A stretch of DNA of 64,000 nt from Hydrogenibacillus sp. (lineage in GTDB: Bacteria; Bacillota; Bacilli; Thermicanales; DSM-22653). Position 1 is the stretch's first letter. Each line of letters opens with the position of its first letter. Below the pieces are notes generated by a model. That model was not told where the DNA came from. It saw only the letters and a program-made list of their open reading frames with translations, and did not search any database. The position numbers were made by a program, and so were the translations under genes. Of this stretch, positions 1 to 64,000 are shown one piece after another. Location: positions 1 through 64,000 of the forward strand of contig JADBKT010000005.1 of the NCBI GenBank assembly GCA_014896255.1. Direction: 5' to 3'.

Positions 1-79
1 CGCCCTTCCTACTTTATCTTCCCTCACGATCCAGTTTTCAAGGAACAGCGCTCTTGTCACATCGTCAGCGACAATTGCT
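1..79 (-). other. rRNA operon leader (inferred), reading out of the left edge
   Basis: On the minus strand this segment follows a strong promoter. It contains the block CCTTGAAAACTGGAT at 22-36, which resembles the conserved leader and spacer (boxA-region) sequence of Bacillus rRNA operons, where CTTGAAAACT precedes 16S or 23S rRNA. No protein frame fits it. The rRNA gene itself would lie left of base 1, so this is inference from promoter strength and the motif. It could instead be a spacer segment. Confidence 0.6.
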
Positions 80-108
80 AATATACCACGCCCAGGACGA
101 AATGTCAA
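80..108 (-). promoter_or_regulatory. Strong sigma-A promoter (likely rrn)
   Basis: Minus strand: TTGACA at 108-103, a 17-base spacer, then TATATT at 85-80. The -35 is perfect and the -10 is one base from consensus. It lies 38 bases beyond the end of the NAD kinase gene and drives transcription off the left edge into the leader described at 1-79. Confidence 0.75.
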
Positions 109-145
109 ACGGTAAATATTGCGTCGGATGGATTGTGCCTTTGCC

Positions 146-1000
146 TCAGTCTCCGAGGAATTTCATGCGCACGCGCTGCCAGAAGGGAAAGTGCCGAAAG
201 CGGGCAAAGCGCACCTTTTCCTCCGCCACATGGGCTTGGATGCGGACGACGTCTTTCATGTAAAAGACGTTGCCGTCGATCCCGACAAGGATCTCGCCGT
301 CGGCGTGCATCGGATAAATGTCCAGGACGTGGTGCCGGGGCAAGACGAACGACCGGCCGAGCGTGCGGTATTCGACGTTGTTGATGGCCGCCAATTCCGA
401 AACTTGCAACGCCTGAATCGAGGGATGGATGATGCTTCCGCCGACGGAGTGGCTGTAGGCCGTCGAACCCGAAGGGGTGGAAACGATGAGGCCGTCTCCG
501 CGAAATGTCTCGAAACGCTCGCCGTTGATCCAGACATCCACGACGAACGTGGAAAGCGTCTTGCTTTTGACGATCGCTTCGTTCAAGGCGAGATGTCTGA
601 GACGCCGACCGTCCTGGTGTTCGAAGATGGCGCTGACCAGCGGGTACTCGACGATCTTCGGCGTGCGGTTTTTGATGATCGTCTCGATCATCCAGTCCAC
701 CTCGTGCCGCTTCCAGTCGGCGTAAAAACCGAGCGTGCCGGTGTGAAGCCCGACGAATGCCGCTTTGGGTATGCGTTTGTAAAAACGATGAAAGGCCTCC
801 AGCATCGTTCCGTCGCCGCCGACGGCGATGACGAGCTGCGGCGTCTCGGACGTCGTAAAGCCTGCCTCGATCAACGCGCGCCGGATGCGCTCGGCGAGAT
901 GTCGGCTTTCTTCGTCGGGACGAACGACGAGTTGGAAGTGCTCCACCTGGAATGACTCAAGTTGTTCTCCCATCACGCAGTTCTTCAACCCTTCGAACAC
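146..1000 (-). CDS. nadK: NAD kinase
   Basis: Phosphorylates NAD+ to NADP+ in the cytosol. At 284 aa it is close to the usual length. The diagnostic GGDGTML loop is at residues 61-67, the NE pair that binds the adenosine ribose at 140-141, and the glycine-rich GDG...TPSGSTAY segment at 168-182. A GGGAAGAAG sequence seven bases upstream supports the ATG at 1000; an internal ATG at 973 is possible. It lies downstream of a pseudouridine synthase on the same strand, the same pairing as yjbN-yjbO in B. subtilis but in reversed order. No terminator is visible between its end and the rrn-like promoter. Confidence 0.95.
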   Translation of the reverse strand: MFEGLKNCVMGEQLESFQVEHFQLVVRPDEESRHLAERIRRALIEAGFTTSETPQLVIAVGGDGTMLEAFHRFYKRIPKAAFVGLHTGTLGFYADWKRHEVDWMIETIIKNRTPKIVEYPLVSAIFEHQDGRRLRHLALNEAIVKSKTLSTFVVDVWINGERFETFRGDGLIVSTPSGSTAYSHSVGGSIIHPSIQALQVSELAAINNVEYRTLGRSFVLPRHHVLDIYPMHADGEILVGIDGNVFYMKDVVRIQAHVAEEKVRFARFRHFPFWQRVRMKFLGD

Positions 1001-1039
1001 ATCATATCGCTTCTTCCCATGCTCGCCAGGCCCTTCGGA

Positions 1040-1282
1040 TCAAGCGCCCTGTACCGTGTTTCGCACCCGACCGATGCCGTCGATTTCGACAACCGCCGCC
1101 TGTTGCGCCGCCTCGCCGGCACTGATCAGCGCATACAACGACGGATGACCGGTGTCCACGTCCAAAGCGACGCATCGGTCGCCTTCGGCGACGCCCCGAT
1201 GTACCTGTGCCGTCTTTCGATATCGAAACGAGTCCATATGTACTTCATTATACACGACGCAACGCGTCCCGTCTCGCGTCAC
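1040..1282 (-). CDS. Hypothetical small protein between rluD-type gene and nadK
   Basis: An 80-codon frame that fills the gap between the pseudouridine synthase stop (1307) and the NAD kinase start (1000), same strand. Third codon positions are mostly G or C, as in the neighbouring real genes. The GTG at 1282 has GGGTGGG nine bases upstream; an ATG at 1237 is the alternative and sits right behind a TATAAT at 1252-1247 that has no -35. I do not recognise the product. It is soluble-looking, with no membrane segment and two scattered cysteines. It could be an untranslated leader of nadK instead. Confidence 0.4.
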   Translation of the reverse strand: MTRDGTRCVVYNEVHMDSFRYRKTAQVHRGVAEGDRCVALDVDTGHPSLYALISAGEAAQQAAVVEIDGIGRVRNTVQGA

Positions 1283-1306
1283 CTCTTTTTGCCCACCCGC
1301 CGCTCA

Positions 1307-2269
1307 TCAACATCGCTCAGCGCGACATGCGCCGCTTTCGGACATCGGCTCCTCCTGCTCCAGTGCGGCATACAGGCGACGGAGATCGTCCGGCAACGGG
1401 CTTTCGACCGCAATTTCCCCTTCCTGAAACGGGTGGGGAAAGGCAAGGCGATACGCGTGGAGCGCCTGGCGGCCGAGCGGAGCGCGCGGATGCTCACGAC
1501 CGCCGTACAACCGATCGCCGAACAAGGGGTGGCCGATATGCGCCATGTGGACGCGGATCTGATGCGTTCGCCCGGTGATGAGCCGCAATTCGACGAGCGC
1601 GCCGCCGGAAAACGATCGGCGCACACGGTAAAGCGTTTTGGCCGGATGACCGTCATCGCGGACGATGCGCCGCATCGAATGATGTGGATCGCGGCCGATC
1701 GGCAGCTCGACGGCGCCTTCCGGAGGATCCGGCCGGCCGTGGACAAAAGCAAGGTATACGCGCTCGATCCGCCCGCCGCGGAGGAGTTCGTCGGCGCGGG
1801 CATGCGCCAAGGCGTGCTTGGCGAACAGGACAAGGCCGGTCGTATCGCGGTCCAGACGGTTGACGGGCCGGACGCGCGCCGCGATACCGCGCGACTTCAG
1901 CCAGTGCGCGACGCCGGCGGCGAGCGTTCCGCGGCCCTCCGGAAAAATCGGATGCACGAGCTGGCCTGTCGGTTTGTCGACGATCAGGTAATGGACGTCC
2001 TCGTAGACGACGGTGAGCGGAATCGGTTCAGGTTCGACGCCGTACGGCTCCGACGGCGCGATGCGCACGCTGATCACGTCGCCGGAGTGCACCGTGCGCG
2101 CCGTGTGCGATACGCGCCCGTTGAGGCGAAAGGCTTGGGCGTGGACGATGCGCTGGTACAGCCGTCCGGAAAGTTGAAACCGGCGGCGCAGCACGCCGCC
2201 GAGAGTCAGCCCGTCATCCTCGGGTCCGGCGGTCACCGTCCACCACACGCCGTCTTCGGTCATTTTCAT
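1307..2269 (-). CDS. RluA/RluD-family pseudouridine synthase
   Basis: Isomerises specific uridines in rRNA (RluD-like) to pseudouridine. From the chosen start the protein is 320 aa: an S4-like N-terminal RNA-binding segment (about 20-75) and the catalytic domain with RLDRDTTG at 138-145, where Asp140 is the expected nucleophile. A TGRTHQIRVH motif lies further on. The ATG at 2269 has GGAAGGAG about 14 bases upstream. The open frame runs back to 2434, but that extra 55 aa covers the terminator hairpin of the preceding gene and is not expected to be coding. Which uridines it modifies cannot be read from sequence. Confidence 0.9.
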   Translation of the reverse strand: MKMTEDGVWWTVTAGPEDDGLTLGGVLRRRFQLSGRLYQRIVHAQAFRLNGRVSHTARTVHSGDVISVRIAPSEPYGVEPEPIPLTVVYEDVHYLIVDKPTGQLVHPIFPEGRGTLAAGVAHWLKSRGIAARVRPVNRLDRDTTGLVLFAKHALAHARADELLRGGRIERVYLAFVHGRPDPPEGAVELPIGRDPHHSMRRIVRDDGHPAKTLYRVRRSFSGGALVELRLITGRTHQIRVHMAHIGHPLFGDRLYGGREHPRAPLGRQALHAYRLAFPHPFQEGEIAVESPLPDDLRRLYAALEQEEPMSESGACRAERC

Positions 2270-2321
2270 CGCCAGACGAATCACTCCTTCCGGCATGTGC
2301 CGACGAAACGGCGCACAAGAC

Positions 2322-2349
2322 GAAAACAGCCGTGGCAGGGCACGGCTGT
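2322..2349 (-). terminator. Probable terminator of the LCP gene
   Basis: Inverted repeat with arms ACAGCCGTG and CACGGCTGT around a six-base loop, extended by four more pairs with one mismatch. On the minus strand it is followed by TTTTCGTCTT. It lies 75 bases past the LCP stop codon. Confidence 0.6.
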
Positions 2350-2423
2350 CTTCGGCGCCGACATCACCACCGATCGCGCACCGGATGCGGAAAGCGCGCG
2401 GACGTAAATCCGTCTCCCGGCCG

Positions 2424-3890
2424 TCAGGCGCCATTGCCGGAGGTTGTGCCTTTGCCGCCCGGCGTGGTGTCTAAGGACGGAGGCGGCGCACCGCCGGAGC
2501 CATCCCCTTTAGGTGCCTGATCTCCGGGAAGCGGCGCGGTGCCGTCCGCCGGCGGCGACGGAAGGGCCGTCTCATCCGTCGAGGGAGACGAAGCAGGGGG
2601 ACCGGAAGGCGCTGCACCGTCGTTTGCTTGACCTTCGCCTTTCCCGCTCGTCCCGTTCTGGCCGTCTTGAGCACCGCCTGGTGCCTCCGTCGATGGGTCG
2701 TCGAACGGCGACAGAACCGGCGCGTTTGCTTTCCCGGAGCTGTTTGTCGGGGTCGGATCGGGTTTGGCGTTGGACGGCTGCGCCGTCTGCTTCGCCGGCG
2801 GTTTCGGCGCCGGGTTCGACGCCTTTTTGACCGGCTTTTGATCGTTCGCCGGGTCGAGGAGCGCCGACGCTTTGTTCGGGTCGAGGTTGAGCTCCCGCCA
2901 CAAGGTCTCCCGGATGCGCTTCAAGTCGTCCTCCGGAAAAAAGGTGTAACCGATGCTGTCCCAATAGGGATGCGTCTCGATCGTCGTGATCGCCTCCGAT
3001 CCGACGCCCAAAAAAGAGGAGACGACCCGCTTCAGTTCGTTCTTGGTAAAGTCCGTCTTCACGTGGTCGCTGACGATGTCGAGAAGCGTAAAGAAACGCG
3101 TCACGCCTTGAAACGACTTCGCTTTGTCCGCCACCTTCTGCAGCACGAGCTGCTGCCGGCGGTTGCGGTCAAAGTCGCTGGAATAATATTGAACCCCGCG
3201 GTCGTCATGACGGTGACGAACGTAACCGAGCGCCTGCTCGCCGTTCAAATGTTGCAGTCCCGGATACAGATCGATTACGGTACCGTCCGTCGGATCGTGG
3301 TAGACGAGGCGGCGCTCAACGTCGATGTCGATGCCGCCGAGCGCATCGATCATCTGCTTAAACGCTTCAAAGTCGAGCAGCACATAATGATCGACGGGCA
3401 AGCCGAAAAAGCCGGAGACCGTCTTTTTCACCAGGCTCGGACCGGTGTCCGTGACCGGTTTGCCGCTTCGCTCCGCGCGCACTTTGCGATTTTCACCGAT
3501 GGCATAAGCGGCGTTGATCTTCGCGTAGCCGTAGCCCGGGATCATCACCCGCGTATCGCGCGGAATGGAAAGCAGCGACACTTTTCGATCCTTGGGATTG
3601 ACCACGGCGAGCATCATCACGTCGGTGTTGAAAAAACCGAGATCCGGCCGCGTGTCGACGCCCAAGACGAGCACCGTAAACGGACGCTCGTCGTTCGGTG
3701 ACCGGATCGTGTCCGCGTCGACGTCCGGTCCGGGTTGCTCACCGGCGGCCATTTTATCGAGCGCATGGTCGACGCGCCACATCGCATAACCGACGGCGCC
3801 GCCGACGGTCAAGACGAGGACCACCAGCGCCCAGACCCACCACCGGCGGGCCCACTTTGGATCCGATTGGACGCGCTTCATGTCTTCCAT
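2424..3890 (-). CDS. LCP (LytR-CpsA-Psr) family cell-wall ligase
   Basis: Attaches anionic polymers such as wall teichoic acid to peptidoglycan, acting outside the membrane. 488 aa: short cytoplasmic tail, one membrane helix at about 19-37, then the LCP domain at about 70-320. Expected active-site features are present: SIPRDTR at 108-114, a GGIDIDV strand, and RHRHDDRG followed by DFDRNRRQQ. From about residue 345 the protein is a 140-residue tail rich in Pro, Ser, Gly and Ala, longer than in most LCP proteins and probably disordered wall-spanning sequence. The ATG at 3890 has GGGGAG eight bases upstream; ATG 3881 is also possible. It is transcribed alone. Confidence 0.9.
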   Translation of the reverse strand: MEDMKRVQSDPKWARRWWVWALVVLVLTVGGAVGYAMWRVDHALDKMAAGEQPGPDVDADTIRSPNDERPFTVLVLGVDTRPDLGFFNTDVMMLAVVNPKDRKVSLLSIPRDTRVMIPGYGYAKINAAYAIGENRKVRAERSGKPVTDTGPSLVKKTVSGFFGLPVDHYVLLDFEAFKQMIDALGGIDIDVERRLVYHDPTDGTVIDLYPGLQHLNGEQALGYVRHRHDDRGVQYYSSDFDRNRRQQLVLQKVADKAKSFQGVTRFFTLLDIVSDHVKTDFTKNELKRVVSSFLGVGSEAITTIETHPYWDSIGYTFFPEDDLKRIRETLWRELNLDPNKASALLDPANDQKPVKKASNPAPKPPAKQTAQPSNAKPDPTPTNSSGKANAPVLSPFDDPSTEAPGGAQDGQNGTSGKGEGQANDGAAPSGPPASSPSTDETALPSPPADGTAPLPGDQAPKGDGSGGAPPPSLDTTPGGKGTTSGNGA

Positions 3891-4014
3891 CGCGCTCTCC
3901 CCATTCTTATCTCGATCTTGAATCGATCCTCATCTATCCGTAGCTTAACCGAACGCGCATCTTTTGACAAGAATCCCGTGACCACGCGCGATGCACATCC
4001 ACGACCGACGGCGC

Positions 4015-5430
4015 TCACTTCGAACGGAGCCAATCGTCGATCTGCCGCTGTACGCGTTCCAACACCGGGGCCACGTCGCCGCCGCCCGACTTTAAGCCCT
4101 CAAAAGCATCCCTAAGCAACCCTTCGACCTGCACGTAATGTTCCTCCAAAACGCCCGGAGGCGCGTACGGCGAGGGCAGTGGAGCCGGGGCATCCTGCCA
4201 AAACGCGGCGACGTTCAATCCGACCCATCTCGCCCGGCGATTGTATTCGGTGCGGGTCAGAAACTCCCACAGATCCGTGTTTTGCTTGGCCGCCGCCACG
4301 CGCTCGCTTAAGACAAACGCCAAAAAGTCCCAGGCGCGCTCGGGTTCAGAACTCTTGGCATTGACGGCAAAGATGGCGCTCGGCCACATCGGCCCGCCGA
4401 CGGCGCGTCCGTCCGCCGGGCGCGGAAAGGAGACGACGTCCCAGTCGAACGACGGAACCTCCCACCGACCGTCAATATACGTATTTTCCCCGGAAAACAG
4501 GTCGATCAACCGCCGAAGGTCATACACGGTGACGATCGTCGCAGCGGCACGCCCCGACAAAAAGTCGTCGTCGCCGAAGATGTCCATGGCCGCCGACGGC
4601 GCATCCGATTCCGGGTCTTGAAACGACTCGTAGATCGACGGCGCGAGGCGACGGTCGGCCCGCCAAGTCAAGACGTTCGACCAGATCGCCTGCCGCGTCG
4701 GTGTAGCGACGATCGGCTCCCCGTCCTTAAACGGCGACTCGCCGCTTTGGGCCACCATATACTCGGCCAGATCAAACAGCGTCGTAAACGGACCGCTGCC
4801 GAGCGCAAGCCCGTATTCCAACGGCGGTTCGGCGCGCTTCAATAGGGCGCTCAGCCGATCCGCCCACTCGGACCACGTCATCCCGTCGGTCGGCGGGGCG
4901 ACGCCGGCGCGACGAAAAACGTCGAGGTTATAGACGACGGCCGTGGACGCAAAGGTCGGGGTGAGGCCGTACACATGCCCGTCGACCGCAAGACCCTGTA
5001 CGACGATCGGCGCGAGGTTTTCCGCCGAAAGCCCGTATTCCCGCATAAATGCATCGAGCGGCACGAGGGCCCCCGATCGGGCCAAATATGGATAAATGTC
5101 GCTGTCGACGACGACGATGTCCGGCGGCGGCTCACCGTCTTGGCCCTCCAGCGCCGCCTGATACCGCTCGAGAAGCTTCTTCAGGTAGTCGACGTCGTTT
5201 GCCGAAGGCGGCGGCTGGAATCGAATCCGCTCGATGGACGCCTCAGGATGCGCCACCAGATAGAGCGCGGCATACTCGTCGAATGCGTAGCCGGAAAACA
5301 GGACGCGGATGCTTTTGTCCGACGCGCGCGCATCCTGACCATGAGCGGCACAGCCGGTGATGAGCACGGCCACGGCGGCAAACAGGACGAACCAAACGGC
5401 GCGTCCATGGGCGGCGTCACGGCGCAACAC
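4015..5430 (-). CDS. Extracellular solute-binding lipoprotein (family 1-like)
   Basis: About 471 aa. The GTG at 5430 is chosen because AGAGGGG lies nine bases upstream and translation then begins directly with a lipoprotein signal: two arginines, a hydrophobic stretch and the lipobox LITGC at about 22-26. Longer starts would bury this signal. The mature part has the alternating alpha/beta pattern and C-terminal WPSAIFAVNA-type segment of carbohydrate-type ABC binding proteins. The substrate is unknown. No permease or ATPase gene lies beside it, so it is an orphan that either serves a distant transporter or has a sensory role. Confidence 0.75.
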   Translation of the reverse strand: MLRRDAAHGRAVWFVLFAAVAVLITGCAAHGQDARASDKSIRVLFSGYAFDEYAALYLVAHPEASIERIRFQPPPSANDVDYLKKLLERYQAALEGQDGEPPPDIVVVDSDIYPYLARSGALVPLDAFMREYGLSAENLAPIVVQGLAVDGHVYGLTPTFASTAVVYNLDVFRRAGVAPPTDGMTWSEWADRLSALLKRAEPPLEYGLALGSGPFTTLFDLAEYMVAQSGESPFKDGEPIVATPTRQAIWSNVLTWRADRRLAPSIYESFQDPESDAPSAAMDIFGDDDFLSGRAAATIVTVYDLRRLIDLFSGENTYIDGRWEVPSFDWDVVSFPRPADGRAVGGPMWPSAIFAVNAKSSEPERAWDFLAFVLSERVAAAKQNTDLWEFLTRTEYNRRARWVGLNVAAFWQDAPAPLPSPYAPPGVLEEHYVQVEGLLRDAFEGLKSGGGDVAPVLERVQRQIDDWLRSK

Positions 5431-5509
5431 GCTGCTTGACCCCTCTCTTTTGATCATTGACGACATTCGGGCCGCAAAGTTGCACAAAGAAAGCTGCAAA
5501 ATAGTGAAA

Positions 5510-5526
5510 GCCCGCCGTCGGCGGGC
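5510..5526 (-). terminator. Terminator downstream of ribU
   Basis: Minus strand hairpin GCCCGCC-GAC-GGCGGGC followed by TTTCACTATTTT, 42 bases after the ribU stop codon. The seven GC pairs and T-rich tail fit an intrinsic terminator. Confidence 0.75.
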
Positions 5527-5567
5527 CCATCGATCTTCCCTTGTGGCATGAAGGCGACGCCTGAACG

Positions 5568-6152
5568 TCAGGACGCCGCCGCGCCGTGCGATTCGGACGT
5601 TCGTTCGATCACGTGACGCAGTCGGACGTAAACCACCATGAACACGGCCGTCACGAGCCCGCCCTTGATCACGTTGAACGGCGCGACGAACGTCAGCACG
5701 AACGGCAGAACGTCCGCCCGATCCATCGGAAAACCGAGCAAGGTGATATACACCGGGAAGATGACCCAATAATTGGCGAGCGACATGAAGGCCGCCATGG
5801 CCAGCGTCCCTAAGAACAGTCCGCCGAAGAGCGCCTTGCCCGTCCGTCGGCGTCGATACACCGTCGACGTGATGACGACAAGCACCGAACCGGCCAAAAA
5901 GTTGGCCGCTTGTCCGACCGGGATGCCCGTTTCACTGCCCTTGAACAGATAATGCAAGACGTTCTTTAATCCTTCAACTCCGATGCCCGACCACGGACCG
6001 TACATCAAGGCTACGGCAAGCGCCGGAACTTCACTGAAATCGACTTTCAAAAACGATGGAAACGCCGGCAAAGGAAAATCAAAAAACTGCATGACAAACG
6101 CCAACGCTCCCATCATCGCCACCGTCACGCGACGAACCAACGGGCGATGCAT
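5568..6152 (-). CDS. ribU: Riboflavin ECF transporter S component
   Basis: Membrane-embedded substrate-binding subunit for riboflavin uptake, working with a shared EcfA/EcfA'/EcfT module encoded elsewhere. 194 aa with about six hydrophobic segments. An N-terminal GALAF stretch matches the small-residue motif S components use to dock EcfT. The ATG at 6152 has GGAAAGGAG seven bases upstream. The assignment is strongly supported by the FMN riboswitch directly in front. The transcript ends at the hairpin at 5510-5526, so it is monocistronic. Confidence 0.92.
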   Translation of the reverse strand: MHRPLVRRVTVAMMGALAFVMQFFDFPLPAFPSFLKVDFSEVPALAVALMYGPWSGIGVEGLKNVLHYLFKGSETGIPVGQAANFLAGSVLVVITSTVYRRRRTGKALFGGLFLGTLAMAAFMSLANYWVIFPVYITLLGFPMDRADVLPFVLTFVAPFNVIKGGLVTAVFMVVYVRLRHVIERTSESHGAAAS

Positions 6153-6167
6153 CGCCGAATCTCCTTT

Positions 6168-6309
6168 CCTTCTCCCATCCAGACTATACTGTCGGCTCTG
6201 GCTTCGCACCAGATCCTGCCGTAGGATACGGCTCGCGGGCTTATCGCCGGCGCATGGGCGCCGCGAATCACCGCCGGTCGGGAATTTCACCCTGCCCCGA
6301 AGGAAGTTT
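6168..6309 (-). promoter_or_regulatory. FMN riboswitch (RFN element)
   Basis: Minus strand leader with the conserved RFN blocks in order: CGGGGCAGGGTGAAATTCCC, GACCGGCGGT, AGCCCGCGAGC, GGCAGGATCTGGTG, GAAGCCAGAGCCGACAGT and ATAGTCTGGATGGGAGAAGG. The closing helix pairs CCTTC near 6300 with GAAGG near 6170. The ribU Shine-Dalgarno sequence GGAAAGGAG follows at once, so FMN binding could block translation as well as transcription. No separate terminator hairpin is obvious between the element and the gene. Confidence 0.95.
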
Positions 6310-6316
6310 TTTGTTC

Positions 6317-6346
6317 ATTATACCGGAACTGCGGCGGACGACGCAA
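6317..6346 (-). promoter_or_regulatory. ribU promoter
   Basis: TTGCGT at 6346-6341, an 18-base spacer and perfect TATAAT at 6322-6317 on the minus strand, immediately upstream of the FMN riboswitch. Confidence 0.75.
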
Positions 6347-6394
6347 GAGATCGCGCACGTCCGCGCAGACTGAAAGCGCAATGAACGCGCAAAT

Positions 6395-7051
6395 TCAAAC
6401 GGCAAAGAAATGGTTGCCGATCTTCGCCACCACGGTGCGCGAACGGATCCAGGACGACGCTGTTTTTTGCGGGTTGTAGAAGAACAAGGCGCCGTGCGTC
6501 GGATCTTCGCCTCGAATGGCTGCGTACACGGCTCGGTATGCCGATGCGGGCGGAGAAAGACGCCAAATGAGGCCATTTTCGACCGACTCGAAGGCGCGCG
6601 GCTCGAAAATGATGCTCTCGACGGAGGAGGGAAACCCCGGATGATGCAGCCGGTTGAGCACGACGGCGGCCACCGCGACCTGCCCGGCATACGGTTCTCC
6701 GCCGGCTTCGGCCGCGACGAGGCGGGCCAACAGATCGATTTCCCGCGCGGTGAGCGTCGTGGCATACAGCTTTGACCATGTTTTCGGACCGACGATGCCG
6801 TCCACGGACAGACCGTAGGCGGCTTGAAAACGCCGGACCGCCCTGAGCGTCAACGGACCGAATTTTCCGTCCAGCGCGCCGCCGTATAGGCCCAGCTGAT
6901 CCAGCCGATGTTGCAGATCGTAGACATGTCCGACATCGGCGCCGTAGGTGAGCGTCGGTGCGGCGCGGGATTCGTCCGCTCCGCCGAAAAGCATATCGAA
7001 TGCGGCCACGATGATCGCCAAAAGCCCAAAGACCGTCCGTCGCCACGACAT
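6395..7051 (-). CDS. Spore cortex-lytic / cell-wall hydrolase (SleB family)
   Basis: Exported peptidoglycan hydrolase; SleB relatives degrade cortex during germination or act in mother-cell wall remodelling. 218 aa: signal peptide or membrane anchor at about 5-20, a peptidoglycan-binding domain at about 35-85 with typical LGLYGGALDGKFGPLT repeats, and a Hydrolase_2 domain from about 95. The expected catalytic glutamate is in VAAEAGGE, followed by the GQVAVAAVVLNR helix and the late FFYNP segment. The ATG at 7051 has AAGGAGGG nine bases upstream. No ypeB-like partner follows, so it could be CwlJ/YkvT-like in role rather than true SleB. Confidence 0.85.
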   Translation of the reverse strand: MSWRRTVFGLLAIIVAAFDMLFGGADESRAAPTLTYGADVGHVYDLQHRLDQLGLYGGALDGKFGPLTLRAVRRFQAAYGLSVDGIVGPKTWSKLYATTLTAREIDLLARLVAAEAGGEPYAGQVAVAAVVLNRLHHPGFPSSVESIIFEPRAFESVENGLIWRLSPPASAYRAVYAAIRGEDPTHGALFFYNPQKTASSWIRSRTVVAKIGNHFFAV

Positions 7052-7130
7052 GCGACATGCCCTCCTTTCGACATGTCCCAGTATACCGGACGGACGGCCG
7101 GGGCTTCGATGTAGTTTCTGGAAAGGGCGT

Positions 7131-8633
7131 CTAGAGGCGGTACACGCGACGTATTTTGTCCTCCAAGTAACGAAGCAGCGGTTCGACATCCGGAGCCCGC
7201 CCCGTCGCGCGTTCGAGCAGCTCCAGCGGATCGATCCGGTTGCCGTAAGCGTGAACGTGTTCCGTCATCCACGCGCGAATCGGGGCGAACTCGCCTTCGG
7301 CCACCAGCCGATCGAAGTCCGGAAGATCGCGGCGAAGCGCCTCATACAGCATGGCGGCGTAAATGTTGCCGAGGGCGTATGACGGGAAATAACCGAACAA
7401 CCCGGAGCTCCAGTGGACGTCCTGCAGCACGCCGCGGGCATCGTCGGGCGGCACGAGGCCGAGGAGCGTCTGCATCGACGCGTTCCACGCCTCCGGCAAG
7501 TCTTTCGCCTCCAGCGCTCCGCTGAACAGCTGCTTTTCCAGCTCATAGCGCAGGATAATGTGCAGGTTGTACGTCACCTCGTCGGCTTCGACGCGGATCA
7601 ACGACGGTTCAACAATGTTCACCGCCCGAAAAACGTCTTCCGCGTCGACACCGGCAAATACCTCGGGAAAAGCTTCGGCGAACAACGGCGTGGCGTAGGT
7701 CCAAAAGGCGAAGCTGCGCCCGATGATGTTCTCATAGAAGCGCGACTGGGATTCATGAACGCTCATCGAAACGGGCGACATCAGGCCATAGCGTTTTAAA
7801 TCCTGCGGCAGGCGCTGTTCGTAAATGCCGTGCCCGGCTTCATGGATCGTCGAAAAGAGGCTGGAGAAGGGGTCGTCTTCAAAATAGCGCGTCGTGATGC
7901 GCACGTCGGTCGGGGCAATGCCCACCGTAAACGGGTGCGCGCTTGTGTCCAGGCGGCCGTACGTGTAATCGAAGCCGAGCGCCTCGGAGATCTTGAGCGA
8001 AAGCGTTTTTTGCCGCTCGACGGCAAAAGATCCGCGCACGAAGGCCCGAGACGGCGCCTTCCCGCCTTTGAGCATCTCCAAAAGGCGGACGAGCCCTTCT
8101 TGCAGCGGGTGAAAGAGCGCGTCGACCTTTTCCACCGTCAATCCCGGTTCATAATGGTCGAGCAGCACGTCGTACGGATGCGCGCCGGCGCCCCAATAGT
8201 CGATGAATTCGCGGGTCATGGCGATGATTTCGGAAAGCGTCGGCAAAAACAGTTCAAAATCGTTCTTCTCCCGCGCTTCCCGCCAGATGGATTCGCCCTT
8301 GGCCACAAGGACGTGAAAGGCGCGGTAGCGCTCCGGCGGAATTTTCCTCAGGCGTTCGGCGTCGCGGTTCAAGACGACGACCATCCGCCGCTCCAATTCG
8401 GACAGCTCGGCCCCGGCCTCTTTGAGCACGGACAACGCTTCGAGAAAAACCGGCGCGGTGAGCAGCCGCTGCTGTTCGGCGCCGAAGTAGCCCATCGTCT
8501 CCGCCCGATCGGCGACGCCGCCTTTCGGCAACATCGTCTGCATGTCCCAGCCCATCAGCGCCGAGGCGGCGTTCAGATGAAATAGCGTATCGATGGTTTC
8601 AAAGACGATCTGTTTGGCCTGTTCGAGGTTCAT
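7131..8633 (-). CDS. Carboxypeptidase Taq (M32 metallopeptidase)
   Basis: Cytosolic zinc or cobalt carboxypeptidase that removes C-terminal residues from peptides. At 500 aa it matches the thermophilic M32 family. The zinc motif HEAGHGIYEQ lies in the middle of the chain and the family HESQSRFYEN segment follows about 30 residues later. The ATG at 8633 is preceded by AAGGAG. It starts 13 bases after the glycerate kinase stop on the same strand, so the two are probably cotranscribed, although no functional link is known. Confidence 0.93.
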   Translation of the reverse strand: MNLEQAKQIVFETIDTLFHLNAASALMGWDMQTMLPKGGVADRAETMGYFGAEQQRLLTAPVFLEALSVLKEAGAELSELERRMVVVLNRDAERLRKIPPERYRAFHVLVAKGESIWREAREKNDFELFLPTLSEIIAMTREFIDYWGAGAHPYDVLLDHYEPGLTVEKVDALFHPLQEGLVRLLEMLKGGKAPSRAFVRGSFAVERQKTLSLKISEALGFDYTYGRLDTSAHPFTVGIAPTDVRITTRYFEDDPFSSLFSTIHEAGHGIYEQRLPQDLKRYGLMSPVSMSVHESQSRFYENIIGRSFAFWTYATPLFAEAFPEVFAGVDAEDVFRAVNIVEPSLIRVEADEVTYNLHIILRYELEKQLFSGALEAKDLPEAWNASMQTLLGLVPPDDARGVLQDVHWSSGLFGYFPSYALGNIYAAMLYEALRRDLPDFDRLVAEGEFAPIRAWMTEHVHAYGNRIDPLELLERATGRAPDVEPLLRYLEDKIRRVYRL

Positions 8634-8646
8634 CTTCGATCTCCTT

Positions 8647-9795
8647 TCAGGCTTTCAGGAGACGCGCGGCGCGCATCGTCCGAAACAATTCGCGCGCTGT
8701 TCGATACAGCCGATCTTCCGCGTCCTCGGGCGCGAGCGGCGCCTTGCCGTCGTCGCTCACCGTCTGCCACATGCCGTCAAATCGGTTCGACAGCGCTTCC
8801 CATCCTTCCCCCAGTCGTCCGGAGAGGAGTACCGCCGGCCGCCCGAGCCGGCGGGCGGTTTCGGCCACGAACAGCGGGACCTTGCCCATGGCCGTCTGCC
8901 GATCGGTCTTACCTTCGCCGGTGACAACGACGTTCGCCGCAGAGATCGCTCGCTCGAGGCCGACGATCGAGGCGACGCCTTCCGCGCCGGGGACGAGGGC
9001 GGCGCCGACGAGCGCAAAGGCAAATCCGAGGCCGCCGGCGGCACCGGCGCCGCAGCGCCGGATCAACGCCTCGGCCGCCGGTCCGGCGACCTGTTCGGCA
9101 TAGCGTCTCATGGCCGCGTCAAGCGGCGCGACGATCTCCGGCGCCAGCCCCTTTTGCGGTCCGAAGACGACCGTGGCGCCGTTCGGACCGACGAGCGGCG
9201 CGGCGACATCGGTCCAGACCGTGAACGTCAAATCGCGGACGCGCTCCAGCGCCGGGGCCGTATCCGACCGGGACAGATGCAACAGGCTTTCGGCAAACGG
9301 CGGGAGCGGACGCCCGGCGGCATCCCAAAAGCGCGCGCCGAGCGCGGCGAGCATCCCGAGCCCGCCGTCGTTCGTCAGGCTGCCGCCGAGCCCGATCCAA
9401 AACCGCCGAAAGCCCATCGCCTTGAGTCGAACGATCATCTGTCCGAGGCCGAACGTCGAGCGGCGAAGAACCGGACCTGCCGCCTCCGCGGCGCTTGCGC
9501 CGGCGCCGACGACCTCGGCGCTCTCGATGACCGCCACCTGTTCACCGTCCGCTTCGACGACGCCGTACGGCACCGTTCGCGGGCGCAAGGACGGTCCTTC
9601 GACGACGAGGGTCTCCCGCCTGCCGCCGCGGGCGGAAAGGACCGCCTCCAGCGTTCCCTCCCCGCCGTCGGCCATCGGCAACAGAACCGCCGCGGCTTCC
9701 GGCCAGACGTCATCGAGGGCGCGGGCCGTCGCCTCTGCCGCCCGGCGGGCGGTCAGCGTGCCTTTGAACTTGTCCGGCGCGATCAACACGCGCAT
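8647..9795 (-). CDS. Glycerate kinase (GlxK/GarK family)
   Basis: Phosphorylates D-glycerate, usually to 2-phosphoglycerate in this family, feeding glycolysis. About 382 aa. N-terminal PDKFKGTL is the family hallmark, followed by PMADGGEGTLEA, GLGGSLTNDGGLGML and the late GEGKTD motif. The ATG at 9795 has GAGGG six bases upstream; an ATG two codons earlier lacks spacing. It heads a two-gene unit with carboxypeptidase Taq and is divergent from the synthetase-like gene at 9929. No glyoxylate or glycerate uptake gene is adjacent. Confidence 0.93.
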   Translation of the reverse strand: MRVLIAPDKFKGTLTARRAAEATARALDDVWPEAAAVLLPMADGGEGTLEAVLSARGGRRETLVVEGPSLRPRTVPYGVVEADGEQVAVIESAEVVGAGASAAEAAGPVLRRSTFGLGQMIVRLKAMGFRRFWIGLGGSLTNDGGLGMLAALGARFWDAAGRPLPPFAESLLHLSRSDTAPALERVRDLTFTVWTDVAAPLVGPNGATVVFGPQKGLAPEIVAPLDAAMRRYAEQVAGPAAEALIRRCGAGAAGGLGFAFALVGAALVPGAEGVASIVGLERAISAANVVVTGEGKTDRQTAMGKVPLFVAETARRLGRPAVLLSGRLGEGWEALSNRFDGMWQTVSDDGKAPLAPEDAEDRLYRTARELFRTMRAARLLKA

Positions 9796-9928
9796 CGGCA
9801 TCCCTCTTCATCATCCCTCTTCATAAGATAAGCATAAGACAGGCGCACGGGCGAATACGGTAAAAGCGACGCGCTCCGCATGCCGAGCGCACCTTCACCA
9901 TCCATCCGACGGAAAGGAAGCGAACCCG

Positions 9929-11866
9929 ATGGACGCCTTTGCCGGCATCGTCTTGTTCCGTCGCGCGCGTACGCCGCAGGCGCTTGCCGACGAAGCGCGG
10001 AACATGATCCGCCACCTTGCGGCGCGCATCGAACGATCCGCCCCCAAGATCCGGACCCGCGCGGACGCCCGCGCGGCCGTCGCCTTCGTCGCCCATCCCG
10101 ATCGCCCGCTCGTCACCTTGGTTGAAGCGGGAACGTCGACGTCTGAAACGCAAACGACCGGCGGCCTGCCCCCATCCGCCCGCTGGACCGTTTGGCTCGG
10201 CGCCGCGGCGGGATCGGGCGCCGTCCCGATCGATCCGCTGAACGCGGATCAGGACACCCACGGGTTGTGGCTTACGGCGGGCAGCGATTTTGCCTGCGTC
10301 GCCTGGAACGGAGAGACGCGGACGCTCCTTCTGGCCCGGGATCCGCTCGGTTACCGGACCATTTGGCTTTATCGCATGGCGGACGGATACGCGTTCGCCT
10401 CCGATCTCGCCGCCTTGTACGCCCACCCGGCGTTCAGGCCGCGCCTCGGTCCGGACGGCCTGAACGCCCTTTTGGCCCTCGGACCGTATCGCCCGCCCGA
10501 GAGCGGGATCCTGGAAGACATGTCCGCCGTCCGCCCCGGGACGGTTCTTCGGCTCACCCCCACCGGACAAACGACGACGGTGTACTGGTCGCTCCCCCTT
10601 GCCGGCATCGCGGACACCGGGAACGACCCGGCCGGGGCAAATCTCGACCTTGTGAACGGGGCGTTGACGGACATTCGGGCGATCGCCGCTTTGGTCCGCG
10701 AACGGCTCACGGAAGCCGTCCGCTCGTGCGCCGGTAGTGAACAACCGGCGGCCTTCCTTTCAGGGGGGATCGATTCCAGCGCCATCGTCGCCCTGCTCAC
10801 CCGGCAAGGTTTCGGACCGGTGCGCACGTATTCGCTCGAGTACGAAGACAATGATCGCTACTTTGCGGCCGATGCGCTCACACCGGAACGCGACGCGGCG
10901 TTTATCGGAGAGATGGTGCGTTTTGCCGGAAGCCGTCATACGGTCGTCACGCTCCGCGTCGATGCGTTGGTTGACGTCCTTAAGACCGCCCTATGGGCGC
11001 GCGGCGTGCCGGGCATGGTCGACATCGACGGCGCGCTTTTGCTTTTTTCCAGCGTGGTGGCCAAATCCGAACGCCTCGTCCTCTCCGGAGAGGGCGCCGA
11101 TGAATTGTTCGGCGGCTATCCGTGGTTTTTCGACGAAACGGCGCTCCGCCTCGCCACTTATCCTTGGTCACGGCAGCTCGAGCGACGGCTTTCGTATTTG
11201 ACGAAAGAGGCCCGTCGGCGGCTCCAGCCGGAAGCCTTCGTGCGGGCAACCTGGCATCAGGCGTTGGCCGAAATCGCGCCACCGCATTTTCGCCCGCCGT
11301 TAACCCCCTTCTCGGCTCGTGATGCCCGGACCGCCGGAATACCCGCCGAAAGCGCCGCCGGGTCGTTCGAGACGACGATGCGCATCATGGCGTACGTCAA
11401 CTTGACCCGCTGGGCGGGCGTTCTCCTGGAGCGCAAAGATCGGATGACGCGCCTGTTCGGCCTCGACGCGCGACTGCCGTTTATCGACCGCGCACTGGTC
11501 GAAACCGTGTGGCCGTTGCCGTGGGCGGTGAAAGCCGTCGGGCCTGCGCCCAAGGGACTTCTTCGCGAGGCGCTCCAAGATCTCCTGCCGGACGCCGTCC
11601 GGTTGCGCAAAAAAAATCCCTTTCCAAAGACGTTTCATCCCCGCTACATCGCGCGCATCCAGGCCATGGCCCGAAATCGGCTACAAGATCCTTCGACGCC
11701 CCTTTTCGAGTGGATCGACCGCACGGCCTTCACCCGGACGGTCGAGACGCTTTCCGGGGGCGAGCCGTTTCCGTGGTTCGGCCAGCTCCTCGGCGCGCCG
11801 CAGTTCGTCGCCTACCTGCTCACCGTCGACGAGTGGCTGCGCGCGCTCGATCCGAAGATCGTCTAA
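9929..11866 (+). CDS. Asparagine-synthetase-like protein lacking glutaminase residues
   Basis: 645 aa, built like AsnB/AsnO: N-terminal Ntn domain (1-200) and C-terminal ATP-PPi domain. The synthetase half looks active: SGGIDSS PP-loop at 278-284, SGEGADELFGGY at 386-397, and LPFIDRALVE and RKKNPFPKT further on. The glutaminase half is eroded. The protein begins MDAFAGIV where AsnB has MCG, so the Cys nucleophile is Asp, and neither HRGPD nor NGEIYN is present; only an LLARDPLGYR strand remains. The ATG has GGAAAGGAAG upstream and no alternative start restores a cysteine. It may use free ammonia or another amine, or join other acids. No lasso-peptide precursor or B protein is nearby. The product is unassigned. 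Confidence 0.75.
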   Translation: MDAFAGIVLFRRARTPQALADEARNMIRHLAARIERSAPKIRTRADARAAVAFVAHPDRPLVTLVEAGTSTSETQTTGGLPPSARWTVWLGAAAGSGAVPIDPLNADQDTHGLWLTAGSDFACVAWNGETRTLLLARDPLGYRTIWLYRMADGYAFASDLAALYAHPAFRPRLGPDGLNALLALGPYRPPESGILEDMSAVRPGTVLRLTPTGQTTTVYWSLPLAGIADTGNDPAGANLDLVNGALTDIRAIAALVRERLTEAVRSCAGSEQPAAFLSGGIDSSAIVALLTRQGFGPVRTYSLEYEDNDRYFAADALTPERDAAFIGEMVRFAGSRHTVVTLRVDALVDVLKTALWARGVPGMVDIDGALLLFSSVVAKSERLVLSGEGADELFGGYPWFFDETALRLATYPWSRQLERRLSYLTKEARRRLQPEAFVRATWHQALAEIAPPHFRPPLTPFSARDARTAGIPAESAAGSFETTMRIMAYVNLTRWAGVLLERKDRMTRLFGLDARLPFIDRALVETVWPLPWAVKAVGPAPKGLLREALQDLLPDAVRLRKKNPFPKTFHPRYIARIQAMARNRLQDPSTPLFEWIDRTAFTRTVETLSGGEPFPWFGQLLGAPQFVAYLLTVDEWLRALDPKIV

Positions 11867-11894
11867 AAACATTTAGAGAGGCGAACTAAAAGTG

Positions 11895-11924
11895 TTGCGA
11901 AACATGTCACGGATAGCGTATCAT
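11895..11924 (+). promoter_or_regulatory. Promoter for pepF-type gene
   Basis: TTGCGA at 11895-11900, an 18-base spacer and TATCAT at 11919-11924, 90 bases ahead of the oligopeptidase start and just after the previous gene ends. Confidence 0.55.
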
Positions 11925-12014
11925 AGAATCGGAATCCTCACAAGAAGACGAACCGACGGACGCCCTTCCGAACTCAACAAATCACACAACAACGGCTGTG
12001 AAAGGATGGATCCG

Positions 12015-13808
12015 ATGGCGCTTTCGCTCACCTGGGATCTGGAGTCGATCTTTGTCGGCGGCCCGACCGGCGAACCTTTTCAACGGTTTGTGGCGGATCT
12101 CGTGCGTGATATCGAGGCGCTCAAGTCCGTGCTGAATGAAGAGCCGGTGCCGCGGGACGATGCCGGCGCCGAGCGGCTGTACGGACATTTGAACGCCCTG
12201 CAGGCCCTCGGCACCCGGCTGCGCGAAGCCGGCGCCTACCTCAGCTGCCTGACGGCGCAAAACGTCGACGATGAGACGGCCAAGCGGGAAAGCACGCGCC
12301 TTTCGTCCGTATCCGCCGCCTATGCCAAAGCCCTCATCCGCTTCGATGCCCTTCTCCTGGGGCTTTCGGACGACGTCTTTCAATCCTTAAAGGCGCGGGC
12401 TCAAGCGGACGGTCTCGACTTCCTCCTCGAAGAGCGGAGGCTCATGGCGCGGGAGCGGATGGCGCCGGAGCTGGAGGCGCTGGAGGCCGATCTCGCCGTG
12501 GACGGTTATCACGCGTGGGGCGAACTGTACAACACGATCGTCGGCCGTCTCAACGTCGAGGTCACCATCGGCGGCCAGACGAAGCGCTTGTCCGTCGGCC
12601 AGGCGTTCAATCTGCTCAGCCATCCGGATCGCGCCGTGCGCAAGCAGGTGTTTGAACGCTACGACGCCGCATGGGAGTCGGTAGCCGATCTGAACGCCGA
12701 AGTGCTGAATCACTTGAGCGGCTATCGCCTGGCGGTCTATCGCCACCGCGGCTGGGACGACGTGCTCCACGAACCGCTTCGCAACAACCGCATGCGGCGC
12801 GAAACGCTGGAAGCGATGTGGGCGGCCGTCGAAAAGGGCAAACCTGCGCTGGTGCGTTACCTTCAACAAAAAGCCCGCCTGCTCGGGCTGGACGCATTGG
12901 CGTTTTACGACGTCGACGCCCCGGTGGGAGAAGCGGGCGCGCACATCCCGTACGAAGACGGCGCGGCCCTCATCATCGAGCAGTTCGCCACCTTCAGCGC
13001 CGATCTCGCCGATCTGGCCGAGCGGGCATTTCGCGAGCGGTGGATCGAGGCCGAAGATCGCCCCGGCAAACGCCCGGGCGGATTTTGCACGAGCTTTCCG
13101 CTCAAACAGCAGTCGCGCATCTTCATGACCTACTCCGGCACGCCGGACAACGTCTCCACCCTGGCGCACGAGCTCGGGCACGCTTATCACCAGCACGTCA
13201 TGAACGATCTGCCGGCCATGGCCCAGCGTTACGCGATGAACGTCGCCGAGACCGCCTCCACCTTTGCCGAGCAGATCGTAAGCGAGGCGTTGATCGCCAA
13301 AGCCGACGAGGGAGCGCGCCTTCGGCTTTTGGACGAGAAACTGTCCCGCGCCGTCGCCTTCTTCATGAACATCCACGCCCGTTTCCTGTTCGAGACGCGC
13401 TTTTATGAAGCCCGCAAGTCCACTCCGGTGCCGCGGGAGACGCTGGGCGCGCTCATGTTGGAAGCGCAGCGGGAAGCCTATCATGGCGCGCTCGGCGAGT
13501 GGCACGCCAATTTCTGGCAGTCCAAATTGCATTTTTATTTGACGCGCACGCCGTTTTACAACTTCCCATATACTTTCGGCTATCTGTTCAGCACCGGCTT
13601 GTACGCCATGGCCAAAGCCGAAGGACCGTCGTTTGCCGACCGTTATGTGGCGCTGTTGCGCGACACGGGGCGCATGACGGTCGAAGCGCTGGCGGAAAAA
13701 CATCTCGGCGTCGATCTCACCCGAGCGGACTTCTGGGAACAGGCGGTGGACGAGGCGACGCGCGACGTGGAGACGTTCATCCGGTTGGCCGAACGGCAAA
13801 ACGGCTGA
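12015..13808 (+). CDS. pepF: Oligoendopeptidase F family (M3B) peptidase
   Basis: Cytosolic zinc endopeptidase that cuts short peptides, important for peptide turnover. 597 aa from the chosen start. The zinc-binding HELGHAYHQH motif lies at about residue 380, with the conserved downstream segment FAEQIVSEALI that supplies the third ligand. The ATG at 12015 has GAAAGGATGG upstream; an ATG three codons earlier overlaps that site, and the open frame to 11892 covers the promoter. It ends in a strong terminator. Confidence 0.92.
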   Translation: MALSLTWDLESIFVGGPTGEPFQRFVADLVRDIEALKSVLNEEPVPRDDAGAERLYGHLNALQALGTRLREAGAYLSCLTAQNVDDETAKRESTRLSSVSAAYAKALIRFDALLLGLSDDVFQSLKARAQADGLDFLLEERRLMARERMAPELEALEADLAVDGYHAWGELYNTIVGRLNVEVTIGGQTKRLSVGQAFNLLSHPDRAVRKQVFERYDAAWESVADLNAEVLNHLSGYRLAVYRHRGWDDVLHEPLRNNRMRRETLEAMWAAVEKGKPALVRYLQQKARLLGLDALAFYDVDAPVGEAGAHIPYEDGAALIIEQFATFSADLADLAERAFRERWIEAEDRPGKRPGGFCTSFPLKQQSRIFMTYSGTPDNVSTLAHELGHAYHQHVMNDLPAMAQRYAMNVAETASTFAEQIVSEALIAKADEGARLRLLDEKLSRAVAFFMNIHARFLFETRFYEARKSTPVPRETLGALMLEAQREAYHGALGEWHANFWQSKLHFYLTRTPFYNFPYTFGYLFSTGLYAMAKAEGPSFADRYVALLRDTGRMTVEALAEKHLGVDLTRADFWEQAVDEATRDVETFIRLAERQNG

Positions 13809-13821
13809 CGTACGGTCCAAG

Positions 13822-13848
13822 CCCCTAAGCGACGCTTAGGGGTTTTTT
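13822..13848 (+). terminator. Terminator of pepF-type gene
   Basis: Perfect nine-pair hairpin CCCCTAAGC-GAC-GCTTAGGGG followed by TTTTTT, 14 bases after the stop codon. Confidence 0.92.
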
Positions 13849-14026
13849 CCTGCCCGGCGGCCTTGAAGCCCGACGGAGCGATCGGGTATACTCGAGACGG
13901 CACGTCGAACCCGATGACGAGGCGCGGGAGCGGTTGCGAGCGGACCGTCTCCGGCAGAATTTGGCGCGCCTCCGGAAGCCTGGCGATCCGGCTTTGTGCA
14001 GCTTCGGCTTTGAAAGGAAGACAGCG

Positions 14027-14497
14027 ATGTCCGAATTGCTCGTCAATATGCCGCTGATCGCCGCGGTGACCGCCGTCGCCGTGGCGCAAGTCATCAAAGT
14101 GCCGCTGACGTATCTTACGAGCGGCAAACTCGACTGGTCCTTACTGTTCAGCCCCGGACGGATGCCGAGTTCGCACACGGCGGGGATGAGCGCGCTTTCG
14201 ACCGCCATCGCGTTTCAGGAAGGACTGCGCTCCGCGCTGTTCGCCCTGGCGTTTTTGACGACGGCCATCGTCATGTTCGACGCCGCCGGCGTTCGGCGCC
14301 ATGCCGGAGAACACGCCGCCTGGCTGAACCGGCTGATCTTCGAAAACCACGCCATCGGCGAAGAGGCGCGTCGGAGCGCGCATGAAGAGATCAAACGCCT
14401 CAAAGAGATCATCGGCCACAAGCCGAGCGAAGTGCTCGGCGGACTGGTGCTCGGCGTCGTGATCGGTTGGTTCTTCGCCCGCCACGCGCTTCGATGA
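14027..14497 (+). CDS. yuiD: Divergent PAP2 family membrane protein (YuiD-like)
   Basis: 156 aa, mostly hydrophobic, with the divergent PAP2 (DUF212) signatures PGRMPSSHTAGMSALS and a later RRHAGEHAAWLN segment. The family resembles acid phosphatases that act on lipid phosphates, but no substrate is established. ATG 14027 has AAAGGAAG upstream; the open frame to 13934 crosses an uninviting GC-rich leader. It converges on yuiC, nine bases apart, with no obvious terminator between them. Its neighbours yuiC, yuiB and NDH-2 match the B. subtilis yumB-yui cluster. Confidence 0.85.
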   Translation: MSELLVNMPLIAAVTAVAVAQVIKVPLTYLTSGKLDWSLLFSPGRMPSSHTAGMSALSTAIAFQEGLRSALFALAFLTTAIVMFDAAGVRRHAGEHAAWLNRLIFENHAIGEEARRSAHEEIKRLKEIIGHKPSEVLGGLVLGVVIGWFFARHALR

Positions 14498-14505
14498 CGG
14501 ACCGC

Positions 14506-15156
14506 TCACCGTTCGTCGACGACGCCGAGGTGCCGCATCGCCTTTTCGCCCTCGGCGTTCAGCGCATCGAGCATCGCCTCCGTCACCTGGCCGTCACCCC
14601 GAACGAGGAGGTAGACATCGACGGTGCGTTTGCCCCATTCTCGGTAGACGTCCTCGACGGTCGGATAGTAGAGGTCGATTTTCGCACCTTTGATCTTCGA
14701 GCCGGTGTCGGCCACGACGCCGTAACCGTAACCGGGGATGTACAGAATGCTTCCCAAAGGGAACAGCGCCGGATCGGCGGCGATCGTCGAGAATACGTCG
14801 CGGCGTACTTTCACGCCCGAATAGGTAATACCGTATTCGGGGTGCCCGGGGCGTTTACCGGTCGACTCCCATCCGGCGGTGTAACCCGTCGCCACGACGC
14901 GGTACCGCGGATAACGCTGCCAATCCGGCGAATCCGAATGTTCCGTCGTTGCATCCAGTTTTGTTTCGATTCGGGCGCTCATCTTCATCGGCGTCACGGT
15001 CGTCATCGCCATCACGGCCGTCCGGTCAAACCTGGCGGAGGATCGCTCACGCGCCGACGGGGAGAAGACCATCGCCAAAACCCACGCGCCGAGCCCAAAG
15101 AGAAGCGCAAGGCCGATGCCGTGAACGTGCCGGTCCCATCGGTCCGGCTTCGACAT
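14506..15156 (-). CDS. yuiC: 3D-domain protein (YuiC-like)
   Basis: 216 aa. One membrane helix at about 12-32 anchors an exported 3D domain, a double-psi barrel related to the MltA lytic transglycosylase catalytic core. The conserved [16 protein letters not shown] segment carries the aspartates that name the domain (D-x-G...ID). B. subtilis YuiC is a muralytic enzyme of this type (established for the family), so a role in cell-wall turnover is likely. The ATG at 15156 has GGAGGGGG upstream, but that site lies inside a strong hairpin (15162-15206). Confidence 0.85.
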
Positions 15157-15161
15157 TGGAA

Positions 15162-15206
15162 AAATCCCCCCTCCGGCTCACAGTGTTGCCGCCGAAAGGG
15201 GGATTT
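15162..15206 (-). promoter_or_regulatory. Hairpin enclosing the yuiC ribosome-binding site
   Basis: On the minus strand AAATCCCCC (15206-15198) pairs perfectly with GGGGGATTT (15170-15162), and the helix continues with GGC/GCC pairs inward. The 3' arm contains the GGAGGGGGG used as the yuiC Shine-Dalgarno sequence and ends in TTTTT. It can work as a terminator for yuiB, as a translational lock on yuiC, or both. Confidence 0.65.
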
Positions 15207-15216
15207 ATACTTTATG

Positions 15217-15474
15217 CTAATACATCTGATAGCCGTGTGTGCGCAAGTAGCGGATGACCAAGCCGCTTACGACCGCGCCCAAAATACCGAAGGCGAAAAC
15301 GACGAGATCAATGCTCGTCAATCGGCCGATGGCCGCCCACGCGATAAGCGGGGCGAAGACGCTTAAAATCGCCGGCAGCCACGTCGTCTTGAGCACCATG
15401 TTCAAGATAAACCCGAGCGCAAAAAACAAGACGAAAAAGAGCGGCAACGAAATCAAAAACTGCAGCCAGTTCAT
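15217..15474 (-). CDS. yuiB: YuiB-like membrane protein
   Basis: 85 aa with three hydrophobic segments and no catalytic motif. ATG 15474 follows GGGGGAG at good spacing; the longer open frame to 15633 overlaps the NADH dehydrogenase gene and is rejected. The position between a type II NADH dehydrogenase and yuiC matches B. subtilis yuiB. The function is unknown. Confidence 0.8.
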   Translation of the reverse strand: MNWLQFLISLPLFFVLFFALGFILNMVLKTTWLPAILSVFAPLIAWAAIGRLTSIDLVVFAFGILGAVVSGLVIRYLRTHGYQMY

Positions 15475-15491
15475 GTGATCTCCCCCGGTGT

Positions 15492-16688
15492 TCAGGCAAA
15501 ATAACGCATCTTTTTCAGGACCACCGGAAAGCCGCCGAGCTGCCACAAATAGCGCAGATCGGCCCCGCGCTTCAGAAGTGAGGCCCAGATGCCGTACAGC
15601 CGGCGCTTGCCGACGATGCCGATGCCTTCCCATTTGCCGAGGGACGCCAGCGTTCCCAAAAGCTCCGGCTTAAACGGCCGCAGCGGCATGCCGCGGACGA
15701 GGGCGGCGAGGTTGTAAGCGCACGCTTTCCCCTGCTGAACGGCGAGTTGCGCCGTCGGCGGATAAGGCCGACCGTCTTCTTTAAAAACGACGGACGCGTC
15801 GCCGACGACAAAGACGTTCTCGTATCCCGGCGCCCGCAAATAGGCGTCGACTTTGACCCGGCCGCGCACCGTCTCCAGACCGCTCTGTTCAACGACACGG
15901 TTGCCGCGCACACCGCCGGTCCAGACGACCGTCTTCGACCGAATTTCTTGTCCGTCTCCGAGCACGACGCCGTCTTCCGTACAGGCCTTGATCGGCGTGT
16001 TCGTGTGCACTTCGATGCCTTTTTCTTTGAGCTTGGCCTCCGCGTACTGGACGAGCGCCGGATCAAACCCCGGAAGCACCGTCGGGGCTGCTTCAATGCT
16101 GACCAGGCGCACCGCGTCCTTCGGCACATCATACATCCGGCACAAGGCCGGAAGCCGCTCGGCGAGTTCCGTGACGAACTCCACGCCCGTAAATCCGGCC
16201 CCGCCGACGACGATCGTCGTGTAGGCCGGATTTCCGCCTTCGGCATGGTAGCGGGAAAACATGTATTCGATGTGCTCGCGGATGATGCGCACCGAATTTA
16301 AGCTGCGGATCGAAAACGCGTGCTCCCGCAGACCCTCGATGCCGAACGTTTCCGGTTCGCTGCCGAGCGCGACGACGAGGTAGTCGTACGTGAGCACTTC
16401 GCCGTCCGAAAGCGTCACCGTCTGCGCCTGCGGATCGAAGGCTGACACCGTGCCCTGGCGAAAATGGATGCGGTCAAAATCGAGCACGTCTTTGAGCGGA
16501 ATGCGCACCTTGTCGTCCTTTGCCGTACCCGCCGCCGGCTCATGCAAGTGCGTGGTGACGTAGTGATAATCGTGCTTGTTCACCAACCAGACGTCCGCCT
16601 CATTGTATTCCAGCGTGCGCACGAGCGACGTCGCGGTCATCAGGCCGCCGTAACCGGCGCCCAAGATGACGATTTTCGGAGTCCCCAT
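15492..16688 (-). CDS. ndh: Type II NADH dehydrogenase (NDH-2)
   Basis: Single-subunit, non-proton-pumping NADH:menaquinone oxidoreductase attached to the inner membrane face. 398 aa with two nucleotide folds: FAD-binding GAGYGGL near the N terminus, a second GGAGFTG at about 160-166 for NADH, and the late GDAS segment that binds FAD. The C-terminal YLWQLGG region is the usual membrane-binding helix. ATG 16688 has AGAGG eight bases upstream; two GTG codons just before are possible. Homologous to YumB/YutJ. The promoter is at 16801-16829. Confidence 0.92.
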   Translation of the reverse strand: MGTPKIVILGAGYGGLMTATSLVRTLEYNEADVWLVNKHDYHYVTTHLHEPAAGTAKDDKVRIPLKDVLDFDRIHFRQGTVSAFDPQAQTVTLSDGEVLTYDYLVVALGSEPETFGIEGLREHAFSIRSLNSVRIIREHIEYMFSRYHAEGGNPAYTTIVVGGAGFTGVEFVTELAERLPALCRMYDVPKDAVRLVSIEAAPTVLPGFDPALVQYAEAKLKEKGIEVHTNTPIKACTEDGVVLGDGQEIRSKTVVWTGGVRGNRVVEQSGLETVRGRVKVDAYLRAPGYENVFVVGDASVVFKEDGRPYPPTAQLAVQQGKACAYNLAALVRGMPLRPFKPELLGTLASLGKWEGIGIVGKRRLYGIWASLLKRGADLRYLWQLGGFPVVLKKMRYFA

Positions 16689-16800
16689 CACCGACACCTC
16701 TTCTCCCTGGATGCTGTTCTGTATTGTTCCCGCCGTCCGCCTTCAACGTTTCGGAATCAATTGCCATCGCTTGTTCTTTTCTTCACATTTTTGTGTTTTC

Positions 16801-16829
16801 ATTTTACGTCATTTTCCGGCCGGGTGCAA
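16801..16829 (-). promoter_or_regulatory. ndh promoter
   Basis: TTGCAC at 16829-16824, a 17-base spacer and TAAAAT at 16806-16801 on the minus strand. It sits directly after the terminator of the upstream IscA-type gene. Confidence 0.7.
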
Positions 16830-16843
16830 GCGGCCAAACAAAA

Positions 16844-16862
16844 ACCGCCCCCTTCGGGCGGT
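16844..16862 (-). terminator. Terminator of the IscA-type gene
   Basis: Minus strand hairpin ACCGCCC-GAAGG-GGGCGGT followed by TTTTTG, 40 bases after the stop codon. Confidence 0.85.
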
Positions 16863-16903
16863 CGGAACTTCTTTTCCCCTGCCGTCGAAGCGCGGCGGTC
16901 GCC

Positions 16904-17254
16904 TTATACGCTTTCCGGCAGCGCCTCGTCCGGCAACTGATACGACGAACCGCAGCCGCACGACGGCGCGAGTTTTGTGTTGACGACCGTAAAGCCCTGC
17001 TGAACGCCGTCGTCGATGTAGTCGATCTCCACGCCGTCGACGTAGCGTGTCTCCTCGGCGTTTACGAGGACCTTGACGCCGGAGACCAAAAATTCCTGAT
17101 CGCCGTCGTGCCGCTCGGTATCGAGCATAAGCCCATACGAAAACCCGCTGCAGCAACTCGGCTGAACGCCGATCCGCAAATATCCCTCCGCCACGTCGGC
17201 TTCCTGAAACAGCTCGCGGATCTTCGTCCCGGCGCGTTCCGTCAAGACGACCAT
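16904..17254 (-). CDS. HesB/IscA-family iron-sulfur protein (YutM-like)
   Basis: A-type iron-sulfur carrier that receives clusters and passes them to apo-enzymes. 116 aa. The three family cysteines are visible: Cys34/Cys35 in PSCCSG and the C-terminal SCGCG pair at 99 and 101. ATG 17254 has TAAGGAGGG immediately upstream; the frame extends to 17290 but that part overlaps the promoter region. It has its own promoter and terminator. It is distinct from SufA and lies 12 kb from the suf operon, as in B. subtilis. Confidence 0.9.
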   Translation of the reverse strand: MVVLTERAGTKIRELFQEADVAEGYLRIGVQPSCCSGFSYGLMLDTERHDGDQEFLVSGVKVLVNAEETRYVDGVEIDYIDDGVQQGFTVVNTKLAPSCGCGSSYQLPDEALPESV

Positions 17255-17288
17255 GATCTCCCTCCTTAAACCCTCTTCCGTCGTCACC

Positions 17289-17318
17289 ATTATACCGCAT
17301 CATCGAGGAAGAAAACAA
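17289..17318 (-). promoter_or_regulatory. Promoter of the IscA-type gene
   Basis: TTGTTT at 17318-17313, an 18-base spacer and perfect TATAAT at 17294-17289 on the minus strand, 35 bases upstream of the start codon. Confidence 0.7.
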
Positions 17319-17672
17319 TACGCCGCTGGTGGAAACCTCGTTCCGACGTCGATGGAGCCGCTGATGATCCCGATCGATCGACAGCCCGCCAGACTGTCCC
17401 CCGGACGGCGCCTTTACCCGCGATGAGGAGCGCGATGATCGGATCGCCGGTACCGCATTCGACGACAGCGCTTCGAGGACGTTATGTTGCACGTGTTTCC
17501 AACCAAAGAATAGTCGAAAAGCGCATGACGATCAACACGCGTGAGGTGGCGATGAGCGGCGTAAAGTCTTATAATGAGCCTATATCGTCCGACGGATCCA
17601 TCACCGAGCGGACATCCGGATCATCGCCGAACGAACACGACCGGCCAACAGGACCGGGAAAGGAGGCATCGC
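17319..17672. other. Intergenic region ahead of the mqnE pair
   Basis: About 350 bases without a convincing gene. A plus-strand open frame crosses it but has no ribosome-binding site and mixed codon use. TATAAT at 17570-17575 could be the -10 of the mqnE promoter; no good -35 lies 16-18 bases upstream. The ribosome-binding site of mqnE is at 17657-17665. I see no riboswitch or repeat. Confidence 0.4.
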
Positions 17673-18773
17673 GTGGCGACCACCACAGGGACACTGGCCG
17701 ACATCCGCGACAAGGTCGAGCGGGGCGAGCGGCTTTCGTTTGACGACGGCGTCCGGCTGCTTACGTCCAACGACTTGCTCTCCCTCGGGCAGATGGCCGA
17801 TCTCGTGCGGCGCCGCAAAAACGGCGACCACGTCTACTTCATCGTCAACACCCACCTCAACTACACGAACATCTGTTACCTCGACTGCAAGCTGTGCGCT
17901 TTCGGCGTCAAGCCCGATTCCCCGCGGGCCTACGCACTCTCGCTCGAAGACATCGAGCAAAAACTGAAAGCGCTTGAAGGTAAGGGATTTACCGAACTGC
18001 ACATCGTCGGCGGCGTCAACCCGCGGCTGCCGTTTGCGTACTACGAAGAGATGATCCGGATGGCCAAGGCATACCTGCCGGAAGTTCACATCCAAGCGTT
18101 CACCGCCGTTGAACTCGACTACTTGTCCCGCGTCTTTAAGATGGACATCGGCGAAGTCATCGAGCGTCTTCGCGCCGCCGGCCTCGGCTCGATCCTGGGC
18201 GGCGGGGCGGAGATCTTTCACCCCGAGGTGCGCCGGATCATCTCCGGGCACAAGACCGACGCCGACCGCTGGTTGGAGATTCACCGCATCGCCCATCGCC
18301 TCGGCATGCGCTCCAACGCCTCGATCCTCTACGGTTCGATCGAGCGGCCGGAACACGTCATCGATCATCTGCTTCGGCTACGGGCGCTGCAGGACGAGAC
18401 CGGCGGATTCGACGCCTTTTTCGGCTTCGCCTTCCACCCGGAAAACACCGCCCTCGGGCGGGAATACGCCATCACCGGCGAGACGACCGGGCTTTACGAC
18501 CTCAAACTGCTCGCCACCGCCCGCCTCATGCTCGACAACTTCCAGCACATTCGCGCGTTTTGGATGATGATCGGGCTCAAGCTGGCCCAAGTATCCCTCT
18601 ACTTCGGCGTCGACGACCTCGACGGTACGGTCATGGAAGAAGAGATCGTCCACGTCGCCGGGGCGAAGACGCCAAAGATGACCCCGAAAAGCACGTTCAT
18701 CGAGATGATCCGCGAAGCGGGCCGGATCCCCGCCGAGCGCGACACCTTGTATCGCATCCTGCGGACATATTGA
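17673..18773 (+). CDS. mqnE: MqnE-type radical SAM aminofutalosine synthase, copy 1
   Basis: Radical SAM enzyme of the futalosine menaquinone pathway; MqnE joins SAM and 3-(1-carboxyvinyl)oxybenzoate to give aminofutalosine. 366 aa. The cluster motif is C68-x3-C72-x2-C75. Family segments HIQAFTAVEL, LGGGAEIF, RLQDETGGF-like and AFHPENT follow. It looks like MqnE rather than MqnC (cyclase) because it lacks the SWVTQG-type C-terminal block. GTG 17673 has AAAGGAGG eight bases upstream. The next gene is a paralogue, 32 bases on. One of the two may have moved to another substrate. Confidence 0.8.
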   Translation: MATTTGTLADIRDKVERGERLSFDDGVRLLTSNDLLSLGQMADLVRRRKNGDHVYFIVNTHLNYTNICYLDCKLCAFGVKPDSPRAYALSLEDIEQKLKALEGKGFTELHIVGGVNPRLPFAYYEEMIRMAKAYLPEVHIQAFTAVELDYLSRVFKMDIGEVIERLRAAGLGSILGGGAEIFHPEVRRIISGHKTDADRWLEIHRIAHRLGMRSNASILYGSIERPEHVIDHLLRLRALQDETGGFDAFFGFAFHPENTALGREYAITGETTGLYDLKLLATARLMLDNFQHIRAFWMMIGLKLAQVSLYFGVDDLDGTVMEEEIVHVAGAKTPKMTPKSTFIEMIREAGRIPAERDTLYRILRTY

Positions 18774-18805
18774 CGGCCTGCGGACAACGAAAGGAGCGAT
18801 GTTGC

Positions 18806-19927
18806 ATGAACGCTTGGCACATCGGCGACCCCGAACTTGAACCGATCGTCGACAAAGTGCTCTCCGGCCGTCGCCTCACCCTCGAAGACGGACTCGTCCT
18901 TTACCGCACGCCGGATCTTTTGACCGTCGCCCGGCTGGCCGACCGCGTGAACCGCAAATTCAACGGCGACCGCGCCTACTTCATCGAAAACATGTACATC
19001 AACCCGACGAACATCTGCGAAGCGAACTGCGCTTTCTGCGGTTTTAAGCGCAACCCCGGCGAAAACGGCGCCTATACGATGTACCCAGAAGACGTGCTTC
19101 AATACGTCGCCGAGCGAATGAACCCGAACATCCGCGAATTCCACATCGTCGGCGGGCACAACCATCTCGAACCGTTCGACTATTACCTGAACATCGTCCG
19201 CACGCTCAAGGAACATTATCCGCACGTGACGATCAAAGCGTACACCGCGGCGGAAATCGTCTTCTTCAGCAAAATCTCCGGTCGATCGATCGAAGACGTG
19301 CTGAGAGCGCTCATCGACGCCGGCCTCGAGACGCTCCCCGGCGGCGGCGCGGAAATCCTCTCCGAGCGCTACCGGCTGAAGATGAGCCCGGACAAGGCGA
19401 CGACCGAGGAATGGCTGAACGTGCACCGCACGGCCCACCGCCTCGGCTTAAAGACGCACGCCACGATGCTCTACGGCTCGCCGATCGAGACGCTCGAAGA
19501 GCGCCTGACGCACATGATCCTCATCCGCGAGCTGCAAGACGAAACGAACGGCTTTCTCGTCTTCATCCCCCTCGCCATGCAGCCCCGCTCGGTGACGGCG
19601 AGCATCAAAAAGCGCACTTCGGCTTACGACGACCTGCGCACCATCGCCGTCTCCCGTCTCATGCTGGACAACATCCCGCACATCAAATCATACTGGATCA
19701 ACATCGGCACGCAGCTCGCCCAGCTGTCGCTCACCTTCGGCGCCTCCGACCTGCACGGCACGCTTGTCGAGGAACGCATCAGCCACGCCGTCGGGGCGCT
19801 CACCCAGGCCGGGCTCACGCGCGACGAACTCGTCTGGCTCATCCAAGGCGCCGGCAAGATCCCCGTCGAGCGCGATACGTTTTACAACGTCGTTCGCGTC
19901 TACGATCCGGCGCCGGCCCGCGCCTGA
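18806..19927 (+). CDS. MqnE-type radical SAM protein, copy 2
   Basis: 373 aa paralogue of the preceding gene, in the same operon. The cluster motif is C71-x3-C75-x2-C78 (NICEANCAFCGF). It shares HIVGGHN, KAYTAAEIVFF, LPGGGAEI, LQDETNGF and RLMLDN blocks with copy 1, but has FIPLAMQPRSV where copy 1 has AFHPENT. Either gene could be the true MqnE; the other may do the MqnC-like step or a related CofH-type reaction. ATG 18806 has AAGGAG nine bases upstream. Menaquinone would serve the NDH-2 encoded 2 kb away. Confidence 0.72.
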   Translation: MNAWHIGDPELEPIVDKVLSGRRLTLEDGLVLYRTPDLLTVARLADRVNRKFNGDRAYFIENMYINPTNICEANCAFCGFKRNPGENGAYTMYPEDVLQYVAERMNPNIREFHIVGGHNHLEPFDYYLNIVRTLKEHYPHVTIKAYTAAEIVFFSKISGRSIEDVLRALIDAGLETLPGGGAEILSERYRLKMSPDKATTEEWLNVHRTAHRLGLKTHATMLYGSPIETLEERLTHMILIRELQDETNGFLVFIPLAMQPRSVTASIKKRTSAYDDLRTIAVSRLMLDNIPHIKSYWINIGTQLAQLSLTFGASDLHGTLVEERISHAVGALTQAGLTRDELVWLIQGAGKIPVERDTFYNVVRVYDPAPARA

Positions 19928-19961
19928 ACCGACGCGGGCGAAAGTCCGGCGCATGAAAAGT

Positions 19962-19983
19962 GCCGGCACCCTGCGGTGCCGGC
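19962..19983. terminator. Bidirectional terminator between mqnE copy 2 and yuzB
   Basis: Perfect nine-pair hairpin GCCGGCACC-CTGC-GGTGCCGGC between convergent genes. On the minus strand it is followed by ACTTTTC, giving a weak U-tract for yuzB; the plus strand has no T run. Confidence 0.6.
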
Positions 19984-19988
19984 CTGCC

Positions 19989-20258
19989 CTATGATCCGAA
20001 GAGATCGGCCTCGCCTCCGGCGTCTTCCTCGTCTTCCGCGGCGATCACCCGGCGGATGGCCTGGATGAGCGCTTCCGGCGTCTCGGCCGAAACGAATTTT
20101 CCGTTCACCAACGCAAACGGCTGCAGGAAACATTCGCTGCAATACGACAAACACCCGTATTCGACGACGTCGATCATCGGCTCCTCGCTGAGCGCATCGT
20201 AAACGCTCTGGCTGCCGGAGGCCAGATTGCTCACGCAAAACTCCACGATGGCATACAT
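19989..20258 (-). CDS. yuzB: DUF1450 protein (YuzB-like)
   Basis: 89 aa with a cysteine-rich centre (EYGCLSYCSECF) and an acidic C terminus. DUF1450 proteins are small, possibly iron-sulfur or zinc binding, and have no proven function. ATG 20258 follows GGAAGGTGG. It is divergent from the Nfu gene, the same arrangement as yuzB and yutI in B. subtilis. Confidence 0.85.
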   Translation of the reverse strand: MYAIVEFCVSNLASGSQSVYDALSEEPMIDVVEYGCLSYCSECFLQPFALVNGKFVSAETPEALIQAIRRVIAAEDEEDAGGEADLFGS

Positions 20259-20411
20259 TCGACCACCTTCCGCCTCTCATCTTAGCAAAAATACACGCGG
20301 CAAGAAAAGTGGCCGTCGATGAGATCGGACAGTGGTCGAACGGCGGGCCATCGTTTATAATGGTTCTAAGAATCAAGATCCCCCGGATTCATCCTGAACG
20401 AGGTGTGGAAG

Positions 20412-20636
20412 ATGATCACCCAGCGCGTCGAACGCATCTTAAGCCGCCTTCGCCCGGCGATCCAGGCGGACGGCGGCGACGTGGAACTCGTCGCCGTCGA
20501 AGCGGATGTCGTCAAAGTGCGGCTGAAGGGTGCTTGTCTTGCCTGCCCCAGCCGGGAGCTCACCCTAAAGGCCGGGCTCGAGCAGGCGATCACCAGCGCC
20601 GTTCCGGAAATTCGCGCCGTCGAGCAGGTCTTATGA
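20412..20636 (+). CDS. NifU C-terminal domain iron-sulfur carrier (YutI/Nfu-like)
   Basis: Small scaffold that carries a 4Fe-4S cluster to client proteins. 74 aa, one NifU_C domain, with DGGDVEL near residue 20 and the cluster motif C42-x2-C45 (ACLACPS). ATG 20412 has GAGG eight bases upstream; a GTG three codons before is unspaced. TATAAT at 20356-20361 may be its -10. The last six bases overlap the end of the convergent yutH-like gene. Confidence 0.9.
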   Translation: MITQRVERILSRLRPAIQADGGDVELVAVEADVVKVRLKGACLACPSRELTLKAGLEQAITSAVPEIRAVEQVL

Positions 20637-21410
20637 ACGTTCCAGCCACGGAATCGGCGGCGCCGTAAGTCCGCTCGGTTCGAACACCGCCCGGCGCAGG
20701 CGTGCGATGCCGGCGGTGCGTTTTTTTTCGTGGCGCGCAATCCGCTCCAAGCGGCCGATGTGTTCCGGCTTCGATGCAGGCGCTTCCGCCGCCGCCGAAA
20801 GCCACGCGGACGGAAACACCATTCGGGCATACAAAAACGGCCCGCTCTCCGGCGAAAGGGGCGCTTCCCGGCGATAACCGTCCACAAAGCGCTCAGCCCA
20901 ACCGGCGACCTCCGCAGGCGGCAAAGCGCAGACGGCCCAGCCGAGAACGTCCGCAAGATCGCGTTCCGGCCAGTCGACACACCATTCATCCGAGCGCGCG
21001 ACCGCTCCCGCCGACTCTTCCCGCACCGCTTCCGGACGGAACATCGTATACGCGAGGACCCGTCGTCCGGGAGCGCGACGGGCGCGTTCCGCATAACCGG
21101 CATCATGCAGGTAATAGAGGACGGTTTGCCCTAAGTGATGAAAATACGCAAAATGCGCTTCTTCCTTGTGCGGCCAGTCCGTTCCGGCGACCCGCCTGAG
21201 CTCCGCGATCCACCCCTCGACCCAGCGCCCGGCCTGAAGGCGACCGGACGGTGCCGTAAGCCCATACGTCGCCGTATGCCTTAAGGCCAGCCACCGTCCG
21301 AACGCAACCGGGGCCTCCCGGAGATCGGCCTGAAGCGCCGTCGCGAGATCCGGTGCCGGGGAAAACGCCGCCAGGCGGCGGCGGATGTCCGCGAGCCACT
21401 GCGCCTCCAC
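20631..21410 (-). CDS. YutH-like spore coat protein, short form
   Basis: 259 aa from GTG 21410, chosen for AGGGGGGA six bases upstream. It shows the C-terminal half of the CotS/YutH kinase-like fold (helical; FHHLGQTVLYYLHDAG, WPERDLADVLGW). B. subtilis YutH is about 340 residues, so the N-terminal lobe is largely missing, and no kinase catalytic motif is visible. The upstream side is blocked by the divergent pgpA-type gene at 21505, so a longer start is not possible without overlap. Its place between yutI and yutG is conserved, which is the main support for the name. Confidence 0.6.
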   Translation of the reverse strand: MEAQWLADIRRRLAAFSPAPDLATALQADLREAPVAFGRWLALRHTATYGLTAPSGRLQAGRWVEGWIAELRRVAGTDWPHKEEAHFAYFHHLGQTVLYYLHDAGYAERARRAPGRRVLAYTMFRPEAVREESAGAVARSDEWCVDWPERDLADVLGWAVCALPPAEVAGWAERFVDGYRREAPLSPESGPFLYARMVFPSAWLSAAAEAPASKPEHIGRLERIARHEKKRTAGIARLRRAVFEPSGLTAPPIPWLERS

Positions 21411-21504
21411 CTTTCGTCCCCCCTGTCGAAAACGGCGGTCTTCCGAAAGCGCTCCGCACACCGCCTCATGACCAGTCTATGCGCCACCGAAAGGGGAAGA
21501 CCTG

Positions 21505-22002
21505 ATGCCTGACGACCGCCTGCTCCGCGAGCGTGCGCTGGCGCTTTTGAAGGCGCGCGGCGTCACCCCCGAAGACATCGCCGAACTCGTTTGGTTTTTG
21601 CAAAAACCGTATCATCCCGATCTGACGCTGGACGAATGCGTGCTGAACGTCTCCCGCGTCCTCGACAAACGGGAAATCCAAAACGCCATCTTGACCGGCA
21701 TTCAGCTCGACATGCTGGCCGAGCAGGGCAAGCTCCTCGAACCGCTGCAATCGATGATCGAGCGGGACGAAGGCCTGTACGGCATCGACGAAGTGCTGGC
21801 CTTGGCGATCGTCAATGTCTACGGCAGCATCGGCTTTACGAATTATGGCTATATCGACAAGATCAAGCCGGGCATTCTGGCGAAACTCAACGATCATTCC
21901 ACCGGCGCCGTGCATACGTTCCTCGACGACATCGTCGGCGCCGTCGCCGCAGCCGCGGCGAGCCGCCTGGCGCACGCCCGTTCCGGTCAAGCGCATCCGT
22001 AA
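21505..22002 (+). CDS. Phosphatidylglycerophosphatase A-like protein (YutG)
   Basis: 165 aa, PgpA/YutG family. Proteobacterial PgpA removes phosphate from phosphatidylglycerophosphate; the Bacillus YutG branch lacks the membrane helices and its role is uncertain. Visible family features: TLDECVLNVSRVLDKREIQNAI, YGIDEVLALAIVNVYGSIGFTNYGYIDK and LDDIVGA. ATG 21505 follows AAAGGGGA. It converges on yutF with a ten-base gap. Confidence 0.8.
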   Translation: MPDDRLLRERALALLKARGVTPEDIAELVWFLQKPYHPDLTLDECVLNVSRVLDKREIQNAILTGIQLDMLAEQGKLLEPLQSMIERDEGLYGIDEVLALAIVNVYGSIGFTNYGYIDKIKPGILAKLNDHSTGAVHTFLDDIVGAVAAAAASRLAHARSGQAHP

Positions 22003-22011
22003 AACCGGCAA

Positions 22012-22824
22012 TCACGCGCCCGACCATAAATGCGCCGTCAAGGCGTCCAGGTCCCGAAAGCGCCCCTTCGGCGGAAATCGAAGGAGATCGCGTTCGGACG
22101 GCGGAACGCCGGTCTCCACCAGATAGGCATCGATCCCGAAGCGATGCCCGGCGGCGATGTCGGTGAGCATGTTGTCCCCCACCAGGGCGACGTCTTCCTT
22201 CCCGAGTCCGAGCACATCGAGCGCCGCTCGGAGCATCGGCGCGCGCGGCTTGCCGACCACCCGCGGCCGACGCGCGCTCACCAGGCGCAAAAGTTCGACG
22301 ATCGATCCGTTTCCCGGAAGCAGCCCGTCTTCACTCGGCAAGCGAATGTCGCAATTCGTCGCGTAGAACGCCGCGCCACGCGCCAGCGCGGAGAGCGCCT
22401 GCACGAGCTTTTCGTACGTCAACGTGCGGTCGAGGCCGACGGCCACGACGTCGATCTCGCCCTCGGCCAGCGCTTTTTTCGCCGCCTCCGTCCCCGCTTC
22501 GATCACCGAAAACCCCCGCGCGCGAAGCGGAACGACGAGCCCCGCCTCGCCGACGACGAGCACCCGCGCCATCGGTCTTCGCCGCCCCAGCCACAAGGCG
22601 AGCACCTCGGCCGACGTGAGCACGTCGCCCGCCGTAACGGGAAAGCCGATCCGCGCGAGCGCTTCGGCCACCGCCTCAGACGTCCGCGTGGCGTTGTTGG
22701 TGAGGATCAGAAACGGAATACCGCCTTCCCGGAGCGCCTGAAGAAAGCGGTCCGCGCCGGGGATCGCCCGAGATCCGCGAACGAGCGTCCCGTCCAAGTC
22801 GATGAGCATGCCTCGATAGCGCAT
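22012..22824 (-). CDS. yutF: HAD-family phosphatase (YutF / NagD-like)
   Basis: 270 aa subclass IIA HAD hydrolase. The catalytic DLDGT is at 9-13, motif II LTNNATRTS near 44, and GKPRAPML followed by GDNMLTDIAAG form the acidic motif. NagD relatives dephosphorylate small phosphates such as nucleotides or sugar phosphates; substrate unknown here. ATG 22824 has AAGGAGGAAG directly upstream. Last gene of the unit 23632-22012. Confidence 0.9.
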   Translation of the reverse strand: MRYRGMLIDLDGTLVRGSRAIPGADRFLQALREGGIPFLILTNNATRTSEAVAEALARIGFPVTAGDVLTSAEVLALWLGRRRPMARVLVVGEAGLVVPLRARGFSVIEAGTEAAKKALAEGEIDVVAVGLDRTLTYEKLVQALSALARGAAFYATNCDIRLPSEDGLLPGNGSIVELLRLVSARRPRVVGKPRAPMLRAALDVLGLGKEDVALVGDNMLTDIAAGHRFGIDAYLVETGVPPSERDLLRFPPKGRFRDLDALTAHLWSGA

Positions 22825-22860
22825 GCGCTTCCTCCTTCGCCCCCGATTCCCCTCAACCGA

Positions 22861-23028
22861 TCATAAAGCGGCACCACGGCCCCCCTCGGCGCGACATAAG
22901 ACGCGCCGGACGGAAACGCCGAGGCGTTCGGCCTGGTGCTTTGCCAACCGCTTGACCCTCTCCGCCAGCGAAAGCCCTTGGACAAGCGGCCCAAGCTGCA
23001 GCAAAATGTTATGCCTGGTTGTGCCCAT
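22861..23028 (-). CDS. Hypothetical 55-residue protein between yutE and yutF
   Basis: Basic, helical-looking small protein. ATG 23028 has GGAGG six bases upstream, and the frame overlaps the end of yutE by 20 bases and stops 36 bases before yutF, so it fits the operon exactly. Codon third positions are GC-rich. No domain is recognised and it has one cysteine. It could be translationally coupled to yutE. Confidence 0.5.
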   Translation of the reverse strand: MGTTRHNILLQLGPLVQGLSLAERVKRLAKHQAERLGVSVRRVLCRAEGGRGAAL

Positions 23029-23515
23029 CGCCGTCCTCCGCGATGAGACGATCTTCGACATCCGCCAAATCGACCCGCTCTTCGGCCAAAAAGGCCCGCA
23101 CTTCCCGGATAAACGCGCGAAGCGCCGGCAGCACCGCCGTGAGCGCCCGCCGCGTATCCAGGCGCCGCGTCAGGTAATCTCGGCTGATGACCCGGTAGCT
23201 TTCCGTCAATTCGCGGATCCCCGCCGCCGTGGTCGGCATGATCGCCCCTTCTTGCAGCAAGATATCGACCATCTCATCGTATCCGCCGGCTTCCCGGTGC
23301 ACGACCCACTCGACGATAATCAACCCGATGTCGCTCGTCGCTTGAAACAACCGTTCGATCAACCGCTCCTCCGCCAACGCCGTCGGCGAGACGCGGCCCT
23401 CGACCGGCGACGGCCTTGCCGCTTCCGCCCAGGCGATGATGCCCGGCGTGGCGTCGACATGACGCTCGAGATCGATCAAGGCCCGCGCCAGCGTTTCCCG
23501 TGTCGTGCGATACAC
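23009..23515 (-). CDS. yutE: DUF86 / HepT-like protein (YutE)
   Basis: 168 aa helical protein of the YutE/DUF86 family, related to HepT toxins. HepT RNases carry R-x4-H-x-Y. The matching place here appears to read YRVISRDY, with the expected Arg and His replaced, and no nucleotidyltransferase antitoxin gene is adjacent, so toxin activity is unlikely. GTG 23515 follows AAAGGCGG. It sits in the order yutD-(DUF3055)-yutE-yutF as in Bacillus. Confidence 0.78.
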   Translation of the reverse strand: MYRTTRETLARALIDLERHVDATPGIIAWAEAARPSPVEGRVSPTALAEERLIERLFQATSDIGLIIVEWVVHREAGGYDEMVDILLQEGAIMPTTAAGIRELTESYRVISRDYLTRRLDTRRALTAVLPALRAFIREVRAFLAEERVDLADVEDRLIAEDGDGHNQA

Positions 23516-23533
23516 GCTCGCTTCACCGCCTTT

Positions 23534-23632
23534 TTATCGGCGCCGCCGGGCGACGCCGAAGATGATCCCCACGGCGACGACGACGAAGACCAAAATCAAG
23601 ACCCCTTGCATCAGCTCCATCATGCGCCGCAT
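23534..23632 (-). CDS. Small membrane protein, 32 residues
   Basis: Very short frame: a few charged residues, one hydrophobic helix (about residues 9-28) and a final run of four arginines, which predicts N-out, C-in topology. AAAAGGAG lies three bases before ATG 23632; an in-frame ATG at 23623 gives better spacing of twelve. It stops 18 bases before the yutE start, so it would lead that operon. The function is unknown. Support is from coding-type base use, a ribosome-binding site and position only. Confidence 0.6.
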   Translation of the reverse strand: MRRMMELMQGVLILVFVVVAVGIIFGVARRRR

Positions 23633-23660
23633 CGTCTCCTTTTAAGAAAGGATGAGCTCG

Positions 23661-23924
23661 ATGGACCGTCAATTTCTGTACGACTTCGACGAAACGGCCA
23701 CCATCCGCTTCGTCAGTTTTTTCGCCGATGAAGGCCGATTCGACCTGGCGATCGTCAAAAGCGACCATTTCTTCGGCAAGCGGATCGTCCTGGATATGCA
23801 AAAAAATCGGTTCGCCATCATCGGGGAGGACGATCTGGCAGAACCCGGTTACCTCGAGGACGCTTTCGGCCTCGACGCCGCATCGGCCATAACGCTGAAG
23901 CAATTTCTGGAGGAGGTCATCTGA
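23661..23924 (+). CDS. DUF3055 protein
   Basis: 87 aa. Matches the DUF3055 pattern remembered from Bacillus: FLYDxxE...RFVSF near the start, RFDLAIV, then LDMQxxRFAIIGxDDL. No function is known. AAGAAAGG lies nine bases before ATG 23661; an ATG three codons earlier has no spacing. Its end overlaps that of the convergent yutD gene by eight bases. Confidence 0.85.
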   Translation: MDRQFLYDFDETATIRFVSFFADEGRFDLAIVKSDHFFGKRIVLDMQKNRFAIIGEDDLAEPGYLEDAFGLDAASAITLKQFLEEVI

Positions 23925-24306
23925 TCGTCGGCGGCGCCTCGTCCGCCGCGTCCATCCGCCCCGCCCCGGCTTTCTCCGCGCCGGAACGCTTCTCGGACGC
24001 GCTTTGGCCTCCGTATCTCGGCGGACGCCGCACGCGCCGAACGACAAAATATTTACAGCCGAAATTGCAATATTCCTGAATATATTGATCGAGGGCGCTG
24101 ATCCGCATTTCGGGGGGCACGCCCTTATTTTTGTCGCTGTAAAAGCCCTTCAGGCGCAACTGGCCGTATCCCCAATCGCCGACGATGTAGTCGTATTTAT
24201 TCAAGATGTCCTGATAACGCGCCCGAAACGCTTCGGCGTTCCACCCGCCGCGCACGTCTTCGACGAGTTCGAACGTCCCCTGCGGAAGATGGACGATGTC
24301 CGACAT
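23917..24306 (-). CDS. yutD: YutD-like protein (DUF1027)
   Basis: 129 aa. The DUF1027 core FRARYQDILNKYDYIVGDWGY and QLRLKGFY is clear at about 27-58, followed by YCNFGCKYFVVRR. The last 35 residues are a low-complexity basic and acidic tail without homology to the family core. ATG 24306 has AAAGGAGAGGAG upstream. Divergent from the YhcN-type lipoprotein. The biochemical role of the family is not established. Confidence 0.85.
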   Translation of the reverse strand: MSDIVHLPQGTFELVEDVRGGWNAEAFRARYQDILNKYDYIVGDWGYGQLRLKGFYSDKNKGVPPEMRISALDQYIQEYCNFGCKYFVVRRVRRPPRYGGQSASEKRSGAEKAGAGRMDAADEAPPTIR

Positions 24307-24395
24307 CGCTCCTCTCCTTTCTTCCTTCCGTCGGCGTTCCCGCGTTGTTGAAATCGCGCGCAGTGGACACACTACAGCGCGGAGGTGGTTTAAAC

Positions 24396-24953
24396 ATGCG
24401 GACGGTTCGCCATCCGCTCATCGTCATATCGAAAATCGCGTTGTTCATCAGCGTCATGGCGCTCGCCGGCGCCTGTCAAAACCCGAACGCCGCCCGAACG
24501 GACCAAGGGCTCGGACGCGGCGCGCCGGAAAACACGGTCGACGTCCGCTACGTTCCGCCCGGTACGCCGACGCCCGAACCGCTCGCCGATTACGGCCTGG
24601 TGCGCGTCGACGCGACGCAGCTTCGGCGTTTTGCCGACAATCCGCTGCGCTACGACCGCACGCTCATCGCCGGCATCGCCGCCCAGTCGATCAGCCAGAT
24701 GAACGGCATTCGCTACGCAAGCATCATCGCCACCGACGAGACCGTGTTCGTCGGGCTCGAACCGTCCGGCGACGTCGACGCCGCCAAGCTCATCGCGCGC
24801 GTCAAGCAAGCCGTAGAAAGCGCCGTTCCGGGCTTCTACCGCGTCTACGCGACGACAGACCGCTCGCTCATCCAACGCGCCGTTGCCCTGACGGAAACCG
24901 CCCCCGACGACCTCGATCGACGGTTGAGCGACCTTTTGAGCATCGCACCATAA
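24396..24953 (+). CDS. Sporulation lipoprotein, YhcN/YlaJ family (YutC position)
   Basis: 185 aa. The N-terminal signal ends in a lipobox (ALAGAC), so the protein is lipid-anchored outside a membrane. The rest fits the YhcN/YlaJ domain: TLIAGIAAQSISQMNGIRYASIIATDETVFVGLE and a helical C-terminal half with AVESAVPGFYRVYATTDR. In spore formers these sit in the inner spore membrane. ATG 24396 follows GCGGAGGTGG. Position next to lipA matches yutC. Confidence 0.85.
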   Translation: MRTVRHPLIVISKIALFISVMALAGACQNPNAARTDQGLGRGAPENTVDVRYVPPGTPTPEPLADYGLVRVDATQLRRFADNPLRYDRTLIAGIAAQSISQMNGIRYASIIATDETVFVGLEPSGDVDAAKLIARVKQAVESAVPGFYRVYATTDRSLIQRAVALTETAPDDLDRRLSDLLSIAP

Positions 24954-24969
24954 AGGTTTGCAGGTGCGT

Positions 24970-25878
24970 TCACGACTCGCGGACAAAATGCGCTTTGGCG
25001 GACGCCGCCTGCTCCCGCGCGTGATACGAACTTCGAACGAGCGGCCCGGCCTCGACGTGCGCAAATCCGCGCTTCAACCCCTCGGCGCGAAGCGCGGCAA
25101 ATTCTTCCGGCGCATAATAGCGCACCACCGGCGCCTGACGCCGAGACGGCCGCAAGTATTGACCGACGGTCAAAATGTCGACGTCCTGCGCCCGCAAATC
25201 GTCCATCGCCTCAAGCAGTTCTTCCCACGTCTCGCCGAGGCCGACCATCAGGCTCGACTTCGTCGGGATGTGGGGAGCGATGCGTTTGGACTTGCCTAGG
25301 AGCTTAAGCGATCGCTCGTACGTCGCTTTCGCTCGGATGCTCGGCGTAAGTCGCCTCACCGTCTCGATGTTGTGGTTTATAACGTCCGGGCGTGCGGCGA
25401 GCACCGTCTCCAGCGCCGCTTCATCGCCTCCGAAATCGGGGATGAGGACCTCGACACTCACGCCCGGAATTTTGGCCCGAAGCGCACGGATCGTCGCGGC
25501 AAACTGGGACGCGCCGCCGTCCGGGAGATCATCGCGGGCGACCGAGGTCACGACGACGTGAAGCAGCCCCATCACGCGCGCCGCCTCGGCGACGCGGGCC
25601 GGTTCCATCGGATCGACCGCCCGCGGACGACCGGGGGTTACGGCGCAGAAACGACAAGCGCGCGTACAAATGTCTCCCAAAATCATAAAGGTCGCCGTTC
25701 GGGCGTTCCAGCACTCGTAAATGTTCGGACACCGCGCCTCTTCGCATACCGTGTTGAGCGCCTTGGCCCGCATCGTCCGCTTGACCAAAGCAAAATCGGC
25801 ATCCGTCCTCAGCGTATCCGTTTTCAACGCAGCTTTCAGCCACTCGGGCTTGCGTATCACCGTCTGACCCTCGGACAC
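24970..25878 (-). CDS. lipA: Lipoyl synthase
   Basis: Radical SAM enzyme that inserts two sulfurs into octanoyl groups on lipoyl domains such as GcvH. 302 aa. Both clusters are visible: auxiliary C45-x4-C50-x5-C56 ([12 protein letters not shown]) and radical SAM C71-x3-C75-x2-C78. The C-terminal RSSYHAREQ supplies the serine ligand. GTG 25878 has AAAGGAG upstream; the longer open frame overlaps the promoter. It depends on SUF for clusters and is the yutB equivalent. Confidence 0.96.
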
Positions 25879-25902
25879 GCGCTCATCTCCTTTCTTGACG
25901 TT

Positions 25903-25932
25903 ATTATAGCGAAACGACCGGCGATTGGCCAA
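25903..25932 (-). promoter_or_regulatory. lipA promoter
   Basis: Perfect TATAAT at 25908-25903 with TTGGCC 18 bases upstream at 25932-25927, minus strand, 24 bases before the start codon. The -35 matches only half of consensus. Confidence 0.55.
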
Positions 25933-25949
25933 AGGCGAGGAGGAGAGCC

Positions 25950-26930
25950 ATGCCGAAACGTGTCGCATCCTTCATCTTCCTGGCGTATGCCCTGTTCTTC
26001 GGCCTGGATGGACTTGGGCCGATCGGAAGGGCTTGGGCACAGTCCAAAGAAGCGCTCTTTGAGGAGCGTCTCGCCCTCTACCGGGCCGTTTCCGCCTTGA
26101 CCGACGTGCCCTGGCCGAGAATCGCCGCCGTCGACCAGTTTGCCCGTTCTTTACAAAAAAAACGCACCGGTGACGTCGTCGCCTTCCGTTTTCCTTCCCC
26201 TTTTTGGACCGGCTACACCCATCCCGATCCGGACGACGACGATCCCCGGCTCATCGCGCTGTTCGGCGGCCACGGCCTCGACGCCGACGGCGACGGGCAC
26301 GCCTCTCCAGACGACCCCCTCGACGTCCTCGTCGTGCTCGCCGAACAGATGAAAGCTTACGGAGACGAATGGCCGGAGGCGCTGGCCTTCCTTTATCCGA
26401 ACGATAAGGACCGCGCGATTCTTCGGGCGTTCGAAACGATCTACGCCGCCTACGGACGGATCGACCTGTTCGATCACGCCTTCGTCATCGACCGTCGCTA
26501 CCGCTACAGTTACACCAACACGTGGGGGCACCCGCGAGGTTTTGGGGGGCGACGTTATCACGAAGGCGTCGACATTTTCGCCGCCTACGGCACGCCGGTG
26601 CAGAGCGCGAGTTACGGCGTCGTCGAAGTCGTCGGCTGGAACGTCTACGGCGGCTGGCGGGTCGGCATCCGGGACCTGAACAATATTTACTACTACTACG
26701 CGCATCTCTCCGGCTTCGCCAAAGGCCTCGCGCCCGGAAAAGTCGTCTCCCCCGGCGAAGTCATCGGATACGTCGGCTCCTCGGGATACGGGCCGCCGGG
26801 CACGCAGGGCAAGTTCCCGCCGCACCTGCACTTCGGCATGTACAAATACGACGGCCGCTCCGAGTGGGCGTTCGACCCGACGCCGCACCTTCGGCGCTTC
26901 GAACGGATAAAATCGGCGGCGGAGATGTGA
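25950..26930 (+). CDS. M23 family peptidase, LytM type (YunA-like)
   Basis: 326 aa exported endopeptidase-fold protein. Signal peptide at about 1-30; a long helical linker region; then an M23 domain from about 190 with HEGVDIF (first zinc ligands), YAHLSGF and HLHFGMY (HxH). All zinc ligands are present so it may cut peptidoglycan cross-links; related forespore proteins in Bacillales act during sporulation. ATG 25950 has GGAGGAG upstream. Divergent from lipA, convergent with yunB. Confidence 0.88.
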
Positions 26931-26955
26931 GCGGCGAGCGCGGCGATGACCGACG

Positions 26956-27699
26956 TTACGACGATGGGGGCCCAGACGGAGTCTTTGACGGCGGCGACGG
27001 ATTCGGTCCGGATCCTTCCGCCGGAGGCACGAACGGCAGCGGCATCAGGGTCCCGCCTTTAAAGTAATACTGGGGTACTTTTCCGACGATCAGTTCCTGG
27101 GCGATGGCGATACGCTGCGCGACGACGGCTTCGTTCGATGAAAAGGGAATGATCACCTTCACCCGCACTTTGACGTTCAAGTACAACGTGAGCAGCACGT
27201 TGTTGATGCCCGTCTCCTCTACAGCCGGCTCCAGCTCCACCTCCGTCGCGCCGATGGGAATGAGCGTCACCGGGATGCGCGGTCCGACGTTCGCCAATAT
27301 TTCACTGTTCAACGCGACGCCGAGCGGAATTTCAAATTTCTGACGGGACAACTCATCGAGCTTCTGGAGCATGCTTTCCTGTGCCAACGCTTGAACGCGC
27401 GAGGCGGCCCCGGCGTCGAGACTGATGGCGACGACGTTGTGGTCAGGATCGTACTCCTTGATCAAAAGCTGCCGAATGTTCGGCAGTTCGTCGATGCGTT
27501 TTTTGATCGCTTCAATGATCGCCCCTTCGGCGATCTGCACCACGCGCATGTCGGCATAATCGCGGACGACCGGCGCCAAACGGCGTTCGACATAATAGTA
27601 CCCTTGAACGGACAGGACCAGGAAGGCCGTCAAGAAAATAAAAAAAAGCGGACGACGCCGGAGGCGCCGCCGATAGAGCGGCATCTGTCGCTTGGCCAT
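26956..27699 (-). CDS. yunB: Sporulation protein YunB
   Basis: 247 aa. Very basic N terminus (RRRLRRRP), one membrane helix at about 18-37, then an exported domain with conserved YVERRLAPVVRDYADMR and the helix-rich AIIEAIKKRIDE. YunB is made in the mother cell under sigma-E in B. subtilis and contributes to spore formation. ATG 27699 has AGGGGGGAG directly upstream. The last 20 residues are Pro/Ser-rich. A CATACAGT at 27725-27718 resembles a sigma-E -10 but without a partner. Confidence 0.88.
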   Translation of the reverse strand: MAKRQMPLYRRRLRRRPLFFIFLTAFLVLSVQGYYYVERRLAPVVRDYADMRVVQIAEGAIIEAIKKRIDELPNIRQLLIKEYDPDHNVVAISLDAGAASRVQALAQESMLQKLDELSRQKFEIPLGVALNSEILANVGPRIPVTLIPIGATEVELEPAVEETGINNVLLTLYLNVKVRVKVIIPFSSNEAVVAQRIAIAQELIVGKVPQYYFKGGTLMPLPFVPPAEGSGPNPSPPSKTPSGPPSS

Positions 27700-27766
27700 C
27701 GCGCTCCCCCCCTACCCACTGTATGCGGCCGGGCGGGGACTCAGAAGCATACCACAAAGCGCAAGC

Positions 27767-28024
27767 TCAATGGATGTTCGGATCGACGGCGTACGGTTCG
27801 CGGAGCGGGCGCAGACCTTCTTGCGAAAGCTTCTGCTTGAGCATCTCGACGACGTACAGCGATACCATTTGAAACAGCTCTTCGTCGCTCATCCCTTCGA
27901 TGAAACGCATCAGATCATGGCGATCATGATCCGAAAACAATTGCAGTACGACTTCCAACGGGCCGTCGGGATGCTCGGCGAGCTGTTCACGGTATAGCTT
28001 GAACACATCGTCGACGAATTTCAT
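27767..28024 (-). CDS. Small cytosolic protein (DUF6154-like)
   Basis: 85 aa acidic helical protein: DDVFKLYREQLAEH, then LLQLFSDHDR-type and MSDEELFQMVSLYVVEMLKQKL segments. I associate this with the small Bacillus family DUF6154, from memory, without known function. ATG 28024 has GGAGGGG upstream and overlaps the yunD stop (ATGA), so translation is probably coupled. The longer open frame runs inside yunD and is rejected. Confidence 0.7.
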   Translation of the reverse strand: MKFVDDVFKLYREQLAEHPDGPLEVVLQLFSDHDRHDLMRFIEGMSDEELFQMVSLYVVEMLKQKLSQEGLRPLREPYAVDPNIH

Positions 28025-29505
28025 CCGTCCAACCCCTCTCCGCAAGCGTCTTCCCATCGTTCGACGAATCGCGGTCGAAACGCCTCCGCATGATCGGCGC
28101 TCCGGCCGAGTTCCTCCGTCAAATAATGTCGTAAGAAACGAGGCATACAATAGACGGCCTCCTCGATCCGGCGGCCTAACGCCTCATCCATGCGCATGAA
28201 GACGAACATATCGGCGGTGGCGACGCGGAGCACGGCATCGTCGTCGAGCGGACACCCGTCTTTCTCCAATCGCACGACGAACGATTGACCCCCTTTGTGC
28301 ACCACGACGACCTCGATACCGTCGACCGCCGGATGGCCCAGGACCGAGCCGCGAAAGCCGTATCCGCGAACCGACATCATCATGTGCGACGGCCGAAGCG
28401 CCTCGTTTAGAATGTGTTTTAATTCTAATGCGCTTAGAGTCAGAACGCAAGGGGAGATGGGATGCGGACAGGCGGTCAGCACCTCTCCATAGCTGATGAC
28501 GCCGGCTCTTAAGTCATGCAATAGCAGACCGCTGGTGAGAAGCGCCGCGTCCGCCTCCGTGGCCCGGCGAACGGCGCGAGCGAGGACGTTGGCGAAAGGC
28601 GATTCGCGGTCGTAGGCGACGGGCAGCGGTCGGCTCAGGCGGGCCACCGGGCGCGACAGCGCCGAACGGCCGGCCGCCTCCGCCGCGGCGAGCGCTTGGC
28701 GCACGGCCGAAGCATCCGCCTCCTTGCCGACGGCGATCGTTCGGGTTCGAATCAAAGGCCGGCCGCCCGTAAAGCGGTCGTCGGTCCAGATGAGTTCCGT
28801 TCGCCCCACCTCCATCCCGCCTCTTCCGGACTGCGTGATGACGGTTCGACCGACGCGGACGCCTTCCGGAAAGCGATGATGCGTATGCGCGCCGAGGATG
28901 AGATCGATCTCCGGATAAACCTCGGCCAACCGGCGATCGACGAAGTAGCCGAGGTGCGAGAGCACGACGAGGGCGTCGACGTGCGGCCGCAGCTCAGGGA
29001 TGAGTGCGTCCAGCACTTCTTGGGGACTCGCGACGTTCCAACCGAGCAAAGTATAGTACATAAACGGCGTCGTCAGGCCGATAAAACCGATCGTTCTTCC
29101 GGCGGCGGCACGGACGGCATACGGTCGGGCCCACTCGGGCCTAAGGCGCATGCCGCCGCTTTCGGCCTCACCGCGGCCGTCCGGGGCGTAGAACAGATTC
29201 GCCACCAGAACGTCGAACGGCGCGCCCTGATACAGCGCCGCAAGCGCCTTGGGCGACAAAGAAAGCCCTTCATTATTGCCGATCGTCACGAAATCATAAC
29301 CGGACGCCTCGAGCACCCGGGCGTTCGCCTCTCCGGCCGTGGACTCGGTCAGCGGATGCGCACGATCGACGTGATCGCCGAGGTCGATGAGCCAGACCGC
29401 CTCTCCGCGTCGCTCGCGGCGGAGTCGCTCGGCATAGGCGGCGATCTTCGGCATCATCTCAAAGCGGCTGTGAACGTCGTTGGAATGAATGAGCGTAATG
29501 CGCAA
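28021..29505 (-). CDS. yunD: 5'-nucleotidase / metallophosphoesterase (YunD-like)
   Basis: 494 aa with an N-terminal calcineurin-like phosphoesterase domain (IHSNDVHSRFE; DLGDHVDR; GNNEGLSL; VLSHLGYFVDR; GAHTHHRF, all metal ligands present) and a C-terminal 5-nucleotidase domain from about 310. No signal peptide, so it is likely cytosolic like YunD. TTG 29505 has GGGAGGG upstream and is the only start that keeps the first motif. It likely hydrolyses nucleotides or related phosphates. Confidence 0.88.
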   Translation of the reverse strand: MRITLIHSNDVHSRFEMMPKIAAYAERLRRERRGEAVWLIDLGDHVDRAHPLTESTAGEANARVLEASGYDFVTIGNNEGLSLSPKALAALYQGAPFDVLVANLFYAPDGRGEAESGGMRLRPEWARPYAVRAAAGRTIGFIGLTTPFMYYTLLGWNVASPQEVLDALIPELRPHVDALVVLSHLGYFVDRRLAEVYPEIDLILGAHTHHRFPEGVRVGRTVITQSGRGGMEVGRTELIWTDDRFTGGRPLIRTRTIAVGKEADASAVRQALAAAEAAGRSALSRPVARLSRPLPVAYDRESPFANVLARAVRRATEADAALLTSGLLLHDLRAGVISYGEVLTACPHPISPCVLTLSALELKHILNEALRPSHMMMSVRGYGFRGSVLGHPAVDGIEVVVVHKGGQSFVVRLEKDGCPLDDDAVLRVATADMFVFMRMDEALGRRIEEAVYCMPRFLRHYLTEELGRSADHAEAFRPRFVERWEDACGEGLDG

Positions 29506-29583
29506 CGCGCGTTCCCTCCCGACATCCCAAGCATACGCCTTCCCGCCGACGACTTCAACCGCCGGTCCCGGATAAAATCAAAA

Positions 29584-29607
29584 GCCGCCGGCCCCGTCGG
29601 ACCGGCG
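29584..29607 (-). terminator. Terminator of the suf operon
   Basis: Minus strand ten-pair hairpin CCGCCGGTCC-GACG-GGGCCGGCGG (one G-U pair) followed by CTTTTGATTTT, 40 bases after the sufB stop. Confidence 0.85.
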
Positions 29608-29646
29608 GTTCATTTTGGCGAAGATCGGCGGCCACAAACGCCCCGA

Positions 29647-31044
29647 TCAGCCGATCGAACCTTCCATCTCGAATTGGATCAAGCGGTTCAGTTCAACGGC
29701 GTATTCCATCGGCAGTTCTTTGGCGAACGGCTCGATGAAACCCATGACAATCATCTGCGTGGCCTCTTGTTCCGAAAGCCCGCGGCTCATGAGATAGAAA
29801 AGTTGCTCTTCGCTCACCTTGGACACCGTCGCCTCGTGCTCCAAGACGACGTCGTCCGTTTTGATCTCGTTGTACGGAATGGTGTCCGAGATCGAGCGGT
29901 CGTCGAGGATGAGCGTGTCGCATTTGACGTTCGCCTTGGAACCTTTGGCGTTCTTGCCGAACATCGTGAGGCCCCGGTAGTTGACCGCCCCGCCGTCTTT
30001 GGAAATCGACTTGGAGACGATCGTCGCCGTGCAGTTCGGGGCGAGCATGTGCGCCTTGGCGCCGGCGTCCAGCACCTGTCCCTTTCCGGCCACGGCGATG
30101 GAGAGGATGTCGGCTTTGCCGCCTTCCCCTTTCATGATCACCGACGGATACTTCATCGTCACCTTGCTGCCCAGGTTGCCGTCGACCCATTCCATCGTCG
30201 CATACGCTTCCGTCGTCGCGCGCTTCGTGACGAGGTTGTAGACATTGTTCGACCAGTTTTGGATCGTCGTGTACCGGGCCCGGGCGCCGCGCTTGACGAT
30301 CACTTCGACGACGGCGGCGTGCAGGGAGTCCGTCGTGTACACCGGCGCCGTGCACCCTTCGACGTAGTGGACGAACGCCCCTTCATCGACGATGATCAGC
30401 GTCCGCTCAAACTGCCCCATATTCTCCGAGTTAATGCGGAAATACGCCTGCAGCGGCACCTCGACCTTGACGCCCTTCGGCACATAGATGAAGCTCCCGC
30501 CGGACCAGACGGCGCTGTTTAAGGCGGCGAACTTGTTGTCGCTCGGCGGCACGACGGTGGCGAAGTATTCGCGGAACAGCTCCGGATATTCCTTCAGCGC
30601 CGTGTCGGTGTCCAAAAAGATGACGCCTTTCTCTTCCAATTCCTTCTTCACGCTGCTGTAGACGACTTCCGATTCGTATTGCGCCGACACGCCGGCCAAA
30701 AACTTCTGCTCCGCCTCGGGGATGCCGAGCCGTTCAAACGTCTTTTTGATCTCCTCCGGCACTTCGTCCCACGACCGCCCACGGCGCTCGGACGGTTTGA
30801 CGTAGTAGGTGATGTTGTTGAAATCGATGGCGCTGAGATCCGGTCCCCATGTCGGCATCGGCTTGGCGTTGAAAATGTCGAGCGCCTTCAAACGAAATTC
30901 GGTCATCCAATCGGGCTCGCCTTTCATCTTCGAGATCTCGATCACCAGATCCCGGTTCAAGCCCTTGGGCGCCCGGTATACGGAAACGTCGCGATCCCGG
31001 AATCCATAGCGGTATTCCGAACTCACCGGCACTTCGTGGACCAT
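29647..31044 (-). CDS. sufB: Fe-S cluster scaffold subunit SufB
   Basis: 465 aa beta-helix protein of the SufBC2D complex on which new clusters are built. Family blocks [29 protein letters not shown] and the C-terminal [18 protein letters not shown] are clear. The conserved cysteine in the VEGCTAP block and further ones near CDTLIL are present. ATG 31044 has AAGGAGGG upstream; the open frame to 31146 runs into sufU and is rejected. Last gene of sufCDSUB. Confidence 0.96.
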
Positions 31045-31075
31045 CCCGTTCCCTCCTTCGGTCGATTTTCCGTCA

Positions 31076-31528
31076 TCAGCGGCTCGGGCGAACGCCTGAA
31101 CCCCGGGCAAGCGCCTGCTCAAGCGCTTTCCAGGCGAGGGTCGCACATTTGACGCGTACGGGAAACTGGCTCACGCCTCGGAGCGCCACCGCGTCGCCGA
31201 GCTTCTCCTCCCACGCTTCACCGATCGCTTCACCCTGCACGAGGCGCAAAAACACGGCGACGAGCCCCGCCGCTTCCTCCGTCGTCAGCCCTTCGACTTG
31301 TGACGACATCATCGAAGCGGAACTCATGCTGATCGAGCATCCTTCGCCTTTGAAACGGACCTCCGCCAGGCGGTCGCCTTCCTGCCGAACGTAAAGCGTC
31401 ACGTGGTCACCGCAAGACGGGTTTTTCAGATCGACGACGGTCACACCGTCGCCCTCCAGCGTTCCCCGGCGGCGCGGATGCCGGTAGTGATCCAAGATGA
31501 CTTCACGATACAGATTCTCCAAAGACAT
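31076..31528 (-). CDS. sufU: Sulfur-transfer protein SufU
   Basis: 150 aa IscU-like protein; in Gram-positive bacteria it is a zinc-bound sulfur acceptor for SufS. Ligands Cys39, Asp41, Cys64 and Cys128 are all present. The insert that distinguishes SufU from IscU lies between the second and third cysteine. Its start overlaps the sufS end by 26 bases. No terminator before sufB. Confidence 0.95.
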
Positions 31529-32756
31529 CGCCGAAAAACTCCTTTACCCGACGGACGCCTTCGACGAGGCGCGCAACGTCTTCTTCATCGTTATAGAGGT
31601 AAAAGCTGGCCCGCACGGCGGCCGGAATGCACAGCTGGGTCATGAGCGGTTGGGCGCAGTGATGGCCGGCGCGGACGGCAATCCCTTCGGCGTCGAGCAC
31701 GGTGGAGACATCGTGGGCGTGGATGCGGCCGATGTTGAACGTGACGACCGCATGACGCCCTTCCCGCGGCCCGTAGACCGTAACCCCCGGTTCTTCCGAC
31801 AGCGCCTCAACGGCCAAGGCCGTGAGCCGCATGACATGCGCTTCGACGCGTTCCATGCCGAGCGCGCCCAAGTAATCGAGGGCCGCGTGCCACCCCACCG
31901 CCTCGGCGATCGGCGGCGTGCCGGCCTCGAACTTCCACGGCGGTGCGGCCCACGTCGCCTCCATCAGCGTCACGCGCTCGATCATCTCTCCGCCGACCTC
32001 ATACGGCTCCATGGCGAGGAGATGCTCGTGCTTGGCGTAGAGAACACCGATCCCGGTCGGACCGAGCATTTTATGCGCCGAAAAAGCGAGGAAATCGACG
32101 TCCAGCGCCTGAACGTCCAGCGGCATGTGCGGAGCGCTCTGCGCGGCGTCGACGACGATCGCCGCGCCGACGTCGTGCGCCCGTCGGGCGGCATGGGCGA
32201 TCGGTGCGACGCCGCCGGTGACGTTGGAGACGTGGGCCAAGGCGACGATTTTCGTCCGCGGCGAGATCGCCCGATCGATCGCTTCTTCGGTGATCCGAAG
32301 ATCATCCGTCGGTTCGATGTACACGAGGCGCGCTCCCGTCTCCCGGGCCGCCCGTTGCCACGGCAGGAGATTGGCGTGATGTTCCAGCGGCGTGAGGACG
32401 ATCTCATCGCCGGGCCGAAGGCGCATCCGGGCGTACGCCTGGGCGACGAGGTTCAGACTGCCCGTCGTGCTGCGGGTGAAGACGATCTCCGAAGCGGAGC
32501 GGGCGCCGATGAACCGCCGAAGCGCTTCCCTCGCCCTTTCATACGCTTCCGTCGCCCGTCCGGCGAGGGTATGCACGGCGCGGTGCACATTGGCGTTGTC
32601 CCGCTCGTAAAAGCGGGCCATGGCCTCGATCACCGAACGGGGCTTTTGCGACGTCGCCGCGCTGTCCAGATAGACGAGCGGTCGATCGCCGATCATCTGA
32701 TCCAAGATCGGGAAATCGCTGCGGATGTCGCGGGGAGTCCATGGACGTGTGCTCAT
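31503..32756 (-). CDS. sufS: Cysteine desulfurase SufS
   Basis: 417 aa PLP enzyme that removes sulfur from cysteine and passes it to SufU. PLP lysine Lys229 in SAHKMLGPTG and catalytic Cys367 in RAGHHCAQP identify the group II desulfurase. The ATG overlaps the sufD stop (ATGA). Confidence 0.96.
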   Translation of the reverse strand: MSTRPWTPRDIRSDFPILDQMIGDRPLVYLDSAATSQKPRSVIEAMARFYERDNANVHRAVHTLAGRATEAYERAREALRRFIGARSASEIVFTRSTTGSLNLVAQAYARMRLRPGDEIVLTPLEHHANLLPWQRAARETGARLVYIEPTDDLRITEEAIDRAISPRTKIVALAHVSNVTGGVAPIAHAARRAHDVGAAIVVDAAQSAPHMPLDVQALDVDFLAFSAHKMLGPTGIGVLYAKHEHLLAMEPYEVGGEMIERVTLMEATWAAPPWKFEAGTPPIAEAVGWHAALDYLGALGMERVEAHVMRLTALAVEALSEEPGVTVYGPREGRHAVVTFNIGRIHAHDVSTVLDAEGIAVRAGHHCAQPLMTQLCIPAAVRASFYLYNDEEDVARLVEGVRRVKEFFGDVFGESVS

Positions 32757-34072
32757 CGCGTCAGCTTCACCTCGATCGCCTCGACGAGGCGCGCTTTCAC
32801 CCCGGGGAGCGGAATGCGGGCGATGACCGGATCGAGAAAAGCGAAGAGGAGGAGCTTCTCCGCCGCTTCGCGCGTAAGACCGCGCGACATCAGGTAGTAC
32901 AGTTGCAGTTCATCGATCCGCCCGACGCTCGCCGCATGACCGGCCTTCACATCGTTTTCCTCGATGAGCAAAATCGGATTGGCGTCCCCGCGCGCCTCCG
33001 GGCTTAAGACGAGCAGCCGTTCGGTCTGCTCGCCGCTCGCTTTCGTCGCCTTCTTTTCGATTTTCGTGACGCCGTTGTAGATCTGCTGCGCCTGATCGAG
33101 CAGGATGCCCTTGGCGAGCATCATGCTTTCCGAATGGCGCCCGTAATGCCGTACGCGCAGGTCGAAGTAGTTGCGCTGCGCGCCGGTGCCGACGCCGATC
33201 ATGTTCACTTCGGCGCGCGCGCCTTCGCCTCTGAGTTCGCTCTGCGTCGCCATCATCCCGTTGGCGTGGCCGACTTCGCCGATCGCCCAGACGATCGCCC
33301 CGTCGCGACCGACGCGCGCCACGCGCCGGCTGTGATCGACCACCTCCGGGCCGAAGCGGTTCACGGACGCGAAAAGCACGTGCGCGCCGTCCTCGACAAA
33401 GAGCTCGCTCACGCCGTTGTGGATGATCGGCGCCGCGTCCGACGCCGCCCGGACCAGCGACAGGCGCGTCTCGATGAGTTCCAGCCGGCTTTCCGGCTCG
33501 GCGACGACGACCGTCCGCGTCGCAAGCCCCCCCTCCCCGGCGACGAAGACGAGGTTCACCGGCCGTTCGAGGCGCAGGCCCCTCGGCACATAGACGAACA
33601 CGCCGTCCCGGAACGCCGCCGCCGAGAGCGCCGCCAGGCGGTCGTCTTCCGGCCCGACGAGCCGAAACAGCCGCTCGCGTAAAAGCTCCGCATGCTCGCT
33701 GAGCGCCGTGGCCAAATCGGTGACGATCACGCCTTCGGCCTCCACCGACTCGGTATGCGCCCGGTAGACGCCGGTGCCGCGATGAACGACGATCGTCGGC
33801 GAAGCATCGTCGAGGAGATGCCGCACATCGGCCGGAAGGTCCGCCGCCGCGCGCACGTCCTCGCTCTGCGTCGGAAGTTCCAGGCGATGCCACGGCCACG
33901 CGGCGATGTTCATCTTCTCGACCAGCGGATAGGGCAAATGTTGGAGGCCGGAAGCCGCTCTGCGACGAGCCTCCGCCATCCACGGCGGTTCACCCTCCGG
34001 CAGATGCGCGAGCAGCCGCTCCGCCAGCGCCTGGTACGCCCTCTCCTGCACATCCATGCTCATCGCCGTCAT
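32753..34072 (-). CDS. sufD: Fe-S assembly subunit SufD
   Basis: 439 aa beta-helix partner of SufB and SufC. The C-terminal half contains the shared SufBD blocks GAHVLFASVNRF, SELRGEGARAEVNMIGVGTG and ASVGRIDELQLYYLMSRGL, with the functional histidine in KAGHAASVGR. ATG 34072 has AGGAGG upstream, four bases after sufC. Confidence 0.95.
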   Translation of the reverse strand: MTAMSMDVQERAYQALAERLLAHLPEGEPPWMAEARRRAASGLQHLPYPLVEKMNIAAWPWHRLELPTQSEDVRAAADLPADVRHLLDDASPTIVVHRGTGVYRAHTESVEAEGVIVTDLATALSEHAELLRERLFRLVGPEDDRLAALSAAAFRDGVFVYVPRGLRLERPVNLVFVAGEGGLATRTVVVAEPESRLELIETRLSLVRAASDAAPIIHNGVSELFVEDGAHVLFASVNRFGPEVVDHSRRVARVGRDGAIVWAIGEVGHANGMMATQSELRGEGARAEVNMIGVGTGAQRNYFDLRVRHYGRHSESMMLAKGILLDQAQQIYNGVTKIEKKATKASGEQTERLLVLSPEARGDANPILLIEENDVKAGHAASVGRIDELQLYYLMSRGLTREAAEKLLLFAFLDPVIARIPLPGVKARLVEAIEVKLTR

Positions 34073-34075
34073 CGC

Positions 34076-34873
34076 TCACGCCTCCTGCCCGACCGCCTCG
34101 TCGACGATGCCGAGCTCTTCTTTGATCCAATCATAGCCTTTCGCTTCCAGTTCTTCCGCCAACTCCGGACCGCCCGACTTGACGATCCGCCCCTGCATCA
34201 TCACGTGCACGTAATGCGGTCGGATGTAGTTGAGCAGCCGCTGATAGTGCGTGATGACGAGCACGCCGAGGCGTTCGGAGAGCATCTCGTTGACGCCCTG
34301 AGCGACGATCTTCAAGGCGTCGATGTCGAGTCCCGAGTCGACCTCGTCCAAGATGGCGATCTTCGGCTCGAGCAGCATCATCTGCAAGATCTCGTTGCGC
34401 TTCTTCTCCCCGCCGGAAAATCCTTCGTTCAAATAGCGGCCGGCCATATCGTGCGGCATCTCCAACGCTTTCAAAGCGCGATCGAGCTTACGCACGAACT
34501 CCATCAGCGGGATTTCGTTGCCTTCGCCGCGACGGGCATTGATCGCGCTGCGCAAAAAGTCGCTCGTCGACACCCCGCTGACTTCGCTCGGATACTGCAT
34601 GGCCAAAAAAAGCCCTTTGCGCGCCCGTTCATCGACGGACATCTCCAGCACGTCCTCGCCGTCGAGCGTCACCCGCCCGCCGGTCACCTCATAGCGCGGG
34701 TGTCCCATCAGCGCCTGCGCCAGCGTGCTTTTGCCGGTGCCGTTCGGGCCCATGACGGCGTGCACTTCACCGCCCCGGACGGTGAGATCAAGCCCGCGGA
34801 TGATCTCTTTCCCTTCGACCGCGACGCTAAGCCCTTCTATTTGAAGCACGGGTTGATGCACGGTTTGACTCAC
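34076..34873 (-). CDS. sufC: Fe-S assembly ATPase SufC
   Basis: 265 aa ABC-type ATPase that powers SufB-SufD rearrangement. Walker A GPNGTGKST at about 42-50, signature FSGGEKKRNEI, Walker B ILDEVDSGLD. GTG 34873 is chosen for GGAGG eight bases upstream; an ATG at 34888 and TTG at 34897 are alternatives with poor sites. First gene of the operon. Confidence 0.95.
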   Translation of the reverse strand: MSQTVHQPVLQIEGLSVAVEGKEIIRGLDLTVRGGEVHAVMGPNGTGKSTLAQALMGHPRYEVTGGRVTLDGEDVLEMSVDERARKGLFLAMQYPSEVSGVSTSDFLRSAINARRGEGNEIPLMEFVRKLDRALKALEMPHDMAGRYLNEGFSGGEKKRNEILQMMLLEPKIAILDEVDSGLDIDALKIVAQGVNEMLSERLGVLVITHYQRLLNYIRPHYVHVMMQGRIVKSGGPELAEELEAKGYDWIKEELGIVDEAVGQEA

Positions 34874-34912
34874 GGACTTCGCCTCCATCGTTGTCAAATT
34901 GGATCTGCTTCC

Positions 34913-34941
34913 ATTGTACCGCTTCCGATCCGCATTTTCAA
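34913..34941 (-). promoter_or_regulatory. suf operon proximal promoter
   Basis: TTGAAA at 34941-34936, a 17-base spacer and TACAAT at 34918-34913 on the minus strand. Five of six bases match at each element. The adjacent TGAGAATCAGTTGAA (34948-34934) overlaps the -35 and loosely resembles a Fur-type box, matching about ten of fourteen positions. Confidence 0.75.
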
Positions 34942-35017
34942 CTGATTCTCAATCGCAAATGCCGCCTTGACAAAAGCCGCTTTTAATTGAAAGTTATTCT
35001 TACTTTCGTTTGTGTCC

Positions 35018-35047
35018 ATTATACTGAAACCCCCCGGCCCGGAGCAA
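35018..35047 (-). promoter_or_regulatory. suf operon distal promoter candidate
   Basis: TTGCTC at 35047-35042, an 18-base spacer and perfect TATAAT at 35023-35018. It would give a longer leader crossing an unusually AT-rich stretch (34970-35020). Confidence 0.5.
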
Positions 35048-35066
35048 GGAGCGCCCGGCATATCGT

Positions 35067-35477
35067 TTAATTTTGGCGTTCCTCGATCTTGGACTTGAGG
35101 GCGGCAAGCCGCTTCAAGCGATCGCCGAGTTCCCGCTTCCAGAGGACGTCTCCCAGCGCCTTGGCCGCCGACAAGAGGTCGAGCGCCTGATCGATGGACG
35201 CTTGGATGAGCAAAAGCGGTTCGCCGTCGTCCCAAAGCGGCTGGTGGGCCCTAAGTTCGGCTTCGTCGATCGTGACAAAATCGTCGAAAACGATGTGCCG
35301 GGCATTGTCGCCCTGCGCATAATCCAGCAACAGTTCAAAAGCGTCGGACACCAGGGGGTGGACTTCAAACCGTCGGCAAACCGGACAATAGACGAGCGGC
35401 AGTCGTTCGAAAACGATGCCCTCGACCCTGAGCGCACCGATCGAACCGATCATCATCGCCCCGCAGCACCAGTTCAT
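35067..35477 (-). CDS. Unknown protein with paired cysteines (zinc-ribbon-like)
   Basis: 136 aa. N-terminal NWCCGAMM and CPVC about 29 residues later resemble the two knuckles of a zinc ribbon; the rest is acidic then helical with a basic C terminus. ATG 35477 has a GGGGGTGGGAGA site just upstream. It sits upstream of the suf operon on the same strand but is separated by the suf promoters, and is divergent from a small membrane protein gene. I do not recognise the family. A role in metal handling is only a guess from its cysteines. Confidence 0.65.
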   Translation of the reverse strand: MNWCCGAMMIGSIGALRVEGIVFERLPLVYCPVCRRFEVHPLVSDAFELLLDYAQGDNARHIVFDDFVTIDEAELRAHQPLWDDGEPLLLIQASIDQALDLLSAAKALGDVLWKRELGDRLKRLAALKSKIEERQN

Positions 35478-35551
35478 TCTCCCACCCCCTGTGTTTTCCC
35501 TTCGTCGCGGCGTTTCGTTTATTTTTTGCGCTATTCGCACCGATGCGGCGG

Positions 35552-35560
35552 TGTTATAAT
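35552..35560 (+). promoter_or_regulatory. Extended -10 promoter
   Basis: TGTTATAAT: a TGn extension directly before perfect TATAAT, 63 bases ahead of the small membrane protein start. No -35 is recognisable, as is normal for extended -10 promoters. Confidence 0.6.
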
Positions 35561-35622
35561 GTGAACAAAAGATGACATGTGTCACGGTCATGAATCGTTC
35601 AATCATCAAAGGAGGAGAAGCC

Positions 35623-35787
35623 GTGTTTCATTATATCGTGGCCGTTTTGTCCGTCATCGTGTTCATGGCCGTCCGCTCGATCGAAGTGCAAATGCTTGCG
35701 GCAGGGCTCTTCCTCGTGTCCGCTACATTGTTTTTATATGAATTTTTAAAGGGAGAGCGAACGCGATCGGGGAACCGATCCGAATGA
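35623..35787 (+). CDS. Small membrane protein, 54 residues
   Basis: GTG 35623 has AAAGGAGGAG six bases upstream, one of the best sites in the window. Two hydrophobic stretches (about 3-18 and 21-39) followed by a charged tail. It has its own extended -10 promoter and ends before a strong terminator, so it is an independent transcript. No family is recognised. Confidence 0.72.
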   Translation: MFHYIVAVLSVIVFMAVRSIEVQMLAAGLFLVSATLFLYEFLKGERTRSGNRSE

Positions 35788-35836
35788 AGCTTGGAAGCCG
35801 AATCGGACCGCCTGACGCCGCCCCGAGGGCCGAATT

Positions 35837-35863
35837 GAAAAACCGCCGGATCGGCGGTTTTTT
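35837..35863. terminator. Bidirectional terminator
   Basis: AAAAACCGCC-GGATC-GGCGGTTTTTT between the convergent small membrane protein gene and gcvH; T tract on both strands. Confidence 0.92.
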
Positions 35864-35872
35864 CGTTGAAGT

Positions 35873-36253
35873 TCATTCAGCCACATGCGCCCGGTAGCCT
35901 TCCGCGTCGAGCAACGCTTCGAGTTCCGCGGGATCGCGCATCTCCACGACGATCATCCAGCCGTCGGCATACGGCGCGCGGTTGACCAGCTCCGGCTCAT
36001 CGGCGAGCCGGCCGTTCACTTCGACCACTTTGCCGGACACGGGGGCATACAGCTCGGAGACCGTCTTGACGGACTCGACGCTGCCGAACGACTCGCCGGC
36101 GACGAGCTCCGCCCCGACTTCCGGCAGTTCGACATAGACGATGTCGCCGAGCTCATCTTGCGCAAAATCGGTGATCCCTATGTACGCCTTCGTCCCGTCG
36201 ACGCGCACCCATTCGTGTTCCTTGGAATACTTAAGCCCTGCAGGAAACTCCAC
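35873..36253 (-). CDS. gcvH: Glycine cleavage system H protein
   Basis: 126 aa lipoyl carrier. The lipoylated lysine is Lys63 in [13 protein letters not shown]. Besides glycine cleavage, GcvH is the first lipoyl acceptor in Bacillus, from which lipoate is passed to other enzymes; LipA is in this window. GTG 36253 has AAGGAGG upstream. No gcvT or gcvP is adjacent, which fits the B. subtilis yusH location. Confidence 0.95.
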
Positions 36254-36351
36254 GACCGCGGCCTCCTTCCCGTCTTTACCCTCATCATACGACGTTTGGC
36301 GGCAAGACGCAAACGTGATCGCCGCAAAACCGTCGGCGGGCCAAGACCGTC

Positions 36352-36384
36352 AAAAAGCGCCCCCGCTCCGTGGAGCGGGGGCGC
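36352..36384 (-). terminator. Terminator of the peroxiredoxin gene
   Basis: Minus strand 13-pair GC-rich hairpin (arms at 36384-36372 and 36369-36357) followed by TTTTTG. Confidence 0.92.
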
Positions 36385-36447
36385 ATGGTATGATCCGTCG
36401 TTCGAAGGCTTTTGGCGTCACGGCGGCCCCGGAGCGGATGCGCCGCT

Positions 36448-37065
36448 TCACGAAAGCGCCTCGTGGACCTTCCCGACAATCTCCATGCTCGGGTTGAGCG
36501 CCTTCTTCCCCTTCGTCCAGCCGGCCGGGCAAGCGACGCCCGGATTGGTACGGACGTACTCGAACGCTTCCAGCAACCTGAGCGTCTCTCCGGCGTTGCG
36601 CCCGACGTCGTACCAGGTCACTTCCTGTGCCCGCAAAACCCCCTCGGGATCAATGATGAACGTCCCGCGCAGCGCCGTCCCTTCCGCCTCGTTGTAGATG
36701 TTGAGAAGGCGCGCGAGCTGACCGGTATGGTCGGCGGCCATCGGAAAACGGACATTCTGGAGCAGCTTCTCCGATTCCAGCCATGCTTTGTGGGTGTAGA
36801 CGGTGTCGGTGCTGACCCCGATGACCTCCGCGCCGAGGGCTTGAAAAGCGCTGTAGTGCTCGGCGAAATCGGCGAGCTCCGTCGGGCAGACGAACGTAAA
36901 ATCGGCCGGATAGAAGACGAGCACGGTCCACATTTTCTTCGGGGACGACGGACCGATGTGGACGGTCCCCTCCGTCTTCGTCTCCGGGAAGTAAGCGGGA
37001 AGCGTCACATCCGGCAATGCGTCGCCGAGTTTCAAAATCCTGGTTGCTTCCACCGTGGCTGCCAT
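36448..37065 (-). CDS. 2-Cys peroxiredoxin (AhpC/TSA family)
   Basis: Reduces hydrogen peroxide and organic peroxides. 205 aa. Peroxidatic Cys60 in DFTFVCPTEL and resolving Cys179 in GVACPAGW mark a typical 2-Cys enzyme. ATG 37065 has AAAAGGAGG twelve bases upstream; the long open frame to 37203 covers the mRNA leader. No AhpF-like reductase is beside it, so electrons probably come from thioredoxin. The promoter at 37202-37230 contains a palindrome, and an ArsR-type regulator is encoded just upstream. Confidence 0.92.
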   Translation of the reverse strand: MAATVEATRILKLGDALPDVTLPAYFPETKTEGTVHIGPSSPKKMWTVLVFYPADFTFVCPTELADFAEHYSAFQALGAEVIGVSTDTVYTHKAWLESEKLLQNVRFPMAADHTGQLARLLNIYNEAEGTALRGTFIIDPEGVLRAQEVTWYDVGRNAGETLRLLEAFEYVRTNPGVACPAGWTKGKKALNPSMEIVGKVHEALS

Positions 37066-37201
37066 AACGTCCGCATGCCTCCTTTTTGAGAAGTGTTGTC
37101 TTTGCGCATTCGACGTCGCGCGCGACATCGCCTTGCCCTGCGCTCGGAAGCGTTGTTTGCCCCTTTCCGCATCGTTCCGAGCGGCAGGGAACCCGACCAC
37201 C

Positions 37202-37230
37202 ATTATAGGGGAATTTCCCTATAAAAGCAA
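37202..37230 (-). promoter_or_regulatory. Peroxiredoxin promoter
   Basis: TTGCTT at 37230-37225, a 17-base spacer and perfect TATAAT at 37207-37202, minus strand. Gives a leader of about 130 bases. Confidence 0.8.
37203..37224. promoter_or_regulatory. Palindromic operator candidate
   Basis: TTATAGGG-GAATTT-CCCTATAA: perfect eight-base arms around a six-base centre that is itself nearly symmetrical. It fills the spacer of the peroxiredoxin promoter and overlaps its -10, so a bound protein would block RNA polymerase. The ArsR-type regulator 30 bases away is the obvious candidate. Confidence 0.65.
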
Positions 37231-37253
37231 GGATAGACTAAATGCAAGTTCAA

Positions 37254-37577
37254 TTAATCGCCAACGCGAACACGATCGATTTCAGCGATGAATGCCGCGA
37301 GCAGGGACCTGATGCGCTCGCCGGAGACCTCATAACAGACCCACGGCCCGCGGGCTTCGGTCACGACGATGCCCGCCTCCCGCAACACTTTGAGATGGTG
37401 GGAGACGGTCGACTGGGCCAGTCCGAGCTCGGCGACGAGGTCGCCGCAAAATTGTTTCCGCTCGATCAAGAGGCGCACGATCCGGTAGCGCGTCTCATGG
37501 CCGAGCGCTTTAAACAGCATCCAGACGTCATCCGCGGTCGTAAGCCCGCCAGACGCGTTCGAAGGTCGCTTCGTCAA
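37254..37577 (-). CDS. ArsR-family transcriptional regulator
   Basis: About 88-107 aa winged-helix repressor. Recognition helix region LGLAQSTVSHHLKVLREAGIV and wing GPWVCYEV are clear. The usual ELCVCDL metal site is replaced by a single cysteine in KQFCGDL, plus another in the wing, so it may sense redox state or another signal rather than arsenic. The start is uncertain: TTG 37577 has GGGAGG too close, ATG 37520 has none. If TTG is used, the gene overlaps the yusI remnant. Confidence 0.85.
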   Translation of the reverse strand: MTKRPSNASGGLTTADDVWMLFKALGHETRYRIVRLLIERKQFCGDLVAELGLAQSTVSHHLKVLREAGIVVTEARGPWVCYEVSGERIRSLLAAFIAEIDRVRVGD

Positions 37578-37740
37578 ATCCTCCCGTCACCCTTTCCCCG
37601 TCGGAGATGACCGGCCGTTTGATGAGTTTGCCGTGCTGAGCCAAAAGCGCGAGCATCTCCGCCTCGCTCACCGTCTTCAGCTTGTCTTTCAAGCCCAGCT
37701 CAAGGTGAGCATCGATCGATCTCTTTTCGCCGGTCGGCTG
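37528..37740 (-). pseudogene. yusI (ArsC/Spx-like) remnant, 5' part lost
   Basis: In-frame codons from about 37719 to the TGA at 37528 encode the C-terminal half of a YusI-type ArsC-like protein, including ELGLKDKL and LIKRPVISDGERV. The N-terminal half with its redox cysteine motif is absent, no usable start codon exists, and the frame meets TAG about 27 codons before the homology. It lies between gcvH and fadE, exactly where B. subtilis has yusI. The missing part borders the thioesterase gene and its promoter, suggesting replacement by insertion. Confidence 0.72.
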
Positions 37741-37763
37741 GGTCGATCCTATTGTACCATATG

Positions 37764-37792
37764 TTGAGCCGCGTGCTCGCCTCTGCTATAGT
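37764..37792 (+). promoter_or_regulatory. Promoter of the acyl-CoA thioesterase gene
   Basis: TTGAGC at 37764-37769, a 17-base spacer and TATAGT at 37787-37792. Confidence 0.65.
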
Positions 37793-37867
37793 GTTCCTCG
37801 AAAGACTTTCCCGGGAAACGTATTCGACGGACGGAAAAGGAGTGAGGGCGAAGGCGCCCGCGGGTCC

Positions 37868-38431
37868 ATGAGCGATGAGCAGAAGCTGCTGCACCCACAG
37901 CCGAACGACGATGCCGCCTCCCCGCTCGCTCCCAAGCCATGCCGCGCCAGCCGAGCGGTGAAAACGCGCCTCATCTTCCCCAAAGACACCAACCGTCACG
38001 GGACGCTCTTCGGCGGCGAGCTGATGCGCGACATCGACGACGTGGCGGCGATCGCCGCCATGCGTCACTGCCGGCGACAGGTCGTCACCGCTTCGATCGA
38101 TTCGATCGATTTTCTGAAGCCGATCGCGCAGGACGACGCCATCACCCTGGAGGCGTTCGTCACCTGGACGGGCACGACGTCCATGGAAGTGTTCGTCAAG
38201 GTGATCGCCGAAAACATGCTCTCCGGCGAACGGCAGATCGCCGCCACGGCGTTCGCCACGTTCGTCGCCTTGGACGAAGGAATGCGCCCGGTCCCCGTCC
38301 CGCCGGTCTATCCCGAAAGCGACGAAGAACGCTTCCTTAACGACGGCGCTTTGGAACGCGTCGCCGAGCGCAAGCGGCGCAAAGAAAAAAGCCGCAACTT
38401 CGCGCGGCTCATCCGCATCAACAACGGGTGA
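37868..38431 (+). CDS. Acyl-CoA thioesterase, hot-dog fold (YkhA/BFIT-like)
   Basis: 187 aa. Hydrolyses acyl-CoA to free acid and CoA. The hot-dog core includes DTNRHGTLFGGELMRDIDDVA, with the catalytic-site Asn/His/Gly residues, then ASIDSIDFLKPI and AFATFVALDE. The 25-residue N-terminal extension and basic C-terminal tail are outside the core. The ribosome-binding site is weak: AAGGAG is 24 bases upstream, and a ten-codon GTG frame from 37842 ends on this ATG (ATGA), which might couple translation. It converges on the fad operon, a sensible context for acyl-CoA control. Confidence 0.9.
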   Translation: MSDEQKLLHPQPNDDAASPLAPKPCRASRAVKTRLIFPKDTNRHGTLFGGELMRDIDDVAAIAAMRHCRRQVVTASIDSIDFLKPIAQDDAITLEAFVTWTGTTSMEVFVKVIAENMLSGERQIAATAFATFVALDEGMRPVPVPPVYPESDEERFLNDGALERVAERKRRKEKSRNFARLIRINNG

Positions 38432-38468
38432 ACGTTCGACATCCGTTCAAAACGTTTACGGGAGGAGG

Positions 38469-40247
38469 TCAAGCGTCGACGGTATAACCGTCCCGCGCGA
38501 GGACGCGGCGGGCGATGCGGCGGCGGAGCGCCACCAAATTGGCCGGGGTGCGGCGGGTGAGCCTGCGCAGCACGGCGAGTTGCGTGCGCAAGATGTCGCC
38601 TTCTTCCATCGCCGCCAGGGCGAGTTTGGCCTGTGCTTCGACGTGATCGAAGCGGGTGTGGACGACCGCCTGAACGAGATCGAGATGCCCCTCGGCCTTC
38701 GGCGCGCCGAGCCGTTCGAGCGCTTTTTTCGCCCTGAGCAGGCTCGATTCCATGACAAAGATCTCGATGGCGATGTCCGCCGCGGCCGCGAGAAGTTCTT
38801 GTTCGCGTTCGAGCGCCTGTCCGTATTTCTGCACCGCGCTTCCGGCGATGAACAGGAAGATCTTCTTCGCCTGTTCGAGGAGGTGGAACGATTCGGCGAG
38901 GGGCGCGTCCTCGATGGCTTCATGCCCGACGGACATGAGTTCGTCCTCAAGCCGCGTTGCCGCTCCGAGGAGATCGAGTTCCCCGCGCATCGCCTTCTTG
39001 AGCAGCATGTCGGGGATGAGCAGGCGGTTGATCTCGTTCGTCCCTTCGAAAATGCGGTTAATACGGCTGTCGCGATAGGCCTTCTCCACTTCGTACTCCG
39101 ACATGTAGCCGTAACCGCCGTGGATTTGTACCCCCTCGTCGACGACGTAATCGAGGACCTCGGACGCGAACACCTTGTTGATCGAACATTCGATGGCGTA
39201 CTCGGCAATGCCGCGGGCCACTTCCCGACCGTCGTTCACCTTCTCGCCCAGGGCGCGGAGCATGTCGTCGAACAGGCCGGCGGTGCGGTACATGATGCTT
39301 TCGGCGGCGTAGGTGCGGATCGCCATTTCCCCGAGCTTGGCTTGAATCAAGGCGAAATCGGCGATCGGCCGGCCGAACTGTTTGCGCTCCTTGGCGTATC
39401 GGGCGGAGATGTCGATCACCCGCTTCGCCGCGCCGACGGCGCCGGCGGCGAGTTTGAAACGGCCGATGTTCAAAATGTTGAAGGCCACGACGTGCCCCCG
39501 ACCGACTTCCCCGAGGACGTTTTCCACCGGCACCGGTACGTTGTCCAAGATGAGCGTGCGGGTGGACGATCCTTTGATGCCCATCTTTTTCTCTTCCGGA
39601 CCCGTGGAGACGCCCGGAAAATCGCGCTCGACGATGAAAGCGGTGAACTTCTCGCCGTCCACCTTGGCATAGACGACGAACACGTCAGCGAAGCCGGAGT
39701 TGGTGATCCACTGCTTTTCGCCGTTCAAAATGTAGTGGGTGCCGGCTTCATTCAACACCGCCGTCGTCCGCGCCCCGAGGGCGTCCGAGCCGGAACCCGC
39801 CTCGGTCAACGCGTAGGCGGCGATTTTTTCCCCGCCGGCCAGCGCCGGAAGATATTTCCTTTTTTGCGCTTCGGTGCCGAAAAATACGATCGGCAGCGTC
39901 CCAATGCCGACGTGCGCCCCAACGGTCAAGGCGAACGAGCGCGCGACGGCGAAGGCCTCGGCGATCAGCGCGGTCGTCACTTTGTCCAGGCCGAGTCCGC
40001 CGTACGCCTCCGGCACGTCGCCGGAAAGAAGCCCGAGCTCGCCGGCCTTCCGCATGAGCCGGACGGAATGCTCGAAGTTGTGCTGGTTTTCGATCTCCTC
40101 CAACACGGGGAGCACATCTTTGTGGACGAACGAGGCGGCGGTCTCGGCGATCATCCGCTGATCGTCGGTGATGTCTTCCGGCGTAAAAATGCGCTCCATC
40201 GGCGGCGTCTCGAGCAGGAACGAACCGCCTTTGATGATCTCGGACAT
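38469..40247 (-). CDS. fadE: Acyl-CoA dehydrogenase FadE (YusJ)
   Basis: 592 aa FAD enzyme for the first step of beta-oxidation. Standard N, middle and C domains fill residues 1-400 (YALTEAGSGSDA; KMGIKGSSTRTL; GGYGYMSEYEVEKAYRDSRINRIFEGTNEI with catalytic Glu), followed by about 190 extra C-terminal residues as in YusJ and VLCAD-like enzymes. ATG 40247 has GGGAGGGG upstream. Third gene of the fadN-fadA-fadE operon. Confidence 0.94.
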   Translation of the reverse strand: MSEIIKGGSFLLETPPMERIFTPEDITDDQRMIAETAASFVHKDVLPVLEEIENQHNFEHSVRLMRKAGELGLLSGDVPEAYGGLGLDKVTTALIAEAFAVARSFALTVGAHVGIGTLPIVFFGTEAQKRKYLPALAGGEKIAAYALTEAGSGSDALGARTTAVLNEAGTHYILNGEKQWITNSGFADVFVVYAKVDGEKFTAFIVERDFPGVSTGPEEKKMGIKGSSTRTLILDNVPVPVENVLGEVGRGHVVAFNILNIGRFKLAAGAVGAAKRVIDISARYAKERKQFGRPIADFALIQAKLGEMAIRTYAAESIMYRTAGLFDDMLRALGEKVNDGREVARGIAEYAIECSINKVFASEVLDYVVDEGVQIHGGYGYMSEYEVEKAYRDSRINRIFEGTNEINRLLIPDMLLKKAMRGELDLLGAATRLEDELMSVGHEAIEDAPLAESFHLLEQAKKIFLFIAGSAVQKYGQALEREQELLAAAADIAIEIFVMESSLLRAKKALERLGAPKAEGHLDLVQAVVHTRFDHVEAQAKLALAAMEEGDILRTQLAVLRRLTRRTPANLVALRRRIARRVLARDGYTVDA

Positions 40248-40319
40248 CGTAACCCCTCCCTGAGCGGCTTTCTCATTTCCCGAAACGGCTTTTGCATTGC
40301 GGCCGCTGGACAAAGCGGC

Positions 40320-41504
40320 TCAATCGGGCCGTTCGAAGACGCCGGCGGCGCCCATCCCGCCGCCGATGCACATCGTCACGACGCCATAACGGCCGCCGCG
40401 CCGCTTCAGCTCGTGCATCAGCGTCACGGTGAGTTTCGCCCCCGTCGCGCCGAGCGGGTGCCCGAGGGCGATCGCCCCGCCGAGGACGTTCGTCTTCTCG
40501 CGGTCCAATCCGAGCTCACGGATGACATACAGCGTCTGCGCGGCGAAGGCCTCGTTCAGTTCGATCAGATCGACCTGATCCAAATCGATACCCGCGTATT
40601 TGAGCGCCTTCGGCACGGCGTACACCGGACCGATGCCCATGATCTCCGGATCGACGCCGGCGACGGCGAAGGAACGATAGACGAGCTCAGGGGCAAGCCC
40701 GAGTTCGCGGGCCTTGTCGGCGGACATGACGAGGACCATCGCCGCCCCGTCGCTCGTCTGCGAGCTGTTGCCCGCCGTGACCGTCCCCCCTTCCTGGAAG
40801 GCCGGTTTTAAGGCGGCGAGCTTTTCCAGCGAAGTATCCGGGCGCACGCCTTCATCGGCGTCGAACAGGCGCTCCGTCTCCACCACGCGACCGTTTTCCA
40901 GCTTGCGCTCGACGACCTTAAGCGGGACGATCTCGTCTTTGAACTTGCCGGCGGTGATCGCCGCGTGCGCCCGGCGGTGGCTCTCCAACGCATAGGCGTC
41001 CTGGTCTTCCCGGGAGATACCGAAGCGCCGGGCGACTTCTTCCGCCGTGTGGCCCATGGCCATGTACGCCTCCGGCATGTTGGACACGAGATCAGGATCG
41101 GGCGCGATCGTATGCCCGCCCATCGGGATGAGGCTCATGCTTTCCACGCCGCCGGCGACGATGACGTCCGCCTGACCGAGCATGATCCGCTCGGCGGCCA
41201 TGGCGATCGTCTGCAGCCCGGAACTGCAATAGCGGTTGACGGTGATCCCCGGCACGCTCGTCGGGAGCCCTGCGGCGAGGACGATGTGGCGCGCCATGTT
41301 CATCCCCTGCTCGCCTTCCGGGAAAGCGCAGCCGACGATGACGTCGTCGATTTCCCGCGGGTCGAGGGCGGGAACTCGGGCGAGAAGGGCCTTGAGCACT
41401 TCGGCCCCCATCGCCACCGGCGACATGTGGCGCAGCGCGCCGCGCGGCGCTTTCCCGACCGCCGTGCGCAGAGCGGCGACGATGACCGCTTCTCGAATGC
41501 GCAT
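40320..41504 (-). CDS. fadA: Acetyl-CoA acyltransferase (3-ketoacyl-CoA thiolase) FadA
   Basis: 394 aa thiolase for the last step of beta-oxidation. Acylated Cys93 in [15 protein letters not shown] His and CIGGGMG Cys form the catalytic set. ATG 41504 has TAAGGAGGG upstream, 22 bases after fadN. Confidence 0.96.
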
Positions 41505-41525
41505 CCTATCCCTCCTTAGAACGCA

Positions 41526-43919
41526 TCAGTTGCGCAGCGGTTTTCCGGTCTTCAGCATGTGGGCCATGCGCGCTTGCGTCTTCGGCTCGGCGATGAGGCT
41601 GAGGAAAGCTTCTCGTTCGAGATCGAGGAGATATTGTTCATCGACGAGCGTCCCTTTCGGCAGCCTCCCCCCGGCGAGGACGAAGGCCAGCCGGTCGGCG
41701 ATGCGCGCGTCGTGCTCCGTAATTGCCCGGCGGTTCTTGAGCGAATAGATGCCGAGCTGCATGACGGCGTAGCCGCTTTGCCCGACGATCGGAATCTTCG
41801 CCGGCACAGGCGGCGTATACCCGCTTCGGACGAGTTCAAGCACCGCCGCTTTGGCCTCATGGAGCAGATGTTCGCGGTTGATGACGATCTTGTCCGTCGC
41901 CCGGGCGTAGCCGATGCGGCGGGCATCCTCGGCGCTGGTCGAGACTTTGGCCAGGGCAATCGTTTCGAAGGCATGGTTCACGAACGGCTGCGGATCGGCT
42001 TTGACCCCCTCGGGAATGCGCTCCAGCATGCGGATCAAAAATTCCTTCGTCCCTCCGCCGCCGGGAATGAGGCCGACGCCGGTCTCCACCAGCCCCATGT
42101 ACGTTTCCGCGTGCATCACCATCCGCGCCGCGGCCGCCGCGACCTCATAGCCGCCGCCGAGCGTCATGCCGAACGGAGCGGCGACGATCGGCCGCGGACT
42201 GTACTTGATGCGCATCGTAAAGCGTTGGAATTCCCGGACGAGGCGATCGATCTCCTCCCAGTTTTCGTCTTGCGCCTCCATGAGCATGAGCATCACGTTC
42301 GCGCCGGCGCTGAAGTTCTTGCCTTCGTTGCCGATGACCATTCCGTCGAAATCGCTTTCCAAGAGACGGAAGGCCTGATTGGCCACGGAGACGATGTCGG
42401 TGCCGAGGGCGTTGCCCCGGGAGTGGAACTCAAGCGCCAGCACGCCGTCGCCGAGGTCGACGAGGGAAGCGCTTTGGTTCCCGCCGATCTTCCGCCCGCC
42501 TTGCTTGAGACGCTCGAGCGAGAGCGCTTCCCGAGCGATGACGACCGGCGTATAACCGCTTCGGCCGAATACGGAAAGCGCCGTATCATCCTGACGGTAA
42601 AACGACGGCGACGGCTCCTGAAGGAGGGCTTCCACCCATGTCGGCAACGTCTCCCCGTCCGCCGCCATCCGCTCGGCGACGCGCCGAACGCCGAGCGCGT
42701 CCCACAGCTCGAACGGCCCGAGCGACCATCCGAATCCGAGGCGCATCGCCCGGTCGATCTCCTCCGGGGTGTTGCAGATCTCCCCGACTTTCTCCGCCGC
42801 GTAGAGGAGCGTCTTTTTCGTCACTTCCCATGCGAAGCGCCCGGCGACATCATCGGCAAACAGGAGGAGTTCCAGGCGCGTCTTTAAATTCTTGCCTTTG
42901 CCGGCCAAAAGCGACGGCGCCTCGAACTTCTGCCGCGGACCGTACTCGAGCGTCTTCAAATCCAAGGAAAGGATCGTCTTTTGTCCGTCCGCCTTGACTT
43001 GTTTATAAAATCCTTGTCCGGCCTTTTGCCCGATCATCCCGCGGTCAACCATCTCCTTGAGCACCGGCGGCACGTCGAATGCGGCCTTTTCCTTCGGATC
43101 GGAGACGTTGTCGTAGACGTTTTGCGCGACATGTAAAAACGTATCCAATCCGACGACGTCCAGCGTGCGGAACGTCGCCGACTTCGGCCGTCCCATCGCC
43201 TCGCCGGTGATCGCATCGACGGCGTCAATGCCGAGCCCCATCGCCTCCATCGCCCGCAACGTGACGATGAGGCCGTACGTGCCGATGCGGTTGGCGATGA
43301 AGTTCGGCGTGTCCTTGGCGATGACGACGCCCTTGCCGAGCTTCACTTCGGCAAAGCGGCGCATCCCTTCGACGATCTTCGGGTCGGTCTCCGCATGGGG
43401 GATGATCTCCAGAAGCGGGAGATAGCGCGGCGGATTGAAAAAGTGCGTGCCGAGAAAATGCCGCCGGAAAGCCGCGCTCCGCCCTTCGACCATGCGCGTG
43501 ATGGAGATCCCCGAAGTGTTGGAACTCACCACCGTCCCTTCCCGCCAGTGCGCCTCGACGCGTTCGAGCAGCGCGCGCTTGGCCGCCAAATCTTCGACGA
43601 TCACTTCGATGATCCAATCGACGTCCCGAAGGCGCTCGAGATCATCGTCGAAATTCCCCGTCTCGATCAACGCCAGCACCGACGGGTGGTACACCGGCGA
43701 CGGGCTTTCTTTAAGCAGCCTGGCTTTCCCCGCTTCCGCCAGGCGGTTGCGGACGGCGCGATCCTGATGCGTAAGCCCGCGTGCCTCCTCTTCGGCTGTA
43801 AGCGTTTTCGGAACCATGTCCAGGAGCAGCGTGCGGATGCCGACGTTGGCCAAATGCGCCGCAATGCCCGCGCCCATGACGCCGGCGCCGAGCACCGCCG
43901 CGCGCGTGATGCGCTGCAT
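41526..43919 (-). CDS. fadN: 3-hydroxyacyl-CoA dehydrogenase / enoyl-CoA hydratase FadN
   Basis: 797 aa. NAD-binding GAGVMGAGIAAHL at 10-22, 3-hydroxyacyl dehydrogenase domains to about 400, and a C-terminal enoyl-CoA hydratase domain from about 470 (NEGKNFSAGANVMLM; GGGYEVA). Catalyses steps two and three of beta-oxidation. ATG 43919 has GGAGGG upstream. First gene of the operon, behind a FadR-like operator. Domain order matches Bacillus YusL, opposite to E. coli FadB. Confidence 0.96.
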   Translation of the reverse strand: MQRITRAAVLGAGVMGAGIAAHLANVGIRTLLLDMVPKTLTAEEEARGLTHQDRAVRNRLAEAGKARLLKESPSPVYHPSVLALIETGNFDDDLERLRDVDWIIEVIVEDLAAKRALLERVEAHWREGTVVSSNTSGISITRMVEGRSAAFRRHFLGTHFFNPPRYLPLLEIIPHAETDPKIVEGMRRFAEVKLGKGVVIAKDTPNFIANRIGTYGLIVTLRAMEAMGLGIDAVDAITGEAMGRPKSATFRTLDVVGLDTFLHVAQNVYDNVSDPKEKAAFDVPPVLKEMVDRGMIGQKAGQGFYKQVKADGQKTILSLDLKTLEYGPRQKFEAPSLLAGKGKNLKTRLELLLFADDVAGRFAWEVTKKTLLYAAEKVGEICNTPEEIDRAMRLGFGWSLGPFELWDALGVRRVAERMAADGETLPTWVEALLQEPSPSFYRQDDTALSVFGRSGYTPVVIAREALSLERLKQGGRKIGGNQSASLVDLGDGVLALEFHSRGNALGTDIVSVANQAFRLLESDFDGMVIGNEGKNFSAGANVMLMLMEAQDENWEEIDRLVREFQRFTMRIKYSPRPIVAAPFGMTLGGGYEVAAAAARMVMHAETYMGLVETGVGLIPGGGGTKEFLIRMLERIPEGVKADPQPFVNHAFETIALAKVSTSAEDARRIGYARATDKIVINREHLLHEAKAAVLELVRSGYTPPVPAKIPIVGQSGYAVMQLGIYSLKNRRAITEHDARIADRLAFVLAGGRLPKGTLVDEQYLLDLEREAFLSLIAEPKTQARMAHMLKTGKPLRN

Positions 43920-43939
43920 CGGATCCCTCCTCGCCCTCT

Positions 43940-43957
43940 TGAGTGAATGCTCATTCA
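43940..43957. promoter_or_regulatory. FadR-like (TetR family) operator
   Basis: TGAGTGAATGCTCATTCA, an imperfect palindrome that closely matches the Bacillus FadR box (TGAATGA...TCATTCA). It lies between the -10 of the fad promoter and the fadN ribosome-binding site, where repressor would block transcription until long-chain acyl-CoA releases it. No fadR gene is in this window. Confidence 0.8.
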
Positions 43958-43966
43958 TCTAGCTCT

Positions 43967-43995
43967 ACTATACTGCGTCGCGAGACGATTTGCAA
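43967..43995 (-). promoter_or_regulatory. fadNAE promoter
   Basis: TTGCAA at 43995-43990, a 17-base spacer and TATAGT at 43972-43967, minus strand. Confidence 0.75.
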
Positions 43996-44020
43996 CCGTC
44001 AAATCCGAAAACCCAAATCC

Positions 44021-44062
44021 AAAAACGCGCCCGGCGAGACGGTGACCGCCCGCCGAGCGCGA
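44021..44062 (-). terminator. Terminator of the MFS gene
   Basis: Long GC-rich imperfect hairpin (arms CGCGCTCGGCGGGCGGT and complementary ACCG-TCTCGCCGGGCGCG) followed on the minus strand by TTTTTGGATTTGGGTTTTC, 40 bases after the stop codon. Confidence 0.8.
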
Positions 44063-44101
44063 GCCGATCGAGGAGTCGTCCGTCAACCGCTCATCGTGGC
44101 G

Positions 44102-45412
44102 TCAACCATCATAAGAACGCGTGCCGGTCGACCCGGGGGTCATCATCATCGCGGCCGAGCGTTCCCGGCGCTCGAAGCGGAGGGCGATCACGGCGAACAG
44201 CACCGCGCTCGTCAACCGGAGCAGCGAGGAGATGTGCATCGCGCCGCTCAGCGAAATCGCTCCGGCAAGCCATACGCCGAACTGCGGCGCGAGAAAACCG
44301 ATCACCCCGACACCGACGTTGAACGTCGCAATGTACGGTGTCCGTTCCCGCGCCGGCGAAACGTTGAGCAGCTGGTTGAACAGGAGGAGCGTCGTCCCGG
44401 CGACGAAAATGCCGGTGAAGAAATTGACGGCCACGAGGTAGAGCGGCGACGTCGAGAGGACGGTGAGCGACGGTGCGGTGCTCATGCCGACGGCGGTGAC
44501 GGCGAGCATGGCCTGGTTCCCGAAGCGGTCGGCGAGGCGACCCCAATAGACGAAGGCGATGATCTGCGACAGCTGGTTGGCGACGGTAAAAAGCGACAGC
44601 CAAAGCGCCGAGGCCTGAACGACTTTCACGTTGTACAAGTTAAACAGCGGCCAGGCCATCTGCCAGGCGAAATGGAAAAACAACCCGGCGACGAAAAATC
44701 GCGCGTACGGGGCCGTGCGAAACAGACCGCGAAACGCCCTAAGTCCGAACGCGGCCTTATCGGCCGCAAGGCGCGGCGGCTCGAGATGCTGATGCAGCGT
44801 GATCGTCTCCAGAATGCCGAAGAACACGGCGATCCAGATGAACGCTTGGTACGGAAGGGCCCATCGTTTATCGAAAACGTTCAAGATGAGCCCGGAAAAG
44901 AAGACGGCGATCATCGACCACAACGTCGTATCGCGGTTGCGGCGACCAAAAAAGGCGCTCCGCCGCTCGGCGGGAATGAGTTCGCCGATGAGCGCCTGCC
45001 AGCCGAGCCCGCCCAAAGCGTTCGGCACGCTCAAAAGCGCCACGAAGACGACGACGAACCACGCCGGGTCGAGCACCCGTTGCCAAGGGGCCAAGGCGAC
45101 CATGGCCATCAACATTTTCCCGAGCCCGATGTTGACCGCCGTAAACGGCTTGTAGCGCGTCAGGCGCGACAGCCAAAGCGCCCCGGGGATGAGGACGAGC
45201 ACGTTCACCAGCTGTGGCAGCGAAGACAAGAGCGCCACCTGATAGTCGCTCGCACCGAGCGCCTCGATGGCGAAAAGCGGCAAGAAGCTGGAGAAGATTC
45301 CGAGAGAAACTGCTGCAAAAATACCGTTTTGAATGCTTTTGTGCATGTTGTGATGGAGCAGCGCTTCTTCGCTCATCGTCTCCGGGTCGATGCGTTTGAA
45401 GATGTTCAACAC
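44102..45412 (-). CDS. MFS transporter
   Basis: About 436 aa with twelve predicted membrane segments and the typical mid-protein ERRSAFFGRRNR loop. The substrate cannot be read from sequence. GTG 45412 has AAGAAGG eight bases upstream; GTG 45421 and ATG 45376 are alternatives. It starts 25 bases after the YvyE-type gene, same strand, so the two are probably cotranscribed. Confidence 0.85.
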   Translation of the reverse strand: MLNIFKRIDPETMSEEALLHHNMHKSIQNGIFAAVSLGIFSSFLPLFAIEALGASDYQVALLSSLPQLVNVLVLIPGALWLSRLTRYKPFTAVNIGLGKMLMAMVALAPWQRVLDPAWFVVVFVALLSVPNALGGLGWQALIGELIPAERRSAFFGRRNRDTTLWSMIAVFFSGLILNVFDKRWALPYQAFIWIAVFFGILETITLHQHLEPPRLAADKAAFGLRAFRGLFRTAPYARFFVAGLFFHFAWQMAWPLFNLYNVKVVQASALWLSLFTVANQLSQIIAFVYWGRLADRFGNQAMLAVTAVGMSTAPSLTVLSTSPLYLVAVNFFTGIFVAGTTLLLFNQLLNVSPARERTPYIATFNVGVGVIGFLAPQFGVWLAGAISLSGAMHISSLLRLTSAVLFAVIALRFERRERSAAMMMTPGSTGTRSYDG

Positions 45413-45436
45413 GAACAGCACCTTCTTGTGTCGGCA

Positions 45437-46144
45437 TCACCGCCGATTGCTAAGACCGGCGTCGTCTTCCGCCGGCGAATCGCGGACGGGTTCGTCGATC
45501 CAGACCGCACCGGCCGCTTCGGCCTTCACCCGTCCTTGCGTCAGCGTCGATACGAGCGCCTGAAAGGCGGCGAGGCGATCTTCCGGAACGTCATACCAAA
45601 GCGTCACCCGATCATCATATGTCGCTTCGCGTTCCGCATAACCATCCGACGCCAAGATGGCGGCCACCGTCCCATAGGCGGCGTAATCCAGCCTAAGACG
45701 CATCCGCACGCCGCGCCGGCGGCGGACAATGTGAGCGGCGCGGACGCCGAGCAGGGCCGACTTCCGATAGGCGCGCACGAGTCCGCCGGCGCCGAGCTTG
45801 ATCCCGCCGAAATAGCGCGTCACCACCACGACGACGTTGGTCAGATCCCCTTGCCGAAGCGCCTCCAACACCGGACGCCCGGCGGTTCCGGACGGTTCAC
45901 CGTCGTCGTCGGCGTGCTGCACGCGGTGCTCGACGCCGACGATGTACGCGCTCACGTTGTGCGTCGCGTCCCAGTGTTTCTTTTGAATCATCCGAATAAA
46001 TTCCCGCGCTTCGTCCTCCGTCTCTACCGGACGGACGGAAGCGATGAACCGCGAGCGCTCGATCGTCCATTCCGCCGCCGCGTCTTTGTCTACAGTAAAA
46101 TATTGCACCGATCCCACCACCCGGTCCGACGTCCGCGACGCCAT
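45437..46144 (-). CDS. YvyE / IMPACT (UPF0029) family protein
   Basis: 235 aa. The IMPACT N-terminal domain is clear: ERSRFIASVRPV, HWDATHNVSAYIVG, DDDGEPSGTAGRPVLE and VVVVTRYFGGIKLGAGGLVRAY, followed by a DUF1949-type ferredoxin-like domain. In eukaryotes IMPACT tunes GCN2; bacterial members are poorly understood and may act on ribosomes or tRNA. The start is uncertain: ATG 46144 has a poor site, and GTG codons near 46110 with GGTGGG upstream are alternatives. It follows the tRNA-Thr terminator. Confidence 0.85.
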   Translation of the reverse strand: MASRTSDRVVGSVQYFTVDKDAAAEWTIERSRFIASVRPVETEDEAREFIRMIQKKHWDATHNVSAYIVGVEHRVQHADDDGEPSGTAGRPVLEALRQGDLTNVVVVVTRYFGGIKLGAGGLVRAYRKSALLGVRAAHIVRRRRGVRMRLRLDYAAYGTVAAILASDGYAEREATYDDRVTLWYDVPEDRLAAFQALVSTLTQGRVKAEAAGAVWIDEPVRDSPAEDDAGLSNRR

Positions 46145-46159
46145 GTCAACCGCAGCGCA

Positions 46160-46187
46160 AAATAAAAAAAGCAAGGTCAAGCCTTGC
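46160..46187 (-). terminator. Terminator of tRNA-Thr
   Basis: Minus strand hairpin GCAAGG-CTTGA-CCTTGC followed by seven T residues, 16 bases after the tRNA CCA end. Confidence 0.9.
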
Positions 46188-46202
46188 CGTCGCGTGCTCA
46201 TC

Positions 46203-46276
46203 TGGTGCCGAGTCGGAGAATCGAACTCCGAACTGCGCATTACGAGTGCGCCGTTATACCGTTTAACTAACTCGGC
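46203..46276 (-). tRNA. tRNA-Thr (CGT anticodon)
   Basis: 74 nt including encoded CCA. Acceptor arms GCCGAGT and ACTCGGC pair fully; anticodon stem GCGCA/TGCGC encloses CTCGTAA with anticodon CGT, reading ACG; the T arm has TTCGATT. It is transcribed from its own promoter at 46325-46352 and ends at 46160-46187. Confidence 0.96.
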
Positions 46277-46324
46277 AACGTCGTTCCTCTAACGACACTG
46301 CGTTCCTCGAGGAACACAGCCTCT

Positions 46325-46352
46325 ATTATACACGACGACGGTCGTTTGTCAA
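46325..46352 (-). promoter_or_regulatory. tRNA-Thr promoter inside the Nudix gene end
   Basis: TTGACA at 46352-46347, a 16-base spacer and TATAAT at 46330-46325; both elements are perfect. The promoter overlaps the last eight codons and the stop codon of the Nudix gene. Confidence 0.88.
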
Positions 46353-47018
46353 ACCTTCGAGGTTATCCATTTTTTGCACAGTCCTTAAAAATTGTTGCAG
46401 GATGCGCGCGGTCATCCCCCAAATGACGTGCCCCTCGTAAAGGTAAAACAACTCCGGGACGGTTCGCCGACGAAACGGGTAGCCTCGACCGCCGGGGATC
46501 CGTTCATACGGAAAGTCCTCTCCCGGATGAACGCCGACGGCCACATCGTAGACCTGCGGGCGATGGTGGAGCAGCCAAACGAGCGGGACACAGAAAACCT
46601 CCGCCACTTCCGCCGGGTTGGGACGAAGCGGCCGAAGATCCGCGATCTTCCCGACGTAGACGTGTACGGCGATCTGATACGGAGGCACGAGAAGGCCGAG
46701 TTTGGACCAAAGATCGATCGATTGCGGCGGTATGCCGAGCTCTTCGTGCGTTTCGCGCACTGCCGCCTCGGCCGGGGACGGATCGGCAGGGTCGACCTTA
46801 CCGCCGGGAAAGCTCACCTCTCCCGGTTGGCGCCTGAGCGTATGCGCGCGCACTTCAAAAAGCAGGTGCGGTTCGCCGTCGTGTTCGACGAGCGGGATCA
46901 GCACCGCGTATTCCTCCAAATCGGCAAAACCGAAGACGTTGCCCGATTCACTTTTAAAATGTTCGGCCAAGAGTTGCCAGAACCGGTCGACCCGCTTCTC
47001 CGAACGGCGCTCGCCCAT
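46326..47018 (-). CDS. Nudix hydrolase, CoA pyrophosphatase type
   Basis: 230 aa. Nudix box at about 72-96: [18 protein letters not shown] then THEELGI. The preceding [13 protein letters not shown] matches the NudL/PCD1 group, which cleaves CoA and its derivatives to 4-phosphopantetheine and adenosine 3',5'-bisphosphate. ATG 47018 has GAGGG just upstream and GGGGTGA slightly further. Its last codons are also the tRNA-Thr promoter. Divergent from chdC. Confidence 0.9.
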
Positions 47019-47173
47019 CCCTCGCTCACCCCATATGATCATAATTGCATTTGATTTCATTTATGGTATGAACATGGTACAATAAACAAAAGCCCTCGGC
47101 AATACCGCGCGCCTGAGATCGCGACCGCCTTGCTGACCACATCAATCGACACCCATCGGATGGAGGGATGACG

Positions 47174-47908
47174 ATGCCCGAACCGGCGCGTACCGTAGAA
47201 GGTTGGCATGTACTGCACGATTTTCGCACGATCGACTGGTCCGCCTGGAAAACGGCGCCGTCCGCCGACCGGACGCGGGCGCTGGAAGCGCTGGATGCGC
47301 TCATCCACGACTGGCAGCATGCCGAGGATGAAGGATACGGCTCATACGGGGTATTCCAGATCATCGGTCAGAAAGCCGATCTGCTCTTTTTAAACTTGCG
47401 TCCGACGATGGACGCGCTCATCGACGTCGAGACGGCGCTCAACAAGACGGTCTTCGCCGACTATTTGCTCCCCGCCTACAGCTACTACTCGATCGTCGAG
47501 CTCGGCGGCTACACCGGCGATCCGGAGCAAGATCCGTGGGCCAAGTCACGTCTGTATCCGAAAGTCCGTCGGGAAGAGCACGTTTGTTTTTATCCGATGA
47601 ACAAAAAACGCGCCGGCGCGGACAACTGGTACATGCTGTCGAACGATGAACGTGCTCAGATGATGCGTGCACACGGCGACATCGGCAAGAAATACCGGGG
47701 CAAGGTGCTGCAGGTCATCAGCGGGTCGCAAGGGCTGGACGACTGGGAGTGGGGCGTCACGCTGTTCAGCGCCGATCCGCTGCACTTTAAGAAGATCATC
47801 TACGAGATGCGCTTCGACGAAGTGAGCGCCCGCTTCGGCGAGTTCGGACCGTTTTTTGTCGGCAAAGGCCTCGATCGCGAGGCGCTGTACCGCCTGTTCG
47901 CCGTATAG
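47174..47908 (+). CDS. chdC: Coproheme decarboxylase ChdC (HemQ)
   Basis: 244 aa. Last step of the coproporphyrin-dependent haem pathway of Gram-positive bacteria: converts coproheme to haem b. Diagnostic segments: FYPMNKKR (catalytic Tyr), NWYMLSNDER, MMRAHGDIGKKY (proximal His) and GLDDWEWGVTLFS followed by YEMRFDEVSARFGEFGPF. ATG 47174 has GGAGGG six bases upstream; ATG 47168 is too close. TACAAT at 47078-47083 may be its -10. Haem would serve respiration together with menaquinone and NDH-2. Confidence 0.95.
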   Translation: MPEPARTVEGWHVLHDFRTIDWSAWKTAPSADRTRALEALDALIHDWQHAEDEGYGSYGVFQIIGQKADLLFLNLRPTMDALIDVETALNKTVFADYLLPAYSYYSIVELGGYTGDPEQDPWAKSRLYPKVRREEHVCFYPMNKKRAGADNWYMLSNDERAQMMRAHGDIGKKYRGKVLQVISGSQGLDDWEWGVTLFSADPLHFKKIIYEMRFDEVSARFGEFGPFFVGKGLDREALYRLFAV

Positions 47909-47935
47909 GCGCGTAAGACGCGCTCGGCTTGAATC

Positions 47936-49216
47936 ATGATGCACGGTCGTCATCGTCTCTTGCAGCGATTGTTCTTGAGCGAGTTGCCGGCAGGCGTTCG
48001 CCGCTTCGTGCTCAGCGAATCGCTGCTCGGCATCGGCATCGGCCTTTTCAGCCTGCTTCTCAATTTTCACCTGCTCGCGCTCGGCGTCCGCGAGGAAACG
48101 CTCGGCACGTTGAACGCCGTCGGCACCGTCGCCATGGGCATGGCGGCCTTCCCCATCGCCGTCGCGGCACGGCGCTACGGCCGCAAGGGCCTGTTCATCT
48201 CGGGCATCGCCTTGATCGGGACGGGCTATCTGCTGTTTGCCGCAGGCACGACGCTTTTCCTCTTTTACGGCGCTCAGATCGTGATGTCCGTCGGCATGGC
48301 GCTCCTCATCACGACGGAAATCCAACTCCTGTTTCATTATGCGCAAGACCCGGCGCTGGAGACGACAAGCTACAGTTTGATGTTCGCCGTCTTCACGTTG
48401 TTCACCGGCGTCGGAACGCTGCTCGGCGGCGTGTTGCCGGATCTCCTCGGCGGCGTGACCTCACCGTACCAGGGATCGCTGTGTCTCGCCGGAGCGGTCG
48501 TGATCGGACTCGCCGTTCTTCGCGGGCTCATTCTCCCGCGTGAAACGCGATCCATGGCGCGTCAACCGATCGCCATCCGCTCCGTTCGGGCGTATCGGGA
48601 ACGCATGTTACCCGGCGGGAAGATCTTTCGGCTCGCGCTGTTCGTCTTCATCGCCGGCGTCGCTTTTGCGCTGATCGGGCCGTTTCAAAACGTCATCTTG
48701 AAGTTTCGTTTCGGCGTTTCCGACGCCGCGGTCAGCGGGGTCATCGGCGCCGCCAGCCTTTTTTTGTTCTTCGGTTCGCTGTGGACGCCGCGGGTGATCG
48801 CCGCCCTCGGCCCGGTCCGCGCTTATTACGCGTTGTTTGCGCTGAACGCGGCGCTTTTGTTCGTGCTCGCCTTGCCGCTATCTTTTGCGCCGTTTACGGC
48901 ATTGTTCTTGCTCCGCGGCGGCGCGTTTACGATGCTCAGCAACCTCATCGAGAGCCAGACGATGTCGATGATCGCCGACGCGCATCGCGACGCGTACGCG
49001 GCCATACGCAACGTCTTCCGCAGCGTCGGCACGGCCGGCGCGAGTTACGTCGCCGGCCGGCTGCTCGAACGCGGCGGCTATCGCTTGCCGTTTTTCATCA
49101 CCGGCGTCGTGATCGTGCTGGGTCTGATCTACTTTACGGTGTGGATCCGGCCGTTGATCACGGATTCCGTCGCCCGTCAAAGAAAAGCGACGCCCGCAAA
49201 CGATCCGCAAGGCTGA
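47936..49216 (+). CDS. MFS transporter
   Basis: 426 aa, twelve membrane segments, with RRYGRKG between helices 2 and 3 as in major facilitator permeases. Substrate unknown. It starts 28 bases after chdC, so cotranscription is likely; a haem-related role is only a possibility from that position. The start has no strong ribosome-binding site (ATG 47936 or 47939). Confidence 0.85.
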   Translation: MMHGRHRLLQRLFLSELPAGVRRFVLSESLLGIGIGLFSLLLNFHLLALGVREETLGTLNAVGTVAMGMAAFPIAVAARRYGRKGLFISGIALIGTGYLLFAAGTTLFLFYGAQIVMSVGMALLITTEIQLLFHYAQDPALETTSYSLMFAVFTLFTGVGTLLGGVLPDLLGGVTSPYQGSLCLAGAVVIGLAVLRGLILPRETRSMARQPIAIRSVRAYRERMLPGGKIFRLALFVFIAGVAFALIGPFQNVILKFRFGVSDAAVSGVIGAASLFLFFGSLWTPRVIAALGPVRAYYALFALNAALLFVLALPLSFAPFTALFLLRGGAFTMLSNLIESQTMSMIADAHRDAYAAIRNVFRSVGTAGASYVAGRLLERGGYRLPFFITGVVIVLGLIYFTVWIRPLITDSVARQRKATPANDPQG

Positions 49217-49242
49217 AGCCGCCGGATCAACATGCTAACACG

Positions 49243-49278
49243 AAAGCCTGGTTTCCGGAACGCCGGAACCAGGCTTTT
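49243..49278. terminator. Bidirectional terminator between MFS gene and ssrA
   Basis: AAAGCCTGGTTTCCGG-AACG-CCGGAACCAGGCTTTT: strong stem with A/T runs on both sides, ending both the plus-strand permease and the minus-strand tmRNA. Confidence 0.92.
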
Positions 49279-49307
49279 GGCCTGATATGCCGTATTGGTC
49301 CGATGAA

Positions 49308-49665
49308 TGGTGGAGGCGGGGGGAATCGAACCCCCGTCCGAAGGCCTCGCCACAACCGCTTCTCCGAGCGCAGCTCAAGTTTGATGTCGCCGCAGGCGCT
49401 CCCTTGAGCCGGATCATCCTGCGGCCTGCCTGATGGGTCTCTTCGGCGGCCTACAGGCGGAAGGCCGACCGCGTAGCCCGCTGGGGTTGACCTCTAAGCG
49501 CAAAACGCGGGCGGTTTCGCGTCAGAGGCTGGCCGGTCGTTTACGCAGCCAGAGCGAGTTCGTTCTTGTTGGCAGTTATTGTGCCGTCCGCGTTGCTGAC
49601 GGGGACGCGGCCCCCCGGCTCGCTACGGTTGTTCGATCGACCCCCGTCGAATCCACTACGCCCCC
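49308..49665 (-). ncRNA. ssrA: Transfer-messenger RNA (tmRNA)
   Basis: 358 nt. 5' end GGGGGCGTAGTGGATTCGAC and 3' end with TTCGATTCCCCCC and CCA form the tRNA-like part. The tag frame runs 49573-49541: GCC resume codon, then codons giving ANKNELALAA and TAA. With the alanine from the charged tmRNA the added tag is AANKNELALAA, ending in the ALAA protease signal. It rescues ribosomes stalled on broken mRNA with SmpB, encoded 3.4 kb away in the same cluster. Confidence 0.97.
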
Positions 49666-49700
49666 AAGAGAGGCGCCGCCCTAAGGAAGCGGCAATAAGT

Positions 49701-49730
49701 ATCATATCACAAATCACGCGCGGATTTCAA
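49701..49730 (-). promoter_or_regulatory. ssrA promoter
   Basis: TTGAAA at 49730-49725, an 18-base spacer and TATGAT at 49706-49701, minus strand, ending 35 bases before the tmRNA 5' end. Confidence 0.75.
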
Positions 49731-49748
49731 TGGGTCTGGGCTGCCGCC

Positions 49749-49880
49749 TCACGAACGCGCCGCCGGCGCGTCGATCGACGCCGCCGCCTCGGCGCGCATC
49801 GACCCGAGCAGCGCGATGAACGTCAAGAGTATGACGGCGCTAAAAGAGGCGCCGAAAATGATGTCCTTGAAACGCTTCAT
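49749..49880 (-). CDS. Small membrane protein, 43 residues
   Basis: Frame from ATG 49880 with GGGGGA seven bases upstream. Charged start (MKRFKD), a single hydrophobic helix at about 7-26, then an Ala-rich tail. It begins 40 bases after the rmuC stop on the same strand and ends just upstream of the ssrA promoter. Codon third positions are GC-rich. No family is recognised. Confidence 0.55.
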   Translation of the reverse strand: MKRFKDIIFGASFSAVILLTFIALLGSMRAEAAASIDAPAARS

Positions 49881-49920
49881 GGCTTCGTCCCCCGGCCTTC
49901 AAGCAGATGGCCACCGCGAT

Positions 49921-51279
49921 TCATTCTCCCACCTCTTCGATCTCCTGCCCCAACAACCGCTGAACGTCGCCTTCCGGAAGCGACTCCACGCTTCTCAGCC
50001 TCCGTTCGATGGTCCGCGTCTTGCGCGACGCGCTTTCGATCGTGTTGCTCGCCTCTTGCAGCTTTTTCTGCGTCTTTTCGAGGATCTCGGCGAACTTGCC
50101 GAATTCCGTCTTCACCGCGCCGAGGAGACGCCACACTTCGCTCGAACGCTTCTCGATGGCCAGCGTCCGAAAGCCCATATGCAGGCTGTTGAGCAGCGCC
50201 GTGATCGTCGTCGGGCCGGTGACGACGACGCGATGGTCCCGCTGCAGCGACTCCCACAGCCCCGGGCGGCGGAGCACTTCGGCGAACAGCCCTTCCGTCG
50301 GCAAAAAAAGAATCGCAAAGTCGGTCGTCTCCGGCGGGTGGATGTACTTCGCCTGGATCGCCTTCGCTTCGTTTCTGACGCGCGCCTCAAGCAACCTTGC
50401 GGCCTCATGGACCGCTTGGATGTCGCCCGCTTCTTGCGCTTCGATCAAGCGATGGTAATCGTCAAGGGGAAATTTGCTGTCGATCGGCAGCCACACGGCC
50501 TCGTCGTCCGCCTTGCCCGGCAGTCGGATGGCAAAATCGACACGCTCCGCTCCGCGGCCGACGGGCACTTGGCGGGCGTACTGGTCGCTCGTCAAGATCT
50601 GCTCGAGCAAGTTCTCCAACTGAATCTCGCCGAGCGTCCCACGCGTTTTGACGTTGGCGAGCACTTTTTTCAGATCACCGACACCGGAGGCCAGCGCCTG
50701 CATCTCGCCGAGGCCCTTGTGGACAAGCTCCAGCCGCTCGCTCACCAAGCGGAACGACTCCCCGAGGCGCTTCTCCAACGTGTCGTGCAGCTTCTCGTCG
50801 ACGGTACGGCGCATCTCTTCGAGCTTCTTGGCATTTTCCTCCTGCAGGCGGCCGAGCTTCTCCTCGACCGTCTGGCGGATACGCTCGAGCTTCTCTTCGT
50901 TCATCGCGGTGAGCGCGATGAGCTGCTTGGACACGCCGTCGAGAAGATGTTTCTGCTGGGCGGCCTGATCGCCGAGCGTGGCGGCCGTAGAGCGGCCGAG
51001 CTGAATGATGGCCTGCGTCAGCTCCTCCCGGGCAAGCTTTGCCGACTGCTCGGCCTCCGCCCGTCCCCGGCCGAGCTCCTCGCGAAGCGTTCCCTCCAGC
51101 CGATCGACGGCCTTTTCCAGCAAGAGGACTTTTTCTCGCACCTCGGAAAGCTCATGGGCCGGCGGCGATAACGGGCGGCGGCGCACCAGAAGGATGACGA
51201 GCATGAGCGCCGCGACGAAGAGCGCCGCCATTCCGAAAGTCAAGAAGGAAAAAAGCGCTGTGTCCCATCCCGCCTTCAC
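49921..51279 (-). CDS. rmuC: RmuC-family DNA recombination protein
   Basis: 452 aa. Membrane helix at about 9-30, long coiled coil (about 40-200), then the RmuC nuclease-fold domain with TRGTLGEIQLENLLEQIL, VDFAIRLPGKADDEAVWLPIDSKFPLDDY and IVTGPTTITALLNSL-like blocks. RmuC limits inversions and rearrangements in E. coli; mechanism unclear. GTG 51279 has GAGAGGAG upstream; the longer frame overlaps the methyltransferase gene. Confidence 0.92.
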   Translation of the reverse strand: MKAGWDTALFSFLTFGMAALFVAALMLVILLVRRRPLSPPAHELSEVREKVLLLEKAVDRLEGTLREELGRGRAEAEQSAKLAREELTQAIIQLGRSTAATLGDQAAQQKHLLDGVSKQLIALTAMNEEKLERIRQTVEEKLGRLQEENAKKLEEMRRTVDEKLHDTLEKRLGESFRLVSERLELVHKGLGEMQALASGVGDLKKVLANVKTRGTLGEIQLENLLEQILTSDQYARQVPVGRGAERVDFAIRLPGKADDEAVWLPIDSKFPLDDYHRLIEAQEAGDIQAVHEAARLLEARVRNEAKAIQAKYIHPPETTDFAILFLPTEGLFAEVLRRPGLWESLQRDHRVVVTGPTTITALLNSLHMGFRTLAIEKRSSEVWRLLGAVKTEFGKFAEILEKTQKKLQEASNTIESASRKTRTIERRLRSVESLPEGDVQRLLGQEIEEVGE

Positions 51280-51322
51280 GTCGACGGTCTCCTCTCGAAT
51301 AGCACATGATCGCCAATCGGCT

Positions 51323-52711
51323 TCACGACCGGGGACCTTGCTCCAGTCGAGCGACGAGCTCGACATGCGCCGTCTGCGGAAACATATCGACCGGTTGGAC
51401 TTCGGCGAGCCGGTAACCGAAGGCGAAAAGTTCCCGCACATCGGAAGCGAACGTCTCCGGATTGCACGAGACGTATACGATGCGCGGCGCGCCGAGGCGG
51501 CCGAGTTTGCGCATCACCTTGCCGCCCGCGCCGGAGCGCGGCGGATCGAGGAGAACGAGGTCCACGCGGCTCTCCAGGCGTTCCAGCGCCCGCTCCATGC
51601 CCCGGCGCACGTCTCCGGCGACGAAATCGACGTTGTCCGCGCCGTTTTCCCGGGCGTTGGCGTAAGCCGCTTCGACCGCTTCCGGGACGACCTCCACGCC
51701 GACCGCCTTCCGCACCCGCCGGGCGAGCGGCAGGGTGAACGTGCCGACGCCGGAGAAAAGATCGAGGGCGTGCATGTCCGGTTCCGGTTCGGCATACTGA
51801 AGCGCCGTTTCGAGGAGGCGTTCCGCCTGCAGGCGGTTCGTCTGAAAGAACGTCTGCGGCGCGATGCGGTAGCGCACACCGTCGAGTTCGTCGACGATGT
51901 GCGGCGCGCCGAACAGATGATGCACGGCGTCATAACCGGCCTTGTCCGCCCGCCCGCCGTAGACGATCCAGAACGCGCCGGCGACGCGGACGCCGCGCTC
52001 GGCGTCGAGGGCGGCGAGCATCTCCGTCCACGCTTTCGCCGCTCGGGTGAGATCCGTCGAGGCGTCCGGCGGTACGGTCGCGAAGAGGGCGGCGAGTACG
52101 GTCCGTTCCGCCTCCGAATAGCGCACCATGAGGTGCCGGAGCAACCCTTCGTGACGGCGCTTGTCATACCCGGAAAGGCGGTGCGCGCGGGCCCAGGCAG
52201 CCGTCGCTTCGGCGACGGCGAACAAGGCCGGATGGGCGATGTAGCAGACGGAAAGCGGCACGGTGCGGTCAAAGTGCAAAAGCGCGTGGAGACCGAGCGC
52301 GCCCTCCGGGGTAAAGGTGAACTCCATCTTGTTCCGGTAGTGCCACGGTTCCGCCATGCCGATCGCCGGGCGCACGACGCCGTCGTCGAGCCCGTGATCG
52401 CGCAAAAACGCTTTCACCCGCTCGGTCTTCATCGCCGTCTGCGCTTCGGGGGCAATGTGCTGCCACGTACACCCGCCGCATGTGCCGAAATGCGGACAGC
52501 GCGCCGGGATGCGCGCCGGATGCGCGCGGATGACGTCATGAACCTCGGCGATGAGATGTCCTTTGACCCGGCGTTCGGTAAGTCCCGCCCGCACCGTCTC
52601 TCCGGGGATCGTATACGGCACCGCGAGCGTCCGCTTCCCGGCGCGGACTTCCGCCGGCGCCGCGCCGAAGCCGCGGCGGTCGAAGCGCTCGATTTCCAGT
52701 GTGATGTCCAC
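51323..52711 (-). CDS. 23S rRNA (uracil-5-)-methyltransferase, RlmD/RumA type
   Basis: 462 aa. N-terminal TRAM domain, then a 4Fe-4S cysteine cluster C72-x5-C78-x2-C81 (CPHFGTCGGC) with a fourth Cys near 155, and a C-terminal SAM methyltransferase domain: ALDLFSGVGTFTLPLA, LLDPPRSGAGG and YVSCNPETFASD with the catalytic Cys. Forms 5-methyluridine in rRNA. Bacillus has several paralogues so the exact site is open. ATG 52711 starts 8 bases after smpB. Confidence 0.92.
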   Translation of the reverse strand: MDITLEIERFDRRGFGAAPAEVRAGKRTLAVPYTIPGETVRAGLTERRVKGHLIAEVHDVIRAHPARIPARCPHFGTCGGCTWQHIAPEAQTAMKTERVKAFLRDHGLDDGVVRPAIGMAEPWHYRNKMEFTFTPEGALGLHALLHFDRTVPLSVCYIAHPALFAVAEATAAWARAHRLSGYDKRRHEGLLRHLMVRYSEAERTVLAALFATVPPDASTDLTRAAKAWTEMLAALDAERGVRVAGAFWIVYGGRADKAGYDAVHHLFGAPHIVDELDGVRYRIAPQTFFQTNRLQAERLLETALQYAEPEPDMHALDLFSGVGTFTLPLARRVRKAVGVEVVPEAVEAAYANARENGADNVDFVAGDVRRGMERALERLESRVDLVLLDPPRSGAGGKVMRKLGRLGAPRIVYVSCNPETFASDVRELFAFGYRLAEVQPVDMFPQTAHVELVARLEQGPRS

Positions 52712-52718
52712 CGCCGCC

Positions 52719-53180
52719 TCACCTCATCCGCCCGCTGAACTGGCGCTCGACTTCGCGCTGCACGGCTTTCGTCTTGAGCGCCTCCCGCTTGTCGTATTGC
52801 TTTTTCCCTTTGGCCAAGGCCAGCTCGACTTTCACCCGCCCCCGCTTCACATAGATGGAAAGCGGCACGAGCGTGTAGCCTTCTTCCCGCGTTTTGCCGA
52901 TCAGTTTGTTGATCTCGTGGCGGTGCAAAAGGAGCTTGCGCGTGCGCAGGGGATCATGGTTGAATCGGTTGCCCTGCTCGTAAGGGCTGACGTGCATGTT
53001 GAGCAGGAACACTTCACCGTTCTTGACGTGTGCGTAACTGTCTTTCAAGTTCACCCGCCCGCGACGGATCGATTTCACCTCGGTGCCGGTGAGCACGATC
53101 CCCGCTTCGTACGTCTCCTCGATAAAGTAATCGTGTCGGGCCTTTTTGTTCTGAGCGACGACCTTCTTCTCCTCCGACAT
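52719..53180 (-). CDS. smpB: SsrA-binding protein SmpB
   Basis: 153 aa. Binds tmRNA and places it in the ribosomal A site. Core [30 protein letters not shown] and the C-terminal [13 protein letters not shown] tail that mimics mRNA are intact. Lies 15 bases after rnr on the same strand. Confidence 0.97.
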
Positions 53181-53195
53181 GCGTTCCCGCCCGCC

Positions 53196-55559
53196 TCACT
53201 TCGGTTTTCGGTGGCCTTTCATTTGTTTGTCATCGGCTTTTTCTTTGCCCTTTGCTTTGGACGTGCCGTCGGCCTTCTTTTTGGCCTTCGGCGGTTTTGA
53301 CGCTTTGGACTTCGACGCCTTCGCCGGCATGGAACGGGACGCGCCCGATCTGTCGGGCAAAAGCGCCTCGCGCGGCGCCCCTTGCCCGGCGCGGATGACC
53401 TTGACCCGCCCGCGGCGCGCGGTAGCGGGCAGGCCCGCTTCATCCCAGACGAGCGCAAAGTCGATCGTCCGCTCGGCGACGTTCACCCCGATACATCGGA
53501 CGCGAACCGGATCGCCCAGGCGATACATCTTCCCCGTATGCTCGCCGATGAGCGCATACTGCTTGTCGTGATAGTGATAATAGTCGTCGCCCAAGTAACT
53601 GACGTGGACCAGCCCTTCGATCGTGTTCGGCAGGCGGACGAACAAGCCGAACGACGTCACGCCGCTGATGACGGCGTCGAACTCCTCGCCGATGCGCTCG
53701 CTCATGAACTCCGCCATCTTCAGCGCATCGGTCTCCCGCTCGGCTTCCATGGCGATCCGCTCCCGCACGGAAGACTGCTCGGCAATGTCCGCCAGCTCCT
53801 CGCGGACCTCCTTAAGCACCTCCGCGCCGATGTTGCGTTCAAAATCGTACAAGCGCAAAAGGCGATGCACGACGAGATCCGGATAGCGACGGATCGGCGC
53901 CGTAAAATGGGTATAAAACTCCGCCGCCAAGCCGAAATGCCCCTCGTTCGTCGGCGCATAGCGCGCCTGCTGCATCGATCGGAGCAGCACCTGGGAGATG
54001 ATCGCTTCTTCCGGCTCGCCGCGGGCTTCGTACAGGATCGCCTGCAACGCCCGCGGGTGAACGCGCCCGGACGTGCCGCGGACGATGTACCCAAAGGCGC
54101 TGATGAACTCGATGAACGCCTGGATCTTCGCCGGATCCGGCGGTTCGTGGATGCGGTAGAGAAACGGCAGGTCGCGGTAGAAGACGTGTTCGGCGACGGT
54201 CTCGTTGGCGGCGAGCATGAAGTCTTCGATGAGCATCTCGGCCGCTTTGCGCGTGCGCGGGACGATGTCGACGGGCCTCCCCCGCTCGTCGACGATGATC
54301 TTCGCCTCTTCGAGGTCGAAGTCGATCGCCCCGCGCTCCGTCCGCCGCGCGCGCAGCCGCTCGGCGAGTTCGGCCATCCTCCGGAGCATCGGCGCAAAGG
54401 GAGACAGCGGGTCGTCGGGATGGATCTCCCGCGCCGAAAGCAAGCGGTTCACTTCCGTATAAGTGAGTCGCGCCTTGGAGCGGATGACGCTCGGGTACAA
54501 CGCATAATCGAGGCGCCGGCCGTGCGCGTCAAAGGTCATCTCACAGGTGACGGCGAGGCGGTCGACGTTCGGGTTTAAACTCGCGATGCCGTTGGAAAGT
54601 TCCGGCGGGAGCATCGGAATGACGCGATCGACGAGGTAGACGCTCGTCCCCCGTCGATAGGCTTCCCGATCGAGGGCCGATCCTTTCTGCACATAGTGCG
54701 AAACATCGGCAATGTGCACGTAGAGGCGCACGCGGTCGCCGAGGTCTTCGAGCGCCACGGCGTCGTCGATGTCCTTGGCGTCTTCGCCGTCGATCGTCAC
54801 CGTCATCATCGCCGTGAGATCCCGCCGTCCGGCGCGTTCTTCGTCCAGCACTTCTTGCGGCAGGTTCCGCGCTTCGGCGAGCACCTCGTCGGGAAACCGC
54901 TCCGGCAATTCATATTTTCGGATGATGGAGAGGATGTCCACGCCCGGTGCATCGGCTGCGCCGAGCACTTCGGTCACGCGGCCGAAGGCGCCGGTCGTCT
55001 CGCTCGGATACTGCTCGATGTGGACGACGACTTTGTCGCCGTCGCGCGCATCCAACGTGGCGTCCGGCAATATGAAGAGAAGGGCGTCGATCCGCCGGTC
55101 GTCCGGAATGACGTAACCGCCTCCCGGTGCCCGGCGAAACGTGCCGACGATTTCCCGCTTGGCCCGGGCGAGGATGCGCACCACTTCGCCTTCCATCCGC
55201 CGCCCGGCTTCCGCCCGGCGACCTAGGCGCACGAGCACGCGGTCGCCGTGCCACGCGCCTTTGAGATCGCTCGCGTGAATGTAGACGTCCGGCTCCCCGG
55301 GGGTGTCGGGGATGAGAAAGGCAAAGCCTTTCGGATGCCCTTCGATCGTCCCGCGGACGAGATTCATCATCTCCGGCAGCCCATAGCGGCCGGCGCGCGT
55401 GCGGACGATCGTGCCCTCTTCCTCTAAGCGCCGAAGCAGCGCCGAAAGCGCGGCCGCGTCTTCTTCGGTCAAAATCCCCAGCGCCTCCTCGATTTCCGAC
55501 CGCTTCATCGGCCGTCCGCGAATCGTCGACTGCAGCAGGGCGATCAATTCCGCTTCCAC
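53196..55559 (-). CDS. rnr: Ribonuclease R
   Basis: 787 aa 3'-5' exoribonuclease that degrades structured RNA and works with tmRNA on defective messages. Winged-helix N terminus, two cold-shock domains, RNB domain with the magnesium motif DAKDIDDAVAL, S1 domain, and a Lys/Ala/Ser-rich basic tail of about 55 residues. GTG 55559 has AGGGGG upstream. Its start overlaps a 49-codon frame by 16 bases. Confidence 0.96.
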   Translation of the reverse strand: MEAELIALLQSTIRGRPMKRSEIEEALGILTEEDAAALSALLRRLEEEGTIVRTRAGRYGLPEMMNLVRGTIEGHPKGFAFLIPDTPGEPDVYIHASDLKGAWHGDRVLVRLGRRAEAGRRMEGEVVRILARAKREIVGTFRRAPGGGYVIPDDRRIDALLFILPDATLDARDGDKVVVHIEQYPSETTGAFGRVTEVLGAADAPGVDILSIIRKYELPERFPDEVLAEARNLPQEVLDEERAGRRDLTAMMTVTIDGEDAKDIDDAVALEDLGDRVRLYVHIADVSHYVQKGSALDREAYRRGTSVYLVDRVIPMLPPELSNGIASLNPNVDRLAVTCEMTFDAHGRRLDYALYPSVIRSKARLTYTEVNRLLSAREIHPDDPLSPFAPMLRRMAELAERLRARRTERGAIDFDLEEAKIIVDERGRPVDIVPRTRKAAEMLIEDFMLAANETVAEHVFYRDLPFLYRIHEPPDPAKIQAFIEFISAFGYIVRGTSGRVHPRALQAILYEARGEPEEAIISQVLLRSMQQARYAPTNEGHFGLAAEFYTHFTAPIRRYPDLVVHRLLRLYDFERNIGAEVLKEVREELADIAEQSSVRERIAMEAERETDALKMAEFMSERIGEEFDAVISGVTSFGLFVRLPNTIEGLVHVSYLGDDYYHYHDKQYALIGEHTGKMYRLGDPVRVRCIGVNVAERTIDFALVWDEAGLPATARRGRVKVIRAGQGAPREALLPDRSGASRSMPAKASKSKASKPPKAKKKADGTSKAKGKEKADDKQMKGHRKPK

Positions 55560-55693
55560 GTGAAATCCCCCTCGCGCGGTTTTCCTTTCAAGATCCTGTA
55601 GATGAAGAATGCCCATTGCCGGCGATTGCCCGCGGCGAACGATCGCGCGGCGATGAAGCGTTCGGCGTCCTTGGGGATGAAGAAAAACGCCAC
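55544..55693 (-). CDS. Hypothetical 49-residue protein between secG and rnr
   Basis: Frame from GTG 55693 to TGA 55544, with GGATGG six bases upstream. Codon use is strikingly gene-like (mostly G or C in third positions) and continues upstream without a start to about 55720. Rich in aromatic and basic residues (FIAARSF; QWAFFIYRILKGKP). It overlaps the rnr start by 16 bases, which suggests coupling. In B. subtilis an esterase gene sits at this place; this is not an esterase. No family is recognised; it could be a truncated gene. Confidence 0.5.
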   Translation of the reverse strand: MAFFFIPKDAERFIAARSFAAGNRRQWAFFIYRILKGKPREGDFTWKRN

Positions 55694-55751
55694 CTTCGGC
55701 CATCCGAGGCGGCGTCCGTCACGCGTACCGATAGGACTTCCGGTTGAGGCA

Positions 55752-55988
55752 TCACTTGACGAAGTAGGCGACGAGCACGGATAAGATCATGAACGTCGCG
55801 GCCAAAATGCGCGTCAAGTTGTGCAGCACCGCATCGATGCCGCGGGCCTTCTGTCGTCCGAACAATTGTTCCGCGCCGCCGGTGATGGCGCCGGACAGTC
55901 CGGCGCTTTTTCCCGCCTGAAGAACGACGACGACGATGAGCGCCAACGCGTTGATGAGCAAAAGAACGGTGAGAAACATCGACAACAC
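55752..55988 (-). CDS. secG: Preprotein translocase subunit SecG
   Basis: 78 aa small membrane subunit of SecYEG. Two hydrophobic helices with the family linker [22 protein letters not shown] between them. GTG 55988 has GGAGGG six bases upstream; ATG 55979 and TTG 55994 are alternatives. It leads the rnr-smpB unit, as in other Bacillales. Confidence 0.95.
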
Positions 55989-56047
55989 TTCCAACCCTCC
56001 GCAAAGCCGGCCCCATGCCGGCTCAAACGATCGATGAAGCTAGGAGT

Positions 56048-56076
56048 AGTCTAACACAGCGGGATCAGCGGTGCAA
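56048..56076 (-). promoter_or_regulatory. secG operon promoter
   Basis: TTGCAC at 56076-56071, a 17-base spacer and TAGACT at 56053-56048 with a TG one base before the -10. A small GCCGGC hairpin follows just ahead of the secG ribosome-binding site. Confidence 0.6.
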
Positions 56077-56139
56077 GGGAGGCACGCGCGTTTTCGTCAA
56101 CGATGACCACCTCTCTCGACGCTCCGCTTCAAGGCGCCG

Positions 56140-58023
56140 TCACAAACTCAACAACTCCGCCAGCGTCTCCCTGAACTCCACGGGGATCGCCGCGATTTTG
56201 GTGCGTCGGCCATCGATGTCCGCGCGGCCGACCAAGATCAGACCGCGGATCCACAAACGACCGAGCGGCGATTCCGGTTCCTCGTGCTCCCAAAAATACC
56301 CGTCGCCTTCCATCGATCCGAATCGGCGCGTGATCGGCGCGATCCGGCTCCACCCGCCTTTTTGCAGCACATAGGACAACAGCGATCGCCCTTCTTCTTC
56401 CAGTTCGCCGAGCACATTTAAAAGATTGTCCTTTTGCATCAAAAAGTCGAGCACCTGTTTTTCCCGATCCCGGCGCCGGCGGGCCGGGTCGAGTCCGAAA
56501 CGCCGGCATGCGCCTTCCAGCCATTCGGCGGGCATGTTTTTGAGCCCCTGCGAGAGCCTCGGCGCGATCGGAAGCGGCTTGTCCTCAACCGATTGCCGCA
56601 TACGCTGCTCATACATCGTCTTGAGGTGCTCCGAAAACACGGCAAGTCCCAATCGGCTTTCCAAGAAGAAAAGTTTGTCTTTCTGATCCTGCGGAAACGA
56701 CGCCCGATCGATGCGCTCGAAGTACCGCCGCGCCTCCCGAATCTCTCCCAGCTCCCACATCAACGCGGCCAGATTGAACAAGACCACGGGATTGTCCGGC
56801 AGCAACTTTTCCAGCACCGCAAGCAGTGACATGGCTTCTTGAAAAAGCTGTTTTTGCCGATACAGATTGGCCAGTACGAGCGCCGCCGGCGGATAAAAGA
56901 TGTTCTTGTCGTGCACCAGGCGATGCAACCGTTCGATGGCCTCATCGATGTTCCCCGCCTCTTTTAAAGCGCGGGCCTCATCGACGATTCGATCCAACGC
57001 CGCGTCCGATTCCATGATGACTTTTTGCGAGCGCACTTCGATCGTCTGTTCTCGTCCGTCGATGACGGCCTGGACCGGCTCGCCCTCCTGAACGGCGCCG
57101 CGCTTGAGCAATCCAAAAAGCGCCGCCGTCTTCACCTCGCGACTAAAACTCGGCGACTTCAACAGGCGCCGGGCGAGTTCCTCGCCCCACTCCCCGCCCA
57201 AGACGACCAATGTCCGAACGGCGTCCTCCGCAGCCTTCGTCTCCTTTTCTTTGAGAACGACGGTCAAAAGCATCATCCGCGCGAAGCCGTCCAGCTCGAC
57301 AGAGAGGGGCGCCTCAGCGTCCGTTTCCTCCAGGAGTTTGATCGTCGATAAGGCCGCTTTGTCGGAATACGGCAGCGGAAAAGGCGGAATGATGTTGCGA
57401 TCGACCATCAGGGCAATCTGTTGCATCTCCCGGGCACTCGGATGATCGCCTGCCAACGACATCCACAACTTGGCCGCCTGTCCGTATTTCTTCAGATTGA
57501 AGGCGGCGATGCCGGCCAGATAAGCGTTTTCCCAAGAGAGATGATACGCCCGCCAGCGGCGATACAATTCCAAGACGAGGCGATGGTCATCGAGCCGTGC
57601 CGCGGCCCGCATGATCGACAATGCATATTCTCGGTACGCGTCGGGCATGCGGCCGAGCGAGCGCTTTTCAAGGGCGATGAGCGCATCGAACGCGGCGATC
57701 GCCTGCGTCAACCACTGTTTGGCCTGATCTGCCCGCCCGAGCTCGACGGCGGCCTGCGCCGCCAGCGCGTACGTAAACGGATTGGCGCCGGAAAACGGAT
57801 TATCTTCCGACGAAAGGGACGGGCTTAAAATGTCAAGCGCGCGCCGGAAATCATGCTGAAGAAAGTAACAGAGCGCCAAATTGTTGCGCGCAGCGATTGT
57901 CCCGGAAAGCGCCAAGGACCTACGGAAGGCTTGCCGGGCTTTCTCGATTTTTCCTTCTCGAAGCCACCGGTGCCCTTCCCAAAAAAGCCCTTCCGCCTCG
58001 TTCGGATGATCCGCTGGACTCAA
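56140..58023 (-). CDS. TPR-repeat protein with C-terminal winged-helix-like region
   Basis: 627 aa. TPR motifs are visible at about 9-70 (NEAEGLFWEGHRWLREGKIEKARQAF-type pattern) and 350-450 (AIERLHRLVHD; FNLAALMWELGEIREARRYFERI). The last 130 residues are different: LLSYVLQKGGWSRIAPITRRFG and PLGRLWIRGLILVGRADIDGR look like a winged-helix or XPB-helicase-N-like fold. No membrane segment or catalytic motif. TTG 58023 has AGGGGG upstream and is the only workable start. Probably a protein-interaction adaptor; the function is unknown. Confidence 0.8.
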   Translation of the reverse strand: MSPADHPNEAEGLFWEGHRWLREGKIEKARQAFRRSLALSGTIAARNNLALCYFLQHDFRRALDILSPSLSSEDNPFSGANPFTYALAAQAAVELGRADQAKQWLTQAIAAFDALIALEKRSLGRMPDAYREYALSIMRAAARLDDHRLVLELYRRWRAYHLSWENAYLAGIAAFNLKKYGQAAKLWMSLAGDHPSAREMQQIALMVDRNIIPPFPLPYSDKAALSTIKLLEETDAEAPLSVELDGFARMMLLTVVLKEKETKAAEDAVRTLVVLGGEWGEELARRLLKSPSFSREVKTAALFGLLKRGAVQEGEPVQAVIDGREQTIEVRSQKVIMESDAALDRIVDEARALKEAGNIDEAIERLHRLVHDKNIFYPPAALVLANLYRQKQLFQEAMSLLAVLEKLLPDNPVVLFNLAALMWELGEIREARRYFERIDRASFPQDQKDKLFFLESRLGLAVFSEHLKTMYEQRMRQSVEDKPLPIAPRLSQGLKNMPAEWLEGACRRFGLDPARRRRDREKQVLDFLMQKDNLLNVLGELEEEGRSLLSYVLQKGGWSRIAPITRRFGSMEGDGYFWEHEEPESPLGRLWIRGLILVGRADIDGRRTKIAAIPVEFRETLAELLSL

Positions 58024-58078
58024 GACGTTCTACGCCCCCTATGATTGATTCCAAACGCCTGTCTGATGATCCACGATA

Positions 58079-58087
58079 ATTATACCA
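58079..58087 (-). promoter_or_regulatory. Extended -10 promoter for the TPR gene
   Basis: Minus strand TGGTATAAT (TGn plus perfect -10) at 58087-58079, 56 bases before the start codon. No clear -35. Confidence 0.6.
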
Positions 58088-58138
58088 AAAGCTCTTCTTT
58101 TCGACACGATCCCTGCAAATCGAACAGCCCGCTTCGTA

Positions 58139-58167
58139 TTGACATGAATCAAAATGGTCAATATAAT
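58139..58167 (+). promoter_or_regulatory. Consensus promoter of the nucleoside operon
   Basis: TTGACA at 58139-58144, a 17-base spacer and TATAAT at 58162-58167: perfect sigma-A promoter, the strongest in the window. Confidence 0.92.
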
Positions 58168-58182
58168 TTACATCAAACGATG

Positions 58183-58196
58183 TGTAACCGGTTACA
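58183..58196. promoter_or_regulatory. LacI-family operator
   Basis: Perfect 14-base palindrome TGTAACCGGTTACA with the central CG typical of LacI-family sites, about ten bases past the expected transcription start. The regulator encoded 20 bases downstream is the likely ligand, giving autorepression of the whole operon. Confidence 0.85.
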
Positions 58197-58215
58197 GACG
58201 AAAGGACCGAGCGTC

Positions 58216-59229
58216 TTGCCCACGATCCGCGATGTCGCCCGCCTGGCCGGCGTATCGGTGGCGACCGTCTCACGCTATTTGAACAACAGCGGCTATATCA
58301 GCCAGGAAGCGGCCCAGAAAATTCGCCACGCGATCGAAGCCCTCGACTACGAGCCGAATGCGATCGCCCGCGGCCTGGCCAAAAAACGGACAAGCACGAT
58401 CGCGGTCCTGCTCCCGGACATCACCAACCCCTTCTTCGCCGAGCTCGTCAAGTCCGTTGAAGCCAGCGCCCGCGACAGAGACTACAACGTCGTCATCTGG
58501 AGCATCGACGAAGGAGAAACGGCTGAACATTCCTTCAACGCTTTCCTCCGCATGCTCCAGTTGCAATACATCGAGGGGGTGATCATCGCGACGCATACGC
58601 TCGCGACGAAGCAAGTCGAAGCGCTGAAAAAACGGGCGATTCCGTTCGTTTTCCTCGATCGCCCGGCGCTCGTGACGACCGCGCCCGTGATTCGCGCCGA
58701 CAACCGCAAAGGCGCGAGGCTCGCCGTTCGGCACCTCCGCGAGGTAGGCGCGACCCAAATCGCCCATATCGGCGGCCCGCAGGCGCTCCTCCCCGCGCGT
58801 GAGCGCCTCCAAGGCTACCTCGAAGAAATCAAAGCGGGAGGACGTGACATGCAGCCTGTGATCGTCGAAGGCGATTTTACTTTGGAGGGAGGGATGAACG
58901 CCATTTATCGCATCCTCGAACAAGCGCCCGATACCGACGGTATTTTTGCCGCCAACGATCTGATGGCCATCGGCGCGCTGAAAGCGCTACACCGTGCCGG
59001 AATTGCCGTACCGGAAGACATCGCGATCATCGGCTTTGACGGCATCTCGCTTACCGCCATGATCGAACCGGAACTCTCCACCGTCGCCCAACCGATCGCC
59101 GCGCTCGGCGCCCGTGCCGTCGATCGCTTGATGCACCTTGCCGAACACGGCGGCATGGACGAACACGTCGACACGCTCGAGGTCACGCTGATTGCTCGCG
59201 CTTCCACACAAAGGGGGCGCCTGCATTGA
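58216..59229 (+). CDS. LacI-family transcriptional regulator (RbsR-like)
   Basis: 337 aa. N-terminal helix-turn-helix (TIRDVARLAGVSVATVSRYL, 3-22), hinge, then a periplasmic-binding-like effector domain with LLPDITNPFFAEL and GFDGISL blocks. TTG 58216 has AAAGGA nine bases upstream; the longer open frame covers the promoter. First gene of the nucleoside operon; the effector is probably ribose or a nucleoside, by context. Confidence 0.92.
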   Translation: MPTIRDVARLAGVSVATVSRYLNNSGYISQEAAQKIRHAIEALDYEPNAIARGLAKKRTSTIAVLLPDITNPFFAELVKSVEASARDRDYNVVIWSIDEGETAEHSFNAFLRMLQLQYIEGVIIATHTLATKQVEALKKRAIPFVFLDRPALVTTAPVIRADNRKGARLAVRHLREVGATQIAHIGGPQALLPARERLQGYLEEIKAGGRDMQPVIVEGDFTLEGGMNAIYRILEQAPDTDGIFAANDLMAIGALKALHRAGIAVPEDIAIIGFDGISLTAMIEPELSTVAQPIAALGARAVDRLMHLAEHGGMDEHVDTLEVTLIARASTQRGRLH

Positions 59230-60185
59230 ACGCGGAGAAGAGGATCTTGGTCGTCGGCAGCATCAACATGGATCTCGTCGCCGAGGTGACGCGCCCTCCG
59301 GTCATGGGGGAGACGGTGCTGGCGAACGCCCTCCATCATCTGCCCGGCGGCAAAGGGGCCAATCAAGCGGTGGCCGCCGCCCGGCTCGGCGCGCGCGTCG
59401 TCTTCCTCGGCGCCGTCGGCTCCGACCCGTTTGCCGCCCCGCTGATTGAAAACTTAAAGACCGCCGGCGTGGCGACGCACCGCATCCGGACCGTCGACGG
59501 TCCCTCCGGCATCGCCCTCATCACCCTCGCCCGGGGCGACAACCAGATCATCGTCTACCCGGGGGCGAACCACGCCTTAAAGCCGGAAGACGTGCTGCAG
59601 GCGGAAGAAGAATTCAAAACCGCTCAGGTCGTCCTGCTTCAGTTCGAGATCCCCCTTCCTGTCGTCGCGCAAGCCGCGCGATCGGCGAAGGCGCACGGCC
59701 GGCGGGTCATCGTCAATCCCGCGCCGGCGCAGGCGATCCCGACGGAGTGGTTCACGTACATCGACGTGCTCACGCCCAATCGCGAGGAGCTTGCGACGCT
59801 CAGCGGGATGCCGGTCGAACGGCCTAGCGACGTCGTCCAGGCGATGCGCAAGCTCAAAGCGCAAGGGACCAGGGCGATCGTCACCACCCTCGGCGAGGCC
59901 GGCGTGGCTTATTTGAACGCAGACGGAGAGGCCCGCTTCGTCCCCGCCTACGACGTTCCCGTCGTCGATACGACCGGTGCCGGCGATGCGTTCAACGGCG
60001 CGCTTGCCGTCGCGCTCGCCGAAGGACGCTCTCTGGACGCTTCGATCGCATTCGCCAACCGTGTCGCGGCGCTCAAGGTGACCCGAATGGGGGCACAGGC
60101 GGGCATGCCCAGGCGCGAGGAGGTCGACGGGAACTTTGCCTGGCGCACGCGTCGCCCGGCGGAAGACGGCTCTGGGAGCGAATGA
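59226..60185 (+). CDS. rbsK: Ribokinase (PfkB family)
   Basis: 319 aa. Phosphorylates ribose to ribose 5-phosphate. GGKGANQA at 41-48, and DTTGAGDAFNGAL near 247-259 with the catalytic Asp. TTG 59226 overlaps the regulator stop (TTGA) and has AAGGGGG upstream. In this operon the ribose would come from the nucleoside hydrolase. Confidence 0.92.
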   Translation: MNAEKRILVVGSINMDLVAEVTRPPVMGETVLANALHHLPGGKGANQAVAAARLGARVVFLGAVGSDPFAAPLIENLKTAGVATHRIRTVDGPSGIALITLARGDNQIIVYPGANHALKPEDVLQAEEEFKTAQVVLLQFEIPLPVVAQAARSAKAHGRRVIVNPAPAQAIPTEWFTYIDVLTPNREELATLSGMPVERPSDVVQAMRKLKAQGTRAIVTTLGEAGVAYLNADGEARFVPAYDVPVVDTTGAGDAFNGALAVALAEGRSLDASIAFANRVAALKVTRMGAQAGMPRREEVDGNFAWRTRRPAEDGSGSE

Positions 60186-60248
60186 TGAGGCACGCATCAA
60201 CGATGCGCATGAGAGAGAGGAAAAATACACATGATGGAGGTGAAATCG

Positions 60249-61193
60249 GTGAATGCGGACGCCCCTCGGCGCTTTTTGATCGACACGGATACGGCCTCCG
60301 ACGACGCCGTCGCGTTGTTGATGGCTTTGCGCTATCCGGGCATCGAGATCGAGGCGATCACCGTGGTCGCCGGCAATGTGCCCGTCGAACAAGGCACGCA
60401 AAACGCGCTGTATACGGTCGAGCTTGCAGGAAAGCGCGTGCCCGTGCACATGGGGCTGGCGAAACCGCTCCTTCGCCCGCTGGAGAGCGCGGAATGGGTC
60501 CACGGGCAAGACGGCATGGGCGACATCGGCCTGCCGCTCTCGGGCAGGACGCCGGCGCCGGGTCATGCGGTCGACGTCATCATCGATACGCTCAAGCGAT
60601 ACCCGGGTGAAGTCACCGTCGTCACGCTCGGACCGCTCACCAATCTCGCCGCTGCGCTCATCAGGGAACCCGGCATCGCCAAGCTGCCGAAAGAAGTGAT
60701 CATGATGGCCGGGACGGGACAAGGACCGGGCAACGTCACGCCGCTCGCCGAATACAACGTCTGGGTCGATCCGGAAGCGGCCAAAATCGTTTTCGCCTCG
60801 GGGATGCCGCTTAAGCTCGTCGGCTGGGACGTCTCGCGCGGCTACGCGGTGATCACTCCGGAAGAGGCGCAGGCGATTCGGGCGATCGACACGCCGTACG
60901 CCCGTTTCGTCGTGGACATCCAGGCGGCGCTCAGCCGTTTCTGCCGGACGGTGACGCGCCTGGAAGGGTTCGATCTGCCGGATCCGATCACCGTGGCGAT
61001 CGCTCTCGAACCGGAGATCGCGACCGTTTCCCGCCGCCTTTTCGTCGACGTCGAGCTCGGCGGCGAATGGGGCCGGGGACAGACGGTCGTCGACCATCTC
61101 GGCGTGACCGGCCGGGACCCGAACGTCGAGGTGGTGTTGGAAGCCGACCGCGGGCGCTTCCTCGACCTCCTCAACCGCACCGTTTACGCCTAA
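60249..61193 (+). CDS. Inosine-uridine-preferring nucleoside hydrolase
   Basis: 314 aa. Cleaves ribonucleosides to base and ribose. Calcium and catalytic motif IDTDTASDD at 11-19, GPLTNLAAAL, and the C-terminal calcium-binding aspartate region DLPDPITVAIAL are present. GTG 60249 has GGAGG eight bases upstream; ATG 60231 is an alternative without a site. The product is ribose rather than ribose phosphate, which explains the ribokinase upstream. Confidence 0.92.
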   Translation: MNADAPRRFLIDTDTASDDAVALLMALRYPGIEIEAITVVAGNVPVEQGTQNALYTVELAGKRVPVHMGLAKPLLRPLESAEWVHGQDGMGDIGLPLSGRTPAPGHAVDVIIDTLKRYPGEVTVVTLGPLTNLAAALIREPGIAKLPKEVIMMAGTGQGPGNVTPLAEYNVWVDPEAAKIVFASGMPLKLVGWDVSRGYAVITPEEAQAIRAIDTPYARFVVDIQAALSRFCRTVTRLEGFDLPDPITVAIALEPEIATVSRRLFVDVELGGEWGRGQTVVDHLGVTGRDPNVEVVLEADRGRFLDLLNRTVYA

Positions 61194-61207
61194 GCGTTGC
61201 ATAAAAA

Positions 61208-61229
61208 CGCGGAAGAAACCGCTTCCGCG
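61208..61229. repeat. Intra-operon hairpin upstream of the BMP gene
   Basis: CGCGGAAG-AAACCG-CTTCCGCG, eight pairs, no T run. Likely an mRNA-stabilising or processing structure. Confidence 0.6.
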
Positions 61230-61284
61230 CCGACCGCGCGCCAAATACGATTTCCAACGCAACAAAACCGAAGGGGGATCAGAC

Positions 61285-62328
61285 ATGATTCGTCGACCGT
61301 GGTTGCTTTTCGTCTCTCTCGCCCTCGCCCTCTCGCTCCTTGCCGGCTGCGCCACGCAAGGCGGTGACGGCAAAAAAGCTTCCGACGGCGATCATCCGCT
61401 CTCCGTCGCGCTCGTGTTAAACGGCACGCTCGGCGACAAAGGCTTTTTCGATTCGGCAGCGCGCGGCATCCGTCAGGCGGGCGAAGAACTCGGCGTGCAG
61501 TACAAGATCATCGAAGCGACATACAACCCTTCCGAGTGGGAACCGGCGCTCCTTGCCGCCGCTTCGTCGGGGAAATACGACATGATCATCACGGGCACTT
61601 GGCAGATGACGGACATCGTGAAGAAGGCGGCGCAGGAATATCCGAACATCAAATTCGTCATCTTTGATGAGGCCGTGGAAGGCATTCCGAACGTCTATTC
61701 CGTGCGCTACGCGGAAAACGAAGGCTCGTTTTTGGCCGGCGCCTTTGCCGCGATGCTTTCCGGACCGAAAGCCGACTCGTTCCCGAAAAGCAAAGGGAAC
61801 AAGACGGTCGGCTTCGTCGGCGGCATGGACATTCCCGTGATCAACAATTTCCGCGTCGGCTTTGAGCAGGGCGTCGCGCACGTCGACCCGAACACGAAAG
61901 TGCTCGTCTCCTATATCGGCGGTTTTGACGATGTGGCCAAAGGAAAAGAACTCGCGCTCGCGCAGTTTTCTCAAGGCGCGGACATCGTCTACAACGTGGC
62001 CGGCAACGCCGGTCTGGGCGTGCTCGAAGCGTCGAAGGAAATCGACAAGTATTCGATCGGCGTGGATATGGACCAAAACCCGCTCTACCCCGGGAACACG
62101 ATCATTTCGATGTTGAAAAACGTCGACGTCTCGCTCTTCCGTGCGATCAAACTGCACATGGAAGGAGCGCTCCCCTACGGAAAGGCGGAAACGCTCGGCA
62201 TTGAAGACAACGGCATCGGACTCGCCATCGACGAGCAGTATGTGCCGAAAGAAATCGTCGACGAACTCAGCAACCTCATCGTTCAGATGAAGAAGGGCGA
62301 GATCAAGGTCCGCTCCAGCCTCGAGTAA
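61285..62328 (+). CDS. BMP-family nucleoside-binding lipoprotein
   Basis: 347 aa ABC substrate-binding protein of the PnrA/BmpA (basic membrane protein) family, which bind purine or other nucleosides. Lipobox LLAGC at about 18-22; GDKGFFDSAARGI and GVDMDQNPL are family blocks. ATG 61285 has GAAGGGGGA upstream. The adjacent nucleoside hydrolase supports nucleoside as substrate. Flanked on both sides by hairpins. Confidence 0.93.
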   Translation: MIRRPWLLFVSLALALSLLAGCATQGGDGKKASDGDHPLSVALVLNGTLGDKGFFDSAARGIRQAGEELGVQYKIIEATYNPSEWEPALLAAASSGKYDMIITGTWQMTDIVKKAAQEYPNIKFVIFDEAVEGIPNVYSVRYAENEGSFLAGAFAAMLSGPKADSFPKSKGNKTVGFVGGMDIPVINNFRVGFEQGVAHVDPNTKVLVSYIGGFDDVAKGKELALAQFSQGADIVYNVAGNAGLGVLEASKEIDKYSIGVDMDQNPLYPGNTIISMLKNVDVSLFRAIKLHMEGALPYGKAETLGIEDNGIGLAIDEQYVPKEIVDELSNLIVQMKKGEIKVRSSLE

Positions 62329-62387
62329 ACGCCGCACCGCCTGTCCCTCCGGCTTGATGCCGAAACGTCTATGCCCGATCCGGGGCC

Positions 62388-62416
62388 GGTGCCGGGGCAA
62401 AAGCTGCTCCGGCACC
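62388..62416. repeat. Intra-operon hairpin between binding protein and ATPase genes
   Basis: GGTGCCGGGGCA-AAAGC-TGCTCCGGCACC: twelve pairs with one G-U, no T run. Such hairpins often stabilise binding-protein mRNA so it is made in excess over the membrane parts. Confidence 0.65.
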
Positions 62417-62444
62417 CACCCGGCATTGAACGGAGGCCTGACCG

Positions 62445-63995
62445 ATGCTTTTGGAAATGAGAGGAATTACCAAAACGTACGACGGCGGTGTCCAGGCCAA
62501 CCGCGACGTGTCTTTTTCCGTGCGCGCCGGGGAAATCCACGCGCTGGTCGGGGAAAACGGCGCGGGGAAATCGACGCTGATGAAGATATTGTTTGGCCTC
62601 GAACCGATGGATGCAGGCGAAATCATCTACAAAGGGCAAAAGGTGCGCATCCAAAGCCCTGAGCAGGCGCTCGAGATGGGCATCGGGATGGTCCACCAGC
62701 ACTTCATGCTCATTCCCTCGCTCACCGTCGCGGAAAACATCGTCCTCGGCCACGAGCCGCGCCTCGGCGGCGGCCGTTTTGACTTCGCGCGCGCCGTCCG
62801 CATCACGCGCGAGCTCTCCGAACAGTACGGCCTGAGCGTAAATCCCCAGGCCCGCATCGAGGAAATCTCGGTGGGGGCAAGGCAGCGGGTGGAAATATTG
62901 AAAGCGCTCTATCGCGGCGCGGAGCTGCTCATCCTCGATGAACCGACCGCCGTGCTCACGCCGAAGGAGACGAACGACTTGTTCGTTTCGCTCAAACAGC
63001 TGATCGATCGCGGTCACACGATCATCTTTATCACCCACAAGCTCCAAGAGGTGATCGCCATCTCCGACCGCGTCACGGTCATGCGGCAAGGGCGCACGGT
63101 GGGGACGATGAACACGGCCGACACGACGAAAGAAGCGATCTCGCGCTTGATGGTCGGGCGCGACGTGCTCCTCCGCGTGGCCAAGCCGCCGGCCAAACCC
63201 GGCAAACCGGTGCTCGTCACAAACGACCTTCGGGCCAAAAGCGACAAAGGAAACGAAATCTTAAAAGGGATCTCTTTGACCGTTCACGCCGGGGAAATCG
63301 TCGGCATCGCCGGTGTCGAGGGCAACGGCCAAAGCGAGTTCGTCGAGATCTTGACCGGGCTTCGCCGCGCGACCGGCGGGCAAGTCAAGATCGGCGGGCA
63401 AGACGTGACCAACTGGCCCCCGAAAGACATCCGGCGCCTTGGCGTCGGGCACGTCCCGGAAGACCGGCACGTCCACGGCAGCGCGGGGCTCGCGTCGATC
63501 GCGGAAAACTTGATCCTCGACCGCTACGACCAGCCGCCGTTCGCCGGGCAAGGCCTCGCCCGTTTCATCATCCGCCCCAAGGCGATTCGCTCGTTCGCCC
63601 GTGAGCTCATCGACCGATTCGACATCCGCGCGGAAAACGAGCTCGTGCCGGCCGGCGCGCTCTCCGGCGGCAACCTGCAGAAAGTGATCATCGCCCGCGA
63701 ATTTGTCAAGCAGCCGCAGCTTCTGATTGCTGCGCAGCCGACGCGCGGCGTCGACATCGGCGCGATCGAGTTCATTCACCAAGAGATCGTGCGCCAGCGG
63801 GACAACGGCGCCGCGGTGCTGCTCATCTCCGCCGATCTGCAAGAGGTGCTCGCCCTTTCCGATCGCCTCGTCGTCTTTTACGAAGGCGAAATCGTCGCGG
63901 AGTTTACGGACACCGCACATTTGACCGAGGAAGAGGTCGGCTACTACATGTTGGGGGCCTGGCGCGATCGAACGCAGAAAGGGGAATCCAAATGA
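62445..63995 (+). CDS. Nucleoside ABC transporter ATP-binding protein (two ABC domains)
   Basis: 516 aa with two ATPase domains as in RbsA/BmpB/NupO. First: Walker [10 protein letters not shown] at 36-44, and [14 protein letters not shown] as Walker B. Second: a degenerate Walker [10 protein letters not shown] and signature [15 protein letters not shown], normal for this family. ATG 62445 has GGAGG upstream. Its stop overlaps the next ATG. Confidence 0.94.
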
Positions 63996-64000
63996 ACGGG
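63992..64000 (+). CDS. Start of next gene, probably nucleoside ABC permease (partial)
   Basis: ATG 63992 overlaps the ATPase stop (ATGA) and has AAAGGGG eight bases upstream; only three codons fit before the window ends. The permease identity is inferred solely from the usual order of BMP transporter operons. Confidence 0.55.

Follow-up and report, generated by a model that had tools for sequence, protein, structure and literature searches.

What does an asparagine synthetase homologue use as its nitrogen donor once the glutaminase half has lost its catalytic motifs? For nucleotides, amino sugars and amides, the usual view is that nitrogen comes almost universally from glutamine. The question arises from the gene for P0001 in the window, the whole 64,000-nucleotide stretch of Hydrogenibacillus DNA that was analysed. 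The open reading frame occupies exactly 9929-11866 of the forward strand, begins with ATG, encodes 645 residues and has a high GC3. Its N terminus reads MDAFAGIVLF, where relatives have M-C-G-(I/F/V)-x-G. The initial annotation had called the glutaminase half dead, with Cys changed to Asp and the HRGPD and NGEIYN motifs gone, and had seen no other start that would restore them; alignment and frame search agree with it. MCG, RGPD and NG(E/A)(L/I)(Y/F)N are absent from the three forward frames of 9650-10450, and a 34-residue in-frame upstream extension contains no MCG. We rejected an alternative start or frameshift, as no forward frame gives back MCG and the change is common to orthologues. Sequencing error was likewise rejected, because in the H. 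schlegelii orthologue (55% identical) the frame is open and starts MDAFSG, and the Cys is also lacking from three more family members. The gene and its parts are as follows.

9911-9918, forward strand: Shine-Dalgarno-like GGAAAGGA ahead of the P0001 ATG (sequence)
9929-11866, forward strand: P0001, AsnO-type asparagine synthetase of 645 aa whose glutaminase half is inactive (ORF and translation, Pfam, PDB match, AlphaFold)
9929-10285, forward strand: degenerate glutamine-binding half of the Ntn glutaminase domain, residues 1-119 (alignment; Cys2 to Asp, RGPD, RRL, NGE and D motifs lost)
10286-10573, forward strand: second Ntn half (synthetase interface), conserved, residues 120-215 (identity 0.65 to H. 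schlegelii; partial GATase_7 match at 120-164)
10676-11863, forward strand: synthetase domain, residues 250-645 (Pfam 256-611; invariant catalytic columns)
10760-10780, forward strand: SGGIDSS pyrophosphate loop, residues 278-284 (aligned with E. coli AsnB S234-D238)
11084-11119, forward strand: SGEGADELFGGY, residues 386-397, predicted Asp-binding acidic cluster (E388, D391 and E392 align with human E364, D367 and E368)
11606-11629, forward strand: RKKNPFPK (K562 aligns with E. coli AsnB K449)

Profile searches separated the two halves of the protein. Pfam Asn_synthase matched as a full domain (225 bits, 2.8e-66), and GATase_7 aligned only over its final third, profile positions 77-122 of 123, at 26.6 bits (cut-off 25). 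On TIGR01536, the model for glutamine-hydrolysing asparagine synthase, P0001 scored 219.6, below the curated cut-off of 267.1; the intact syntenic AsnO of G005, a genome from another family of the same order, passed at 501.4. The N-terminal Cys, R49, N74-G75-E76 and D98 of TIGR01536-type enzymes are lost, with Asp in place of Cys2. With the Cys and the glutamine motifs missing, P0001 would not use glutamine as AsnB does, as had been proposed. Retention of the ATP and acyl-adenylate motifs, also claimed earlier, was borne out: SGGIDSS and the acidic cluster were located and aligned with AsnB, R502 is the equivalent of E. coli AsnB R387, and the residues expected of an asparagine synthase with any donor (SGGIDSS, E388/D391/E392, R502 and K562) are in place. 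In human ASNS, ammonia-dependent activity requires E364, D367 and E368, through which the aspartyl amino group is bound (PMC6748925). P0001 also carries the AsnO-type motifs RxxPGMxDID, SGEGADE and RKKxPFPK, with homology across the whole synthetase. Its best PDB match was TsnB9 (7YLZ, 6.6e-50), followed by E. coli AsnB (1CT9). The AlphaFold model (pTM 0.88, mean pLDDT 85) has an Ntn-like N domain, with the strands of residues 120-215 above a pLDDT of 90, and Foldseek ranked TsnB9, E. coli AsnB, beta-lactam synthetase and human ASNS in that order, with carbapenam synthetase also a structural neighbour. P0001 missed the cut-offs of the lasso cyclase model NF033535 (73.6 vs. 525 bits) and the macrolactam cyclase model NF033561 (39.5 vs. 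300 bits).

The surroundings of the gene identify it further.

5568-6290, reverse strand: ECF transporter S component (syntenic context common to G005)
6395-7189, reverse strand: SleB-like spore cortex hydrolase (syntenic context common to G005)
7131-8633, reverse strand: carboxypeptidase Taq (M32), syntenic context (neighbourhood comparison)
8647-9801, reverse strand: glycerate kinase, divergent neighbour (Pfam Gly_kinase)
12006-13808, forward strand: oligoendopeptidase F (M3), downstream (syntenic context common to Carbobacillus and G005)

No precursor peptide, protease or modification gene for a lasso or macrolactam product adjoins P0001, whose neighbours are the glycerate kinase, peptidases, SleB, ECF-S and Yui proteins; the earlier remark that no recognised biosynthetic partner lies beside it thus held, none being obvious among these genes. 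The best Bacilli matches of P0001 are AsnO-type (35-43% identical over residues 120-640), and 172 of the 187 AsnO-family loci surveyed keep the glutamine motifs. Five genomes represent the family: G000 (the window's own Hydrogenibacillus genome, 92.5% complete), G001 (H. schlegelii MA48), G003 (Ca. Carbobacillus altaicus), and G002 and G004 (genus g2, presumed Brockia). In none of the five does AsnO retain Cys2 or the other glutamine motifs, the N termini reading MDAFAG, MDAFSG, MYAFCG or MNVYAVADF(S/A)G. Every one of these five reading frames is open, with conserved catalytic residues and a ribosome-binding site; in the presumed Brockia copies, LSGEGADELFGG is changed to LTGEGADETFAG. The dead AsnO clade is monophyletic (support 1.0, FastTree, synthetase domain), and its loci share varying subsets of SleB, the M32 peptidase, glycerate kinase, PepF, YuiB/C/D, NDH-2 and MqnC. 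In G005, the AsnO found between ECF-S/SleB and PepF, the interval that P0001 occupies, is intact. P0001 is the orthologue of AsnO by genomic position, and the presence of the dead form in the slot of the intact one indicates that the glutaminase died in place, in a family ancestor.

We then compared dead pairs with intact AsnO pairs of equal synthetase identity. Over residues 1-119, intact pairs had a mean identity of 0.51-0.56 and a minimum of 36-41%; the P0001/H. schlegelii pair stood at 41%, its class minimum, and the Carbobacillus pairs at 19% and 20%, under the intact-pair minimum (0.36-0.37). Residues 120-215, which pack on the synthetase, were 38-65% identical in dead pairs. Sequence has changed quickly in the glutamine-binding half, and both the interface half and the synthetase have been conserved. 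Synthetase dN/dS was 0.25-0.40 in dead pairs compared with 0.04-0.14 in other Bacilli, purifying yet looser, and neighbour genes of the window/H. schlegelii pair gave 0.13-0.41, overlapping the synthetase values. The survey also returned AsnO genes with a missing or degraded glutaminase in other lineages.

L051:7489-9360, forward strand: separate AsnO glutaminase loss (G032, where an intact copy is also present)
L119:5509-7335, forward strand: separate AsnO glutaminase loss
L117:290-2014, forward strand, and L114: separate AsnO glutaminase loss (one lineage)

To these L161 and L172 (G213 and G204) belong in part, with MCG retained and RGPD/NGELYN degraded, a possible intermediate stage. Loss in at least three or four further lineages suggests that AsnO tolerates it readily.

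Within the family, the loss extends to other native amidotransferases.

L290:8319-9941 (G000, contig C27), reverse strand: native CTP synthase, catalytic Cys replaced (sequence); likewise L264, L247, L293 and L270
L287:11884-13221 (G002), reverse strand, and L291:350-2029 (Carbobacillus), forward strand: PurF with Cys changed to Gly (GGLFA) and glutamine-site motifs lost (sequence)
L288:695-2002 (G002), reverse strand, and L280:826-2133 (G004), reverse strand: GuaA without recognisable N-terminal glutaminase domain (sequence)

The AsnB-type paralogue also lacks the Cys in the family (MGGLWG, MSGLWG or no counterpart); outside it, 10 of 10 relatives read begin (M/V)CG and have intact motifs. 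The G000 copy (L034:7396-9159, contig C5, reverse strand) is the only other Asn_synthase homologue of that genome, has no MCG start and may be related to the AsnB that amidates diaminopimelate. The presumed Brockia genomes contain a third group of the AsnB superfamily (L045, L040 and L046, from G004 and G002), which is devoid of the N-terminal Cys motif as well. In native CTP synthase (PyrG), GICLG has become GIGLG in G000, G001 and G003 and ALGYG in G002 and G004, where the His of FHPE is lost too. PurF has GGLFA for CG(V/I)FG in G002, G003 and G004, and the native GuaA of G002 and G004 is a full synthetase whose glutaminase domain is unrecognisable. Family NadE is without a nitrilase domain, and TrpE and MurT are partnerless in the sampled DNA. 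Class-I glutaminase matches number 2, 2 and 1 in G000, G002 and G003 compared with 9 each in G001, G004 and G005; the two in G000 are the Cys-less CTP synthase and a C26-like hydrolase. Curated HMMs found neither GlmS nor PurF in G000, and no intact class-II glutaminase was found there. A 33-bit GlmS match in G000 was discarded, as it reads as a MurQ-like protein. Sampling of 929 kb of G002 (about 55%) and 484 kb of G000 (about 25%) turned up no native glnA.

The extra matches of G001 and G004 sit on common segments with 83-94% nucleotide identity (91.6% across the longest block).

G001 (H. schlegelii), contigs C17 and C18, 63 kb in total (L274-L277): island segments (sequence comparison)
G004, end of C3, C7 and C11 (L281, L282 and L284): island segments (sequence comparison)

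Besides glutamine synthetase, GOGAT and urease, this island encodes some dozen glutamine-dependent enzymes in intact form. Its genes include GlnA, GltB, AsnO (with MCG), GlmS, GuaA, PurQ/L, PurF, CarAB, HisH/F and PdxT together with intact PyrG, TrpEG, glutamine-type NadE, MurT/GatD and urease (some names assigned by reading, not by HMM). It also encodes an ABC transporter resembling those for branched-chain amino acids, which probably carries urea. Its GC content is below that of native segments, and a transposase-like ORF lies at one island contig end. Its AsnO-GlmS-GltB stretch matches a locus in G032, a genome from a distant family, at 80% identity, and island AsnO groups with that family (FastTree), which together point to horizontal transfer. 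In G004, the junction between island and native DNA falls within one contig that is collinear with G002 up to a break at 220.5-222.4 kb; contamination as the origin of the intact copies was rejected on this continuity with the native chromosome. Close relatives with intact motifs, which the initial annotation had named as evidence that would overturn its reading, occur only outside the family; the intact AsnO genes of H. schlegelii and G004 are horizontally shared island genes, separate from the dead orthologues.

AsnO follows sporulation among relatives. At E ≤ 1e-45, it was present in 47 of 50 spoIVA-positive and none of 11 spoIVA-negative genomes (61 relatives; Fisher p = 9e-10, which kinship makes optimistic). 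In B. subtilis, asnO belongs to the sigma-E/sigma-K genes (PMC517825), and sporulation of the asnO mutant falls to 0% (PMC4703394). The protein rescues an E. coli Asn auxotroph and does not amidate diaminopimelate (PMC8554201). G000, G002 and G003 keep spoIVA and have no intact AsnO. A simple consensus search recovered no sigma-E promoter upstream of P0001 and, among intact AsnO genes, none above chance. A profile search found no AsnA in G000. The same genome has no AsnRS above cut-off and does have GatB, and Asn-tRNA is thus probably made by transamidation; asparagine from P0001 would serve another purpose, and the need for free asparagine in G000 is not obvious.

Motif loss in the sequences, its conservation and syntenic setting across the family, and the island are observed. 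From them we infer that P0001 is probably a sporulation-linked asparagine synthetase fed by ammonia, and that its lineage largely gave up glutamine as nitrogen donor. Its intact synthetase site would use ATP to convert aspartate into beta-aspartyl-AMP, which would then be attacked by dissolved free ammonia, not by ammonia channelled from glutamine, to give asparagine; the N-terminal Ntn domain would be left merely as a scaffold packing on the synthetase. Glutaminase loss in several unrelated enzymes makes free ammonia as donor the simplest single cause. Among the observations that weigh against this reading are the raised synthetase dN/dS and the altered LSGEGADELFGG of the presumed Brockia copies. 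In Hydrogenibacillus, Brockia and Carbobacillus, native AsnO, AsnB-type, PyrG, PurF and GuaA enzymes would have lost glutaminase function and the remaining class-I and class-II glutaminases would have been lost outright. Later, some members would have regained glutamine-dependent enzymes, glutamine synthetase, GOGAT and urease through the mobile island. On balance, we lean toward this broader reading, in which the family gave up glutamine for biosynthesis, the synthetase halves run on free ammonia, and the island (about 63 kb in H. schlegelii) re-installs a glutamine economy in some members. Ammonia-rich thermal habitats may have played a role in this physiology.

The initial annotation had left open ammonia, another amine, or a cyclase or ligase activity. 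The first is now strongly favoured by the Asp-binding cluster, the AsnO pocket and the parallel losses, and the cyclase or ligase option fared poorly, with models far under their cut-offs. P0001 could still have taken on a new role as a ligase that forms amides or lactams by joining another acid to an amine nucleophile, as in beta-lactam synthetase, carbapenam synthetase and lasso cyclases: a dead glutaminase with a live adenylation domain is the hallmark of these enzymes, two of which are among its structural neighbours, and the hydroxyamidotransferase TsnB9 is among the relatives with the AsnO pocket. We regard this as unlikely, given the retained acidic cluster and the lack of a surrounding biosynthetic cluster, and a private change of substrate would leave the loss of glutaminase in several unrelated amidotransferases unexplained. 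We are equally doubtful that P0001 is a decaying gene or idle pseudoenzyme left after replacement by intact AsnO. The island copies in H. schlegelii and G004 and the raised dN/dS of the dead clade would fit such decay, but the three spoIVA-bearing genomes without an intact copy, the conserved open frames, catalytic residues and ribosome-binding sites, and the age of the dead clade (34% identity between genera), far greater than that of the island (91% nucleotide identity), speak against it.

Split glutaminase/synthetase pairs are known, as in archaeal GMP synthetase and GatD/MurT, and with this precedent a separate glutaminase might supply P0001 with ammonia in trans, leaving the pathway glutamine-dependent. 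One uncharacterised class-I-like match is left in G000, and no result points to a partner; considering the identity of the two class-I matches, the lack of an intact class-II enzyme and a neighbourhood free of glutaminases, we give this little credence. Least probable of all, and by our estimate very improbable, is that the genomes poor in glutamine enzymes belong to auxotrophs or are incomplete assemblies, with glutaminase decay as general streamlining and no switch to ammonia. PurF and GlmS are indeed wholly missing from G000 at its level of completeness, but G002 keeps the synthetase halves of GuaA, PurF, PyrG, NadE, TrpE and PurL, the Cys is replaced inside an otherwise intact PyrG in three genomes, and a 1.69-Mb B. 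lithotrophica genome is described as chemolithoautotrophic (PMC5928048).

Several known systems lie close to P0001. With B. subtilis AsnO/YisO, of a subfamily widespread in spore-forming Bacilli, it shares subfamily and synthetase pocket but not the glutaminase Cys, Arg, NGE and Asp motifs, and its glutamine-binding half is hyper-divergent. E. coli AsnB and human ASNS have the same two-domain fold, SGGxDS loop and E348/D351, R387 and K449 equivalents and can use ammonia as well; P0001, in contrast, has no working glutaminase and is about 15% identical across the fold match. The overall reaction predicted from its sequence is that of the ammonia-dependent E. coli AsnA, whose aaRS-like fold is unrelated. 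TsnB9, the best solved relative by both sequence and fold, transfers hydroxylamine in trichostatin synthesis, whereas no such cluster lies at P0001. Beta-lactam and carbapenam synthetases and lasso and macrolactam cyclases are AsnB-superfamily members with inactive glutaminase domains, like P0001, but they use an intramolecular amine nucleophile and sit in biosynthetic clusters. That an amidotransferase family may work with either glutamine or ammonia has a precedent in ammonia-type NadE (PMC3376133). That case is a single enzyme family, whereas in the Hydrogenibacillus family several unrelated families changed in one lineage.

Our literature search found no paper describing a family-wide switch from glutamine to ammonia, which to our knowledge is undescribed. 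If the reading is true, a free-living lineage with parallel loss of glutaminases would demonstrate that cells can do without the glutamine economy, and would offer naturally ammonia-only forms of several textbook enzymes. A complete nitrogen-donor system carried on a mobile element would likewise come to light, and the role of AsnO in sporulation would become testable without glutamine chemistry.
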